Shown: piece after piece, positions 1 to 42,570 of the stretch
Layout: each line of letters starts with the position of its first letter
How positions within the stretch are numbered: position 1 is the stretch's first letter
Source: Actinomycetes bacterium
Lineage (GTDB): Bacteria; Actinomycetota; Thermoleophilia; Solirubrobacterales; Solirubrobacteraceae
DNA: 42,570 nt
Reading direction: 5' to 3'
Assembly (NCBI GenBank): GCA_021810705.1
Contig: JAJZID010000003.1
Location: forward strand, 1-42,570
Position numbers and translations under genes: made by a program
Notes under the pieces: generated by a model
What the model was told of the DNA's origin: nothing
Database searches by the model: none
The model's input: only the letters and a program-made list of their open reading frames with translations

Positions 1-1
1 C

Positions 2-562
2 ACCGCCCTCGGGGCGGTGCTCACGCAGCTGATCATGATCGTCGCGGTCGTGGCGTTCGCCGCCACCGTCGGGCTCAGCGGCCACGGTGCGGCGCTCGAC
101 AACGTCGGTCAGCTTGCGGCCGCGCTGCAGCCGTTCATCGGCGCGCTGGGCTCAAAGCTGCTGCTCGGCGTGGCGATGCTGGGGGCGGGCATGGTGGCGG
201 CCCTGGTCGCCTCGCTGGCGGGCGCCTGGGGCATCGCGGAGGTGTTCGGCTGGGCGCACACGCTGAACGCGGGCCTCACCCGCCGCTCCGCAAAGTTCTA
301 CGCCACCTATGCGCTCGCCCACATCCTCGGCGCCGTGATCGTTTTGACCACGCCCGATCTGATCAGCCTGGTGATCGATGTCGAGGTCATGAACGCGCTG
401 CTGCTACCGATCGTGCTCGGCTTCCTGCTGGCCTTGGAGGCTCGCGCCCTGCCGGCCGATTGGCGCATGCGCGGAACCCGACAGTACGTCACCTGGTCGC
501 TTTGCCTGGTCGTGATCGCCTTTGGCCTCTACATGGTTCCCGCCACGCTCGGCCTGACCTGA
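2..562 (+). CDS. NRAMP-family divalent metal transporter, C-terminal part (5' end outside window)
   Basis: Open frame from window start (TALGAVLTQLIMIVAVV...), multiple hydrophobic helices, NRAMP-like C-terminal half; stop at 562. Confidence 0.6.
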   Translation, partial: TALGAVLTQLIMIVAVVAFAATVGLSGHGAALDNVGQLAAALQPFIGALGSKLLLGVAMLGAGMVAALVASLAGAWGIAEVFGWAHTLNAGLTRRSAKFYATYALAHILGAVIVLTTPDLISLVIDVEVMNALLLPIVLGFLLALEARALPADWRMRGTRQYVTWSLCLVVIAFGLYMVPATLGLT

Positions 563-612
563 CGCGCCGCAGGCATCGACCGCAGGCGGCGGTTTGTCTG
601 CGGGAGCACATA

Positions 613-1404
613 ATGGGTTCCACGAGCACCCGGCATCCAGCCGGCTCGGTTACGCTCAAGACCCCGCAAATGGACCCAGCAGCAGGCATCGGCATCCCGG
701 TCGCGTTCGGCGCGGGCCTCATCAGCTTCCTCTCGCCCTGTGTGCTGCCGCTGGTGCCCGGCTACATCTCCTCGGTTGCCGGGGTGAACGACACCGCCGA
801 GCTGCGGGCAAGTCGCGTGATCGGCCCCACGCTCGCCTTCATCGGCAGCTTCTCGGCGATCTACATCGCGCTCGGCCTGCTCGGGCAACAGGCCCTGCGC
901 GGAGCCTTCACGGGCACCACCGCCCGCGACGTCTCCGGTGCGCTGATCGTCGTGATGGGCGTTCTCTTCGTCGCCAGCCCGCTCGTGCCCCGGATCGCGC
1001 GCGAGTGGCACCTGCCCGCGCTGACCCAGCGCGCCGGCCGCTCGGGCCCGGTGCTCACCGGCGCCGCCTTTGCGATCGCCTGGACGCCGTGCAGCGGCCC
1101 GACGCTGGGCGCGATCATCAGCGCCGCCGGCACCTCATCCAGCGCCTACAAGGGCGCCTTCCTGCTGGCGATCTACTGTGCCGGCCTGGGCGTCCCCTTC
1201 CTGATCACGGGCCTGGCGTTCGGCAAGGCGACCGCTGCGCTGAACGTCGTCAAACGCCACTACCCGGTTGTCATCGGCGTCGGTGGCGCGGTGCTGGTCG
1301 GCATGGGTGTGCTGATCTTCACCGGCCAGTTCGAGGTGCTGAACGTGCACATCAGCGATTGGCTGCGCGCCTCCGGCCTGCCGAACTTCAACTCCGACAC
1401 CTAG
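613..1404 (+). CDS. Cytochrome c biogenesis CcdA/DsbD-type transmembrane protein
   Basis: GAGLISFLSPCVLPLVPGYIS and AFAIAWTPCSGPTLGAIIS, the paired Cys motifs of the CcdA/DsbD TM family; ATG at 613. Confidence 0.9.
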   Translation: MGSTSTRHPAGSVTLKTPQMDPAAGIGIPVAFGAGLISFLSPCVLPLVPGYISSVAGVNDTAELRASRVIGPTLAFIGSFSAIYIALGLLGQQALRGAFTGTTARDVSGALIVVMGVLFVASPLVPRIAREWHLPALTQRAGRSGPVLTGAAFAIAWTPCSGPTLGAIISAAGTSSSAYKGAFLLAIYCAGLGVPFLITGLAFGKATAALNVVKRHYPVVIGVGGAVLVGMGVLIFTGQFEVLNVHISDWLRASGLPNFNSDT

Positions 1405-1407
1405 CCT

Positions 1408-1437
1408 GGCGCACCCGGCCCGCTGGCCGGGTGCGCC
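1408..1437 (+). terminator. Hairpin downstream of ccdA-like gene (13-bp perfect stem, 4-nt loop)
   Basis: GGCGCACCCGGCC-CGCT-GGCCGGGTGCGCC directly after the stop codon; no clear U-tract. Confidence 0.7.
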
Positions 1438-1573
1438 TCCCCGCCGGTTCCTCGGGATGGCGGCCGCTCGGCGAGCCCGATCAGCTGCTCCTGCCGGTTG
1501 CCGTCGCGCGGCGCCCACGGGAGGCGGTTGCGGTTGATGCCGAGCACCCTCGCGGCGGTCGCGTGCGTGCGAG

Positions 1574-2497
1574 ATGTGCTCGTCGGGAACGCAGGCGATC
1601 GGGCCTTTGATATCGCCATTGAAGACAGCGACAATAGCGTCAATCACTACGGGGCGTGCACCGTTGCCGAGGCGGCGGCTGCTCGACGCTCTGTTTGGTG
1701 AGGCGCACGCGCTCGAGCGCTGTGTGCGCATCGCCTCGGTGGCGCTCCCGGCCGGTGGGCGGTGGGCGCAGCTCGCCGCCGTCGGCCGGCGCCTGGTCCT
1801 CACCAGCAGCAGCGACCACTCGGGCCGCTGCCGGTCGGCGACCCTCGCCGCGCCGAGCATGGCTGTGCTCTCGGTCGCTGCCGGCAGCTGTGAGAACCCC
1901 GCGCTCTACGGGGAGCGCGTGCTGCCGGTCGTGGTGGAGCTGGGTCGCAACCGGCGCGACGGCCTGGAGAATCTTGGGCTGCGGATCGCCACGGTCGCAT
2001 CGCACGTGCGCGGTGGCTACCGGCTCGGAGCGGTACTCGTCCCTTACCGGCTGTGCTCTGGCTGCCGCACCGAGTGGGTCTACGGCGACGGTTCGCTCTG
2101 GGTCTATGCGCCACTTGCGACGCAGCGCCGCGGCGTGCTGCTGCAGGTCTCCGAGCAGGACGGACGCGTGGTCAGGACCTGGTCGATGCCTGCGTTCTAT
2201 GGCGCGCTGATGGCCGTGAACGCCGACGGCGTCTGGATCGCGCAGTCGCAATCCGGCGGCGAGCCGGCACATACAGGCACTGCCCAGCGGGTCGCCTACC
2301 AATCGCTCTACCGCGTCGCCGGCGGCATGCGTAAGCCGCAGCGAGTCTTCGACCTGCGGACCTGGGGCGCGAATTGGCTGGTGGCCGCCGGTGGGCGCGT
2401 CTGGCTCGACGTCGCGCTCGGGCGCGCGGTCTACTTCCTGGCCACCGACGGTGCGACCGGCTGGGGCGGGCGCGTGTTCAGAGTCTCCTCGGCTTGA
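1574..2497 (+). CDS. Hypothetical protein, possibly beta-propeller-like; start uncertain
   Basis: 307-aa ORF with regular W/G-rich strands (WVYGDGSLWVYAPL, ADGVWIAQSQSGG); N-terminal ~35 aa look non-native. Confidence 0.5.
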   Translation: MCSSGTQAIGPLISPLKTATIASITTGRAPLPRRRLLDALFGEAHALERCVRIASVALPAGGRWAQLAAVGRRLVLTSSSDHSGRCRSATLAAPSMAVLSVAAGSCENPALYGERVLPVVVELGRNRRDGLENLGLRIATVASHVRGGYRLGAVLVPYRLCSGCRTEWVYGDGSLWVYAPLATQRRGVLLQVSEQDGRVVRTWSMPAFYGALMAVNADGVWIAQSQSGGEPAHTGTAQRVAYQSLYRVAGGMRKPQRVFDLRTWGANWLVAAGGRVWLDVALGRAVYFLATDGATGWGGRVFRVSSA

Positions 2498-2520
2498 CAC
2501 CTAGTCAGACTAGGTATAGC
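2494..2520 (+). promoter_or_regulatory. Promoter with embedded perfect 17-nt inverted repeat, putative PadR operator
   Basis: TTGACA (2494-2499), ACCTAGT-CAG-ACTAGGT (2499-2515), TATAGC (2515-2520), 10 nt before the PadR ATG. Confidence 0.65.
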
Positions 2521-2530
2521 GTTCCGAGGC

Positions 2531-2845
2531 ATGAGGGCGGACGAGCTGAAGGGCCACCTGGATGGGCTGATCTTGGCCGTGGTCGCCCGCGAACCGCTGC
2601 ACGGCTACGCGGTCATCGAGGCGCTCAAGGCGCGCAGTGGTGGCGCGCTCGCGCTGCCGGAGGGGACCGTCTACCCGGTGCTCCACCGGCTTGAGGCCGA
2701 CGGTCTGCTTGCGAGCCAGTGGTCTGTGGTCGCGGGGCGCCGACGCCGCGTCTACCGGATCACGCGCAGCGGCGAGCGCGAGCTCGGCGTCAGGCGCGAG
2801 CGCTGGCACGCGTTTGCGCAGACGATCGAGGCGGTGCTGGCGTGA
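2531..2845 (+). CDS. PadR-family transcriptional regulator
   Basis: LILAVVAREPLHGYAVIEAL...LPEGTVYPVLHRLEADGLLASQW, classic PadR winged-helix signature. Confidence 0.92.
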   Translation: MRADELKGHLDGLILAVVAREPLHGYAVIEALKARSGGALALPEGTVYPVLHRLEADGLLASQWSVVAGRRRRVYRITRSGERELGVRRERWHAFAQTIEAVLA

Positions 2846-3465
2846 GCGCGCGGACCGCCTACCTCGACGCGCTCGCACGCGAACTGAAGGTCGCCAGGGT
2901 GCCCGCTCGGAGGCGTGCGCGGATCCTCGTCGAGCTGGCCGACCATCTGCGCGAGGACCCACGCGCCCAAATGGGGGCGCCGGATGAGCTGGCTTCGGAG
3001 TTCGCCCGCCTGGTAGATGCCAGCCTCACTCGCATTTGGCGCGGGCGACTGAGGGCTGCGGCGGTGATGCTGCTTGTGCCGGCTGCCATCGAGCTGGCGG
3101 CTGCCGCTGCGGGGTTGGCCAGCGGCAATCGAGCGCTGGCCGGCGAGAGCCCACCGCTCATCGTCGACCTCGTCATGAGCTCCGGTGTCGTTCTTGCCGG
3201 CCTCTGTGGCCTGCTGATGGATGCAACTGCGCGTCGGCGCCGCCCGCCCGACGAGTCGCCGCCGCGGTCTGGTCTGCGACGCGACCTGTGCTTCGCGGCT
3301 GCGGCAGGGTCGGGGCTCTGTTCGCAGGGGGCGCTGCTCGCGCTCGTTCCCCGGCACCTGCTGGCGCTGGCGGTGCTGCCCTGGCTCGTTGCGCTCCTGC
3401 TCGTGGTGCTCGGCGTCTGGCCGGCTCTCTTCAGGTCCGCGCGGATCGCCCGCGCGGCCAGCTAG
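2842..3465 (+). CDS. HAAS-domain (PadR-associated) membrane protein
   Basis: GTG overlaps PadR stop; YLDALARELKVARVPARRRARILVELADHLRED HAAS-like N-terminus followed by TM helices. Confidence 0.75.
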   Translation: MSARTAYLDALARELKVARVPARRRARILVELADHLREDPRAQMGAPDELASEFARLVDASLTRIWRGRLRAAAVMLLVPAAIELAAAAAGLASGNRALAGESPPLIVDLVMSSGVVLAGLCGLLMDATARRRRPPDESPPRSGLRRDLCFAAAAGSGLCSQGALLALVPRHLLALAVLPWLVALLLVVLGVWPALFRSARIARAAS

Positions 3466-3481
3466 TCTTTCGCAGCGAGCC

Positions 3482-5374
3482 GTGTCGCCGACGATCCCGA
3501 TCCCACCGCACGACCGGCCGCTGACCGGGGGCTCGCCGTTCCCGGCGATCGCCGACTACGCGTTTCTGTCCAACTGTCACACCGGCGCGCTGCTGGCGCC
3601 CGACGGCAGCATCGAGTGGTTGGGTGTGCCGCGCTTTGACGCGCCGTCGATGTTCGGGGCACTGCTCGACCGCCGTGCCGGCTCCTTCCGCGTCGGCCCC
3701 TATGGCATGGTGGTGCCGCTGACCGTGCGCTACGTGCCCGGCACGATGATCATCGAGACCACCTGGCTGACGCCCTCCGGCTGGATGGTCGTGCGCGACG
3801 GCCTGACGATCGGCCCCTGGCGCGAGCAGCACGGCGAGGAGGATGGGCGTACGCGGCCGCCCACCGACCAGGACGCCGACCACATGCTGGTGCGTGTGAT
3901 CGAGTGCGTGCAGGGCAGCGTCCAGGTCGAGGTCGTCTGCGAGCCGATGTTCAACTACGGCCACGAGCCGGCGCAGTGGACCGTGCCTGACGGCGACTGG
4001 GGGGTGGCCGAGGCGATCAGCGCTGAGGGCCAGCAGGTCGCGCTGCACTCCGACCTCCGGCTCGGGATCGAAGGCAGCCGCGCCCGTGCCCGGCACACGC
4101 TCGTCGAAGGCGAGAAGCGCTACGTGGCGCTCGGCTGGGGCGCTGGCCTGGATGGCCCGTCTGACCTCCAGGATGCTGAACAGCGCCTGCTCTACACAGA
4201 GCACTACTGGCGCGAGTGGCTGGCCGGCGGACGCTTCCCGGACCACCGCTGGCGCGAGCACCTGCACCGCTCGGCGCTGACGCTCAAAGGGCTCACCTAC
4301 GTGCCCACCGGGGCGATGGTGGCGGCGTTGACCACGTCGCTGCCGGAGGCGCCCCAGGGCGAGCGCAACTGGGACTACCGCTACTGCTGGATGCGCGACG
4401 CGACCTTCACGCTGTGGGGGCTTCATGCCCTGGGTTTTGACTGGGAGGCCGACGACTTCATGCAGTTCGTCGCCGATCTGCAGCGCAACGAGGACGGCAG
4501 CCTGCAGATCATGTATGGGGTCGGCGGCGAGCGTGACCTCGCCGAGTCGACGCTCGACCATCTGGGCGGCTATGAGGGCGCCAGGCCGGTGCGGATCGGC
4601 AACGGCGCCTACAACCAGCGCCAGAACGACGTCTACGGGGCGGTGCTCGACTCGATCTACCTGCACATCAAGACCGGCGGCCACATTCCGCAGCGGCTCT
4701 GGGGCGTGATCAAGGACCAGGTGCAGTGCGCGCTGGCTGTGTGGGACAAACCCGACCAGGGCATCTGGGAGGCGCGCGGCGAGCCCAAGCACTATGTGTC
4801 ATCGAAGCTGATGTGTTGGGTCGCGGCCGACCGCGGGGCGCGCCTGGCCGAACGTGAGGGCGAGGACGAGCTCGCCGCAGAGTGGCAGGCCAGGGCCGAC
4901 GAGATCAAGGCTGACATTCTCGCCAAGGGGGTCTCTGAGCGCGGCGTGTTCCGCCAGCACTACGACACCGACGCGCTCGACGCTTCGACGCTGCTGATCC
5001 CACTGAACCGCCTGCTGCCGCCCGACGATGAGCGCGTGCGCGACACGGTGATGGCGATCGCCGACGAGCTGACCGAGCACGGCCTGGTGCTGCGCTACCG
5101 CACCGACGAGACCGACGACGGTCTCAAGGGCGAGGAGGGGACTTTTTTGATCTGTTCCTTCTGGCTGGTCTCGGCGCTGTCTGAGATCGGTGAGCACAAA
5201 CGCGCGAGCGTGCTCTGCGAGCGGTTGCTCGCCCACGGGTCTCGGCTTGGGCTCTTCGCCGAGGAGCTCGACGCGCACAGCGGCAGGCATCTGGGCAACT
5301 ACCCGCAGGCGTTCACGCACCTGGCGCTGATCAACGCCGTGCTGCACGTGATCTCTGACGAGGAGGCCGACTGA
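3482..5374 (+). CDS. Glycoside hydrolase family 15 (glucoamylase/trehalase-like)
   Basis: FPAIADYAFLSNCHTGALLAPDGSIEWLGVPRFDAPSMFGALLD; GERNWDYRYCWMRDATFTLWGL. Confidence 0.92.
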   Translation: MSPTIPIPPHDRPLTGGSPFPAIADYAFLSNCHTGALLAPDGSIEWLGVPRFDAPSMFGALLDRRAGSFRVGPYGMVVPLTVRYVPGTMIIETTWLTPSGWMVVRDGLTIGPWREQHGEEDGRTRPPTDQDADHMLVRVIECVQGSVQVEVVCEPMFNYGHEPAQWTVPDGDWGVAEAISAEGQQVALHSDLRLGIEGSRARARHTLVEGEKRYVALGWGAGLDGPSDLQDAEQRLLYTEHYWREWLAGGRFPDHRWREHLHRSALTLKGLTYVPTGAMVAALTTSLPEAPQGERNWDYRYCWMRDATFTLWGLHALGFDWEADDFMQFVADLQRNEDGSLQIMYGVGGERDLAESTLDHLGGYEGARPVRIGNGAYNQRQNDVYGAVLDSIYLHIKTGGHIPQRLWGVIKDQVQCALAVWDKPDQGIWEARGEPKHYVSSKLMCWVAADRGARLAEREGEDELAAEWQARADEIKADILAKGVSERGVFRQHYDTDALDASTLLIPLNRLLPPDDERVRDTVMAIADELTEHGLVLRYRTDETDDGLKGEEGTFLICSFWLVSALSEIGEHKRASVLCERLLAHGSRLGLFAEELDAHSGRHLGNYPQAFTHLALINAVLHVISDEEAD

Positions 5375-5381
5375 GTCGGCC
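5365..5381. terminator. Short inverted repeat between convergent GH15 and Nudix genes
   Basis: GGCCGA-CTGAG-TCGGCC spanning the GH15 stop. Confidence 0.45.
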
Positions 5382-5386
5382 GCCTG

Positions 5387-5941
5387 CTAGGGCAGCACGA
5401 TCTCGCCCGTGTCGGTGATCACCGGCATCACTGGCTCGACGATGTCTGTGCGCTCGCGGGAGCGAGTGAGCAACTGCTCTGCGGATGCGAAACCGGCAAG
5501 CTGCTCTAACTGCCGGCGCGTTGGGAAAGCCAGCTCAAAGCCACCCTGCGCATTGAGCTCGATGGCCTGTTGAGGGGTCAGCCAACGGGCGGCCACGATC
5601 TCGGCCTCGTCGACGGCGGGCTTCTGGCCCGCAGGTGCGCTCGCCAAGTAGAAGCAGGTGTCAAAGCGGACCGGGGCGCGCTCCGGCGTGATCCAGCGGG
5701 CGTAGAGGACCAGTTCGGCGCCGGCGTCCAGCTCGATGCCGGTCTCCTCGCGGAGCTCACGGCGCGCCGCGGCCGCAAGGGCGGCCTCGCCGACGCCATC
5801 GACCGGGTCCACGGCGCCGCCGGGGAAGACCCAGTGTGCTCCCATGAAGCGTGCGGACGGGTTGCGCTTGACCATCAGCAGCTCCAACCCGTTCGTGCCG
5901 TCACGCAGCAGGATCACGGTTGCGGCAGGACGCGGGCTCAC
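5387..5941 (-). CDS. Nudix hydrolase
   Basis: Nudix box GGAVDPVDGVGEAALAAAARRELREETGIEL; GTG start at 5941 preferred over ORF-track start 6013, which would run into the rubredoxin gene. Confidence 0.88.
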   Translation of the reverse strand: MSPRPAATVILLRDGTNGLELLMVKRNPSARFMGAHWVFPGGAVDPVDGVGEAALAAAARRELREETGIELDAGAELVLYARWITPERAPVRFDTCFYLASAPAGQKPAVDEAEIVAARWLTPQQAIELNAQGGFELAFPTRRQLEQLAGFASAEQLLTRSRERTDIVEPVMPVITDTGEIVLP

Positions 5942-5981
5942 GCCCCGACCGTAGCGCGGGCCGTCAGCTAACCTGGCGGCG

Positions 5982-6149
5982 GTGAGGTACATCTGCGAGT
6001 CCTGCGGGTACATCTACGACCCGGACGAGGGCGACCCGGACGGCGGCATCCCGCCCGGGACCGCGTTTGAGGACATCCCCGAGACCTGGTTCTGCCCGGT
6101 CTGCGGGGCCCGCAAGGCCGACTTCACGCCCTGGGAAGAGGACGACTAG
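5982..6149 (+). CDS. Rubredoxin (55 aa), absent from the supplied ORF track
   Basis: Manual translation [55 protein letters not shown] with CxxC...CPxC. Confidence 0.95.
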
Positions 6150-6191
6150 GGAACCTCCCCTGACGCCGCGGGGGCCGTTAGTGTGCCTCGC

Positions 6192-7106
6192 GTGGCCGAG
6201 ACGGTGAGCGTCGTCAGGGCAGGGCGGACAGAGACCTATGTGGTTGGCGAAGAGCGCGCGGACGGCTCGCTGCTGCTCTTCCCGCAACCGCGTGTCGAGC
6301 TGCCGGCGAGGCGGCCGCCGGTACCCGCCTCGTCAGTCACGCGCGAGAGCGTGCTGGAGGTCGACGGGCTGACCGTCGCCTACGGGCCCAACGTGGCGGT
6401 GGCGGGCGTCAGCCTGCGGATCGAACGTGGAGAGATCTTCGGGCTGCTCGGGCCAAACGGCGCCGGCAAGACCAGCACCCTCAGCGCGATCGAGGGGCTG
6501 CTCAGGCCGCGCGCGGGCTCGGTGCGCGTGGACGGTTTTGACATCCGCCGCCAGCCGATGCTTGCCAAGGCGCGCATGGGTGTGCAGCTGCAGGCCACGA
6601 GCTTTCAGCCGGATCTCACGATCAGCCAGGTGCTGCGGCTCTACGCCGGTCTCTACGGGGTGCGCCTGGGCCCGGCGGAAGTCCACGCCAGGCTGGCCGA
6701 GGTCGGGCTCGAGGCCGAGGCCGGCAAGCCCTTCAGCCAGCTCTCAGGCGGTCAGCAGCAGCGCCTGGCGCTGCAGATCGCGGTCGTGCACTCACCGGCG
6801 CTGCTGCTGCTGGACGAGCCGACCTCCGGGCTTGACCCGCAGTCGCGCCGCCAGCTCTGGTCGCGCATCGAGCAGCTGCGCCAGGCAGGCGGCAGCATCC
6901 TGTTGACGACGCACTCGATGGAGGAGGCACAGGCCGTGTGCGATCGGGTGGCGATCATCGACCACGGCCAACTGCTGACCGCCGAGACGCCCGCTGAACT
7001 GATCGTCAAGCACCGCGACGATCCACGCGTGCGCGCCGTGGCGCATGGCGAGGTGACCCTCGAGGATGTGTTCATCGGACTGACCGGGAGCGAGATCCGT
7101 GACTAG
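6192..7106 (+). CDS. ABC transporter ATP-binding protein (drug-exporter/ABC-2 type)
   Basis: Walker A GPNGAGKTS, signature QLSGGQQQR, Walker B LLLLDEPTSGLDP; start reassigned to GTG 6192 from the TAGTGT-N7-GTG arrangement. Confidence 0.93.
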   Translation: MAETVSVVRAGRTETYVVGEERADGSLLLFPQPRVELPARRPPVPASSVTRESVLEVDGLTVAYGPNVAVAGVSLRIERGEIFGLLGPNGAGKTSTLSAIEGLLRPRAGSVRVDGFDIRRQPMLAKARMGVQLQATSFQPDLTISQVLRLYAGLYGVRLGPAEVHARLAEVGLEAEAGKPFSQLSGGQQQRLALQIAVVHSPALLLLDEPTSGLDPQSRRQLWSRIEQLRQAGGSILLTTHSMEEAQAVCDRVAIIDHGQLLTAETPAELIVKHRDDPRVRAVAHGEVTLEDVFIGLTGSEIRD

Positions 7107-7872
7107 CGAACCAGAGCGGCCCGCCGCGCCCTCCGTCGCACTGGTGCTGAGCTCGCTGTTCCGTGCTGATTTCGCCGCCTTCCGCAAGCACCGCCGCTCG
7201 CTCGTGGTGAGCCTCGTGCTGCCGATCTTTCTGCTGGTCAGCACCACCGGCGATAAGGCCGTCCAAAGCTTTGACGGGGCCGGTTACATAATCGGCCTGG
7301 CGGTCTCCTACGGCCTGTTGGCGATGGCGCTTGTCGGCTACGCGCTCTCGACCTCCCGCGACCGTGAGCGCGGTGTCTTTCAGCGTCTGCGGGTCACGCC
7401 CGCGCCGACGTGGGCGATCATGACAAGCCGCCTGGCGATGCAGGCGCTCGCGAACCTGATCCTGGCGCTGGTGGTCGTGATCGTTGGCGCGCAGATGCAC
7501 AACCTCTCGCCGTCGATCGGGCAGTACCTGCTGGTGCTGTTGGTGTCGGTGCTCGCCGGGGCGGTGTTCCTCGCGATCGCGCAGGCGCTTGTTGGCCTGA
7601 TTCGCTCGACCGACACGCTGCAGGCGGTCGCGCGCGTGCTGCTGGCCGTTTTGATCATCCTCGGCACCTTCGGGCAGGTCGGTGCGCTGGGCGCCGTCTG
7701 GGTCGACATCTCGCGCTGGAGCCCGGTCGGTGTCGTGATGACGATGTTCGCCGGCGTCCTTGACCTGGCCGCCTGGAGCGGCCGCGACACGGGCGCTGTG
7801 GCCGCAGCGGTTGGGTACATCATCATCTGTGCGGCTGTGGGTGTGCGCTGGTTCCGCTGGGAGGCGCGCTGA
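7099..7872 (+). CDS. ABC-2 type transporter permease
   Basis: Overlaps ATPase gene; six-TM ABC-2 permease pattern, RDRERGVFQRLRVTPAPTW motif. Confidence 0.88.
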   Translation: MTSEPERPAAPSVALVLSSLFRADFAAFRKHRRSLVVSLVLPIFLLVSTTGDKAVQSFDGAGYIIGLAVSYGLLAMALVGYALSTSRDRERGVFQRLRVTPAPTWAIMTSRLAMQALANLILALVVVIVGAQMHNLSPSIGQYLLVLLVSVLAGAVFLAIAQALVGLIRSTDTLQAVARVLLAVLIILGTFGQVGALGAVWVDISRWSPVGVVMTMFAGVLDLAAWSGRDTGAVAAAVGYIIICAAVGVRWFRWEAR

Positions 7873-7889
7873 GCGGCGCGCTGGATGGC

Positions 7890-8102
7890 CTATTCGAGCA
7901 CGATCAGCACGTCGCCTTCGGAGACCGCCTGGCCCTCTGTGCAGCGGATCTCGCTGACCACGCCGGACTCCTCAGACTCCACCGGCATCTCCATCTTCAT
8001 CGACTCGAGGATGACGACCGCGTCGCCCTCCTGCACCGTGTCTCCAACCTCGACCTCGATCTTCCAGATGGTTCCGGTGATGTGAGCTTCGATGTCAGGC
8101 AA
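7890..8102 (-). CDS. Stand-alone biotinyl/lipoyl-attachment (BCCP-like) protein
   Basis: 70 aa with biotinylation motif VVILESMKMEMPVES; TTG start with AGGAGG upstream. Confidence 0.92.
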   Translation of the reverse strand: MPDIEAHITGTIWKIEVEVGDTVQEGDAVVILESMKMEMPVESEESGVVSEIRCTEGQAVSEGDVLIVLE

Positions 8103-8185
8103 CTGGCCCTCCTAAGTTCGACTCGTTCTGACCGCGGCCAGCATAGTCGCAGGCGTGGCCACGCCGTTGGCTGAGTCAAGGCTGC

Positions 8186-8262
8186 CACTGCCCCGCCGTC
8201 GTCCCGCCACTGCCCGGCCACTGCCCCGCCACTGCCCCGCCGCCGCCCCGCCGCCACGGACC
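8186..8262. repeat. Imperfect short tandem repeat, unit about (G)CCACTGCCCCGC
   Basis: gccactgccccgcc...gccactgcccggccactgccccgccactgccccgccgccgccccgccgcc in an intergenic region. Confidence 0.7.
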
Positions 8263-8576
8263 CACCACCGCGAGGCGACCGCGAGTTCGGCGCCGTCATG
8301 TTCCGTAAACGCGCAATTTGCGGATTCCGTCCGCGCCCTGTTATTGACTAGCGCGGGATGGATCAATCCCTGCTGTCGGTTCGCTGTGAGGTGCGATTGT
8401 GGATAGCTCCGGCCTGTTCTTGAGTTCGTGCAGCCGTCGCGAGCTGGCCCGGCGACGGTCTGCGGGCCGCTTCTGGAGCACGCAGAGCCTGCTGTGGTTG
8501 CTCAGACGCGTGTTCGGCCCCTCTCGCAGGGCGCTACGGTGACACGAAATGGCGCTGGTGTCGTAGCCTGAGGATC

Positions 8577-9032
8577 GTGAATCCGGAAGAGAGCCAGAAC
8601 ACAGATCTCGAGCCGGCCGTGGGCGCCGGCCTGGAACCGGCAGGGGCGGGCAGTGACCCAGACCTGGACCTGGTCGCGGCGGCGCTGCGCGCCGATCTGA
8701 GCGACATCGCCGCGTTTGTGGAGGGGCTTGCCACACGCCTCGAGGCGGCCCTGCCGGGCTTTGTCGAGGTCAAGCGCGTCCGCGGCGGTTTCCGTGGTCC
8801 GAAGCTGGTGGCTGAGATTGTGGTGACCGCCGGTGACCAGCGGCTGGTGCTCAGGCGCGATGGCGGCCGCGTCAGCGCCACGCGGTCGCGTTTCTCCGGC
8901 GGGATCGCGATCAAGACCGATACGCTCGAGCTGGACGCCTGGCTGAAGGCGCTGGCCGAGACGGTGGCGGTGCAGGCCCGCAGCAGCGAGCGCACACGTC
9001 AGGCGTTGCAGCGTTTGGTGCTCGAGAGTTAG
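8577..9032 (+). CDS. Conserved-looking hypothetical protein (151 aa)
   Basis: GTG preceded by TAGCCT-N7; coherent helical protein, no family recognised. Confidence 0.65.
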   Translation: MNPEESQNTDLEPAVGAGLEPAGAGSDPDLDLVAAALRADLSDIAAFVEGLATRLEAALPGFVEVKRVRGGFRGPKLVAEIVVTAGDQRLVLRRDGGRVSATRSRFSGGIAIKTDTLELDAWLKALAETVAVQARSSERTRQALQRLVLES

Positions 9033-9044
9033 GGAGGGTTTCGC

Positions 9045-9953
9045 ATGGGCTTTCTGGATCGACGCGGTGAGCGGCCCCAGGGCCAGCCGGGCCAAGCGGG
9101 CCCGGCGCAGCCGGGAGAGTCGGCGTCCGTGGCTGCTCCCTACCACGCCGGCTCGCTCGAGGGCCTGCCGGAGTCAGGGCGCGAACGGCTCGAGCGGATG
9201 CGCCAGGACATCGCCCGGGGCTTCTTCACCAGTGACCTTTCCGTCAACGAGTTTCTGCTCGTCAAGGAGGCGGGGTTTGAGCCGCTTGGGCTGGTGCTCG
9301 GCAGCTCGATCTACCACATCGGCTTTCAGCAGGCGGCCTGGAACCAGAACATGGAGATGCGCGTGCTCACGCAGGCGATGTACCACGCCCGCGAGCTGGC
9401 GATGACGCGCATGGAAGAGGAGGCCGACCAGCTCGGGGCCGACGGGATCGTGGGCGTGCGGCTCACGATCGGTCGCTACGACTGGGGTGCTGACATGGCC
9501 GAGTTCATCGCGGTCGGCACCGCTGTGCGGCACGCCAGTGGCGAGCTTCAACGCGCCCCCAGCGGCCGGCCGTTCACCTCCGATCTGAGCGGTCAGGACT
9601 TCTCGACCCTGCTGCGCGCCGGCTACCGGCCCGTCGGGCTGGTGATGGGCAACTGCGTCTACCACGTCGCGCGCCAGGGCATGATGCAGTCGATGCGCAA
9701 CATCGGCCGCAACGTCGAGATGACCAACTTCACACAGGCGCTCTACGACGCCCGCGAGCTGGCGATGTCGCGCATGCAGTCGGAGGCCGAGTCCGTCCAG
9801 GCCGAGGGCCTCGTTGGCGTGCGGCTCAACCAGGCCTCGCACGGCTGGGGCTCGCACGTGATCGAGTTCATGGCGATCGCGACGGCGGTGATCGCCACCA
9901 AGGCTGACCACACGATCGAGCGTCCGGCACTGGTGCTGCCGCTCTCGGGCTGA
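9045..9953 (+). CDS. Tandem YbjQ/UPF0145-like domain protein
   Basis: Two copies: FFTSDLSVNEFLLVKEAGFEPLGLVLGSSIYHIG...ELAMTRMEEEADQLGADGIVGVRL and FTSDLSGQDFSTLLRAGYRPVGLVMGNCVYHVA...ELAMSRMQSEAESVQAEGLVGVRL. Confidence 0.78.
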   Translation: MGFLDRRGERPQGQPGQAGPAQPGESASVAAPYHAGSLEGLPESGRERLERMRQDIARGFFTSDLSVNEFLLVKEAGFEPLGLVLGSSIYHIGFQQAAWNQNMEMRVLTQAMYHARELAMTRMEEEADQLGADGIVGVRLTIGRYDWGADMAEFIAVGTAVRHASGELQRAPSGRPFTSDLSGQDFSTLLRAGYRPVGLVMGNCVYHVARQGMMQSMRNIGRNVEMTNFTQALYDARELAMSRMQSEAESVQAEGLVGVRLNQASHGWGSHVIEFMAIATAVIATKADHTIERPALVLPLSG

Positions 9954-9961
9954 GCGCGGCG

Positions 9962-10762
9962 ATGCCGGCGGACGTCCAGATCCGCGCGCAGGTCTACCGC
10001 GACCCGCGGCCCGCGCAGCTGTTTGACCGCTACCACGAGCGCGTGCGCCGCCGCCAGCCGCAGTGGCCCTACGAGCTTGTGCGGGTGATCACCGTCTGGA
10101 TCGCGATTGTGCTGTTCCGGACCGAGGGCTACGGTGCCGAGAACGTGCCCAACGGGCCCGTGATCGTTGCGCCCAACCACGCGTCGTTCCTGGACCACTT
10201 CATCACGGGCGCGTTCGTTCGCCGCCACATCCACTTCATGGCGAAGTCGCAGATGTTTGGTCGCCACCCGATGAGCTGGATCTACAGCCACGGCGGCGTC
10301 TTCCCGGTTCGCCGCGGCCACCGCGATGAGGAGGCGTTCAAAACGGCCTTCGCGGTGCTGGGGCGCGGCGGGGCGGTTGGCATGTATGTCGAGGGCGGGC
10401 GGTCGCGCAGCGGCAGGCTCGCCGAGCAGGGCAAGCCGGGAATCGGACGCCTGGCGCTCGAATCGGGCGCGACCGTGGTGCCGGTCGCGATCCTCGGCTC
10501 AAACCGGATCCGCAATTGGCGGCGGCTGCGCTTCACCAAGGTCGTGGTGCGCTACGGGCGGCCGCTGCGCTTCACGCCGGTGGCCAACCCGAGCCGCGAG
10601 GCGCAGCAGGCGGCGGCCGACGAGATCCTGGGCCGCATCCGTGCCCTGCACGCGGAGCTCGAGCAGGCGGGACCGGGTCGCGCTGCGGCCGTCGCGCGCG
10701 CGTCTGTGCTGCGCGAGCGCGTCGGCGGGTCAGCCGGCGTGGCGCGTGAGCTCGATCTGTAG
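9962..10762 (+). CDS. 1-acyl-sn-glycerol-3-phosphate acyltransferase (PlsC-like)
   Basis: APNHASFLDHF (NHxxxxD), FPVRRGHRDEEAF, GMYVEGGRSRSG. Confidence 0.9.
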   Translation: MPADVQIRAQVYRDPRPAQLFDRYHERVRRRQPQWPYELVRVITVWIAIVLFRTEGYGAENVPNGPVIVAPNHASFLDHFITGAFVRRHIHFMAKSQMFGRHPMSWIYSHGGVFPVRRGHRDEEAFKTAFAVLGRGGAVGMYVEGGRSRSGRLAEQGKPGIGRLALESGATVVPVAILGSNRIRNWRRLRFTKVVVRYGRPLRFTPVANPSREAQQAAADEILGRIRALHAELEQAGPGRAAAVARASVLRERVGGSAGVARELDL

Positions 10763-11665
10763 CGGACCCTGGTTGGTCTGTGCGTGCTCGACCTGCAGGG
10801 TCGAGTGCGTCAGGCCGAAACGGTCACGCAGCAGGGCGGCAAGCGCGCGGCGAGTCTCATGGCAATCCTGCTCTGGATCCACGATCACGTGCGCGGAGAT
10901 GGCGTTGAAGCCGGTGGTCACCTCCCAGACGTGCAGGTCGTGAATCTCGACGACGCCGGGATGCGCAGCCATCGCCACGCCGATCTCAGCCGGGCTCACG
11001 CCCTCCGGTGCCGCCTCCATCATCACGCGAACCGACGCCCTGATCAGCCGCTGTGCAGCGAAGAGCATGACCGCTGCGATCAGCAGTGAGGCGATTGCGT
11101 CGGCGCGGTAGGCGCCGCTCAGCAGGATCACCAGCGCCGCGGCGGCGGTCGCGGCAAAGCCGAACAGGTCGGTCAGGATGTGCTGGTAGGAGCCCTCGAC
11201 GTTGAGGCTGCGCCTTGCATGGTCATGCTGATGCGTATGCGTGTGAGCGCCGAGCACGCGCACCGCAACCAGGTTCACGGCGATTCCGGCGAGCGCCACG
11301 GCGAGCACCGGGGTGGCGTTCACGTGCACCGGGTTGATCAGGCGATGGATGGCGCCGTAGACGATCAGCAGCGCCAGCACCAGCAGGGTCAGACCGTTTG
11401 CGTTGGCGCTCAGGATCTCGGCGCGCCCGAGCCCGAAGGTCAGCGCCCCCCGGGCTGGTCGCGTGGCCAGCTGCGCTGCCACGAGCGCCATTGCGAGGGC
11501 TGCGGCGTCGGTGAGCATGTGCGCGGCATCAGACAGCAGCGCCAGTGACCCGGAGAGCAGGCCGACTGTCACCTCCAGGGCCATGAACGAGACGATCAGC
11601 GCCAGCGTGAGCTTCAACTGGCGCGCCTGCGCCGCATTGTGGCTGTGCTGGTGGTCGCTGTTCAC
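10730..11665 (-). CDS. Cation diffusion facilitator (CzcD/ZitB-like) efflux transporter
   Basis: SGSLALLSDAAHMLTDAAAL, His-rich loop HTHTHQHDHA, HILTDLFG; GTG 11665 with TACGAT-N7 upstream. Confidence 0.92.
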   Translation of the reverse strand: MNSDHQHSHNAAQARQLKLTLALIVSFMALEVTVGLLSGSLALLSDAAHMLTDAAALAMALVAAQLATRPARGALTFGLGRAEILSANANGLTLLVLALLIVYGAIHRLINPVHVNATPVLAVALAGIAVNLVAVRVLGAHTHTHQHDHARRSLNVEGSYQHILTDLFGFAATAAAALVILLSGAYRADAIASLLIAAVMLFAAQRLIRASVRVMMEAAPEGVSPAEIGVAMAAHPGVVEIHDLHVWEVTTGFNAISAHVIVDPEQDCHETRRALAALLRDRFGLTHSTLQVEHAQTNQGPLQIELTRHAG

Positions 11666-11735
11666 GCGATTGATCGTAGGAGCGTTGGGAGCGAGCGTTG
11701 GGCGCGGCGTCGCGGCCACGCAGGACTCCAGCCTG

Positions 11736-12281
11736 TCAGTTCAGCGACGGATCCTCCGGCATCCGCGCCACCAGCGCATAGCTGCCGCCCTTGCGCTCCA
11801 GCACCGTCTGCCAAAGCTGCTCGGGTGTGGGCGTGAACGCATCGCCGTAGTTGGCCGGTTCGAGGATCCAGTCGCCGCGATCGAGCTCGCCATCGAGCTG
11901 GCCCGGGCCCCAGCCCGAGTGCCCTGCGAAGACGCGGGCGCGACGCACCCGGGCCCCTGCCAGGTCGGCGGCGGCATCGCTTGAGAGCACGCCGACGCTC
12001 GCGAAGGCGATCAGTGCAGCGTCGTTGCGATCCTCGAAGTCGGCCAGCACGATCACCGCCGAACGATTGACGGGCCCGCCGATCAGCACCTCGTCGTCGG
12101 GGTCGGTCAGCGCCACCAGCTGCGGCACCGCCTCGCCGACCTTCGACTGGGACGGCCGGTTCAACACCAGCCCGAGCGCACCGTCCTCGGTGTGCTCCAC
12201 CACCAGCACGACGGCACGCCAGAAGTCAGGGTCCTTCAGCGTGGGACCGGCGATCAGGAGTTGGCCGCGCGCGGAGTCCAC
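11736..12281 (-). CDS. AlgH/YqgE family protein (UPF0301)
   Basis: GQLLIAGPTLKDPDFWRAVVLVVEHTEDGALGLVLNRPS, GHSGWGPGQLDGEL. Confidence 0.92.
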   Translation of the reverse strand: MDSARGQLLIAGPTLKDPDFWRAVVLVVEHTEDGALGLVLNRPSQSKVGEAVPQLVALTDPDDEVLIGGPVNRSAVIVLADFEDRNDAALIAFASVGVLSSDAAADLAGARVRRARVFAGHSGWGPGQLDGELDRGDWILEPANYGDAFTPTPEQLWQTVLERKGGSYALVARMPEDPSLN

Positions 12282-12333
12282 GCGTGGAATGTTGGCATGC
12301 TGTCGCGCTGGTCGTAGGCTGTTGGCTGAAGCT

Positions 12334-13122
12334 ATGGGCGAATACGGCACGTTGAGCTACGAGGTCTCGGCGGATGGGCTGGCGACGGTCGCGCTAGCCC
12401 AGCCTGAGACGCGCAACGCGCTCGCCCCCGAGCTGCTCGGGGAGCTGATTCAAGCGCTCGAGCGCGCCCGGGCCGATCAGGATGTTCGGGTGGTGGTGCT
12501 CGCCTCGACCCACCCGACGGTTTTCTCAAGCGGCGGCAACCTTGCGTCGTTCACGGCCGACGTGCCGCTGCTTCATCGGCACGAGGACAACGAGCGCTTC
12601 CCGGAGCTGTTCAGGCTGCTCGGCGAGCTCGGCAAGCCATCCATCTGCGCGGCGCGCGGTCACGTGCTCGCGGGAGCGCTCGGCCTGGCGCTGGCCTGCG
12701 ACCTGGTGATCGCCAGCGAAAATGCGACATTCGGGACGCCGGAGATCGGCGTCGGGCTGTTCCCGTTCATGGTCACCGCGCTGCTCTATCGCAACGTGCC
12801 GCGCAAGCGGGCGGCGGAGCTGATGCTGCTGGGCGAGCGGATCACGGCCGCGCAGGCGCAGGAGATCGGTATCGTCAACCGCGTTGTGCCCGACGTCGAG
12901 TTCGACCAGGCGGTGCATGACTGGGCCGGCCGGCTGGCGGCCCGCTCGCCGCTGATGCTGCGCATGGGCAAGGATGCGATGTTCCGCCAGCAGGACATGG
13001 CGCTGGCTGATGCGTTGGACTACCTGCGCGCGCAGTTGACGCTCGCCTTCGCCACCGAGGATGCGCGGGAGGGCGTGGCGGCGTTCTTCGAGAAGCGCGA
13101 CCCGCGCTGGCGCGGGCGCTGA
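12334..13122 (+). CDS. Enoyl-CoA hydratase/isomerase family protein
   Basis: VFSSGGNLASF, GHVLAGALGLALACDLVIASENATFGTPEIGVGLFP. Confidence 0.92.
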   Translation: MGEYGTLSYEVSADGLATVALAQPETRNALAPELLGELIQALERARADQDVRVVVLASTHPTVFSSGGNLASFTADVPLLHRHEDNERFPELFRLLGELGKPSICAARGHVLAGALGLALACDLVIASENATFGTPEIGVGLFPFMVTALLYRNVPRKRAAELMLLGERITAAQAQEIGIVNRVVPDVEFDQAVHDWAGRLAARSPLMLRMGKDAMFRQQDMALADALDYLRAQLTLAFATEDAREGVAAFFEKRDPRWRGR

Positions 13123-13153
13123 GTCGACTTGCGGCTTGGCCGGCTCCGAATGG

Positions 13154-13173
13154 CTGACTGACCAGTCAATCAG
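13154..13173. promoter_or_regulatory. Imperfect palindrome, putative TetR/FadR-type operator
   Basis: CTGACTGACCAGTCAATCAG directly upstream of -10-like TATCCT (13174-13179) and ATG 13186. Confidence 0.6.
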
Positions 13174-13185
13174 TATCCTCGGGGG

Positions 13186-14109
13186 ATGGCAACCATGGGC
13201 TCTGCCGTAGCCGCTCCGTCGGGCGCCGATGTCGGCGCCAAATTGCGCGTTGCTGCCGTGCAGCTCAACGCAACCGAGGACGTGGCGGCCAACCTGGAAC
13301 AGGCCGACCGGCTGGCGCGCCAGGCGGCGCGCGACGGCGCGGCCCTCGTGGTGTTGCCTGAGAAGTGGACTGTCCTCGGTCGCGGCGAGGTCATGCGGGA
13401 ATGCGCCCAGACGCTCGACGGCGAGGCGGTTCGCTGGGCACGAGCATTCGCGCGCGAGCACCAGATCGACCTGATCGCGGGCTCGTTCGTACACCGGCGT
13501 ACGGACGCCGCCAAGACGGCAAACACGAGTCTGCACATCGGCCCCGACGGCGAGATCCGCGCCAGCTACGACAAACTGCACATGTTCGACGTCGAGGTGG
13601 ACGGCACCCGTTATGCGGAGTCTGAGCACGAGGCGCCGGGAGCGTCCGTGGTGGTGACCCGGCTCGGGGCCGGGGCCGACCGACAGCCGGCGCCGGGCCA
13701 CCTGCTCGGTATGAGCATCTGCTACGACCTGCGCTTTCCCGAGCTCTACCGTGCGCTCAGCGAGCAAGGCGCCGAGATCCTGGCGGTTCCCTCGGCGTTC
13801 ACGCTCGCCACCACGCGGGACCACTGGGAGACGCTCCTGCGCGCCCGTGCGATCGAGAACCAGTGCTTCGTGATCGCCGCAAACCAGATCGGCCCACACC
13901 CGCCCGGCAACCGCTCAGGTGGGCGCAGCATGATCGTCGACCCGTGGGGGATTCCGCTGGCGGTCGCCCCAGACAGCCAGACGGTGATCCTCGCCGATCT
14001 GGACTTCGCCATGCTGGCCGATGTCCGTGCGCGCTTGCCGGCGCTGACCCACCGACGCGCCCCGGGGCTGTATGCGGCGCCCCAGGGCTTGGGTCGGCCT
14101 GCGCCGTGA
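13186..14109 (+). CDS. Carbon-nitrogen hydrolase (nitrilase superfamily)
   Basis: VVLPEKWTVLG (E), SYDKLHMFDVEV (K), LLGMSICYDLRFPELYRAL (C). Confidence 0.92.
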   Translation: MATMGSAVAAPSGADVGAKLRVAAVQLNATEDVAANLEQADRLARQAARDGAALVVLPEKWTVLGRGEVMRECAQTLDGEAVRWARAFAREHQIDLIAGSFVHRRTDAAKTANTSLHIGPDGEIRASYDKLHMFDVEVDGTRYAESEHEAPGASVVVTRLGAGADRQPAPGHLLGMSICYDLRFPELYRALSEQGAEILAVPSAFTLATTRDHWETLLRARAIENQCFVIAANQIGPHPPGNRSGGRSMIVDPWGIPLAVAPDSQTVILADLDFAMLADVRARLPALTHRRAPGLYAAPQGLGRPAP

Positions 14110-14696
14110 GCGCCACCGCCGACAAAAGGCGACTGATCCTGAACGCGGCTGTCCGCGTGTTCGCGCGGCAGGGCTTTCACACCTGTCGTGTCTCGGACAT
14201 CGCCGACGAGGCCGGTGTCGCCTACGGCTTGGTCTACCACTACTTTCCATCCAAGGAAACGATCCTTGACACGGTCTTTCTCGAGCGTTGGAACCTGATG
14301 CTCGCGACGATCGCCGAGGCGCAGGCGAGCGAGGCTCCGCCTCGCGAGCAGCTGCGTCGCATCGCTTCCTTCATCGTCGACTCCTACAGGCGTGACCCGG
14401 ACGTCATGAAGGTGATTGTGGTGGAGGTGACCCGGGCCGCGAACACCTTCGGTCGCACTCACGTGCAGCGGATCATGCAGGCCTACGAGGGCATCGCCCA
14501 GATCGTTGCGCAGGCACAGAGGGCCGGTGTGTTCCGCCGCGAGGTTGATGCGCTGTTTGCCGCGCAGGCGTTCTACGGCCTGGTTGAGCAGGTGCTGACC
14601 CAGTGGATCTTCAGCGGCGAGGAGATCCCCGAGGCCGAGTTCGACCACGTCAAGGCTGAGATCGTGGAGATGATCTGCGGCGGTCTCGGCGGGTGA
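14106..14696 (+). CDS. TetR-family transcriptional regulator (FadR-like)
   Basis: GTG overlaps nitrilase stop; ILNAAVRVFARQGFHTCRVSDIADEAGVAYGLVYHYFPSKETIL. Confidence 0.92.
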   Translation: MSATADKRRLILNAAVRVFARQGFHTCRVSDIADEAGVAYGLVYHYFPSKETILDTVFLERWNLMLATIAEAQASEAPPREQLRRIASFIVDSYRRDPDVMKVIVVEVTRAANTFGRTHVQRIMQAYEGIAQIVAQAQRAGVFRREVDALFAAQAFYGLVEQVLTQWIFSGEEIPEAEFDHVKAEIVEMICGGLGG

Positions 14697-14726
14697 GCGG
14701 CCCCGGATCTGGTTGAATCACTGCAA

Positions 14727-14864
14727 ATGAAGGAGAGCCCATTGGTAAAGCGACTCATGTGGTCGGGCCTGCTGGCCGGCGTCGGCGCGCTCACGAACCT
14801 TGTCGCAACACGTCTGGCCGCCGTGATCTGGAAGCGGGTCTTCGACGAAGACCCACCGGAGTGA
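14727..14864 (+). CDS. Small membrane protein (45 aa), absent from ORF track
   Basis: MKESPLVKRLMWSGLLAGVGALTNLVATRLAAVIWKRVFDEDPPE; stop overlaps next GTG. Confidence 0.6.
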   Translation: MKESPLVKRLMWSGLLAGVGALTNLVATRLAAVIWKRVFDEDPPE

Positions 14865-15181
14865 CCACGGTGACCGAAGCGCAGCCTGGCTCGGTAGATT
14901 CGCAACGCGCGCGTCGTCCGCACTCCCTCCGGAAGCCTGCGGCTGGCGCGGATGCTGGCGAAACCATCCAGGCTCCCGCTGAGGCCGCAGGCGCCGGCGC
15001 AGGCGATCGCCCGGCGGTGGCGGCGCCGGACGCTGCCTCGCCCCTCAACGACCTGCTCAAGCGTCTCGGGCTCGCCCAGGCTGAAGCGCTGGTCCGCCGT
15101 CGGCCGGAGGTCGGCCTCGGCATAGCTTTTGCGGGCGGGCTTCTCGCTGCGACTATTCTCAAGCGTCTTGGCCGCAGATAA
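14861..15181 (+). CDS. Hypothetical protein with C-terminal TM segment (106 aa)
   Basis: In-frame GTG 14861 overlapping previous stop; Ala/Pro-rich then PEVGLGIAFAGGLLAATILKRLGRR. Confidence 0.6.
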   Translation: MTTVTEAQPGSVDSQRARRPHSLRKPAAGADAGETIQAPAEAAGAGAGDRPAVAAPDAASPLNDLLKRLGLAQAEALVRRRPEVGLGIAFAGGLLAATILKRLGRR

Positions 15182-15584
15182 CGAACAGCAGGACAGCATC
15201 GCGGGTGCCATCACCCAGGTCTCCGAGAGCCTTGGGATGCTCGTCCACGACGAGATCGAGCTCGCCAAGGCAGAGGTCGGTCAGAAGATCTCGAGCATCG
15301 CCCGTGGCTCCGCGGCGGTCGCCGCAGGTGCTGTGTTCGGCGTCTTCGCAGTGATCACGGCGCTGCTCACCATTGCCTGGGCGCTGGATACGATTCTGGT
15401 CAGCAACGTGGGCGATGTCTGGATCGGCTTCTTCATCGTGACGGTCGTGCTGGTCGTGCTCGCCGTGCTCTCGTTCCTCTTTGCCTGGCGCAAGCTGCGT
15501 GTTGGAGCGCCGACCCCGACGATGGCGATAGACGAGGCCCGGAAGATCCGCGAGACGGTCTCCGCCTCGGCCACCAAGAGCTGA
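15168..15584 (+). CDS. Phage-holin-family (Holin_3-like) membrane protein
   Basis: LVHDEIELAKAEVGQKISSIARGSAAVAAGAVFGVFAVITALLTIAWAL; probable TTG start at 15168. Confidence 0.75.
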   Translation: MAADNEQQDSIAGAITQVSESLGMLVHDEIELAKAEVGQKISSIARGSAAVAAGAVFGVFAVITALLTIAWALDTILVSNVGDVWIGFFIVTVVLVVLAVLSFLFAWRKLRVGAPTPTMAIDEARKIRETVSASATKS

Positions 15585-15599
15585 CGGCGCACGGCAGGA

Positions 15600-15835
15600 T
15601 GGCGACTCGCACACCCGATGAGATCCGCGCCTCGATCGAGCGCAACCGCCAAGAGCTCGGTAACTCGCTGGTTCTGCTGCGCGACGAGGTGGGCCAGCTG
15701 ACCGACTGGCGAGCTCAGCTGCGCCGCAACGAGCGGAGCCTGCAGATCGCCGCCGCGGCCGCCGGGTTCGTGTTCGCCGGCGGCGTCGGCGGCGCGCTCG
15801 GAGCTGTGCTGCGTCGCGGTCGCCGACGGCGCTGA
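15600..15835 (+). CDS. DUF3618-like small protein
   Basis: RTPDEIRASIERNRQELGNSLVLLRDEVGQLTDWR plus glycine-rich TM. Confidence 0.8.
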
Positions 15836-15852
15836 GGTCGGGCTCGCCGACC
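15836..15852. terminator. Short inverted repeat between convergent genes
   Basis: GGTCGG-GCTCG-CCGACC immediately after the DUF3618-like stop. Confidence 0.45.
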
Positions 15853-15891
15853 GCGCCCCGCCGGACGGCGCCAACCCGATCTCTGGCGGCG

Positions 15892-16746
15892 CTAGCGCAG
15901 CAGCGAACGCTGGGTGGCACCGATGCCCAGAAGCCCCGGACCGATGTGGGCGCCGATCACCGGCCCGATCTCCGAGACGAACACGGGCTCGCAACCGAAC
16001 ACGCCACGGCAGCGTTCCACCAGGTCGCTGGCCGCCTCGGGTGCGTGCGTATGCTGCACAACCCAGCCGTCGCGTCCGTTGCCAGCCAGCTGCTCGGCCA
16101 ACGCAACCAGGCGCTCGAACGCGCGTCGGCTGGTGCGCACCCGCTCGACGGCCGTGATCTCCGAGTTCAGTGACAGGATCGGCTTGATCTTCAGCGCCGA
16201 GCCCAGCAGCGCCTGAGCGCCACCGATGCGCCCACCGCGGCGCAGGTACTCGAGTGTGTCCAGGGCGAAGAGAAAATCGAGCGAAGCTCGGGCCGCCTGC
16301 GCGCGCGCGAGCACCGCGGCCGGCTCAGCGCCTGCGCCGGCGGCCGCGGCCGCGGCCAGCAGCATCAGCCCCTGCGCGCCGCAGGCCGTGCCTGAGTCGA
16401 CCACGTGCACCAGGGCTGCCGCCTCGCCGAGCTGCGCGCGGGCTTGCTCGGCGCTGCGCACCGTTCCCGAGAGCCCACCGGAGAGGTGGATCGAGACGAT
16501 CTCATGGCCGTCTGCCACGAGCGGCTCGTAGACCGCCAGGAAGTCACCGATCGAGGGCTGTGAGGTGGTGGGCAGGTCGCCGCCCGCCGCCAGCCGCTCG
16601 TAGTAGGCGTCGTAGTCGGTGACCTCGCGCTCGGGTCGTGCGCCCGTGCTGCCATGCACGTAGAGGCTGACCTCGTGGATCCTGAGAGCCTCGACCTGCT
16701 CGCGCGGCAGGTAGTGGCAGGTGTCTGAAACCAGGGCTACGGGCAT
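15892..16746 (-). CDS. DegV family (fatty-acid-binding) protein
   Basis: VALVSDTCHYLP, TTSQPSIGDFLAVYEPLVADGHEIVSIHLSGGLSGTVRSAE. Confidence 0.92.
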   Translation of the reverse strand: MPVALVSDTCHYLPREQVEALRIHEVSLYVHGSTGARPEREVTDYDAYYERLAAGGDLPTTSQPSIGDFLAVYEPLVADGHEIVSIHLSGGLSGTVRSAEQARAQLGEAAALVHVVDSGTACGAQGLMLLAAAAAAGAGAEPAAVLARAQAARASLDFLFALDTLEYLRRGGRIGGAQALLGSALKIKPILSLNSEITAVERVRTSRRAFERLVALAEQLAGNGRDGWVVQHTHAPEAASDLVERCRGVFGCEPVFVSEIGPVIGAHIGPGLLGIGATQRSLLR

Positions 16747-16760
16747 GCGCCCGCCCGACC

Positions 16761-17171
16761 CTACAGCAGGTTCTCGATGCTCAGCGGCGCGGGCTCAGCC
16801 GCGCTGGCCGCGGCTGGCGCTTCCGCCATCGCTGTGCCGGCGGAGCCGCTGACGCCGAGCAGCCGCTGGAGCTCGCCCGTCTCGTGCATCTCCATGACGA
16901 TGTCACAGCCACCGACCAGCTCGCCGTCGATGAACAGCTGCGGGATCGTGGGCCAGCCGGACAGCGCCGAGAGCTCCTGGCGGATCCTCGGATCCGGGAG
17001 CACGTTGACGGCCGCAAACGGCGCCTCCAGGCTCTCAAGCACCGCCACGGTGCGTGCTGAGAAGCCGCACGCCGGCGCGTCCGGCGTGCCCTTCATGAAC
17101 AGGATCACCGGGTTCTCGGCGATCGCGCTCTTGAGCGCGTCGCGCATCTCGTTGGTGGCTGGGTCGCTCAT
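16761..17171 (-). CDS. Monothiol glutaredoxin (Grx4/GrxD-like)
   Basis: NPVILFMKGTPDAPACGFSARTVAVLE, WPTIPQLFIDGELVGGCDIVMEM. Confidence 0.93.
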   Translation of the reverse strand: MSDPATNEMRDALKSAIAENPVILFMKGTPDAPACGFSARTVAVLESLEAPFAAVNVLPDPRIRQELSALSGWPTIPQLFIDGELVGGCDIVMEMHETGELQRLLGVSGSAGTAMAEAPAAASAAEPAPLSIENLL

Positions 17172-17398
17172 CGATCCTCCGTTGCTGTGATCTTGAGGGA
17201 GAGGGCGTGGATGCGGTCGCCGAGCTCGGCGCCAAAGACGTCGTAGACGAGCTTGTGTTGGTCGATCCTGCTCAGGCCCGCGAAGGCTGGGCCTTCCACG
17301 GTCGCCTCGAAGTGATGCCCGTCGCCGCTGACCGCGGCGCGTGTGCCGGGGATCGCGGACTCGATCCTAACCTTGAGCTCGTCGGGTGAGACTGACAT
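17168..17398 (-). CDS. BolA family protein
   Basis: MSVSPDELKVRIESAIPGTRAAVSGDGHHFEATVEGPAFAGLSRIDQHKLVYDVFGAELGDRIHALSLKI; ATG at 17398. Confidence 0.92.
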   Translation of the reverse strand: MSVSPDELKVRIESAIPGTRAAVSGDGHHFEATVEGPAFAGLSRIDQHKLVYDVFGAELGDRIHALSLKITATEDR

Positions 17399-17446
17399 GC
17401 TCTCTAGCGTAGCGGCCACGCAGGCCGAGGCTATACTCACTGAAGC

Positions 17447-17800
17447 ATGATCTCTCTCACTGACAATGGCGCTCTGAAAGTTCGCGAGTTTCTCTCCGCA
17501 CAGGCTGCCGTGGCCGAGACCGCAGGGCTGCGCGTGGGCGTGCGCGGTGGCGGTTGTTCCGGGTTTCAGTATGCGCTCGCCTTTGACGAGGAGCGCGACG
17601 GGGATACCGTGTTCGAGGACAAGGGGATCCGGCTGCTCGTCGACAACGCGAGCCTCCCGTACGTCCGCGGCTCGGTGATCGACTTCGTCGACGGCCTGCA
17701 GGGGGCCGGCTTCAAGGTTGAGAACCCAAATGTCGTGGCCGCCTGCGGCTGTGGCTCCTCCTTCCGCGTGGCCGAAGAGCAAGAAGTCTCAGCCGTCTGA
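17447..17800 (+). CDS. HesB/IscA/ErpA-type iron-sulfur cluster insertion protein
   Basis: LRVGVRGGGCSGFQYALAFDE...NPNVVAACGCGSSF. Confidence 0.95.
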   Translation: MISLTDNGALKVREFLSAQAAVAETAGLRVGVRGGGCSGFQYALAFDEERDGDTVFEDKGIRLLVDNASLPYVRGSVIDFVDGLQGAGFKVENPNVVAACGCGSSFRVAEEQEVSAV

Positions 17801-17984
17801 CGGCGCTTTGCGGCCTGTCTCAAGGCGGACGCAGGCAGCGAGAGCGCGCCTGCTGAACCCGGCCGCCTGGCGGCTGCTGTTGTGCCCGCTGGATGGTTGC
17901 TCAGCGTGCACAGACTTTGGCGGTGGGCCATCATGATCGTCAAGCTCCGGCACGCGCTTGACCTGCCGTTCGCCTCGTGACGCC

Positions 17985-18003
17985 GGCCACCGGGCCGGTG
18001 GCC
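17985..18003. terminator. Hairpin between convergent ErpA-like and AlkA-like genes
   Basis: GGCCACCG-GGC-CGGTGGCC. Confidence 0.4.
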
Positions 18004-18125
18004 CGGGAGGAGAGCGCCAAGAGCGTGTGCCGATCCGCTGCGCCCGGGCCGGGTGGTGCGAGACTCCGCGGGTGTGTGGAGCAGTTCGGGTGGGTGAGCT
18101 GGCGCCAGGGGCGCAGCTGTGTGTC

Positions 18126-18779
18126 TCAGATCGGGTCGGGTTCGGCTGCACCCGGGTCGCTGTCAAGCGTGGCCCACAGGTAGCGGCAGGCGAGCGTCCG
18201 GTGCGGACGCCAGGGCGCCGCGATCCGCTCCATCGTCTTCGGGTCGGGCAGCGCCTCCAGCTTGTAGGCAGCCATGATCGCCTTGCGGATCCCCAGATCG
18301 CCGGTGGCCAGCACGTCCGGGCGGCCGAGGTGGAACATCAGGAACATGTGTGCGCTCCAGGGGCCCAGGCCGCGCACGGCCGTCAGCTCGCCGATCACGT
18401 CCTCGTCGCTCAGCGTGTCCAGCCGCTCGAGCGCCAGCCTGCCGTCCAGCACATGCTCGGCGAGCGAGCGCAGGAACGTCACCTTGGCGCGGGAGAGGCC
18501 CACGGCACGCAGTGCCTCCGGGTCCTCGTCGAGGATCTCCTGAGGGGTGGGCTCGCGCTCGCCGAAGTGTGCGGCCAGCCGGTTGTAGATCGCGGCCGCG
18601 GCCCTGGTGGATAGCTGCTGGCCAACGATCGTGCGCACCAGGGCGCCGTAATGCTCGCGCTGGGCGCCGCTGCGGCGTTCGGGCAGGCCGTTCGGACCGT
18701 GGCTGTCGATCAGCTCACGCAGGACGGGGTCGCTTGAGCGCAGCCACTCACGCGCCGCACGGCCAGCGTCCGAGCTCAC
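18126..18779 (-). CDS. HhH-GPD DNA glycosylase (AlkA-type 3-methyladenine glycosylase)
   Basis: LVRTIVGQQLSTRAAAAIYNRL, LTAVRGLGPWSAHMFLMFHLGRPDVLATGDLGIRKA (HhH-GPD). Confidence 0.92.
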   Translation of the reverse strand: MSSDAGRAAREWLRSSDPVLRELIDSHGPNGLPERRSGAQREHYGALVRTIVGQQLSTRAAAAIYNRLAAHFGEREPTPQEILDEDPEALRAVGLSRAKVTFLRSLAEHVLDGRLALERLDTLSDEDVIGELTAVRGLGPWSAHMFLMFHLGRPDVLATGDLGIRKAIMAAYKLEALPDPKTMERIAAPWRPHRTLACRYLWATLDSDPGAAEPDPI

Positions 18780-19462
18780 GCTGAGGCGCGCAGCGCGGTC
18801 CCATCAAGCGCGCCAAGCGCCCGCTCGACCGGCATGGCAAGGCAGGTGAAGGTGGGTGTGTCACGCAGCGTGTAGGCGCTTGACTCGGTCAGGCGGAGCT
18901 TTTGAACCAGATCGAGGAAGTCCGCCGGGTTGTCGGCCTCGAAGGCCACCACGAACTCCTGGTCGTCAAGGCCGAACGAGTAGCTCGTGTTGAGGTCGAT
19001 GTTCGGGAACTCCTTGCCGACACGGATGTGCTCCTGCATGATCCGCCAGCGCTCATCGGCGGGCAGGAGATACCAGGCCCGTGTTTTGACGAACGGATAG
19101 ACGAACAGATACCTGCCGTGCCCGGGCCGCACCTCCAGGCGGGACTCGTCCGAGTACTCGGAGGGCTTGGTCATCGCCAGGTACGAGTACGGGATGCGCA
19201 TCCACTTCATCAGGCCGCTCTGCGCAAGCACCACGTGGAACTCGTGGATCCGGTCGAGGTTCTCGGCCTGCGAGAGCAGCAGCATGTCGGCGTCCCCGCG
19301 GGTTCCGGTCAGTGAGAAGGCGCGCAGCAGGTGATCCTCGCTGAAGTCCTCGCAGGCGGCCAGGAACTCGCGCTTATGCGCGTCGCGCTCATCGTCTGGT
19401 AGCCGCCGCCAAGCGGGCTCGACCGCGAGGAACGTGTACTTGACGAAGTGTCGCTTGGGCAT
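18776..19462 (-). CDS. hemQ: Coproheme decarboxylase (chlorite-dismutase-like HemQ)
   Basis: MKWMRIPYSYLAMTKPSEY, YLFVYPFVKTRAWYLLPADERWRIMQEHIRVGKEF, TYSFGLDDQEFVVAFE. Confidence 0.9.
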   Translation of the reverse strand: MPKRHFVKYTFLAVEPAWRRLPDDERDAHKREFLAACEDFSEDHLLRAFSLTGTRGDADMLLLSQAENLDRIHEFHVVLAQSGLMKWMRIPYSYLAMTKPSEYSDESRLEVRPGHGRYLFVYPFVKTRAWYLLPADERWRIMQEHIRVGKEFPNIDLNTSYSFGLDDQEFVVAFEADNPADFLDLVQKLRLTESSAYTLRDTPTFTCLAMPVERALGALDGTALRASA

Positions 19463-19546
19463 CGCCTCCCAATGATGGCAGGTGTCGTGTCCGGCGAGCG
19501 CCGGGCGGGGTAAGCAAGTCCTTAGCGATCGTTAGGATTCAGACTG

Positions 19547-21931
19547 ATGCGGATCGCGTTGGTATCTCCGTACTCGTGGTCATATCCCGGGGGCGTGACT
19601 AGGCACATTGAGGCGCTGGCCGAGCAGCATCTGGCAGCCGGGCACGATGTGCGCGTGCTGGCTCCGCTGGACCCGCCTGACCGCGCGGCGTCGCTGATGC
19701 ACCGTGGCGCCCGGCCGCAGCGGATCGCTGTGCCTGACTACCTGATGCCGCTGGGACGCACGGTCGGCGTGGGCGCCAACGGTGCGGTCTCGAACCTGTC
19801 ATTTGGGGTTGGCGGTGTGGCGCGTCTCTCACGGGAGCTCGCGCGAGGTGGCTATGACGTCGTCCACATCCATGAACCGGTCGCGCCTATGGTCGGCTGG
19901 GTCGCGACGCTGCCGTTCGGAACGCCGCTGGTTGGCACATTTCACTCCTACTCGGCCAGGTGGTTGCCGAACGCCTTTGCCAACGCGTTCGGCGCAACCC
20001 AGGTGCTGAACCGCCTGCACGTGCGGATCGCCGTCTCGCAGGCCGCCGCATGGACTGGACGGCGGTGGTTCGGTGGCACCTACCGCGTCATTCCCAACGG
20101 TGTCAGCGTCGAGCAAGATGCGTTGGTGGGCGCGCTCGCGCTGAGGCGCGAGCGCGCCCACCAAGAGGCGCGGCAGCCGCTGCGGATCGTCTTTGTCGGG
20201 CAGGCGGTGGAGCGCAAGGGGCTGCCGGTCCTGGTTAGGGCCTTTGAGGCGCTGCGCGACCATATTCCTGCTCACTTGACCGTGATCGGGCCCAGCGAGG
20301 ATGAGCTGGCACCGCTGCTGCTTGACGGGCGCGGCGTTCGTGCGCTGGGCAAGGTTGACGATCAGACCAAGCACCGCGAGCTGTACGAGGCCGATGTCTT
20401 CGTCGCGCCGTCGCTGGGTGGCGAGAGCTTCGGCATGGTGCTGACGGAGGCGTTTGCGGCGGGCGCGGCGGTGGTCGCCTCCGACATCGCCGGCTACCGG
20501 GACGTTGTCAGCGCCGGCAGCGACGGGCTGCTCGTGCCCGCAGGCGACGCGCAGGCGTTGGCCGAGGCCATGCGCGAGCTCTACCACGAGCCGCAGCGCC
20601 GCCTGCAGCTCGCAGAGCGTGCCGCCCAGACCGTCCAGCGCTTCGCCTGGGGTCAGGTCGCCGGTGAGGTGATTCACGCCTACGAGGATGCGATCGCGGT
20701 GCCCCAGCCGGTCGGTGTGAGACGCAAACTCGCCGTCTGGACCGGCTTCGCGCCGGCGGATTTGGGTCCGCGGGTGTACGCGCAACGTCTTGAGAGCATC
20801 GAGCCACCAGTGGCGCCGGAGGGTCGGCGGCGCGGCCGCCGGAGTCGTCTCAGGCGCTGGCTGACTCTGGGCGCCGGCCTGACGACGGCTGGGCTCGCCT
20901 ACCTCGGGCTGCGTCGAATCGGTATCGCAAGCGTCGGTGCGACGCTCGTGAACTCGGAGCCAACCTACGTGCTGCTCGGCTTGACGGCGATGGTGGTGGC
21001 GATGCTGCTGCGAGGCCTGGCCTGGCATGCCGCAGTGCGCGCGGCACTGCCACGTGCCGGGATCAGGCTGCGCGACACGCTGCGGGCGACGATGATCGGC
21101 GTGCTGATGTCAGCGACGCTTCCCGCGCGTCTGGGCGAGCCGTCGCGGGCGCTGATCCTCGCGCGTCGAACCGGGCGTCCCCGCGACAGCCTGCCGGTGC
21201 TGCTCGGGACGGTCGTCTCGCAGACGGTGATCAACGTCGCTGCGCTCATCCTGCTCGGTGCCCTGACGTTCTCGGCGGCGGGATTCTTGGCCGGTCACGA
21301 CAACGTGCTGATCGTCACCGCGGGGGCGCCCGCGGTGCTTGTGCTCGGCCTGGTAGTGGCGCCGCTGCTGCTGCGCCACCGCAACGCCAGCACGCGCTTT
21401 GTGCGCCTCTCGCGTGCGATCGCTGTGCTGCAGCTTGCGACCGGTCGCGCACGAGGCGGGCTCGCAGTGTTCCGCAGCCTGCGCCTGGGGGCTGCGGCGG
21501 TCGCCGCACAGCTGACGGCATGGACGATGCAGATCCTGGCCTGTTATCTGCTCCTGGTGGCCCTCGGGCTCGGTGCGCGCGTCGGGCTGTTGGCGGCTGC
21601 GGCGGTTCTGTTCGCCGTTAACGTAACCGCCATCCTGCCGGCCACCCCGGCGAACCTCGGGGTTTTTCAGTTCGCGTGCGCAACCGTGCTGGCCACCGGC
21701 TGGCACATCGGCTGGGGCACAGGCGTCGCCTACGGCGTGATTCTGCAGGCCGTGGAGATCGCGACAGCGATCCTGATGGGCGCGCCGGCGCTGCTGCGTG
21801 AGGGCATGTCCTGGCGCGAGGTGCGTTTGCGGGCGCTGCACGCGGCTCCAATCAAGCTGCCGCCCCGAGCGCCGGCCGCTGATGGCGCCTATGCGGCGGT
21901 GCGCGCCGGGTCGAGCAGCTGGCGCGGATAG
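19547..21931 (+). CDS. GT4 glycosyltransferase fused to LPG-synthase-TM/MprF-like flippase domain
   Basis: N-term PYSWSYPGGVTRHIEALAE, FVAPSLGGESFGMVLTEAFAAGAAVVAS (PimA-like GT4); C-term ~300 aa multi-TM with LPARLGEPSRALILARR and LPATPANLGVFQFACATVL. Confidence 0.87.
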   Translation: MRIALVSPYSWSYPGGVTRHIEALAEQHLAAGHDVRVLAPLDPPDRAASLMHRGARPQRIAVPDYLMPLGRTVGVGANGAVSNLSFGVGGVARLSRELARGGYDVVHIHEPVAPMVGWVATLPFGTPLVGTFHSYSARWLPNAFANAFGATQVLNRLHVRIAVSQAAAWTGRRWFGGTYRVIPNGVSVEQDALVGALALRRERAHQEARQPLRIVFVGQAVERKGLPVLVRAFEALRDHIPAHLTVIGPSEDELAPLLLDGRGVRALGKVDDQTKHRELYEADVFVAPSLGGESFGMVLTEAFAAGAAVVASDIAGYRDVVSAGSDGLLVPAGDAQALAEAMRELYHEPQRRLQLAERAAQTVQRFAWGQVAGEVIHAYEDAIAVPQPVGVRRKLAVWTGFAPADLGPRVYAQRLESIEPPVAPEGRRRGRRSRLRRWLTLGAGLTTAGLAYLGLRRIGIASVGATLVNSEPTYVLLGLTAMVVAMLLRGLAWHAAVRAALPRAGIRLRDTLRATMIGVLMSATLPARLGEPSRALILARRTGRPRDSLPVLLGTVVSQTVINVAALILLGALTFSAAGFLAGHDNVLIVTAGAPAVLVLGLVVAPLLLRHRNASTRFVRLSRAIAVLQLATGRARGGLAVFRSLRLGAAAVAAQLTAWTMQILACYLLLVALGLGARVGLLAAAAVLFAVNVTAILPATPANLGVFQFACATVLATGWHIGWGTGVAYGVILQAVEIATAILMGAPALLREGMSWREVRLRALHAAPIKLPPRAPAADGAYAAVRAGSSSWRG

Positions 21932-24018
21932 GAGGCCAGCTGCGCGGACGGAAAGGGCGCCGCGAAGTGGTAGCCCTGACCGTAATCGACACCGAGGCTC
22001 TGAACCCGCTTCATGCGTGCCTCGTCAGAGACGTACTCGGCGATCGTGCGTTTACCGAGATCACGGCCGATCTTGACGATTGACTCGATCAGCAGGTCGT
22101 CGGTGCGGTTGCGCTTGGCCGAAAGGAACTCGCCGTCGATCTTGACGTACTGGGCCGGGAAGTACTTGAGGTAGTAGAAGGTGCTGAAGCCGGTGCCGAA
22201 GTCGTCGATCGCGAACTCGCAGCCCAGCCCCGCGAGGCTGCGAGCCATGGCTCTCGCCTTGCCGATGTTGCCGATCGCTGCCGTCTCGGTCAGCTCAAAG
22301 ACGATCCGCTCGGGGTCGGTGCCGTGCCGCTTGAGCTGCTCTGCCACGTAGCGGACGAGGCTGGTGTCGTCGATCGTCGCGCCGGAAAGGTTCAGATCGA
22401 AGGTGAGGTCCGGGTGAGCCGCTGCCAGCGCGAACGCGTGATCGATCACCCAGCGGTCGATCAGGTGGATCAGCCCGAGCCGCTCGGCAGCGGGCAGGAA
22501 GCGTCCGGGTGCGACGACGCCGTCGCCGTCGTGCAGCCGCAGCAGCACTTCGCAGTGGGTCATGGCGCCGGTGCAGAGGTTGACGATCGGCTGAACGAAG
22601 AGCTCGAAGCGGTCGTGGGCCAGTGCGTTGCGGATCACGTGCTCGATCGAGTGGCCCTCGTGGTCGCGGACCCAGCCACGGTCTGCGGCCTCGAGCAGGG
22701 TCGCGCGGTTGCGCCCCTTCTCCTTGCTCTGGTAGAGCGCGCGGTCGACGTCGGCCAGCACGTCCTCGACGCTCGCCTGAACGCCGTCGAAGATCACCAC
22801 CCCGGCGCTTCCGGTTACGCGCAGCGCCCTGCCGTTGACATTGGTCTCGTGCTCGCGTATCGCGGTGAGCAGTTCGTCGCTCAGTTCACGGGCTCGTGGC
22901 GCGTCGCAGCCCGCAGCCAGCACCGCGAAGGAGTCACCGCCGAAGCGGGCGAGGATGTCACTGGGAGCGAGGTGTTCGGCCAGGACCTCGGCGATCTGGG
23001 CGACCAGCTCGTCGCCGACACGGTGGCCGTAGGTCTCATTGACGTACTTGAAGTTGTCCAGGTCGAGCATCAGCACCGCCGCCTCATGTCCGCCCTGGCG
23101 TGCATGCGCGGCGGCTCCGGTCAGCTCCTCCTCGAAGCGCTTGCGGTTGAACAGGCCGGTGAGCGGGTCATTGTTGGACAGGTAGGCGAGCTGCGCTTCG
23201 TTGCGTCGTCGCTCGCTGATGTCGCGCAACGATCCCACCAAGCCGATGATCGCGCCTGTGTGGTCCCGCAACGGGCTGAGCCTGGCGGAAACGTGCAGCA
23301 GGTGCCCGTCCTTGTGTTGGCGTACGTCCTCGTACTCGGCAAACTCGACCTCACCGCTCAGCAGCCGGCGGCGGCGCTCGTCGGAGACCTGGAAGCTGCG
23401 GGTGCCGCTGTGGTGCGGAAACAGCTTCGACAGCGGCTGGCCGATGATCTCCTCGGCGCTGTAGCCGTAGAGACGCTCAGCCCCCGGGTTCCAGCTCAGG
23501 ACAACGAGGTCACGGTCGACCGTGTAGATCGCCTCGCTCGATGACATCACGATCTGCGACAGCAGCCGCTCCATCTCAGTCGAGCGTGCCTCCAGCGTGT
23601 AGTCGTGGTTGGTGCCCACGTACCGCAGTGGCGTGCCATCGATGTCAAGCTCGAGTACAGCCCGGGCCACGATGTGGCGCAGACTCCCGTCGGGGAGCAC
23701 GAGGCGCAGGTGCTCCTCGAGCTGTTCGCCGGGGTGCTCGTGCAGCCGCTCCAGCCAGCGCGCGCGTCGGTCTCGATCGTCAGGGTGGGTGTGGCTCTCG
23801 CCGGTCTTCTGATCGAGCGTGATCGTGCCCGGCTCGTAGCCGTGCAGGCGGTACATCTCGGCTGACCAGCGGGCCGTGCCGTTCTTCAGATCCCACTCCC
23901 AGCTGCCAACGTGGGCGAGCTGCTCGGTCGTGTCGTGGAGGTGGCGCAGGCGGGCGAACTCGCGCTGAAGCGCCTCGTGCTCGGCGCGTAGCCGGTTGAG
24001 CTCGTCATCATTGGCCAC
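21889..24018 (-). CDS. PAS-PAS-GGDEF(GGDSF)-EAL cyclic-di-GMP signalling protein
   Basis: PAS repeats, DPLTGLFNRKRFEEEL, ARFGGDSFAVL, CEVLLRL, IDDFGTGFSTFYYLKYFPAQYVKIDGEF. Confidence 0.93.
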   Translation of the reverse strand: MANDDELNRLRAEHEALQREFARLRHLHDTTEQLAHVGSWEWDLKNGTARWSAEMYRLHGYEPGTITLDQKTGESHTHPDDRDRRARWLERLHEHPGEQLEEHLRLVLPDGSLRHIVARAVLELDIDGTPLRYVGTNHDYTLEARSTEMERLLSQIVMSSSEAIYTVDRDLVVLSWNPGAERLYGYSAEEIIGQPLSKLFPHHSGTRSFQVSDERRRRLLSGEVEFAEYEDVRQHKDGHLLHVSARLSPLRDHTGAIIGLVGSLRDISERRRNEAQLAYLSNNDPLTGLFNRKRFEEELTGAAAHARQGGHEAAVLMLDLDNFKYVNETYGHRVGDELVAQIAEVLAEHLAPSDILARFGGDSFAVLAAGCDAPRARELSDELLTAIREHETNVNGRALRVTGSAGVVIFDGVQASVEDVLADVDRALYQSKEKGRNRATLLEAADRGWVRDHEGHSIEHVIRNALAHDRFELFVQPIVNLCTGAMTHCEVLLRLHDGDGVVAPGRFLPAAERLGLIHLIDRWVIDHAFALAAAHPDLTFDLNLSGATIDDTSLVRYVAEQLKRHGTDPERIVFELTETAAIGNIGKARAMARSLAGLGCEFAIDDFGTGFSTFYYLKYFPAQYVKIDGEFLSAKRNRTDDLLIESIVKIGRDLGKRTIAEYVSDEARMKRVQSLGVDYGQGYHFAAPFPSAQLASYPRQLLDPARTAA

Positions 24019-24168
24019 CGCTCCTCCTCGGATCTAACTCACCGGGCTTCCTGTTGGCATCACCGTCCTCCGGTGATCGGCAGGCGTAGCGATGTCTTGA
24101 CCGAGAGTCCGACTTTCTCGTCGACAATCGTAGTCCGGGGCCGCCGCGCATCAACTAACCTCGCCGCT

Positions 24169-24225
24169 GTGCCACCGATCCCCGATCACGAGAGCGCCCT
24201 GCAAGGCGTGCGGGCTGAGCCGTGA
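24169..24225 (+). CDS. Putative leaderless 18-aa leader ORF coupled to threonine aldolase
   Basis: TAACCT-N7-GTG; VPPIPDHESALQGVRAEP, stop overlaps the GTG of the next gene (GTGA). Confidence 0.35.
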   Translation: MPPIPDHESALQGVRAEP

Positions 24226-25265
24226 CCGTCGCAGCCACACGGCGCGGCTTTGCCTCAGACAACGCTGCCGGCGTGCACCCCAAGGTGCTGGAGGCGATCG
24301 CTGCCTGCAACCAGGGACACGCCTTCGGTTACGGGCACGACCGCTACACGCAGGCCGTGGAGCGGCGCCTGGCAGAAAAATTGGGCGCGCCCGACGCCTC
24401 CGTGTTCTTCGTCTTCAACGGCTCCGGTGCCAATGTCCTGTCGCTGCGGGCGGCGCTCAGGCCCTGGGAGGCGGCGGTGGTGTCGGTCAACGCGCACCTG
24501 CAAACCGACGAGGTCGGTGCGCCTGAGGCACTGGCCGGTGCGAAGCTGCTCGCCGCTGAAACGCATGATGGGCGCGTGACGCTGGACGGCCTGCGCCGGC
24601 TCGTGGAGCGGCCCAACGACGAGCACTCCGTCAAGCCTGGGCTCCTGTCGCTGACCCAGTCGACGGAGCTGGGCACGCTGTATGAGGTGGACGAGCTGCG
24701 CGCGCTCGCGCAACTCGCCCACGACAATGGCCTGCGGGTCCATGTCGATGGGGCACGCTTTGCCAACGCCGCCGCCGCGCTGGGGCTATCGCTGGCGGAG
24801 CTGCTCGCGGCCACCGGTGCCGACCTGCTGTCGTTCGGCGGGACCAAGAACGGCCTCATGCTGGGCGAGGCGGTGGTGGTGCTCGACCCCGCGCTGGTGC
24901 CGGGAATGCTGCACCTGCGCAAGCAGACGCTGCAGCTGGCTTCGAAGATGCGCTTTGTGGCAGCCCAGTTTGACGCCCTGCTCGAGGGCGACCTGTGGCT
25001 GGAGAACGCCGCCCACGCAAACGCGATGGCTGGGCGACTGTATGAGGCACTCGCCGGCGTGGACGGCGTGCGCATCACGCGCCCGCCGGCGGCAAACGCC
25101 GTCTTTGCGGTGCTACCTGCTGATGTGCGGGAGCGCCTACAACGCGAGTTCGACTTCTACGTGTGGGACGAGGAGACCGGCGAGGTGCGCTGGATGTGCG
25201 CCTGGGATACCACCGAGCAGGACGTTGAGCGCTTCGCACGCGCCGTGCGCGAAGCGCTCAACTGA
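24222..25265 (+). CDS. Low-specificity L-threonine aldolase / beta-eliminating lyase
   Basis: RRGFASDNAAGVHPKVLEAI, LRVHVDGARFANAA, SFGGTKNGLMLGEAVV (PLP Lys). Confidence 0.92.
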   Translation: MTVAATRRGFASDNAAGVHPKVLEAIAACNQGHAFGYGHDRYTQAVERRLAEKLGAPDASVFFVFNGSGANVLSLRAALRPWEAAVVSVNAHLQTDEVGAPEALAGAKLLAAETHDGRVTLDGLRRLVERPNDEHSVKPGLLSLTQSTELGTLYEVDELRALAQLAHDNGLRVHVDGARFANAAAALGLSLAELLAATGADLLSFGGTKNGLMLGEAVVVLDPALVPGMLHLRKQTLQLASKMRFVAAQFDALLEGDLWLENAAHANAMAGRLYEALAGVDGVRITRPPAANAVFAVLPADVRERLQREFDFYVWDEETGEVRWMCAWDTTEQDVERFARAVREALN

Positions 25266-25563
25266 ACACGCACGCGGCCGCACGAAGCTCGCGACGCGCG
25301 TCCGGGTCGAGACAGTGCAGGCGCGGCGGCGGCAACCGTTACGAGTGTGTGCGCCGCAGCTATCAGCCAGGCTGGTGCCGCGGGCGAGCAGCGCTCCTGA
25401 ACATGATAAAACGCTGCATTCGAGCCATGAACTTGACCTGGTCTGTATGGTTTTTTGACTGTGGCGAGGTGGCCCGACGCGGTCAATTGTTGAGTCCGGC
25501 TTGTGCGCGGCTGGACCGAGCGATAAATTGTGCAGGGTTCCAAGGACGGAAGAGCGGGATGTG

Positions 25564-26490
25564 ATGAGACAGACGATCGATAGGAAGTCGATGGCAACAG
25601 CCTCCATGAAGCCCGACCGGACGGTGCGGACGCGGTCGTGGACCAGCAGCAAGCGCGAGCGTCGTGATTACCGTACGCGGCCGCGTGTGACGACGGTCGT
25701 GCCGACGCTGAACGAGGCGGCCAACCTGCCACATGTGCTGAAGCGACTGCCAAACGGAGTGGACGAGCTCATCATCGTCGATGGCCACTCCACTGACGAC
25801 ACCGTGGCAGTCGCACGGGGTCTCAGGCCTGACGCCCGGATTGTGCTGCAGGACAGAGTCGGCAAGGGCAACGCGCTCGCGTGCGGGTTTGCGGCGGCGC
25901 GCGGCGACATCCTTGTGATGATCGATGCCGACGGTTCGACCGACCCGGAGGAGATTCCGGCGTTTATCAGACCGCTGTTCGACGGGGCCGACTTCGTCAA
26001 GGGGAGCCGCTATCAGGCGGGCGGCGGCAGCGCCGATTTGACGCTGCTGCGCAGCGCCGGCAACCGCGCACTCAGCGGTGCTGTCAACCTGTTATTCGGA
26101 ACTGCCTATACCGACCTGTGCTACGGGTACGGCGCGTTCTGGCGACGTTGCCTACCCCAGTTGCACGTCACCTGCGACGGCTTCGAGGTCGAGACGGTCA
26201 TCAACGTGCGTGCTGCCAAGGCCGGTCTCAAAGTTGTGGAGGTTCCCAGCTTTGAGCGCGAACGCATCCATGGCTTGAGCAACCTGAACGCCTGGCGCGA
26301 TGGCATACGGGTCCTGCAGACTATCGTCAGCGAGCGCGTGCGCCCGCTGCCGGAGCCGTCAGATGCGTGGCTTCCGGCATTCCGGGAGCTGCCCAAGGAA
26401 GCAACCCCGTTGCCGCTGAACCAGGTCGATCGGCGTCGGGACCAACCCCGGTTGTCGGCCCTCCGTGCTGCTGGTCCGGTCCAGCTCTAG
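25564..26490 (+). CDS. Family 2 glycosyltransferase (DPM1-like)
   Basis: TTVVPTLNEAANLPHVLKRLPNGVDELIIVDGHSTDDT, ILVMIDADGSTDPEEIPAFI. Confidence 0.92.
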   Translation: MRQTIDRKSMATASMKPDRTVRTRSWTSSKRERRDYRTRPRVTTVVPTLNEAANLPHVLKRLPNGVDELIIVDGHSTDDTVAVARGLRPDARIVLQDRVGKGNALACGFAAARGDILVMIDADGSTDPEEIPAFIRPLFDGADFVKGSRYQAGGGSADLTLLRSAGNRALSGAVNLLFGTAYTDLCYGYGAFWRRCLPQLHVTCDGFEVETVINVRAAKAGLKVVEVPSFERERIHGLSNLNAWRDGIRVLQTIVSERVRPLPEPSDAWLPAFRELPKEATPLPLNQVDRRRDQPRLSALRAAGPVQL

Positions 26491-26687
26491 CTGGGCTCTG
26501 CGTACCCGATTGCCCAATGTGGCGAGCGCGCCTAAACGCTTATGCACGCTCGGCCTCCAAAAGGCATCGCCGATCTCCTTGAGTCGCAAGCCGACGAGCG
26601 TATGCGTGGTCGTGGTGGCCTGGTAGTTCTCGGGGCGTCGCCCGTCAGCGCAGCGCTTCGAGTGCTCAAGCGCGTCCGTCGGGAACG

Positions 26688-27761
26688 CTAGCTGGCCTGC
26701 CAGACTCGGACCGAGGCCACCTGCATAGAGTCCGGTTCGATAAGGCCGCCCGTTCCGTAGCCAACGCCGTTCGAGATGATGATGAACATCGGGGCGGAGG
26801 TGATGCCTGTTGTGACCTGTCCAACCTCGGTGCCGTCGTAATAGTAGGTAACCGATCCGGGCTGCCAATCCGAGGCGAACGTGTGCCAGCCCGGGGTGAT
26901 AGCCGTATCGCAGCCGCCCGGGGCGCCGATCAGGTCGTGGAAGTGGTAGCAGGCACTCCCACTAAGCCCTTCAAAGATGTCGTCCTCGCCATCTGCCGGC
27001 CAACTCTGGCCGTCCGTCCAGACGGCCGGCCAGTCAGCGATCTTTCCGCCGTCGCTGGGAACGTAGACCTCGGCTTGGAGTACCCCATAGGTGTACTCGA
27101 AGCCTGGCCCGGTACGTCCGTCATACGGGTTGGTTGTAACCATCGCAGCGCTGTATGGCTTGGTCTCGCCGTCACAGGTTGAAGGCGTCTGAGTGATGTT
27201 CAGGTGCATGGTGCCGTCACCTGGGAATGTGACGTTGCTGGGCGTGTAGCAGTCAGCTTCGCTGGTGCCGCCCACTCCAGCAGTGACGCCCGAGCCGAAC
27301 CAACCAGTGCGCCAGTCGGTCGGCAGCGACGGACCGGTGAACGACCAATTAGCGACAAGCGTCCAGTTACCAGCGATGCCGAGCGGCTGGGTTGAGCCTG
27401 ACGTGCCCGTGGTCGGCGGCGCGCTGGGGGTGGTCGGTGTGGACGTCGGTGCTAGCGGCGCCGGCGCCACCGGGGGGGGAGGGGCCTGGGGTGTTAGCGG
27501 CGGTGGCGGAGGCGCCGGTGCCGCCAGTGCCCGTCGCCAAGCTGTCCGTGGGCCGACCATCGGATGGACGGCGACGGCGAGGTGTGCGCGCTGCAGGTGT
27601 CCGCTGCCACGGGCCGAGAGGTGCTGTTGCCGAGGCACGGACCCGGTCGGTCCGTGACCGGCGTGGCGGTTCGTTGCTGCCATGGCGGTTCCGGTTGCGG
27701 CCAGTGACGCCGCTGCGAGTGCAGCAACCGTACGCTGGAGTGTGCGTGGTGATGAGGTCAT
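26688..27761 (-). CDS. Secreted glycoside hydrolase family 16 protein, copy 1
   Basis: Signal-peptide-like N-terminus (RTVAALAAASLAATGTAMAA), Pro-rich linker, WPADGEDDIFEGLSG (ExDxxE catalytic motif). Confidence 0.88.
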   Translation of the reverse strand: MTSSPRTLQRTVAALAAASLAATGTAMAATNRHAGHGPTGSVPRQQHLSARGSGHLQRAHLAVAVHPMVGPRTAWRRALAAPAPPPPPLTPQAPPPPVAPAPLAPTSTPTTPSAPPTTGTSGSTQPLGIAGNWTLVANWSFTGPSLPTDWRTGWFGSGVTAGVGGTSEADCYTPSNVTFPGDGTMHLNITQTPSTCDGETKPYSAAMVTTNPYDGRTGPGFEYTYGVLQAEVYVPSDGGKIADWPAVWTDGQSWPADGEDDIFEGLSGSACYHFHDLIGAPGGCDTAITPGWHTFASDWQPGSVTYYYDGTEVGQVTTGITSAPMFIIISNGVGYGTGGLIEPDSMQVASVRVWQAS

Positions 27762-28300
27762 CTGAGCTGTCCGTTTGAGCTGGTGGTCGGACCGGGCGCC
27801 ATCGCTGTCTGACGCCCTTGTGAGGGTTCGGTGCGGTGACGCCTCGCCTCGCCTAATCGCGGGCAAAGGTGGACAGATGACCTAGCCGGGGCGGCTATGC
27901 GACCTGCTGCCGGGCAGGGCGGGCCGGATAGAGACGGGTCCCGCGTGCCCGTGCGGAACCGCTGCGGAGCACGTCTGCATTGATCGGCAGAGCAATGGGG
28001 CTGGGCGTGCCACGGGCAACGGCCTGGTGCACTCCGTGGCCACGGCCGAACGGGATCTGACGTGGTGCTGTCTTCCGCATCAAACCATGCTCGGCGGGGA
28101 TGAGCGGTGGTGCTCCGGTGCACCGATCGCCTGCAGCCTCCCGCCGCGGCGGTGTGGCCTGGCACGCCGTGGCTCAAGGGGGCAACCCGGTGGTGGCGAA
28201 CCGGCAGTGGCGTATGGATCGCAAGGGGAGTGCAGCGATCTGCGCCTGACGCGCACCACACAACTGGTATCAGGCCATCAAGTGATAGCTTAAGGCCTCA

Positions 28301-28342
28301 ATGCGCAGTGAAGTACGTCAATGCAGCTGGTTGCTGCCGTGA
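28301..28342 (+). CDS. Putative leaderless 13-aa leader ORF
   Basis: TAGCTT (28286-28291), 9 nt, ATG; MRSEVRQCSWLLP, TGA overlapping GTG 28339 of the main frame. Confidence 0.3.
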   Translation: MRSEVRQCSWLLP

Positions 28343-30174
28343 AGTTAGCTGCCGGCGGGGGCGATACATCGCTGCAAGCCGTGGTTCTCGCGGCGGGGTT
28401 GGGGCGCAGGATGCAGCCTCTGGCCAGAGGCGGCCACAAGGCGCTGCTACCCGTGGCCGGGACCACCATACTTGGGCGGATCATCGATGGCCTGGAAACG
28501 CTCGAGCTTGAGCGCGCAACGATCGTGACAGGGTGGCAGGCTGAGGCGGTTCGAGACTTCCTGGTCGAACGGTCTCCAAGCTTTGATCTCCGGTTCGTCG
28601 AGAATCCAGACTACGCCGAGACCAACAACGTCGTCTCGCTGTCGTTGGCCCTCGAGAGCATGACCTTCGACACCGACATAGTTCTGATCGAGTGCGACTT
28701 GCTGTTCGATCCCACCTTGCTGCAGCGCCTGGTCACGGCCGAGTGGCCGAACGTCGCCTTGCTGGACCGTTACAGGACCGGGATGGACGGAACGGTTGTA
28801 TCGGTCAGCAACGGCTTCATTGATGCCGTCTACCCAGCAGAGTCACAGCATGCGGCCTTTGACTACGAGAACAAGTTCAAGACACTGAACATCTACCGGC
28901 TGCATCGTGACTTCTGCCGCAACACGCTGGCACCACTCATCAGGACCTACGCGAATGAGGTAGATGCCAACTCGTACTACGAGCTGGTCTTGGGCATGCT
29001 CGCAAACCTGCCGGCCCATCGCATCGCGGCCGAGGTTGTCACCGGCGAACGGTGGTTCGAGGTCGATGATCCCAACGACATCGTGACCGCGGAGTTCGGG
29101 TTCGAGCCCGGGCGACGTGGCGAGATACTCAAGCGTGCGTTCGGCGGCCACTGGAACTTCGATGTGCTCGATTTCTCGCTGATGCGCAACGCCTACTTTC
29201 CGACTGGGTCGATGCTGGCCGCGATGCGTCACGCTCTGCCGGAACTCACGGCTTCATATGGTTCATCCCAGGACGTGCTCAACGAGAAGCTCAGCTACTT
29301 CCTCGGGTGCCGGAGCGATCGCGTTCAGGTCCTGCACGGCGCCAGTCAGGGGTTCCCGATCCTAGAGCGCCTGTTTGCCACAGCCAAGACTGTGACACCC
29401 GAGCCCACGTTCGGCGAGTACGCCCGAGCCTTCCCGTCGGCGGACCACTACCTTGATGCGCCCGGTATCGACAACGTGGCGCTGGAGCAAGCCGCGGCGG
29501 CCAGTGACGTTTGTGTGGTCGTCAACCCGAACACAACAACCGGGACACTGATCGAGTCCGACGTCTTGTTCGACCTGGCCACGCGGCTCGGCGACACGAC
29601 CTTCATTGTGGACGAATCGTTCCTCGCCTTCAGCGGCCAACCTTCGCTGATTGAAAGACTGGAACAGGAACCGCTCAGTAACGTGATCGTTCTAACAAGC
29701 CTCAGTAAGACGCTCGGTTGCCCGGGACTGCGGCTCGGCTATCTGTACTCGTGCGATGGGGACGTGGTACGCGCGGTGGGAAGTGCGCTGCCGGTCTGGA
29801 ACGTCTCGGCCCCGGCAGAGTTCCTGCTCGAGCTGATGCTGAAGTTTCGCCCAGCGTACAAGCGGTCGCTGGACATGACTGCTGCCGACCGGGACGCGTT
29901 TGCCGAGGAGTTGCGGGGCCTGGACGTTGTCGCTCACGTCTACCCTAGCGGCGGCGACTTTCTGCTGGTGCAGCTGCGCGGTGACGATCATGCTGCGGCT
30001 GTGCTCCGCGAGCGGCTCCTGCAGAAGTACAGCATCGAGATCAAGGATGTGAGCGAGCGGTTCGCCGACCGGCGCCCGCGAGTTCGCTTGGCGGTGCGAC
30101 TGGCCACCGAAAACGCTCGCCTCATCGACGCGATTGCGAGTATCGCCAGCAAGGAGGAGGCGGTCGACGGATGA
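28321..30174 (+). CDS. Bifunctional LicC/PntC-like nucleotidyltransferase fused to HisC/CobD-like PLP aminotransferase/decarboxylase
   Basis: N-term VVLAAGLGRRMQPLARGGHKALLPV, PDYAETNNVVSLSLAL, ECDLLFDP, KFKTLNIYRL; C-term NPNTTTGTLI, VDESFLAFSG, LTSLSKTLGCPGLRLGYLYS. Start could be GTG 28339. Confidence 0.88.
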   Translation: MQLVAAVKLAAGGGDTSLQAVVLAAGLGRRMQPLARGGHKALLPVAGTTILGRIIDGLETLELERATIVTGWQAEAVRDFLVERSPSFDLRFVENPDYAETNNVVSLSLALESMTFDTDIVLIECDLLFDPTLLQRLVTAEWPNVALLDRYRTGMDGTVVSVSNGFIDAVYPAESQHAAFDYENKFKTLNIYRLHRDFCRNTLAPLIRTYANEVDANSYYELVLGMLANLPAHRIAAEVVTGERWFEVDDPNDIVTAEFGFEPGRRGEILKRAFGGHWNFDVLDFSLMRNAYFPTGSMLAAMRHALPELTASYGSSQDVLNEKLSYFLGCRSDRVQVLHGASQGFPILERLFATAKTVTPEPTFGEYARAFPSADHYLDAPGIDNVALEQAAAASDVCVVVNPNTTTGTLIESDVLFDLATRLGDTTFIVDESFLAFSGQPSLIERLEQEPLSNVIVLTSLSKTLGCPGLRLGYLYSCDGDVVRAVGSALPVWNVSAPAEFLLELMLKFRPAYKRSLDMTAADRDAFAEELRGLDVVAHVYPSGGDFLLVQLRGDDHAAAVLRERLLQKYSIEIKDVSERFADRRPRVRLAVRLATENARLIDAIASIASKEEAVDG

Positions 30175-30863
30175 ACTGGAAAGCGGTGTGGTCAGCAAAG
30201 GCGTTCCAGGCGCCGGATGGTTCGGTGTTGTCCGGCCTCATGGCAGCCGATGGATATGACACGCCATTTGGCAGGCTGAGCGAGGAGGCCTGGCTTGGTT
30301 ACGTCCGCCATTGGGCCCAGGCCCTCGGCGTCGAAGCAAACACATCCGTCTTCGAGGTGGGATGCGGCGCTGGCGCGTTCCTCTATGAGCTCTACCGCAA
30401 TGGTGTCCAGGTCGCGGGCATGGATCTGGCAGCGGCGCTAATCCAGGCCGCCAGAGAGGTCATGCCGGACGGGCACTTCGCCGTTGGCGAGGCGTCGGAG
30501 TTGAGCCCCGACCCGCCCGCGGACGTGGTCCTCTCGTGCGGCGTGTTCTTCTACTTTCCTTCGCTGGAGTATGCGCGAGACGTGCTGGCACGCATGGTCG
30601 CCAAAGCTCGCAGGGCCGTGCTCATCCTCGACGTGCCCGATCTGGCCCTGCGTGAACGCGCAGTCGCTGACCGGATCGCGGCAGCCGGTGGCCCAGAGGC
30701 CTACCGCGAGCGCTATCAGGGTCTGGAGCACACGTACTTTGACCGAGGCTGGCTTGCCGGGGAGATGCGCAAGCTCGGTCTTGTTGACGTTCGCACGGTG
30801 GATCAGGCTATTCCCGGCTATCGGAACGGCGCCTTCAGGTTCAACGCCTGGGGTTACAAGTGA
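30171..30863 (+). CDS. Class I SAM-dependent methyltransferase
   Basis: ATGA overlap with upstream gene; VFEVGCGAGAFLYELYRNGVQVAGMDL. Confidence 0.88.
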   Translation: MNWKAVWSAKAFQAPDGSVLSGLMAADGYDTPFGRLSEEAWLGYVRHWAQALGVEANTSVFEVGCGAGAFLYELYRNGVQVAGMDLAAALIQAAREVMPDGHFAVGEASELSPDPPADVVLSCGVFFYFPSLEYARDVLARMVAKARRAVLILDVPDLALRERAVADRIAAAGGPEAYRERYQGLEHTYFDRGWLAGEMRKLGLVDVRTVDQAIPGYRNGAFRFNAWGYK

Positions 30864-30864
30864 A

Positions 30865-31584
30865 ATGCCATCGCTGCGGACCGCTTGGACGTGGCGGCAC
30901 GGGCCGTCAGCAGAGCAGAGCCACGAGCTGCTTGTGCGCCTGTGTGTGGTACGTGCGAAGGTCGGACGCCAGGCGCGCTGGTCCCGGCTGGTGCGAGTAT
31001 CCCAGCAATGGCTGGCACGACGCGAGCTCCAGGACCTCAACGACGCGCTGAGCGCCACACCGCTGGCTGGCAGGTATTGGATCTGCGGCGGTCTGCTTCT
31101 CGGCTGGGCCCGAGAAGGGAGGGTGCTCAGCCATGACGCGTGGGACTTCGACTTCTACCTCCGCGCCGAGGACGCACATCTGCTTGCTGCCGCCACCGGG
31201 GCGCTGCGGCGCGCGGGCTTCAAACGCCTATATCGGTTTAGAAACGCAACCGGGCTGGTAACCGAGTACGCGTTCGTACGTCACGGTGCGAGGTTCGAGT
31301 TCTTCCTGCTCTTCGAGACGGCTCGGTCAGGAACGAGAACCTACTTTCTGATCGAGGGTGGCGAGGAGATCGAAAACGAGATTGCCGACCAGCCGCTCGA
31401 GGAGTTTGACTTTCTGGGTCGTAAGTGGCTCAAGCCTCGGTTTCACGAGCAGCATCTTGCAGAGACGTACGGAGAGTGGCAGGTACCAGACAAGGGCTGG
31501 AGCGCCAGGCGCGCTCCTTGCGTGGTCGCTATTCGCCCTTGCCCGAGCCGGAGTATCGCCTGGATCTCGGACGACGCACGGTAA
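30865..31584 (+). CDS. LicD-like (fukutin/LicD nucleotidyltransferase-fold) phosphotransferase
   Basis: YWICGGLLLGWAREGRVLSHDAWDFDFYLRAED resembles the LicD GxLLGxxRxGxxxxxDxDxD(F) core; ATG directly after the methyltransferase stop. Confidence 0.72.
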   Translation: MPSLRTAWTWRHGPSAEQSHELLVRLCVVRAKVGRQARWSRLVRVSQQWLARRELQDLNDALSATPLAGRYWICGGLLLGWAREGRVLSHDAWDFDFYLRAEDAHLLAAATGALRRAGFKRLYRFRNATGLVTEYAFVRHGARFEFFLLFETARSGTRTYFLIEGGEEIENEIADQPLEEFDFLGRKWLKPRFHEQHLAETYGEWQVPDKGWSARRAPCVVAIRPCPSRSIAWISDDAR

Positions 31585-34006
31585 ACACCTTACGATGCCC
31601 AGCGACTCGATGCCGCGGAGGACCAGCGGCGAATCGGCTCGTGGGCGTGGAGTGAACTAAGCCTGGTTCGCTCACGGTCGGCTGCACAGCTCGTACGTGT
31701 GCGGGATCTTGGTGCCGGCGCTCAGCGAGATAGACAAACGGCCCGGCGACCATACCCCGCAGTTCGGCCGAGCCCAGACCCGCAGCGCGAAGCCCGCTGC
31801 CGTCACGCGACTGGCGGATGCGGTGCAGGAGTTTCAGCATGCGCCAGCACCCAGGGAGCGCGCGCCGGATGAGTGCACGCCGGGTCGACCTGGCGATGAG
31901 GAACTTTGTGAGGTAGGCGCTCAGGCCAAGGCCGTAGGCGTACATCTGGTCGCGGAGTGCGTCCGTCCCCAAGCGATGGTCGTGCCAGACGAGCGCGCTC
32001 GGTTCATAGCTCAATGCGTAGCCGGCAGTCAGGAGCCTGACGAAGATGTCCAGATCCTCGCCGCCGCGCGTGCGTGAGCCTGCTCCCAGACACTCATCGA
32101 AACCGCCGAGCGCGAGCAGTGCAGAGCGGCGACACGCGAGATTCGCCCCGGTGCCGAAGTTCCCGGGCGAGAAAGGGTGAAGAAATGAGTCAGCGGTGGT
32201 CCGCTCGCTCGTGAAGACGCGTGGAACGAAGCTCGATGACCAGCCGATGCGTCGCTCGAAGTAGTCGGCCTCTGGCCGCGACAGCGACGCGCTGACCACC
32301 GATCCGGTCACGCATGCGATATCTTGGTTGTGTTCAAATCCTCGCAGAATGCCGTTCAGCCAATGCGGGTCCACCGTGACATCGTCGTCTGTGAACGCGA
32401 TGATCTCGTTCCGAGCTTCAGCAACCGCGCGATTGCGCGCCTTTGACAAGCCGGGCAGCGGTTCGCGCACGTAGCGGACGCGCGCGTCCTGTCTGTGGAA
32501 ATCGGTCGCGATGGCCTCGGTTTCGGGGCCGCGCGAAGCGCTGTCCACGACGATGATCTCGAAGTCAACGTGCTTGAGACGGAGCAGCGACTCGATTGTG
32601 CGCCGCAGTCCCTGAGGACGGTCCCGCGTGCAAACGGCAACTGAAACCGGCCGCCGGATCGCGGAAGCCCACAGCGGGTGCTTCATCGCTGCTTGCAGCG
32701 CCGGGTCGAACTTCTGCTTTGCGAGGTTCACGGCCCGGCTGGCATCGAGTGTCCCTCCAGAGAGCTCTATATCGAGCAAACCCAACGGTGTCCCGGCGTG
32801 CCGGACCAGCAAACGTGCACGAGCAAGCGGCAGGCCGGCTTCGTCGACGGCTCGGGGCGGGAGCGACGGGGCTGCCAGATCGAGCTCGCCGACCCAGGCT
32901 GGTCTGAAAGTCGGGAAAGGCGCGACAGGTGTCGCCGCCGTGCCCTTCCCTGGTGGGCGGCGTCTGCCGATGGAGCTACTAGAGCCAGCTGCGTAGCCGG
33001 CTGATGTGACAGCCAAGCCGACGATGATGGCCGCCGCGCGGGCGATTCCGCTGGGGTCTCCGAGCAGAGCGGCGCGCATGCCTCGCAGCACGCCAGCGGG
33101 AAGTGTCCGTGCCACGTAGGTGCGCTCGCTGGCGAGCGCCGCGTCGGTCCCAACTCTTCCGGAAACCATCGCTTTGGAGCGGCCTTCGTCCCAGCACCGC
33201 CGAACGAAGTACCTGAAGCGGGTTCGCTCTGCTTCGACGACATGATCTACGACGGCGCTTTGGCGCAGGACAACGCGGCCTCCTGTAGCAGCTACGGCGC
33301 GGATTGCGAATTCCGTCTCCTCGCAACCCAGGGCACCGCCGCTTGCGCGTCCGATGCCGTTGGTGAACCCTCCGACAGAGCTTAGGACCCCGCGCCTGAA
33401 GGCCATGTTGGCGCCAATCGGGTTACGGACCTCGTGGCTGTCAGGTGGCTGCCCACGGTATGAACACCCCACCACCCAGAGGAACTCCGCCGGCAGCCAG
33501 TGAGGTGCGCCGACCATCCAGCGGGGGATGACCGAGCCTCCGACGCCGATCACGGTCGCGTCGGAGAAAGCCATGAGCAGTTCCTCAAGCCAGTCCGCTC
33601 GGGGAACCGCGTCGTCATCAAGGAACACCACGATCTCGCCCCGGGCGGCCGCCGAACCGGTGTTGCGTGCTCCCGCCAGTCCGGGCTCCTCCACGTTGCG
33701 GAGAAGTCGCAGTTGCTGATTGACGTCGCCGAGCTCAGCTCGGATCATGTCCACCAGCGCCGGTCCCCCGTCGACTACGATTAGCAGCTCGTCGTCTCCC
33801 GACAGCTGCGACCTCATCGCTGCCGCAGCGTCGGCTAGACAAGCCAGCCGGCGGGCCGAGTAGCAGCACATCACGACGGTGACGGTTGGCCTGGACACCG
33901 GTGACTGAGTCAGATGCGCGCGGACGCCGACGCCAGGCCACGTCCTGAGGCCGCTGATGCTGATTCCTGAGCCTTGTAGATCTTGGCCTGGGTCCGGACC
34001 GTGCAT
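31529..34006 (-). CDS. Double GT2 glycosyltransferase (two GT-A domains in one 825-aa polypeptide)
   Basis: Domain 1: VTVVMCCYSARRLACL...IVVFLDDDAVPRADWLEELL; domain 2: VSVAVCTRDRPQGLRRTIESLL...IIAFTDDDVTVDPHWLNGIL. Confidence 0.9.
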   Translation of the reverse strand: MHGPDPGQDLQGSGISISGLRTWPGVGVRAHLTQSPVSRPTVTVVMCCYSARRLACLADAAAAMRSQLSGDDELLIVVDGGPALVDMIRAELGDVNQQLRLLRNVEEPGLAGARNTGSAAARGEIVVFLDDDAVPRADWLEELLMAFSDATVIGVGGSVIPRWMVGAPHWLPAEFLWVVGCSYRGQPPDSHEVRNPIGANMAFRRGVLSSVGGFTNGIGRASGGALGCEETEFAIRAVAATGGRVVLRQSAVVDHVVEAERTRFRYFVRRCWDEGRSKAMVSGRVGTDAALASERTYVARTLPAGVLRGMRAALLGDPSGIARAAAIIVGLAVTSAGYAAGSSSSIGRRRPPGKGTAATPVAPFPTFRPAWVGELDLAAPSLPPRAVDEAGLPLARARLLVRHAGTPLGLLDIELSGGTLDASRAVNLAKQKFDPALQAAMKHPLWASAIRRPVSVAVCTRDRPQGLRRTIESLLRLKHVDFEIIVVDSASRGPETEAIATDFHRQDARVRYVREPLPGLSKARNRAVAEARNEIIAFTDDDVTVDPHWLNGILRGFEHNQDIACVTGSVVSASLSRPEADYFERRIGWSSSFVPRVFTSERTTADSFLHPFSPGNFGTGANLACRRSALLALGGFDECLGAGSRTRGGEDLDIFVRLLTAGYALSYEPSALVWHDHRLGTDALRDQMYAYGLGLSAYLTKFLIARSTRRALIRRALPGCWRMLKLLHRIRQSRDGSGLRAAGLGSAELRGMVAGPFVYLAERRHQDPAHVRAVQPTVSEPGLVHSTPTSRFAAGPPRHRVAGHRKVFTVRRPRSRRYSGSGKGE

Positions 34007-34120
34007 CGACCCAGACCGTCTCGCTGAACCATGGCCCGGTAGCTGGGCTCGCTGTGCCTAGAGACGAACCCCAAGCGACGCTTGCTCTTGGGACTGTCGG
34101 CCTCGCTCACGCTCGGTCGG

Positions 34121-35017
34121 TCACTGGTCGACGCGGAGCGCATGCGTGTCATACCAACCGAGGAGCGGCCTGCGCAGGTGGTCGCGGGCCAGTACAACGG
34201 AGCCGTGTTTGAGCCGCGCCGGGAAACGAGCCGTTGGGCGATGCTGAGGCTCGTCCCCCGGATCCGCCGATGCGTCGCCCTGTAACCAATCACGCACGGT
34301 GTTGACAGCGCTGTAGCCACGGAAGATACGACGATAGCGCGCGAGTGCTTGGGGCGCCTCTAACCACGGGACCCCCAGATCTTCGCCGAAGGGGCCCGAT
34401 CCATCACGCTCGAAGCGGTGCAGCACCCAGCGGCCGTCGAGAGTGCGTATGGGCTTCTGGATCTGCTCTACGGTCGCCTGCTGTACGACGGCGAAACGGT
34501 TGTAGCCGAGTCCTGTCAGAAGCTCGAATTCGTGTTGCACATTGTCCCAGCTATCTCTGTCTGACTCGATCGACAGCGATGCCGGCCGCTCGCACTCCGC
34601 AACCCGCGACAGCGCTTGCAGGCAGAGCGTATCGGCGCCCTCGATGTCAACTTTCATGAAGTAGGGAACACCGTAGGCGCCCATCACGTCCTCCAGATGA
34701 ATTGCCGGCACCTCGACCGCTGTCACCGAACGACCGTAGCTGACGCGTTTGGCCCGGATGCTGTCAACTGTCCCCCAGATGCTCAGCGTGTCATTTTTGA
34801 AGAACTTGACAGTGCTACCAGGTTCGGCGGTGATAGCCCCGTGTAACAAGGTGAGGCGACCGTTCGCTATGGCATCCACGAAGCGTTGCGAGGCCCGCTC
34901 GACCAGATCCGCGGCCGCATCGATCGCGACAACACGGTAGCCCTTAGCAAGGTAGTAACCCGTGTCTTGGCCGAGGTGCAGCCCTACGTCGAAGATGAGA
35001 TCAGGATGCCGCTGCAC
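34121..35017 (-). CDS. FkbM-family methyltransferase
   Basis: LIFDVGLHLGQDTGYYLAKGYRVVAIDAAADLV, IHLEDVMGAYGVPYFMKVDIEGADTLCLQAL. Confidence 0.9.
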   Translation of the reverse strand: MQRHPDLIFDVGLHLGQDTGYYLAKGYRVVAIDAAADLVERASQRFVDAIANGRLTLLHGAITAEPGSTVKFFKNDTLSIWGTVDSIRAKRVSYGRSVTAVEVPAIHLEDVMGAYGVPYFMKVDIEGADTLCLQALSRVAECERPASLSIESDRDSWDNVQHEFELLTGLGYNRFAVVQQATVEQIQKPIRTLDGRWVLHRFERDGSGPFGEDLGVPWLEAPQALARYRRIFRGYSAVNTVRDWLQGDASADPGDEPQHRPTARFPARLKHGSVVLARDHLRRPLLGWYDTHALRVDQ

Positions 35018-35134
35018 GGTTAGAGGGCGTCAGTTTATCGCAGCCGGGCGCCTGCAAACGCCCAGCCTGACGGTTGTGGACTGACGCGTGGCAGGGACCG
35101 ACAGAGTCGCTGGGAATTAAGCTGTGGCACGCGG

Positions 35135-36019
35135 TCACGACCGGCACGTCGCGTCGATGAAGTCGAGCAACGTGCCCTGCGCCGACCCGACCTTCCGCGC
35201 GAAGAGCTTGCCGGCCTGGGCGGCCGCCGTAATGGCATCGGCATCGTCCTGTGTTAGCCATTCTGGATGTTGTGTCGGATCGGTTGTCGGCCAATGGATG
35301 AACCAGAGATTGTCGTCCAGCACCGTGGCGGCAGCTTCACCGACCAGTTCGGGAGACTTGAGGATCGAGTGAGCGCAGGCCTCGTCAGGGATGAACATTC
35401 GCTTCCAATATGCGCGCAAGCGGGGGTTGTCGTCGATCACCTGTAGGAGTAGTCGGGCGTGGTGTCGGGCGTAGACCTTCCACTGGGCCCCGCCATGGAG
35501 GTTCAGGCAGGCGGGAGGTGTCTGACGCCAAATCGGTAGCGGCCTTTGACGGATCATCATCAGGTGATCGCCGAAAGTGAGGAACCTGTGCTCAAAGCGC
35601 CACATGCCTCCGTCGTTGGCCCATGGAGCGTCCCAGGTGTTGCGTGGCAGAGCGTGGAGCTCGAAGTGTGAGCACCCGGGCGCGTCTGCCAGGTGGTCGT
35701 CGATAGCCTCGGCAGAGGCAAGCGGGTAGCAACTGCCCGACATGATGGCGATGTGGCCTGCGCGCGACTGCGACAGCGCGGCGCGCAGACCGTCCAGTTC
35801 TGCTTCGACGAGCGACCAACTGCCGAGCGAGACCGAGCGCCGAGGCAACGCATGCACGCTGCGCATGCCTGGCGGAATCATTGCCTGCGCCTCCCGTCGG
35901 CTTGTGCGGCGATCGCAGTGCAGGAAGACCTCTGCACCGCCAAGTGCAGAAAGCGTCCTTCTCACCATTGGTGCATCCTGGTGTGCGAGCACCACAAATG
36001 CGGTGTTACGCAGGCTCAT
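35135..36019 (-). CDS. GT14-like beta-1,6-N-acetylglucosaminyl/xylosyl-transferase (core-2/I-branching type)
   Basis: AFVVLAHQDAPMVRRTL, VFLHCDRRTS, HIAIMSGSCYPLAS, LHGGAQWKVYARHHARLLLQ. Confidence 0.82.
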   Translation of the reverse strand: MSLRNTAFVVLAHQDAPMVRRTLSALGGAEVFLHCDRRTSRREAQAMIPPGMRSVHALPRRSVSLGSWSLVEAELDGLRAALSQSRAGHIAIMSGSCYPLASAEAIDDHLADAPGCSHFELHALPRNTWDAPWANDGGMWRFEHRFLTFGDHLMMIRQRPLPIWRQTPPACLNLHGGAQWKVYARHHARLLLQVIDDNPRLRAYWKRMFIPDEACAHSILKSPELVGEAAATVLDDNLWFIHWPTTDPTQHPEWLTQDDADAITAAAQAGKLFARKVGSAQGTLLDFIDATCRS

Positions 36020-37515
36020 CCCTTTAGGCCACGAGGCCGGGGCCGACGAGGCGTTAGCGGTAGGCGGTCAAGATCGGGATTGGCACGGAGCCAGCGCAGC
36101 CCGAACGCCACGGCGGCCGCGCACAGTACTCCTAGAAGACCGCGGAGCAGGAGGAACGGAAGGTTCGTTGGAATGAGCACGGTGGCAAGGCACACCATTG
36201 TGGTCACGGCTATCGCGCGGGATAAGCTGCGAGGTGGAGCCGGTGCCGGATGTAGGCCCTGAGACAGCCGGTCGGTCATCACGTAGACGAAGGTGAGTGC
36301 CGCGAGTGTGGCGAGTGCGGCGCCGAACAGACCCAGCTCGGGCACAAGCAGCAGGCTCAGCAGGAGGTTGAAGCCGGCTGCGCAAAGGGCAATCCGCGCG
36401 ATGGCGCCGGTTCTGCCGTCCCGAATGAGGCCACGACTGCTGGTGGTGGCTCCAGCGTACGGAAAGGTCGCAACAATAAAAATCACCACGTCAAGCTGCA
36501 GCGTGTCGGGTCTGAAGCTCCCCGGTGCCCAGAGCCTGAGTAACAATGGTGACGTGGCGCTCAGTCCGATCGTTGTAGGGATGAGCAGCGCGTACAGCGC
36601 GTCCCGACTATGCGCCAGCACTCGCGGGACGGCAGCCTCGTCTGTCAGCGCAAAGACCCGGGGCATCCACGCCTCGAAGAGGGCATACACCAGTAGGCTA
36701 GCGATTGATCCGACGTTGCTGGCGACCGTGAATCGCGCCGCGGCTACTCTGCCGCTGTCGGCATTGAGCACCAGTCGTGATGAGGTCGACATGATGAAGT
36801 TGGCGATCGTCACCGGGATGAGCGGCAGTGCGAAGCCGAGCGTGACACGCATCAGGTGATGGTCAACGCGCCTGAGTGGTTCCGGGCGAGCCAGTGCCAG
36901 CGCCACCACCAGCGTGGCGGCTTGACCAATCAGCTCCCCAAGTATGTACTCGTCCGCGGTCCGGCGTACGAAGAGCACCAGCCCCAGGCTCAAAGCCTCT
37001 GCGAGGCTTGTCTGAAGGAGTGTGACGAGTGCGAATTGGTCGAGTCGGTCTCGGCTGCGAAGCAGCGCCAGGACGGTCTGTGAGACGGCGCTCAGCATCG
37101 CCCAGGCGACGGCGTAGGCGACGGCGCCGCGATATGGGCCGAGGCGCAAGCTGCCCGCCCAAAGTGGGCCGGAGATCGTCAAGACCAGGAACGCGAGCGC
37201 CGCGATCACCAGGCTCACCGTGATGAGCTTGCGAGCCGCGCGATCGCCGGCGCCTGCGTAGGTGCGCTGGATGGCAACGTTGAGACCGGAGCCGGCGACC
37301 GCGACCAGCAATTGCATGATTGCCACCGATACGGCCGCCAGCCCGTAGCCGCTCGGGCCTAACAAGCGCGTGATGATCGGCGTGAGCAGCGTGGCAAAGC
37401 CAAGCGGCGTCGCCCAGAGCGCGACGTATGCCAGATCACGACCGAACAGTAGTCGCAGGCCGTTGCGCGCCGTTCCGACGGGAGGTTCGAGATCCTGCTG
37501 CTCCAGCGGACTCAC
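36016..37515 (-). CDS. Wzx/MVF-type polysaccharide flippase
   Basis: ~14 TM; LLFGRDLAYVALWATPLGFATLLTPIITRLLGPSGYGLAAVSVAIMQLLVAVAGSGLNVAIQRTY. Confidence 0.9.
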   Translation of the reverse strand: MSPLEQQDLEPPVGTARNGLRLLFGRDLAYVALWATPLGFATLLTPIITRLLGPSGYGLAAVSVAIMQLLVAVAGSGLNVAIQRTYAGAGDRAARKLITVSLVIAALAFLVLTISGPLWAGSLRLGPYRGAVAYAVAWAMLSAVSQTVLALLRSRDRLDQFALVTLLQTSLAEALSLGLVLFVRRTADEYILGELIGQAATLVVALALARPEPLRRVDHHLMRVTLGFALPLIPVTIANFIMSTSSRLVLNADSGRVAAARFTVASNVGSIASLLVYALFEAWMPRVFALTDEAAVPRVLAHSRDALYALLIPTTIGLSATSPLLLRLWAPGSFRPDTLQLDVVIFIVATFPYAGATTSSRGLIRDGRTGAIARIALCAAGFNLLLSLLLVPELGLFGAALATLAALTFVYVMTDRLSQGLHPAPAPPRSLSRAIAVTTMVCLATVLIPTNLPFLLLRGLLGVLCAAAVAFGLRWLRANPDLDRLPLTPRRPRPRGLKG

Positions 37516-39734
37516 CGAAGCCTGTACACGGATGTCGAGCTATTTTGAAACCACAGCGTGAACGCGGGCGAAGCCGCGATGTCCTGCTGCACAGCGGCCA
37601 TCACTGACCTACGCACGACGCGATAAATGTGGTAGTAGACCTCTGACGATCTGGCGAAGATGACCAGGTACGGCGGGCCTCCGTACGCCGTGATCGTCGC
37701 GACAACGGTGCTCAGGACAGTCGCGGGTGTTTGGGCTCGTGTCAGTTGTGGCGCGGTGTCGAACAGGTTGAGCGGACCCTGGCCGTTGCTCCATGCCAGC
37801 AGCCGTGGATAATCTGGCGTCCAGGCGAACGGGAAGGACGACCCTGCCAGGAACACGGATGCCCTGCGCGGTACATCGGCCTCCAGATGCGCCTCGGCCC
37901 GGATCTCTCCCGGCGGTATGGTCGCTGCTCCAAGGTTACCCAGGAATGAGATCGCACAGAGCCCAACGACAGGCACCGTGATCAAGGCCGCAAGCGGCAC
38001 GAACCGCCGTGGCTGCAGTTCGCTCAACAGCAGGGCGATAAGAAGACACTGCCACGGTGCGGAGAACAGGAAGACCCGCAATGGCCCCTCGCCGCCGTAG
38101 TCCCCGCCGGCGAGCAGGACGATCGGCACGGCTGTCAGCACGAGCAGCGGAACTACCTTATGAGCTCTCCCTCGGATCAGTAGCAGCAAGGCACAGCCAG
38201 TCGTGACGGCCAAGAGGAAGGCTGTCAACAGACTGCCTGCGTCCGCATACAGGGCCTCACGGTGGCTCGGTAGGCCAAACGTGCCGACGTGAAAGAGGCT
38301 GACCAGCAGAATGCTAGTGAAGAGGCCGTAGTGCGTTTGAACGAAGTGCAGGTTCGGGAGCAGATAGCCGACCGTGATCGCGGCCAACATCAGCAGCAGC
38401 GGTATGTCGCCGGCCACGCCGAGGACGACACAGACGCCGACGTCAGCAAGTACGGCGTATGGGGTGAACTGGTGTGCTGAGACGATCACGAAGTCGATTA
38501 GCAGTACCAGTGCCGTAGCGAGTAGGCGCTGGCCGCCCCGAGAGGCGACGAACGTCTCGTCTGTCACCACGCGCCGACGCCATGCAAAGGGTTTGCCCAG
38601 CGCGGTAACCAATCGCGAGGGTGAGGAGGCGCCGAGCTTGGCGAACATCATCAGCAGCAGACCACAGGCCAACATGAACGCGAACGCCTGCGGTGACATA
38701 TACGTCTGGCCGATCCAATTCGCACACGTGAAAAGCAGCGCCGCGTAGCCGGCCGCTCGGCGCGATCCGGTCACAGTCTGGGTCAGACCGGCCAGCATCA
38801 GCGCGTTGAGCGCCGTGAAGGCGGGCATCGCCCAGTTGGCGTAGGACAACGGTGAGAGGCCGGAGATGCGGGTCATAGCCGCCGCGAGCGAGAAGAACGT
38901 GGGCCATCGGTTGTAGATGTCGACTGTGGGGCCGACATGCCCGTGCGCAACCAGGAAGCCGATGATTCCGATGTGCTTGTAGACGTAGTCAAACAGTGGC
39001 GTGGACGAGACGGCAGGCGCCGTGCCGAGCAGCACGCAAACGACTGCCGCGACGTACAGCGCGGTCAGCGTGGGTGGCGTGGGCGTCAGCGACAACGCGA
39101 CGACGCTGCCGCAGAGCAGGACCGCGAGCGCGAGGTACCAGCTGGCCGGAACGGCACCGAGCAAGCCGCTGAAGCCGGTCCCGACGCCGTGGGTATGAGA
39201 GAGCGCCAGGAGCCACAAGCCAAAGCCCGCAACAAGCGGGGTGCTGCCGAGCGCGAGCTCGGCGGCCGGAACTGCGTGATCTCCCCTGCTTGGTGCAAGG
39301 AGTCTGAGCAGCTGCCTTCCGGGTGCGCGTTGTCTCAGGCTCAGCACGAGCATGCACTCCGCCGAGACTCCGAGCGCCGCGGCCAGAAGTACCGGACTGA
39401 AGGCGTTTAGCCAGAGGAGCGTTACCGTGCTGCACGCGCTGATCGCTACTCCAACCGCCGCCGCCAGCCCGAGCGACTGGCTCGCGGTGTCCAGTTCCAA
39501 GGGGGCGATCGCGGCGCTCCCAGGAACCAAAAGGATGGCGAGCAGGAGGCACGCGAAACGCACCGACGGGCTCGGAACGAAGATAATGGCCATCGCAGCC
39601 AGGGGGGCAACGGCGACCGCCACCGCCTCTTGAACGACCCTGTAACGAGGGGCAGCGTCTGCGGAGCCGGTGCTACGACCAGATGGTCGAGCCGTGATCA
39701 TGAGCGTTGGAGGCTCGCTTTGAAACGAGCTCAT
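37512..39734 (-). CDS. Large polytopic membrane protein, candidate GT-C/polymerase of the exopolysaccharide locus
   Basis: 740 aa, many TM helices, YNRWPTFFSLAAAMTRISGLSPLSYANW, ANWIGQTYMSPQAFAFMLACGL; ATGA overlap with flippase gene. Confidence 0.6.
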   Translation of the reverse strand: MSSFQSEPPTLMITARPSGRSTGSADAAPRYRVVQEAVAVAVAPLAAMAIIFVPSPSVRFACLLLAILLVPGSAAIAPLELDTASQSLGLAAAVGVAISACSTVTLLWLNAFSPVLLAAALGVSAECMLVLSLRQRAPGRQLLRLLAPSRGDHAVPAAELALGSTPLVAGFGLWLLALSHTHGVGTGFSGLLGAVPASWYLALAVLLCGSVVALSLTPTPPTLTALYVAAVVCVLLGTAPAVSSTPLFDYVYKHIGIIGFLVAHGHVGPTVDIYNRWPTFFSLAAAMTRISGLSPLSYANWAMPAFTALNALMLAGLTQTVTGSRRAAGYAALLFTCANWIGQTYMSPQAFAFMLACGLLLMMFAKLGASSPSRLVTALGKPFAWRRRVVTDETFVASRGGQRLLATALVLLIDFVIVSAHQFTPYAVLADVGVCVVLGVAGDIPLLLMLAAITVGYLLPNLHFVQTHYGLFTSILLVSLFHVGTFGLPSHREALYADAGSLLTAFLLAVTTGCALLLLIRGRAHKVVPLLVLTAVPIVLLAGGDYGGEGPLRVFLFSAPWQCLLIALLLSELQPRRFVPLAALITVPVVGLCAISFLGNLGAATIPPGEIRAEAHLEADVPRRASVFLAGSSFPFAWTPDYPRLLAWSNGQGPLNLFDTAPQLTRAQTPATVLSTVVATITAYGGPPYLVIFARSSEVYYHIYRVVRRSVMAAVQQDIAASPAFTLWFQNSSTSVYRLR

Positions 39735-39761
39735 GTCGCCAGATCATCTGAGGGCGGGTCG

Positions 39762-40703
39762 CTAGCCACGAGTCCAGACGCGCACATACGAGACTCGCAT
39801 CGAGTCACTAATAATCGCCTTGGGGAACCGTCGCGAGACCGTATTGAGCACGACCAAATACTCGGGACTGTGGGTTACGCCGCGTGTCACGGTCCCAACA
39901 CGAATGCCGTCATAATAGTAGGTGACTGCATGGGGCTGCCAGTCGACGGCTACAACGTTCCAGCCTGGACTGAGCCAGCGATCACACCCGATAGCTTGAC
40001 CTGAGCGGTTGTGGAAAGTGTGACAGGCGACACCACCGAGCCCCTCGAGGATGTCGTCCTCTCCGTCCCTCGGCCAGTTATGACCCAGTGCCATGACGAC
40101 CGGCCAGTCGGCGAGCAGTCCATGCGTTCCGGGTAGATATACCTCCGCTTGGACGACCCCATATCTGAATTGAAAGCCACCAGAGCGGCGGCCATCGTAA
40201 GGATTCGTCGAGATCAGTGCACCTGTGTAGGGCTCCGTCCGATTGCTGCAGCGAGACCGCCGATGAGTGACCAGGAACGCGAGGCCATGAGCGCTGAAAT
40301 GCAGGTTGGCGGGGTTGTAACAGGCTCGCTCGTCGCGGTTCACCGGACCGGTCACGCCGTTGCCAAACCAGCCTGGCCGCCAGATGCTGGAGTCGAGCGA
40401 GGGGCCGTCGAACGTTTGGTTGAGAATGAGGTGCCAGTCGCCCGGGATGCCGAGCGGGCGCCTGAGTGAGCGGCCGAAACGCGCTGCTCCACTTGCGAGT
40501 CGCGTGCGGTGGCCTGGGTTGCCGCCGCCGGGGGGCGGCGCCGGAGCTTGTGGCAGCGCCGGGTTGCCGCCGGATAGCTGAATCAGCACGCCGGCCATCG
40601 AGGCGAAGATCGCTAGCAGCGCCGTGAACGCGAGCAATGTCCGGCGGTGTCGGCTCGCCGGGCCTAATGGGCTAGGCGCTGCTGTGTTTGTATCGGAACG
40701 CAC
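39762..40703 (-). CDS. Membrane-anchored or secreted glycoside hydrolase family 16 protein, copy 2
   Basis: TM/signal RRTLLAFTALLAIFASMAGVLI, Pro-rich linker, WPRDGEDDILEGLGG (ExDxxE); strong similarity to copy 1; GTG 40703. Confidence 0.86.
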   Translation of the reverse strand: MRSDTNTAAPSPLGPASRHRRTLLAFTALLAIFASMAGVLIQLSGGNPALPQAPAPPPGGGNPGHRTRLASGAARFGRSLRRPLGIPGDWHLILNQTFDGPSLDSSIWRPGWFGNGVTGPVNRDERACYNPANLHFSAHGLAFLVTHRRSRCSNRTEPYTGALISTNPYDGRRSGGFQFRYGVVQAEVYLPGTHGLLADWPVVMALGHNWPRDGEDDILEGLGGVACHTFHNRSGQAIGCDRWLSPGWNVVAVDWQPHAVTYYYDGIRVGTVTRGVTHSPEYLVVLNTVSRRFPKAIISDSMRVSYVRVWTRG

Positions 40704-41226
40704 AGTACGGCAGTGGTTTCGTCGGTGGCGGGCACGCGAAGTCCGCGCTGAGCGGCTGCATGAACTCCGCCACAGGGTACTGCAAGGCCTGGGTCCCCGA
40801 CCAGCCTGCCCGCGTGCAGGAGTGCGGGCGGCGGCTGGTCGAAGTGCGCCCATGCCTGGTGCGCGAGTGTGAAGCGGTGTGCAGACCGTATGCGAACCGA
40901 ATCGGTTAGGCGCAGGCGCTTCCGGGATCGGTTCGGTGTCGGCCCTGTGGAGCTACGTCGGGTTGGTGCCGAGGAGCGGCTCGGGGTCAGACGGGGCGGT
41001 GAGCTCTGTGATGTGCGGTGCGCTGCGGGGTGCTCTGCACGCCAGTGTGGGCGCGCGGTCGGCGCGCCGTCCTCCCTCGCGCGCAGGGCAGGCCGGACGT
41101 CCCGCAGGGCGTTCGCAGTCCTCGCGCGAGCTTGCTCCGGGTGCGGCGTCGCAGGCGTGTGTGGGCCGGTTTAGTGCTAGAGCGCCGCAGAGCTCAAGGT
41201 CTTCAGCTGGCGGTCGCGGCCCAGAG

Positions 41227-42006
41227 TCACAGTGAGCGGCGCAGCACAAGAATCACATCGCTGTAGGTGGCGTCGAGCCGTCCAAAAGACAACAAGCCGC
41301 CCACATGCATGGCGATGCGCATCGCCGTCCACTTGACATTGGTGGCGCTGAACCGGGGTCCCCTGGTCCAGGGTTGCTCACAAAAGTTGGTCCGGTAGAC
41401 ACGCTCGACGATGAGTTGGCGCTTCGCGCAGTAGTCCCGCATGCCGCGCAGTCCGATCTCGGGCCCGTAAGTCGTGCGGTAGGGGCCGTGACCCGGCCGG
41501 CCGGCCTGGCTGTTTCCCAGCACCAGCTTCTCGTACGCGAGATGGAACGCGTGCGGCAGATGCCCGCCGAGAAAGCCAAACACGGTGTCTTGATCTGGGA
41601 TGCGGATGATCAGAATGCCCTGAGGACGCAGCCACTGCAGAAAGTTGTCGAGTGCAGTTTGCGCGCCGGGTATGTGTTCGAGTACGCAGGCGGAGTAGAT
41701 CAAGTCAAACGCCGCCGGCGCTACCAACGCCGCGTCCCGAAGGTCGCCAAGGATCGCGCTGTCCAAGTCGCCAACCACATTGGCACGGTGGGCCAGCGCC
41801 TCTCGATCGAGGTCGATGCCGGTGAGGTGGAGCGCCCGGTCTGCCAAGTCTATCGTCCACTGACGACCGCAGCCAGCCTCAAGGACATCGAGCGGGCGGT
41901 CGAGTGACGCGGTCAGTCGCTGGACTTCCTGGCCAAGTAGTCGGTCCAGCTCGGGGTCGTCCACCGTTCCGCCGTCGACTGCCACTCCGACTGTGCGATC
42001 AACCAT
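41227..42006 (-). CDS. Class I SAM-dependent methyltransferase
   Basis: LDVLEAGCGRQWTIDLADRALHLTGIDLDREAL, FDLIYSACVLEHIPGAQTALDNFLQWLRPQGILIIRIPD. Confidence 0.88.
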   Translation of the reverse strand: MVDRTVGVAVDGGTVDDPELDRLLGQEVQRLTASLDRPLDVLEAGCGRQWTIDLADRALHLTGIDLDREALAHRANVVGDLDSAILGDLRDAALVAPAAFDLIYSACVLEHIPGAQTALDNFLQWLRPQGILIIRIPDQDTVFGFLGGHLPHAFHLAYEKLVLGNSQAGRPGHGPYRTTYGPEIGLRGMRDYCAKRQLIVERVYRTNFCEQPWTRGPRFSATNVKWTAMRIAMHVGGLLSFGRLDATYSDVILVLRRSL

Positions 42007-42388
42007 TTAGCCTCGGCTGTAGTCACTTTTATAGCCCGTGTGCTGCGCGATTGTACATGTAGGGTCCCGATCCTGAGCGGCTCTTTTCGCGTGGCGTGCG
42101 ACACGCTTGCATCTGCGCGGCGCGAGGCGGTCGCTGGTGGCGCTGTGGGTTCTGTCGGGATGGCTTCGCTGTAGGCATCCGCCGGCGTTGGCCGCTGGTT
42201 CCTGTGCGGAGCCAAACTCGGCGTCACGGGCGACCAAGGTGGTGTTCAGGCTCCTCGTCGGTGTTCACGCCTGGCCAGGCGCGTTTTCGGGCGAGGACGG
42301 GGCTCTGCAGTGGTGCGGGCGGCTGACTGTGACCCAACCCGGGACGGTCTGCTCCCGGCCTCGGCGCGTGGTCGAGCCCTGTCTGCGG

Positions 42389-42570
42389 TCAGGCAGTGGG
42401 GTGCTGTCGCGCACGCGCGCGGCGCTCAGCACGGGCCGCGGCCACTGCCGGCGAGGGGACCACCACCAGCGGAATCTCGGCGTTGTGAAGCAGCTGGCGT
42501 GAGACGCTGCCGAGCATCAGCGAGCGCAGCTCGCTGCGTCCGTGGCTGCCGCAAACAATCGCATCAGCGC
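42389..42570 (-). CDS. Universal stress protein (UspA), C-terminal end (partial, runs off window)
   Basis: Manual translation ADAIVCGSHGRSELRSLMLGSVSRQLLHNAEIPLVVVPSPA... Confidence 0.88.
   Translation of the reverse strand, partial: ADAIVCGSHGRSELRSLMLGSVSRQLLHNAEIPLVVVPSPAVAAARAERRARARQHPTA

Follow-up and report, generated by a model that had tools for sequence, protein, structure and literature searches.

How phages, hosts and immune proteins recognise a bacterium is influenced by phosphocholine and phosphoethanolamine on its surface; where phosphocholine decoration is best known, it relies on scavenged choline. In the Lic pathway (LicA/LicC/LicD), choline is salvaged via LicA; the locus described here shares with it a cytidylyltransferase and a predicted LicD-type step that loads a glycan. 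The Pnt fusion PntC-AEPT of Treponema denticola (PMC6697681; PDB 6PD1/6PD2) also joins a LicC-type cytidylyltransferase to a PLP enzyme and likewise lies near LicD-like transferases or glycosyltransferases, but its AEPT part is a class V transaminase that acts on a phosphonate and needs PepM/Ppd. The Campylobacter jejuni capsule enzyme Cj1436, which we liken to our locus by its description, forms ethanolamine phosphate from serine phosphate for a surface polysaccharide; in that route the ethanolamine is amide-linked and the phosphate removed, with neither CDP activation nor LicD (PMC12409886). A further relative is SMUL_1544 of Sulfurospirillum multivorans (PDB 6OUX), a stand-alone PLP protein that, unlike the fusion discussed below, serves norcobamide (B12) assembly. 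The individual chemistries are known, and their serine-fed combination looks undescribed in open-access papers: in that literature, with subscription papers outside the search, we found no described fusion of a decarboxylase and a cytidylyltransferase.

The stretch of DNA analysed here (the window; 42,570 nucleotides) carries three co-directional genes on the forward strand. They encode a fusion of a LicC/PntC-like cytidylyltransferase with a CobD-type PLP enzyme (28321–30174, 617 amino acids), a SAM-dependent methyltransferase, which we call MTa (30171–30863), and a diverged LicD/FKRP-like phosphotransferase (30865–31584). A sequence-only reading had assigned these domains, and profile and structure searches upheld each assignment. 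It had also placed the methyltransferase start in an ATGA overlap, and the frame indeed begins within the end of the fusion gene at 30171–30174; the LicD-like ATG at 30865, which it had put 2 nucleotides past the preceding stop, follows the methyltransferase TGA (30861–30863) after a single base. The open reading frame of the fusion runs from 28321, and its homologues start near 28372. At its 3' end (31584) the LicD-like frame overlaps the convergent gene of a double family-2 glycosyltransferase (31529–34006, reverse strand), a candidate builder of the acceptor, whose homologues occur near the fusion in loci L033, L035, L036 and L072. The surrounding exopolysaccharide locus includes another family-2 glycosyltransferase (25501–26490, forward) and, as context only, a Wzx-like exporter of the Polysacc_synt family with 11 hydrophobic segments (36016–37515, reverse). 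The window also encodes a GH16-like protein with a PF00722 match under the cut-off (26688–27866, reverse). Fusions in L033, L036, L037 and L072 have homologues of this glycosyltransferase in their vicinity, and those in L033 and L036 have homologues of the GH16-like protein.

On balance, we think it probable that this cassette is a self-contained pathway for tailoring a surface polysaccharide, although this assessment is made from sequence and predicted structure. Serine biosynthesis ordinarily passes through O-phospho-L-serine, which the PLP domain would decarboxylate to phosphoethanolamine; with CTP, the fused cytidylyltransferase would convert this to CDP-ethanolamine. The methyltransferase would place one, two or three methyl groups on the nitrogen (the trimethylated form being choline-like), most likely once the alcohol has been activated. 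Finally, in the cytoplasm, the LicD/FKRP-like enzyme would move the phospho-amino-alcohol from the CDP donor onto a lipid-linked glycan that belongs to the neighbouring exopolysaccharide locus. That the operon makes, activates, methylates and attaches a phospho-amino-alcohol had been suggested before from the window alone; the suggestion is supported, and gains strength from gene neighbourhoods in different phyla, from split versions of the fusion, from a triple NTase-PLP-MT fusion and from the clustering of the PLP domain with SMUL_1544.

The N-terminal cytidylyltransferase domain spans about residues 17–260 of the fusion, with an NTP_transf_3 match at residues 20–140 (E 1.7e-17). Its closest solved relatives, by profile search, are LicC (1.4e-24) and PntC (2.5e-21); the structure of the fusion was predicted with a pLDDT of 93.8. 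Residues R30, K40, E124, D126 and E221 are 99–100% conserved among 80 homologous fusions, and the GxGxR...K nucleotidyltransferase signature is present, with R30 and K40 kept in 79–80 of the 80. E124 aligns with Glu104 of PntC; E221 stands one column off Glu196 in the HMM alignment, and its match to that residue is our reading. With this reading, the acidic pair at the amine site would be of the PntC type (Glu104/Glu196), LicC having Asp105/Asp192.

These glutamates, together with the Foldseek search of the whole model, in which the PntC-AEPT fusion came out on top, speak for a phosphonate pathway, in which the nucleotidyltransferase, like PntC, would activate 2-aminoethylphosphonate and an N-methyl aminophosphonate would arise through the methyltransferase. 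The motif EDKxxxxxNS near fusions marks two true PepM genes, in the methanogen loci L066 and L096, both of clade A (see below). In L096 the genes for PepM, Ppd, MTa, a class V aminotransferase and the fusion follow one another in the same direction, and L066 has the same gene set. Two further genomes, those of L041 and L075, encode PepM, and the genome of L052 has a weaker match. Against this reading, PepM is found in only five of the 49 fusion-bearing genomes; the other 44 lack a match at 1e-15. These include the complete genome of Bacteroides fragilis Q1F2 (L077) and the window's own, where the search for PepM that the sequence-only reading had called for found none (genome 70% complete). 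The PF13714 matches of the latter were rejected as PepM, since they look like an isocitrate-lyase relative and PanB. In addition, the PLP part of the fusion is of class I/II, and in L066 and L096 the class V AEP transaminase is a separate gene. We therefore consider a phosphonate pathway very improbable for the window; because the fusions of L066 and L096 lie inside a phosphonate operon, some members may serve phosphonates. The proposed cassette would be a parallel to PntC-AEPT, with a decarboxylase replacing the transaminase.

The C-terminal, CobD/SMUL_1544-like PLP domain covers about residues 265–610, with an Aminotran_1_2 match at residues 300–605 (E 1.8e-20). Among solved proteins it is closest to 6oux (E 1.4e-66), which Foldseek names as SMUL_1544; the value for Salmonella CobD is 4e-46. 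In our careful tree, SMUL_1544 is nested in the clade of the fusions (100/98), apart from the CobD and HisC rows, and a larger quick tree likewise groups SMUL_1544 with the fusions (99 SH-aLRT). Because of this position and because SMUL_1544 is the closest solved protein, the phosphoserine reading is favoured, in which the PLP domain would form phosphoethanolamine. Keller and colleagues reportedly found, in 2016, that SMUL_1544 has serine-phosphate decarboxylase activity. The window's fusion belongs to clade A, and SMUL_1544 sits on a long branch in a different subclade of the careful tree, so the transfer of its substrate to clade A is uncertain.

If the domain decarboxylated O-phospho-L-threonine instead, the attached group would be 1-amino-2-propanol phosphate, as in B12 biosynthesis. 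CobD structures match the domain well, and the CobD model TIGR01140 is its best among the NCBIfam models; its score of 165 bits is nevertheless far short of the 290.55-bit cut-off, which 9 of the 20 CobD comparison loci also fail to reach. SMUL_1544 is closer than CobD, and the fusions do not group with B12-linked CobD in the tree. Phosphothreonine would also require a threonine kinase, yet no kinase family stands out among the tallied neighbours of the fusion, which fits phosphoserine as the substrate. We regard the phosphothreonine route as unlikely.

The fold is common to HisC-type transaminases as well, and both chemistries occur in one capsule pathway. A transaminase could, for example, form serinol phosphate from dihydroxyacetone phosphate, like Campylobacter Cj1437, and so lead to a different CDP-linked amino-alcohol. 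This seems quite improbable to us, as the HisC rows form their own group (100/100) well apart from the fusions, which group with SMUL_1544. The HisC model TIGR01141 gave the fusion 100 bits, below its cut-off of 276.55. A separate HisC is encoded in the window's genome, at C320, and HisC identity of the fusion itself was rejected in view of this gene and of the separation in the tree. Stand-alone PLP matches in L024 and L025, which adjoin glutamine-amidotransferase-like genes and not nucleotidyltransferases, were set aside.

The 80 fusions kept from a scan of GTDB genomes come from about 20 phyla, and the carriers include Bacteroides fragilis and methanogens. In L021 and L023 the nucleotidyltransferase and the PLP enzyme are encoded by separate adjacent genes. 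Of 83 loci, 44 have a LicD gene within 3 kb of the fusion, and hardly any LicD genes lie at greater distances; inside 1 kb there are 22.8 per 100 kb, compared with two matches in 693 kb at 3–10 kb. With this peak, and 80 fusion loci, the association exceeds chance. LicD, CDP-OH_P and Glyphos_transf, three unrelated users of CDP donors, adjoin the fusion in different lineages, which makes it very probable that its product is a CDP-alcohol. All four partner families are missing at 19 of the 83 loci.

Genes of the MTa family lie within 3 kb of the fusion at 25 loci and directly adjoin or overlap it in several phyla; in L065, MTa is the third domain of a single NTase-PLP-MT protein, which ties methylation to the head group. 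The methyltransferase thus probably N-methylates the amino-alcohol. Its family assignment is generic, and other methyltransferases are present in the exopolysaccharide locus; both points speak for a variant in which it acts on a sugar or elsewhere on the glycan while the fusion and the LicD-like protein work as proposed. The adjacency, the L065 protein and the position of MTa inside the L096 phosphonate operon, a further sign of a small amine substrate, make this variant, which overlaps with our preferred explanation, rather unlikely. MTa is missing within 3 kb in 21 of 46 clade A loci, and the key residues of the amine pocket are identical in fusions with and without a methyltransferase. Plant phosphoethanolamine N-methyltransferases are the top PDB match by whole-sequence score, but this score is summed over two generic SAM-binding cores, and we do not claim PMT membership.

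The LicD-like protein scores 21.1–21.3 bits with PF04991, just short of the 22.6-bit gathering score, and retains the acidic metal motif (GGLLLGWAREG..HD..DFDF). FKRP is its best match by profile (E 8.5e-5) and by structure (Foldseek, 3.6e-6), which together with the motif places it in the wider LicD/FKRP superfamily. FKRP has been solved with CMP and CDP-ribitol; FKRP is eukaryotic, has extra length and shares about 20% identity with the LicD-like protein. We predict that the LicD-like protein moves the phospho-amino-alcohol from its CDP donor onto a glycan. The absence of LicA from the window, pointed out earlier, extends to its genome, where PF01633 has no match, a weak absence given that the genome is 70% complete; unlike in the Lic pathway, the donor would be made de novo by decarboxylation.

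If the proposal is correct, a function would be assigned to a fusion found in about 20 phyla, and a serine-fed cassette would explain phosphocholine or phosphoethanolamine decoration where choline is scarce, without choline uptake. More tentatively, we see it as possible that the fusion is a widespread bifunctional source of CDP-ethanolamine from the serine pathway, methylated to CDP-choline-like donors, that feeds both glycan decoration by LicD and Glyphos_transf enzymes and, in those relatives that have CDP-OH_P enzymes, a Kennedy-like lipid route. This would allow phosphocholine-type surfaces in bacteria and some archaea without choline uptake or phosphatidylserine.

Three tightly packed genes had been read from the sequence alone as one pathway, and the set was confirmed when the ORFs and domains were re-read in the window. 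They are a fusion of 617 aa (28321-30174) that joins a MobA-like nucleotidyltransferase (NTase) domain at the N-terminus to a class I/II PLP domain at the C-terminus, a SAM methyltransferase (30171-30863) overlapping the fusion by ATGA, and a LicD-like ORF starting at 30865. The overlap agrees with the earlier description, whereas the LicD-like start, placed 2 nt after the methyltransferase stop, is corrected to a gap of one base.

Among 399 genomes belonging to the window's class, 11 (the window's own counted) gave matches at E <= 1e-30, and eight of these extend into both domains, including L013, which was read through a stop codon, and L014, which is ended by a contig edge (L numbers denote loci in other genomes). 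A GTDB scan with a six-sequence alignment as the query yielded at least 80 fusion loci, nearly all matched over the full length; this is a lower bound, as two peptide patterns were used and 80 of 102 loci were taken. They occur in Actinomycetota, Acidobacteriota, Fibrobacterota, Bacteroidota, Cyanobacteriota, Chloroflexota, Methanobacteriota and other phyla. In L023 and L021 the version is split, the NTase and PLP parts being encoded by two adjacent genes. L024 (6790-9376) and L025 (6218-8372) show a different association, in which a stand-alone CobD-like PLP gene lies next to genes resembling glutamine amidotransferases.

The closest solved relatives of the NTase domain are LicC and PntC, as the sequence-only reading had proposed. 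In PntC, Glu104 and Glu196 have been tied to a small primary amine, their LicC counterparts being Asp105 and Asp192 (PMC6697681). The fusions carry Glu at both amine sites (E124 and E221, 99% conserved; E221 lies one column off Glu196 in the HMM alignment, and the second-site match is our reading), with and without a methyltransferase neighbour. Because of this PntC-type pair, we infer that the NTase activates a small primary amine and not phosphocholine; methylation of the head group, if any, would come later than activation. The absence of LicA, noted earlier for the window, extends to its genome, although this is weak evidence since the assembly (2.39 Mb, the window being contig 10) is 69.8% complete.

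Partners of the fusion vary by lineage, with LicD the commonest. Using iterated HMMs built from neighbours on six-frame ORFs, with cut-offs of our choosing (E 1e-8 for LicD, 1e-30 for the methyltransferase and 1e-10 for CDP-OH_P), we found LicD-type genes within 3 kb of the fusion in 44 of the 83 loci; in that range, 25 loci have a member of the window's methyltransferase family (MTa) and 10 a CDP-alcohol phosphatidyltransferase. LicD density per 100 kb was 22.8 below 1 kb, dropped to 0.58 between 3 and 6 kb and reached 0 between 6 and 10 kb. The CDP-OH_P_transf group comprises L021, L070, L073, L078, L084, L086, L099, L102, L103, L105 and the split locus L023, and CDP-OH_P genes also occur in L062 and L068. 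Glyphos_transf is the partner in L050 and was matched by three members of the neighbour set of clade A, the subclade of the window's fusion. Since LicD, CDP-OH_P_transf and Glyphos_transf all use CDP-linked donors, we take the fusion product to be a CDP-alcohol.

In L007 (2-631 and 628-2490), L023 (6100-9897), L099, L102, L103 and L105, a CDP-alcohol phosphatidyltransferase gene comes after the fusion or split pair, and a divergent methyltransferase (MTb) is encoded close by; loci of this kind possibly encode a bacterial Kennedy-like lipid route starting at CDP-ethanolamine. One subclade has a class I/II aminotransferase gene directly upstream of the fusion (L020, 3677-5134; L022, 600-2012), and aminotransferase-like genes are likewise upstream in L088, L090, L091, L094, L095 and L104. 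The Fibrobacterota loci L040, L047 and L050 have a similar order upstream of the fusion, in which a Glyphos_transf-like protein (matching PF04464 in L050) precedes a pair of long ORFs. The pooled neighbour tally includes Sulfatase, DUF3413 and 60KD_IMP families. In Bacteroides fragilis (L075, L077) a LicD gene lies directly downstream of the fusion in apparent capsule loci.

For the PLP domain, a profile of 49 fusions searched against solved structures returned 6oux first (1.4e-66), followed by 3ftb, 3fkd and Salmonella CobD; Foldseek identified 6oux as the Sulfurospirillum multivorans decarboxylase SMUL_1544. This enzyme has reportedly been demonstrated to decarboxylate serine phosphate. Its role in supplying ethanolamine phosphate for norpseudo-B12 was proposed in a proteomics paper, and the title of the primary paper states that it governs norcobamide biosynthesis. 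In a careful tree of 60 rows, the fusions and SMUL_1544 form one group (100/98) away from 21 CobD and 14 HisC rows, SMUL_1544 being a long row whose side of the tree is more certain than its exact placement. CobD and HisC labels denote loci matched by TIGR01140 and TIGR01141, respectively; 9 of 20 CobD comparison loci fall below the TIGR01140 cut-off, and B12-gene context was read for part of them. K463, D431, R471 and R589 are invariant across 80 fusions and, as follows from the fold family, would be the catalytic and PLP-binding residues. Campylobacter Cj1436 decarboxylates serine phosphate in a capsule pathway (PMC12409886), the same first reaction as proposed for the fusion, but attachment in that pathway differs.

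W3, W7, R168 and R223 are invariant among 21 MTa homologues aligned over their full length, and the match of the methyltransferase to phosphoethanolamine N-methyltransferase (PMT) was non-specific. In a Syntrophaceae MAG (L065, 7474-9993), a single ORF of 839 aa joins NTase, PLP and methyltransferase domains, with LicD next; MTa being the third domain, this architecture ties it to the small-molecule steps. A plain-motif PEP-mutase scan of the fusion loci found real PepM in two methanogen loci, L066 and L096, in both fused to a CTP_transf_like domain. L096 (5246-11785) encodes on one strand PepM, a Ppd-like TPP enzyme, MTa, a class V aminotransferase and the fusion, and L066 (4962-8677 and 14550-17001) has this gene set in another order. 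Both are Methanomicrobiales MAGs, and their genes amount to an aminoethylphosphonate set; the fusion and MTa probably serve, or sit beside, that pathway in these archaea. The position of MTa inside the L096 phosphonate operon suggests a small amine, not a sugar, as its target.

PepM elsewhere in the genome had been named earlier as a sign of phosphonates: the window's 69.8%-complete genome gave no match, but five of the 49 fusion-bearing genomes did (L096, L066, L041, L075 and, weakly, L052). Since the other 44 gave no match at 1e-15, PepM is not a general requirement for the fusion. The 44 include the complete chromosome of B. fragilis Q1F2 (L077); one strain of this species thus carries PepM (L075) and the other does not. 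The substrate used may, however, vary from one lineage to another.

The window's LicD-like protein falls below the Pfam cut-off and belongs to a diverged subfamily, members of which neighbour the fusion in nine or more other loci. Its AlphaFold2 model (pLDDT 84) best matches FKRP, including the structures solved with CMP and CDP-ribitol. No hydrophobic segment was found in the protein, which is therefore probably cytosolic. The window genes are flanked by family-2 glycosyltransferases, a Wzx-like exporter, an FkbM-type methyltransferase, another methyltransferase and a GH16-like protein. In L033 and L036 the fusion has homologues of the glycosyltransferases and of the GH16-like protein close by; homologues of the glycosyltransferases also occur near it in L072, and one of the double glycosyltransferase in L035. 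This recurring locus probably supplies the glycan acceptor. An ORF at 39765-40853 has one hydrophobic segment and no Pfam match, and in L033 and L036 its homologues coincide with GH16-like genes.

As a mechanism hypothesis, a cassette that would make, activate, methylate and attach an amino-alcohol head group is supported. Our confidence is highest for a CDP-activated amino-alcohol product, followed by LicD-type transfer, then phosphoserine as the substrate, and lastly methylation of the head group.
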